This document shows, one piece after another, positions 1 to 7,578 of a stretch of DNA of 7,578 nucleotides. The translations under genes and the position numbers were made by a program. Numbering within the stretch: position 1 is the first letter of the stretch; the number at the start of each line of letters is the position of its first letter. Below the pieces are notes generated by a model, which saw only the letters and a list, made by a program, of their open reading frames with translations, searched no databases and was not told the origin of the DNA. Origin of the DNA: Clostridia bacterium (lineage in GTDB: Bacteria > Bacillota_E > SLMV01 > PUMD01); contig SKXF01000421.1 of the NCBI GenBank assembly GCA_007128555.1, positions 1 to 7,578 of the forward strand, given 5' to 3'.

Positions 1-1412
1 AACGCGTCCAGGGCCGTGTCGATCTCCGCCGGGGTGTTGAAAAAATGAGGCGCAAGCCTGACAACCTGGCCCCGCGCCGAGGTCACGATGCTGCGGCTCT
101 TCAACTGCATCTCCACGCTGTGAGAATCCCCTGGGACCTCTATGGAGGTCGTAGAACCCTTCTTGCTCACCTGGAGCGGACTCACGACCTTCAATCCTCG
201 CCGCAGGGCTCCCCGCAGGCAGTAGGCAGACAGGTAATCTATGTGATCCCCGATCCGTTCCAGGCCCACTTCGCGGAGCAGCTGCATCCCCGCCCGGGCA
301 GCAAAGGCCGCTATGACGGGAGGCGTCCCGCTTTCCAGTCGGCGGGCCGTCCTGGCGTAGTTCAGGTCCTTCACGTCGAAGGCAAAGGGATCCTCCTGGC
401 CAAACCATCCGGTCTCTGCAGGATGAAGCTGGGGCACCACGTCCGGATTCAAATAGACAAAGGCGATCCCCGGTACTCCCAGCAGGTACTTGAGGTTGCC
501 CGTGGTCAGGATATCGATATCTGATGCCTGCACATCAATCGTGCAGGATCCGGCACTCTGGTAAGCATCCACCAACAGGTAAGCCCCGTGGCTGTGAACG
601 ACATCGGCAACAGCCTTCAGATCCTGCTTGTATCCCGTCTGGTAATACACGTGGGTCACGGAAGTCAAGAATGTCCGGTCATCCAGCAGCGCATCGTAGT
701 CCTCCAGGCGGAGCTGACCATCGTTCAGCGGAACAAAACCCACCTCTGCTCCGTACTTTTTGTGCGCAAGCCACACGTGACCCACCGTGGGAAACTCTGC
801 CTCGGTCAACAGCACCCGGTTGCGCTCGCCCGAGAAATCGATGCCGCTGGCCACGCTCGATATGGCCTCAGACACCGAGCTTACCACGGCAATGTCGTCG
901 GGGTTTGCGTTGATAATGCGGGCAAACTCCGTCTTTGCGTTGTTGACCTCCTCCACCCAGTAATCCCAGTCCATGCCCGAACTGCGCCAGTTCTCCATGT
1001 AAACTTCCAGCGCATCGCGGACCTCTTTTGACTGGGCACCCTGGGAACAGTTGGCGAGGTGGATCGTGCCCTGAAGTCCCGGGAACCTGGCCCGGTGACG
1101 GGTCATCTCTTCATCCGTAAAGGGCGACCGCTCGACGGTGGCCTCAACCCCATCCCCCTGCCCAACGGCGGAGGAACGGGATCCCAGGCGGATCAGCCGA
1201 CGGCCGCCCGTGGGAGCATGCCCAGGAGCCTGCACGGAATCGTTGCTCCTGTCCTGATCCCGCACCGGCACACCGATGATGATTCTCACGCCCAGCCGAT
1301 CCGCGGTCTCACGGGCCACATCGGTAACAACGGCTTCATCGGTGACGTGCAGCTCGGTCCTGCCTGCATCAGCGACGCGGTGAACATCCTCAGGCGTTAT
1401 GAACTCCCGCAT
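1..1412 (-). CDS. Class V PLP-dependent aminotransferase with EutQ/EutT-like N-terminal segment (C-terminus off window)
   Basis: The frame is open from ATG 1412 to the window edge, giving 470 complete residues. GGAGG at 1420-1424, 7 bases before the ATG, fixes the start. Residues 1-48 (MREFITPEDVHRVADAG, then a TDEAVVTDVARE stretch and LGVRIII) resemble the N-termini of EutQ and EutT as I remember them: an ITxxDV start, then 'TPxARE' and a hydrophobic strand. Residues about 50-100 form a charged, G/P/S-rich linker. The fold-type I aminotransferase class V domain follows. Asp282 in LLVDAYQSAG should contact the pyridine nitrogen, and Lys308 in TTGNLKYLLG should bind PLP. The ending VRLAPHFFNTPAEID is typical of the C-terminus, so only a few residues are probably missing. 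The family includes cysteine desulfurases, isopenicillin N epimerase-like enzymes and true transaminases; the substrate cannot be read. Only 27 bases separate it from the BMC gene, so the two are probably one operon. Confidence 0.9.
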   Translation of the reverse strand, partial: MREFITPEDVHRVADAGRTELHVTDEAVVTDVARETADRLGVRIIIGVPVRDQDRSNDSVQAPGHAPTGGRRLIRLGSRSSAVGQGDGVEATVERSPFTDEEMTRHRARFPGLQGTIHLANCSQGAQSKEVRDALEVYMENWRSSGMDWDYWVEEVNNAKTEFARIINANPDDIAVVSSVSEAISSVASGIDFSGERNRVLLTEAEFPTVGHVWLAHKKYGAEVGFVPLNDGQLRLEDYDALLDDRTFLTSVTHVYYQTGYKQDLKAVADVVHSHGAYLLVDAYQSAGSCTIDVQASDIDILTTGNLKYLLGVPGIAFVYLNPDVVPQLHPAETGWFGQEDPFAFDVKDLNYARTARRLESGTPPVIAAFAARAGMQLLREVGLERIGDHIDYLSAYCLRGALRRGLKVVSPLQVSKKGSTTSIEVPGDSHSVEMQLKSRSIVTSARGQVVRLAPHFFNTPAEIDTALDA

Positions 1413-1439
1413 ACCTTCCCCTCCTCTCACCCGCTGTCA

Positions 1440-1649
1440 TCAGACGCTGCTACTCGCATATGCACCGACGATGAGAACGAGGCAGCTCGCCAGGTCTTCA
1501 TGGGGACGGGGTATCACGTTAACGGAGACAGTCTCACCGATCCTCCTGGCCGCCGACGCTCCGGCGTCCACGGCCGCCATGACCATGGCATCGGCTGCCT
1601 CCGCGGCTGCCATCAGTCCCCGGGCCTCAATAAGTCCCAATGATGTCAC
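1440..1649 (-). CDS. BMC-domain microcompartment shell protein with internal deletion
   Basis: The 69-residue frame matches both ends of the hexameric BMC shell family. [20 protein letters not shown] matches the first strand and helix (PduA-like 'ALGMVETKGL...IEAADAM'), and [13 protein letters not shown] plus [13 protein letters not shown] matches the second helix and last strand. Between them, about 29 residues are absent: the part that normally holds the central strands, the pore loop (GSG) and the RGDV turn. The join is at residues 23-27 (VMAAV). In normal BMC proteins a similar '(M)V-K-x-A' segment occurs on both sides of the missing part, so an in-frame loss between short repeats is plausible. 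I chose GTG 1649 because AAAGGG at 1658-1663 lies 8 bases upstream and it gives the usual short N-terminus. An in-frame TTG at 1685 has no ribosome site. A pore-less product cannot be a normal hexamer tile; it may be a pseudogene, an odd variant or an assembly collapse. Confidence 0.75.
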
Positions 1650-1737
1650 TTCAGACGCCCTTTCAGAAGCATAAGCTCTGTCCAATAATACTACGGTTCT
1701 GCCAACATCTATTTACCCCAGCCCCAAGGGGTTTCTG

Positions 1738-1979
1738 TTAAGTGGGCGACACCCATAAAGACGCAACCGTAGGGTCAAGCTCAGGATATCGGCTCCCCGG
1801 AAAGTACCAGGCAAAGGGCGGCGGATCGCTCATCATCTGGAAGCTGATCTCGGGGTGTTGGCCGATCAGGTTGACCAGCTGACCACCGCGTCTTCGATGA
1901 CCCTGGCCGCTACGAAGCAGCAGACCTGGACCAGGGGCCATCCCCTATCGGGCTGTTCGTGCAGACGAGAGGTTACCAT
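1738..1979 (-). pseudogene. Small frame-disrupted gene of unknown function downstream of the CPBP gene
   Basis: ATG 1979 follows the CPBP stop by 5 bases, and its ribosome site AGGTGA (1985-1990) contains that stop codon, so the two genes look translationally coupled. The first frame gives 37 residues (MVTSRLHEQPDRGWPLVQV..., ending VIEDAVVSWST) and stops at 1866. The overlapping frame to 1738 continues naturally as QLVNLIGQHPEISF, MMSDPPPFAWYF and SRYPELDP. A one-base loss near 1885 would join them into about 80 residues. I do not recognise the family. Programmed frameshifting is possible, but I see no clear slippery heptamer there. Confidence 0.4.
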
Positions 1980-1984
1980 CACTG

Positions 1985-2776
1985 TCACCTCTCGGGCACC
2001 TTTCCGTACAGGCAGTTCCTGTGATTGACGAGCACCAGGACCCATGCTGCTGCAAAATAGACTACCGACGTTATCGTTATGATACCCAGGACATCGCCGA
2101 TCTGGATGGCAACCAGGTAATTTGCAAGCTGGTGGATAATGATCGGGATCAAGAGGTTGGTATTCAGGTTGTAGAAAGCCGTCATGATGATGGATGTGGA
2201 AATGATGTAAACGAGAAAGACTCCGATGTACTGCACCAATTGCATACCCGAATATCCTGACAGGAACCACAACGGCGCATGCCAAAAACCCCAGAGAACT
2301 CCAACGATAACTGCAGCCTTTATTGGGCTGTGAATCTTCTGCAGTTCAATAAGCACAAATGCCCTCCAGCCGATCTGCTCCCCAAGGGGTCCCCGGATCA
2401 AGTTACTGCCGAACAGTAAAAGCAGTGTGGCCCAGGACGTGGTGACCAGTGCTCTAACCGGTAGGCCGCGCATAGCGCTTGATACCAGAAGAACGCCGAT
2501 AAACATAGAAAACTGAAGCAGAAGGACCCAGGCTACGGTTGATATCTTGATCTTTGCACTGAACTGCCTCTTAACATAGCGGATGAGATGATCCCCTGGA
2601 TAAATCCTACGAAACATGGCCACAAAAACAAGGGTAGCAGTCCATGCGGATACGATTTTCAAGGCTTCAGCCAAAGCCGGGGCCTCTAGCACAAGCATGA
2701 TCAGGCCAATGAGAAGGATGAAAAGAAAAAATATTCCATATGTCCAGAGAACGTAGTCCCTAAGTCGTCTTCTCAT
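1985..2776 (-). CDS. CPBP-family intramembrane metalloprotease (Abi/CAAX-like)
   Basis: This 263-residue protein is highly hydrophobic, with about seven or eight likely membrane segments (for example near residues 9-31, 38-55, 80-100, 112-126, 184-203 and 205-222). The three conserved blocks of the CPBP (Rce1-like) family are present in order: GPLGEQIGWRAF with Glu133 and Arg138, LWGFWHAPLW with His166, and HQLANYL with His215 and Asn219. Motif 1 is normally EExxxR; here the second Glu is Gln134. Family members are membrane proteases linked to prenyl-protein processing, bacteriocin self-immunity or maturation; the partner is not visible. The start is ATG 2776, with GGAGG at 2785-2789, 8 bases upstream; the frame is also open further upstream but without protein-like sequence. 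Three hand-counted 60-base lines give 38-47% G+C against about 60% in the flanking enzymes, which suggests a separate origin. Confidence 0.9.
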   Translation of the reverse strand: MRRRLRDYVLWTYGIFFLFILLIGLIMLVLEAPALAEALKIVSAWTATLVFVAMFRRIYPGDHLIRYVKRQFSAKIKISTVAWVLLLQFSMFIGVLLVSSAMRGLPVRALVTTSWATLLLLFGSNLIRGPLGEQIGWRAFVLIELQKIHSPIKAAVIVGVLWGFWHAPLWFLSGYSGMQLVQYIGVFLVYIISTSIIMTAFYNLNTNLLIPIIIHQLANYLVAIQIGDVLGIITITSVVYFAAAWVLVLVNHRNCLYGKVPER

Positions 2777-2830
2777 ACCGATAACCTCCAATGGATGGAT
2801 CGTACCCGGTTCTAGCAGTCTGCCACCTGC

Positions 2831-2851
2831 CCAGGAAGGCCAGCTTCCTGG
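2831..2851 (-). terminator. Perfect stem-loop at the end of the decayed gene
   Basis: CCAGGAAG (2831-2838) and CTTCCTGG (2844-2851) form a perfect 8-base-pair inverted repeat with a 5-base loop. It begins one base after the TGA (2853-2855) that would end the upstream decayed gene if a 5-base duplication were undone, and it lies 54 bases before the CPBP start. No T-run follows on either strand, so it is not a textbook intrinsic terminator; it could be a remnant, an RNA-stability hairpin or an operator. Confidence 0.4.
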
Positions 2852-2852
2852 C

Positions 2853-3506
2853 TCAATAGACCACCACGTCGCTCCTGCTCTGCTCAACGCGAGAAAAGTT
2901 GGGACATCGCTGAGTTCCAGGGACTCGCCGATCTGACGCAGAGGACGTCACATCGGATGAACGGCCCTCCTCTTTCCCAATTCGATCCCTGCCTCATTAT
3001 CCTCGCAGATGACCAGCGCGCAGTCCAGCCCCAGCCCTTTCGCCCCATCCGCCTCACAAAGGGGATCGCCCTCCCACGCGCAGATCCACGCGTAGGGGGG
3101 CAGGCTGCCCGTCGATGCGGCCACCCGTTCGCCCTCCCGTCCGCCGGTGAGGTCCAACGAGCAGGTGCTTCACATGGCCAGGAGCATGTTCCAGCCTCTC
3201 CCGGGCTCTGGTGCCACGATGATCATCTGCACGGAGTCGGCTCTCCCGTGACGGTCATTCTCTGCCGTCGCCGATCAGTCCCTGACATCTACGAACACGG
3301 AAACCAGTCCGTAGGCACTGACCAGACCCGGGTCATAGGAATCTGCACCCTCTGCCATAATGTCACAAGCAGACTGGAGCAATGCCGACTCAGTTCGTAG
3401 CCGTGAACACGAGATGTGAGCTTTCGGAGCGGACCTGCAGGGCTACGTGCAACATGATGAGGGGTGGGTCGTTCGTAACGATCAAGATACCCGCATTGGT
3501 GCCCAT
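2853..3506 (-). pseudogene. Decayed gene of unknown function (in-frame TGA stops plus frameshifts)
   Basis: A chain of protein-like pieces runs down the minus strand. ATG 3506 (MGTNAGILIVTNDPPLIM...) is open to a stop at 3390-3392. After a one-base shift, a frame carrying ESALLQSACDIMAEGADSYD and GLVSVFVDVRD runs to TGA 3275-3277. The same frame resumes (ADSVQMIIVAPEPGRGWNML) to TGA 3170-3172, resumes (LPPYAWICAWEGDPLCEADG, LDCALVICEDNEAGIELG) to TGA 2948-2950, and resumes again (RQIGESLELSDVPTFLALSR). A tandem GAGCA duplication at 2876-2885 breaks the end; with one copy removed it reads SDVVVY and stops at 2853. The intact ancestor would be about 215 residues. Codons in these pieces are G-first and G+C-rich at the third position, like real genes. 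I do not recognise the family. Sequencing error is an alternative to decay, but it would need several events. Confidence 0.5.
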
Positions 3507-3766
3507 CAAACGCACCCTCTTCCCCTGCCAACTGCCTGAGTGCTGCGGGGTGCCTCGACCACGGACACCTGTGACCAGGCCAAAGCAACTTGCACGGAAG
3601 ATCCCTGGAGAATGGGTACGGGCGTGGGTTGAGGGAGGTCCAGGAAGGCTGGTGCGACCGATCCTCGAGAGAGATATTCCACCGTCGACCCTCCTCGAGA
3701 TGGCGAGCCGACGGCGGACTCTAGCCCGGGGAACAACTCGGCGCCGCTCACTTCACGTGAGGGCAC
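3506..3766 (-). CDS. Possible small ORF or upstream part of the decayed gene
   Basis: The 86-residue frame (GTG 3766, starting VPSREVSGAELFPG) ends in a TGATG overlap with the ATG of the decayed gene at 3506, an arrangement typical of coupled operon genes. One part (VAPAFLDLPQPTPVPILQGS, then VQVALAWSQVSVVEAP) looks protein-like; the rest is S/G/R-rich. No ribosome site precedes the GTG, and no family is recognised. It may be a genuine short gene, a further fragment of the decayed gene, or chance. It lies 35 bases downstream of the coiled-coil gene's stop. Confidence 0.25.
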   Translation of the reverse strand: MPSREVSGAELFPGLESAVGSPSRGGSTVEYLSRGSVAPAFLDLPQPTPVPILQGSSVQVALAWSQVSVVEAPRSTQAVGRGRGCV

Positions 3767-3801
3767 TGCCTTTTCTGCTCCCGGGCCTCGTTTTTACCTG
3801 G

Positions 3802-4125
3802 TTACTGCTCTTTCAACGACTCGGTGAGTGCCTCGAAGCGGCCTGTTATCTCATCGACTCCATCTTCGATCCGGCTCCGAATCTCGTCGCCTCGTTCCTG
3901 CCATGCTTCCACTGTGACATCCTTCAGGCGATCAACCTCGCCCTCGGCTTCCTCCAGGCTTCGCTCCAGGGATTCCACGATCTCGTGGTTTGTGATTCCC
4001 ATCTCCACGTTCAGCTCATTCTCCTGCTGTTTCTTCTGCTCCGCCACACCACGCAACCTGGCCAGCTCGCGTCTCAGTTCTTCCAGTTTGCTTCGCAGCT
4101 TCTCCTCAAAGGCCTTGGGTTCCAT
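3802..4125 (-). CDS. Small soluble coiled-coil protein
   Basis: The 107-residue protein is rich in Glu, Arg, Lys and Leu. Two long helices with heptad-like spacing are evident: residues about 5-38 (KLEELRRELARLRGVAEQKK) and about 50-107 (ESLERSLEEAEGEVDRLKDV, then AWQERGDEIRSRIEDG and a C-terminal ALTESLKEQ). There is no signal peptide or membrane segment, so it should be cytosolic. The layout resembles small bacterial coiled-coil stress proteins of the cyanobacterial sll1863 type, but this is a shape resemblance and not a family assignment. ATG 4125 is the only reasonable start, although the nearest ribosome site (GGGAGGA, 4141-4147) lies an unusually long 15 bases upstream. It has its own promoter at 4169-4198 and may be transcribed independently of the peptidase genes. 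Confidence 0.75.
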   Translation of the reverse strand: MEPKAFEEKLRSKLEELRRELARLRGVAEQKKQQENELNVEMGITNHEIVESLERSLEEAEGEVDRLKDVTVEAWQERGDEIRSRIEDGVDEITGRFEALTESLKEQ

Positions 4126-4140
4126 ATGTGTGTCTATCTC

Positions 4141-4147
4141 TCCTCCC
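4141..4147 (-). promoter_or_regulatory. Ribosome binding site with unusually long spacing
   Basis: GGGAGGA on the minus strand is the only Shine-Dalgarno-like sequence before the coiled-coil gene. It stands 15 bases from ATG 4125, where the other genes here use 5-8. No ATG, GTG or TTG lies in frame between them, so translation is probably weak or uses a non-standard start. Confidence 0.45.
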
Positions 4148-4168
4148 AGAATTTAGCCTTACATGGGC

Positions 4169-4198
4169 AGTATGCCACAGGTCCGCGGGAGATGTCAA
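4169..4198 (-). promoter_or_regulatory. Sigma70-type promoter for the coiled-coil gene
   Basis: On the minus strand a perfect -35 box TTGACA (4193-4198) is followed, after 18 bases, by CATACT (4169-4174), a 4-of-6 match to the -10 consensus. The predicted transcript start near 4162 would leave a leader of about 37 bases before ATG 4125. It is the best promoter I can see in the window. Confidence 0.6.
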
Positions 4199-4464
4199 GG
4201 CTATGGCTTTGACAGTCTTCTGTTCGGACGCAACAGATCCCCCGCTGAGGATATGATACCGGAAAGAGCCCTGAGATCCCTGGACGTCGATGAGGATCCC
4301 TACCGCAATGGCCCGCAACCGAGCATATGGAGAGTCGGAAAACGAACCCAAACCCACGTGGCCACGGCCTCAGGGCACTTGCACACCCCTGGCATCCGCC
4401 CATACCGGGCACACCAACACGAAAGCGCAGGAGACCGGAGTTCCCCAGCGTGAATCTCTCACTG
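4199..4464 (-). other. Intergenic stretch without a supported gene
   Basis: This lies between the M24 peptidase stop (4465-4467) and the coiled-coil promoter. Frames on both strands are short, arginine- or serine-rich, or poorly started. I see small palindromes (CCACGTGG near 4355-4362) but no hairpin followed by a T-run that would make a convincing terminator. Confidence 0.5.
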
Positions 4465-5655
4465 TCAGCCGTCGATGTACCAGAGCTCCGTCTGCCATGT
4501 GTGCAGCCTCTCCGCGCCGTCAGAGCAAATCCGGACATTCTCCTCGGTGATGAAGCTCAATTCACCCTCCAGGATGGTGGGCTCAAGGGTGTACAGTTCC
4601 CCCTCCTGCAATAGCCCGGTGCTCTCGAGGTCCTCCCCCTCGCGAAGGGGACGGAGCGAGGTGCCCCCATCGTGAACCATTTGACCTATCTGGTGTCCCA
4701 CCGAATGCTTTATGCTGGGATAACCCCGGTCAATGAGATACTGCCGGGCCACGCGATCAACCTCCACCCCCGGCACACCAGGCTTCATGATGTCAAAGGC
4801 CTCGGAGATGGCCCCACGGATCGCGGCAAAGGCCTCGAGTATCGTATCTGGAGCGCGTTCCTCCCCGGGCCGCAGATGATAGAACGTGCGAGCGATGTCG
4901 GAATGATAACCCCTGTAGCCGAGGCCGAAGTCAATGACCATGAGATCCCCCGGGGCCAGGGCGGCATCGGTGGGCTTGCGGTGAGACATTCCCGCCTTGG
5001 GCAGAAGGACCAGGGGGCCCTCCTGGGGCATGACACCGACGGGAGCCCTCCGGTCTATGGCCTGGCGAAACAGGTCCTGGATCTGGATCTCCGTCATCCC
5101 AGCTGCCAGCTGACCCCAGGTTTCCTGGTAGACCTCTAAATTATGGTCAATGGCTCCCTGGACCCGCTGCAGCTCGGCCTCGGATTTGACGGCCCGAAGC
5201 TGGGTCAGGACCGGTTGACTGGAAAGGGCTCTCGCTTCCAACTCCTCGACGCCCAGCAGTCGCCCCAGCCACAGGTAGGTACCGTGACTGAGACCGTCGC
5301 AAAGGTTATCCATCTCGGAGAAATTCAGCAGGAATTTTCTGGGGTTCCATTCCCTGTAAAGGTCGGCAAACATGGCATCCATCCCTTTCCCGGGGATGGA
5401 GATCACCTCGTCGAAGATACCAAGGGACTCCACGTGCCCCCTGTCAGGCCATCCCGTCAACGCCACGGAACGTCCCTCCGTGTCAAAGGCAAAGACGCTC
5501 CGACCTGACGTTGCACCACCCACGAGCAGGGGCAGCGAGGGGTCGCGGCCCTCGATATCAATGATGAACCACGCGTCTGCCCCAAACTCCTTCATCATTG
5601 CTCTCATCTGCTCCAGCTTCTGCTCAACGATCTCAGCATCCATGTACTTGAACAT
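4465..5655 (-). CDS. M24-family metallopeptidase (Xaa-Pro aminopeptidase/dipeptidase type)
   Basis: The 396-residue protein has the usual two-domain build: a creatinase-like N-terminal domain (to about residue 150) and a C-terminal pita-bread domain. All five metal ligands are visible: Asp242 in VIDFGLGY, Asp253 in HSDIARTF, His321 in SVGHQIG, Glu358 in YTLEPTI and Glu371 in TEENVRI. His225 (GMSHRKP) matches the conserved substrate-contact histidine. Such enzymes cleave Xaa-Pro bonds from peptides or dipeptides in the cytosol; creatinase-type relatives with other C-N substrates share the fold, so the exact substrate is open. There is no signal peptide. ATG 5655 is supported by AAAGGGG at 5663-5669, 7 bases upstream. 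It follows the M20 peptidase on the same strand, and the pair suggests uptake and breakdown of short peptides or N-acyl amino acids. Confidence 0.92.
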   Translation of the reverse strand: MFKYMDAEIVEQKLEQMRAMMKEFGADAWFIIDIEGRDPSLPLLVGGATSGRSVFAFDTEGRSVALTGWPDRGHVESLGIFDEVISIPGKGMDAMFADLYREWNPRKFLLNFSEMDNLCDGLSHGTYLWLGRLLGVEELEARALSSQPVLTQLRAVKSEAELQRVQGAIDHNLEVYQETWGQLAAGMTEIQIQDLFRQAIDRRAPVGVMPQEGPLVLLPKAGMSHRKPTDAALAPGDLMVIDFGLGYRGYHSDIARTFYHLRPGEERAPDTILEAFAAIRGAISEAFDIMKPGVPGVEVDRVARQYLIDRGYPSIKHSVGHQIGQMVHDGGTSLRPLREGEDLESTGLLQEGELYTLEPTILEGELSFITEENVRICSDGAERLHTWQTELWYIDG

Positions 5656-5718
5656 GCAAACGCCCCTTTCCCAGGGTCACTGCCAGTTAGAGCCTGTGGT
5701 GAGAATCGAGGGCTTCTC

Positions 5719-5901
5719 TCAGCCCAGTTGACGGATGAAGCGAGCCAGAATCACATGCTCCCCAGTTCCCGGCAATGCCAGGCCCCCATTCCAGATCAGA
5801 ATCTGTTGTGGATCCCGGTAGGTCTGGACAGGCAACCTCTGCACAATCGGCCATGGGAAGCGGTACCACTCGAAGCAAAGGATCAATGCGGACCAAAACA
5901 A
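5719..5901 (-). CDS. Possible 60-residue protein between the two peptidases
   Basis: The frame TTG 5901 to TGA 5719 begins LFWSALILCFEWYRFPWPIV and ends GEHVILARFIRQLG. Its amino-acid balance and G/C-rich third codon positions look like coding sequence, and GAAGAG stands a few bases upstream of the TTG. It starts 18 bases after the M20 stop and ends 63 bases before the M24 start. I recognise no family. The same frame is open a little upstream to a stop that overlaps the M20 end. It could be a real small gene, a remnant of a longer one, or chance. Confidence 0.35.
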   Translation of the reverse strand: MFWSALILCFEWYRFPWPIVQRLPVQTYRDPQQILIWNGGLALPGTGEHVILARFIRQLG

Positions 5902-5919
5902 GGGTTTCTCTTCAACTCA

Positions 5920-7278
5920 TTACTCTTCCTCAGGTATGCTCAACCGTTCGTTCAGGGTCATCTCTGCCACGATGTTGACAGTGGCGTGGAGTCCAAACCT
6001 CAGGCTTTCCAGGGAAAGACGCTCATCTACTCCGTGCGCCCTGCTGATGGCATCTCCCACATCCAGTCCCCGGTGGGGCGCAAAATCGTAGGAAGCGATC
6101 CCGCGCGGCTCAAGAAAGCGTCCGTCGGTATTCCCGATCGTGACGAAGGGCATGACCTGCGAGCCGGGATCCATCTCGGCGATCACGTCGCAGCAGCACT
6201 CGTAAAGCTCGTTATCCAGCCCTACATCATGACCCTCACGCTCAACGTCAACCGAAAACATGACATCGAGGTCTCCCAGTAAAGCTTCGAGCTCGCCTTC
6301 AAGGTCCCCCTCGCAGTACGAGGGCAGGATCCGCCATCGAATCCTCGCCTCGGCAGAACCGGGCGCCGAACCACTTCCATCCCCGGCACGAACGTAATTG
6401 GGGATGAAGCGGTTCGCCATCGCCTCTCTCAGCAGAGATCGGATGATGTCGTTGTCGCAACGGTCGATGAGATTGAGGGCCCACTCTTCATCAGCCGGTC
6501 CATCGCGCCTCACGGCCAGAAGACAAGCCACGGTATCAAAGAACGCTTCCGTCGAGCCACTCAAGCGGACGGGAGCCTTGTAAGCATAGATACGGTCCAA
6601 TGCTGTGAGCACGTCCCGCAGAGGGTCGCTGCCGCCCGCGGAAAAACCGGGATGAACAGAGGAAGCATCCTTTGCACTGCGGATCGTCACCTGTGCAGTG
6701 CCTTTCTGGGCGGAACCGAGCAGATATACCCGGTTACCTCCCACCTCAGCGGTGAATCCTCCACCCTCGGTAAGTGCGTACCCGCGAACAAACAGATTCG
6801 GGTACTCCTTGACCAGGAATTCCATGCCGTGACCGCTACCTCTCTCCTCGTCCGCCGTCGCCAGGAAGATCATCCTCCGATTCATCTTTGCGCTATGCCG
6901 CTGGAAGAAGGCCATGATCATCGCATGTATGGCAGTGACCTGCTTGGTATCGATCGTCCCTCTTCCCCAGATCTGACCATCGGCGATCTCGGCACCGAAG
7001 GGATCATGTTTCCACTCGGAGTCTCCAGGTGCAACCACGTCCAGGTGCGACACCAGGTAAAGAGGGGGAAGATCTCCCTCTCCCACCTCGGCGATGACGT
7101 TGGCCCTGCCTTTCTCTGGCTCAATGATCTCATGGTCGACACCGTGCCTAGCAAAAAACCCCCGCAGAACCTCTGCTGCCAGGATCTCATTTCCGGGGGG
7201 ATTGGTGGTGTTTGCCTGAACCAGGGAAGCCAGCAAATCCAACGTCTCCTTCTCCATCACCTTCCAGGACGTCGACAT
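5920..7278 (-). CDS. M20-family zinc peptidase/deacylase
   Basis: The 452-residue protein carries the M20 dinuclear-zinc motifs in order: His78 and Asp80 in LVSHLDVVAPGD, bridging Asp110 in WGRGTIDTK, catalytic Glu144 and ligand Glu145 in TADEERGSG, acidic ligand Glu171 in LTEGGGF, and His415 in SRAHGVDE. The opening LASLVQANTTNPPGNE is typical of the family. The region around 190-320 fits a lid or dimerisation domain. M20 enzymes hydrolyse dipeptides, aminoacyl chains or N-acyl amino acids in the cytosol; relatives include ArgE, DapE, carboxypeptidase G2 and PepV. The length and TEGGGF motif favour the larger peptidase or acylase branch. I chose ATG 7278 because AAGGGGG (7284-7290) lies 5 bases upstream. 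An in-frame ATG at 7350 adds 24 residues with a weaker site. A very weak promoter-like pair (TTGCTC, 17 bases, TAAGAT; 7054-style spacing at 7082 downward is not meant, the boxes are at 7377-7382 and 7354-7359) precedes it. Confidence 0.92.
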   Translation of the reverse strand: MSTSWKVMEKETLDLLASLVQANTTNPPGNEILAAEVLRGFFARHGVDHEIIEPEKGRANVIAEVGEGDLPPLYLVSHLDVVAPGDSEWKHDPFGAEIADGQIWGRGTIDTKQVTAIHAMIMAFFQRHSAKMNRRMIFLATADEERGSGHGMEFLVKEYPNLFVRGYALTEGGGFTAEVGGNRVYLLGSAQKGTAQVTIRSAKDASSVHPGFSAGGSDPLRDVLTALDRIYAYKAPVRLSGSTEAFFDTVACLLAVRRDGPADEEWALNLIDRCDNDIIRSLLREAMANRFIPNYVRAGDGSGSAPGSAEARIRWRILPSYCEGDLEGELEALLGDLDVMFSVDVEREGHDVGLDNELYECCCDVIAEMDPGSQVMPFVTIGNTDGRFLEPRGIASYDFAPHRGLDVGDAISRAHGVDERLSLESLRFGLHATVNIVAEMTLNERLSIPEEE

Positions 7279-7283
7279 GAAAG

Positions 7284-7290
7284 CCCCCTT
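7284..7290 (-). promoter_or_regulatory. Ribosome binding site deciding the M20 start
   Basis: AAGGGGG on the minus strand sits 5 bases from ATG 7278 and is much stronger than anything before the alternative in-frame ATGs at 7293 and 7350, so it favours the 452-residue product. Confidence 0.6.
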
Positions 7291-7435
7291 CATCGCCTGC
7301 AGGAACCGCAGTCCTCTGCGGCAAACCAGTTCAAAGGCCATGGGTATCATTTTATCTTACCTTGGCTCGGGTCCTGGAGCAATGTTCGCAGCGGGTGAGG
7401 TCTTTGTGCTGTGCCCTCTGCGCTTCGCAAGATGA

Positions 7436-7578
7436 TCAAGTCTGCATTCTGAGACTCTCGTGATATCCACGGCACTGCGTAGCCTCCTCCATTCCGGCCG
7501 GGTTCTGCTCGCCTTCCACCGGGTGAGCTGGCTGTTGTGGCGGAGCAATCCGATCGTCTGCCTGACCGGCCCATGGTG
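7436..7578 (-). CDS. Possible C-terminal tail of an off-window gene
   Basis: One minus-strand frame is open from the window edge to TGA 7436-7438. It encodes a hydrophilic D/E/Q/P-rich tail (IAPPQQPAHPVEGEQNPAGM and then EEATQCRGYHESLRMQT) that could be the end of an upstream gene. Two other frames across the same bases are also open but arginine- or glycine-rich, so support is weak. From here to the M20 gene no other gene is visible. Confidence 0.2.
   Translation of the reverse strand, partial: PWAGQADDRIAPPQQPAHPVEGEQNPAGMEEATQCRGYHESLRMQT

Follow-up and report, generated by a model that had tools for sequence, protein, structure and literature searches.

Family 2A encapsulins hold a cysteine desulfurase as cargo in an encapsulin shell. 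For most types of bacterial microcompartments (BMCs), it is still an open question how cargo is brought to the shell, and the encapsulation peptides are described in the part of Sutter 2021 available to us (PMC8217296) as amphipathic helices of about 15-20 residues. EutQ binds EutM according to the accessible text of an earlier paper (PMC4827028). In the available sections of Yang et al. 2025 (PMC12487888), the H1/H2 helices of Salmonella EutQ (residues 9-41) bind the shell, with the EutM/EutL interface as the proposed site, residues 62-99 (H3/H4) bind cargo peptides, and residues 1-99 suffice to take sfGFP to the BMC. The same sections report that the NMR peaks of EutQ residues 2-62 were unchanged when cargo peptide was added (PMC12487888). 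BMC loci defined by shell genes and no AldDH are grouped as BUF. The accessible text of neither Axen 2014 (PMC4207490) nor Sutter 2021 (PMC8217296) names the enzymes of BUF3, and that of the latter gives no gene content or function for it.

Most of the coding sequence in the window, that is, the whole 7,578-nucleotide stretch of DNA analysed here, lay on the minus strand, and its genes are described from right to left. The minus-strand genes began with an M20 peptidase gene (7350-5920) and an M24 peptidase-family gene (4465..5655, assigned with Pfam), the latter 63% identical to a gene that adjoins a locus of this kind in L001; we are unsure whether it belongs to the BMC system. A small coiled-coil-like ORF (4125-3802) and a CAAX protease gene (2887-1985) lay on the same strand. 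The interval 2890-3800 held short ORFs only, three of them without a Pfam match, and is perhaps a decayed gene region. Directly upstream of the enzyme, where the initial annotation had placed a BMC gene, we did find a BMC-H shell protein ORF (1440..1649, minus strand; the listed ORF reaches 1685 and the start at 1649 is a guess), but it was not intact: PF00936 matched the 1440-1685 ORF in two pieces only, and comparison with eight relatives showed that 29 central residues were gone from the middle of the domain, in frame. This may be a real break in the gene, or an artefact of an assembly in which two similar stretches were merged into one. The window ended with the gene of a class V PLP-dependent enzyme bearing an N-terminal tag (3..1412, minus strand), whose 3' end was cut by the window edge.

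The minus-strand ORF of this enzyme (3-1430) was open at the edge, its stop lying outside, and the homologues extended about 6-16 residues further. The start was assigned to the ATG at 1412, where the 23 homologues compared align; an alternative GTG at 1430 would add six residues. The protein had been called a complete class V aminotransferase: the class V fold was recovered (Pfam Aminotran_5, PF00266, E 1.6e-40, with weaker PLP families also matching), but the enzyme is truncated by the window edge. Its catalytic domain (3..1121, minus strand), of kynureninase/SufS-like fold, was nearest to kynureninase (PDB 1qz9, E 4.9e-30) and SufS-type enzymes, with 20-24% identity to PDB structures among the matches listed. 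Because these were the nearest enzymes and no NCBIfam model matched at its cut-off, "aminotransferase" is a fold name only, the activity being unproven. A protein search returned 786 relatives at E 0.001, and the PLP lysine was invariant in the GNLKYL motif (codon 489-491) in the full-length alignment. In cysteine desulfurases the catalytic cysteine is located in a C-terminal loop. The PLP lysine expected of a cysteine desulfurase was present, but no invariant or nearly invariant cysteine was found after residue 128 in 24 rows, making desulfurase chemistry unlikely for the family. The cargo of family 2A encapsulins (NF041166) is similar in being a class V PLP enzyme housed within a protein shell; however, its shell is unrelated, the window enzyme scored 74.8 against a cut-off of 800, and the family of the window enzyme has no conserved cysteine in its C-terminal half.

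The N-terminal extension, first described as a block of about 48 residues and a low-complexity linker of about 50, was divided here into a block of 46 residues (residues 1-46; 1275..1412, minus strand), a low-complexity linker of approximately residues 47-97 (1122..1274, minus strand) and the catalytic domain thereafter. The whole block was present in 104 of 120 homologues among the matches listed, of 786, with the N-termini judged by eye, and three of its positions (T, T and A) were invariant in 24 full-length rows. AlphaFold predicted the block alone with a mean pLDDT of 91 and a pTM of 0.70, with helices at residues 7-15 and 31-40 and short strands. In the full-length model the block stayed at about 95 pLDDT and residues 57-91 of the linker region (the model numbering being 6 higher) fell below 50, the linker thus being predicted as disordered in its middle. 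In these models the block looks like a tethered folded mini-domain and not a bare helix. Its recurrence among the homologues and the confidence of the model make it more than a chance feature. It does not resemble a classical encapsulation peptide, being predicted as a two-helix mini-domain with short strands.

A profile built from 33 blocks of the tagged PLP enzyme family alone, with no Eut sequence (A2), was compared with 610 ORFs of other loci. It matched E. coli EutQ at 7.3e-8, in an alignment covering EutQ residues 2-46, clostridial EutQ at 9.7e-11 and 8.6e-7, and the C-termini of five flavoprotein-like proteins in other BMC loci at 3.7e-8 to 3e-4, the best score in three shuffled control sets being 0.035. 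When the tag region alone was used for the search, the query itself was the sole match. A similarity to both EutQ and EutT had been proposed at the outset. The match to EutQ was obtained with A2, but EutT (0.22 in E. coli and 0.25 in L113 with A2) was reached only with a broader profile of 75 rows, which adds EutQ, amidohydrolase and C-terminal blocks and nothing recognised as EutT; it scored 1.3e-5 for E. coli, 9.8e-7 for L113 and 0.0031 for L114, with 0.017 as the best of 20 shuffled sets. Both clostridial EutT proteins (L113 and L114) carry PF01923.

The window protein and EutQ have in common a homologous block of about 46 residues, a flexible stretch next to it and a link with BMCs. The sequence of the block matches the shell-binding half of EutQ only: EutQ continues with the H3/H4 cargo-binding helices and a cupin domain, whereas in the window protein the PLP enzyme follows the linker, and the Pfam scan, which gave class V aminotransferase and weaker PLP families, detected no cupin PF06249. 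By homology with EutQ, we infer that this EutQ H1/H2-like block is a putative tag that may dock the PLP enzyme on the shell.

Scanning the genome collection with alignment A1 yielded 79 loci, three of which, L013 and L066 (N-terminus of the enzyme cut off) and L040 (frame broken), were left out of the tag and BMC counts. A BMC-H gene lay beside the enzyme in 33 of 35 tagged loci versus none of 41 untagged ones, some of the untagged stretches being short (Fisher p 1.7e-19, uncorrected for kinship). These counts, like the similarity of the block to EutQ, support the initial interpretation of the block. The distance from BMC-H to the tagged enzyme was 15-689 bases in 32 loci and 33 bases in L002. 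The tagged loci without BMC-H, L033 and L072, were both at contig ends; in L072, with 302 bases available upstream, there was no BMC gene within 7.3 kb downstream of the tagged enzyme. A protein with a Cucumopine_C domain was seen near this enzyme without visible BMC genes (L072:2732-3310). When the presence of the tag was mapped on a tree of 74 catalytic domains, 7 changes were required, one of them owed only to L013 with its cut-off N-terminus, versus about 25 after shuffling (0 of 500 as low); since the tag labels cluster on the tree, the Fisher test is inflated by relatedness. L030 and the pair L038/L039 were nested among tagged relatives and had neither tag nor BMC genes in the stretch examined. 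When 38 genomes with untagged enzymes were searched, 32 had no BMC match and six, including that of L039, had BMC matches away from the enzyme.

In 391 Clostridia genomes, the A2 profile detected 47 places in 39 genomes (E 0.01). Three looked like the tagged PLP enzyme family (E 3e-19 or lower; frames of 479-494 residues), and BMC-domain ORFs were present in the fetched stretch at 40 of the remaining 44; the four places without them (L185, L208, L211 and L213) look like chance matches. Among the 40 BMC-linked places the block was N-terminal in 7 (EutQ-like or small proteins) and C-terminal in 32, with no ORF called in 1. Six C-terminal carriers were scanned, three of which passed the PF02441 flavoprotein cut-off, two fell below it and one matched PF00291; two further ones (L113 and L114) gave no Pfam match. 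Three carriers tested matched TIGR02536 at 20.7-41.1 bits, far under the cut-off of 152.6, and a EutQ N-terminus matched the end of the TIGR02536 model at 1.4e-6. The presence of the block on varied BMC-linked proteins, at the N- or the C-terminus, suggests from sequence that it may be a portable BMC domain; our literature searches found no paper proposing this.

In the usual locus, BMC-H and the enzyme were accompanied by BMC-P, BMC-T and an amidohydrolase resembling dihydropyrimidinase; a 2-oxoacid:ferredoxin oxidoreductase and an ADP-forming acyl-CoA ligase were frequent additions. Of 38 tagged-type stretches, many of which are cut by contig ends, 19 had POR-alpha and 16 had ACS-alpha, and the untagged stretches searched had neither; an NhaC-type transporter adjoined five untagged actinobacterial copies of the enzyme. 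In Maledivibacter halophilus (L016), the locus contained a Crp-type regulator, BMC-H, the enzyme, BMC-P, BMC-H and a double BMC-T (best model CcmP, 237 bits, cut-off 340), as well as an amidohydrolase of the dihydropyrimidinase family (278 bits, cut-off 393), a 2-oxoacid:ferredoxin oxidoreductase with a ferredoxin-type subunit, a two-part ADP-forming acyl-CoA ligase and an NhaC-type transporter. Upstream lay a permease, a CoA transferase, an acyl-CoA dehydrogenase, two ETF subunits and a sigma-54 activator. No aldehyde dehydrogenase domain (PF00171) was detected in the 20 of 21 listed ORFs of at least 80 residues that were scanned, in agreement with the definition of a BUF; the flanking genes of the window itself lie beyond its edge. 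The M. halophilus genome has six BMC regions. The sixth, L016, is by elimination the BUF3 of Sutter 2021 (PMC8217296), because the other five are EUT twice (EutB), PDU (PF02286), GRM (glycyl radical) and the xanthine type (MoCoBD, UbiD, FTCD); with BUF3, as far as the available text describes it, L016 shares BMC-H, BMC-P, a double-domain BMC-T and no AldDH among the genes scanned. The locus also resembles the xanthine BMC (BUF1, Xau), to judge from the accessible part of PMC6620236, in being without the usual metabolosome core and in having amidohydrolases for nitrogen compounds, but the xanthine dehydrogenase, UbiD and formiminotransferase set of that type forms a separate M. halophilus locus (L110).

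The amidohydrolase family had 28 members in the surveyed loci; 30 of the 38 tagged-type stretches contained a relative, against a single untagged one. The residues HxH, K, H, H and D, which we take to be the metal ligands of amidohydrolases, were present at metal-ligand spacing in all 25 amidohydrolases longer than 440 residues. Judged by eye, the N-terminus of the amidohydrolase varied with lineage. It too carried the EutQ-like block in six loci (L001, L002, L024, L059, L066 and L073); L016 was among those with a short extension resembling a helix, and L021 among those with repeated F-x-P-x-W/Y letters. The amidohydrolases of L034 and L035 had no N-terminal extension. The F-x-P-x-W/Y letters (L021:12904-14415, L017:12669-14276 and L028:12703-14184) are perhaps another targeting motif, and similar letters were seen in the linkers of P0033, P0060, P0105 and P0113. 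In a BMC locus, L013:6094-7539 encoded a second class V PLP domain, untagged and joined to the beginning of an amidohydrolase that the contig end truncates, a fusion that links the two activities. An aldehyde:ferredoxin oxidoreductase was confirmed in L059 and clustered with ORFs in L010, L022, L027 and L033, so an aldehyde is a possible product at those loci.

The PLP enzyme is probably enclosed in a microcompartment of a little-studied type, and we consider it likely on the whole that it is a BUF3 cargo reaching the shell by a EutQ-like docking tag, the metabolic part being the least certain. The computed support comes from tag homology, predicted fold, linkage with BMC genes and gene content, and from it we infer shell binding, encapsulation, and the chemistry and substrate of the enzyme. 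The block homologous to EutQ H1/H2 would dock on the shell's inner face and hold the enzyme there by the disordered tether. Inside, the PLP enzyme would work with the cyclic amidohydrolase as a second cargo, a member of the dihydropyrimidinase/hydantoinase family. The most likely course is that the ring of a cyclic ureide or amide is opened to give an amino acid, which is converted to a 2-oxo acid or, in some lineages, to an aldehyde. This product would feed the 2-oxoacid:ferredoxin oxidoreductase and the ADP-forming acyl-CoA ligase, which would yield reduced ferredoxin and ATP. The shortened BMC-H of the window, the tagged loci L072 and L033 without BMC genes, the unextended amidohydrolases of L034 and L035, and the absence of POR and ACS from about half of the tagged-type stretches count against this reading, as do the tag-only search that recovered just its query and a window too short to show an amidohydrolase, BMC-P or BMC-T of its own.

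Metabolosome encapsulation peptides drive condensation, according to the accessible text of PMC12339742, and the block occurs on two different enzymes in six loci, as would be expected of a cargo-cargo or self-association module gathering enzymes into a condensate without docking on the shell. However, the homology is to EutQ residues 1-46, in the region whose NMR peaks (residues 2-62) were unmoved by cargo peptide in the available sections of PMC12487888, and the partner amidohydrolase bears a different extension in other loci, so we find a condensate improbable. The clustering of the tag labels on the tree would also agree with an ordinary regulatory or oligomerisation domain linked to BMCs by common descent only, but L030 and L038/L039, amid tagged relatives, showed neither tag nor BMC genes in the stretch examined, and the block occurred at either end of unrelated BMC-linked proteins; this origin of the association is very improbable.

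Decay of the locus in the genome of the window, with a broken BMC-H, a relic tagged enzyme and no compartment, is possible rather than probable, and would be compatible with docking in the rest of the family. The BMC-H ORF short by 29 residues and the close relative L001, with one BMC-H only in the stretch examined, speak for it, but the ORF of the enzyme is open with its active-site motif kept, and the BMC-H loss is in frame and may come from assembly collapse.

A wider reading, for and against which we see the case as evenly balanced, is that many microcompartment types share the block as a portable domain for shell docking. It would stand at the N-terminus of EutQ, EutT, the class V enzyme and the amidohydrolase, and at the C-terminus of flavoprotein-like proteins (PDU, GRM, EUT and BUF1) and once of a TrpB-like enzyme. 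Such a domain would add a second general means of targeting to the amphipathic peptides, and BUF3 would lack aldehyde dehydrogenase and have a PLP enzyme and a cyclic amidohydrolase as its basis. A homologue of the shell-binding half of EutQ placed directly on enzymes would provide a testable docking rule across BMC types and a possible handle to load enzymes into shells, and the PLP enzyme and amidohydrolase pair would be pointed to as the core chemistry of BUF3, an unexplained organelle.

Flavoprotein-like proteins with a C-terminal block were observed in PDU, GRM, BUF1 and other BMC loci (L110:7892-8674, L111:9425-10183, L112:2985-3707 and L205:7939-8784). The PF00291 carrier (L199:7958-9652) was a TrpB-like PLP enzyme that bears the block C-terminally and lies about 7 kb from BMC genes. 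Finally, a 103-residue protein of an EUT locus (L114:16895-17206), with no NCBIfam match, had a EutQ-like block at its start.
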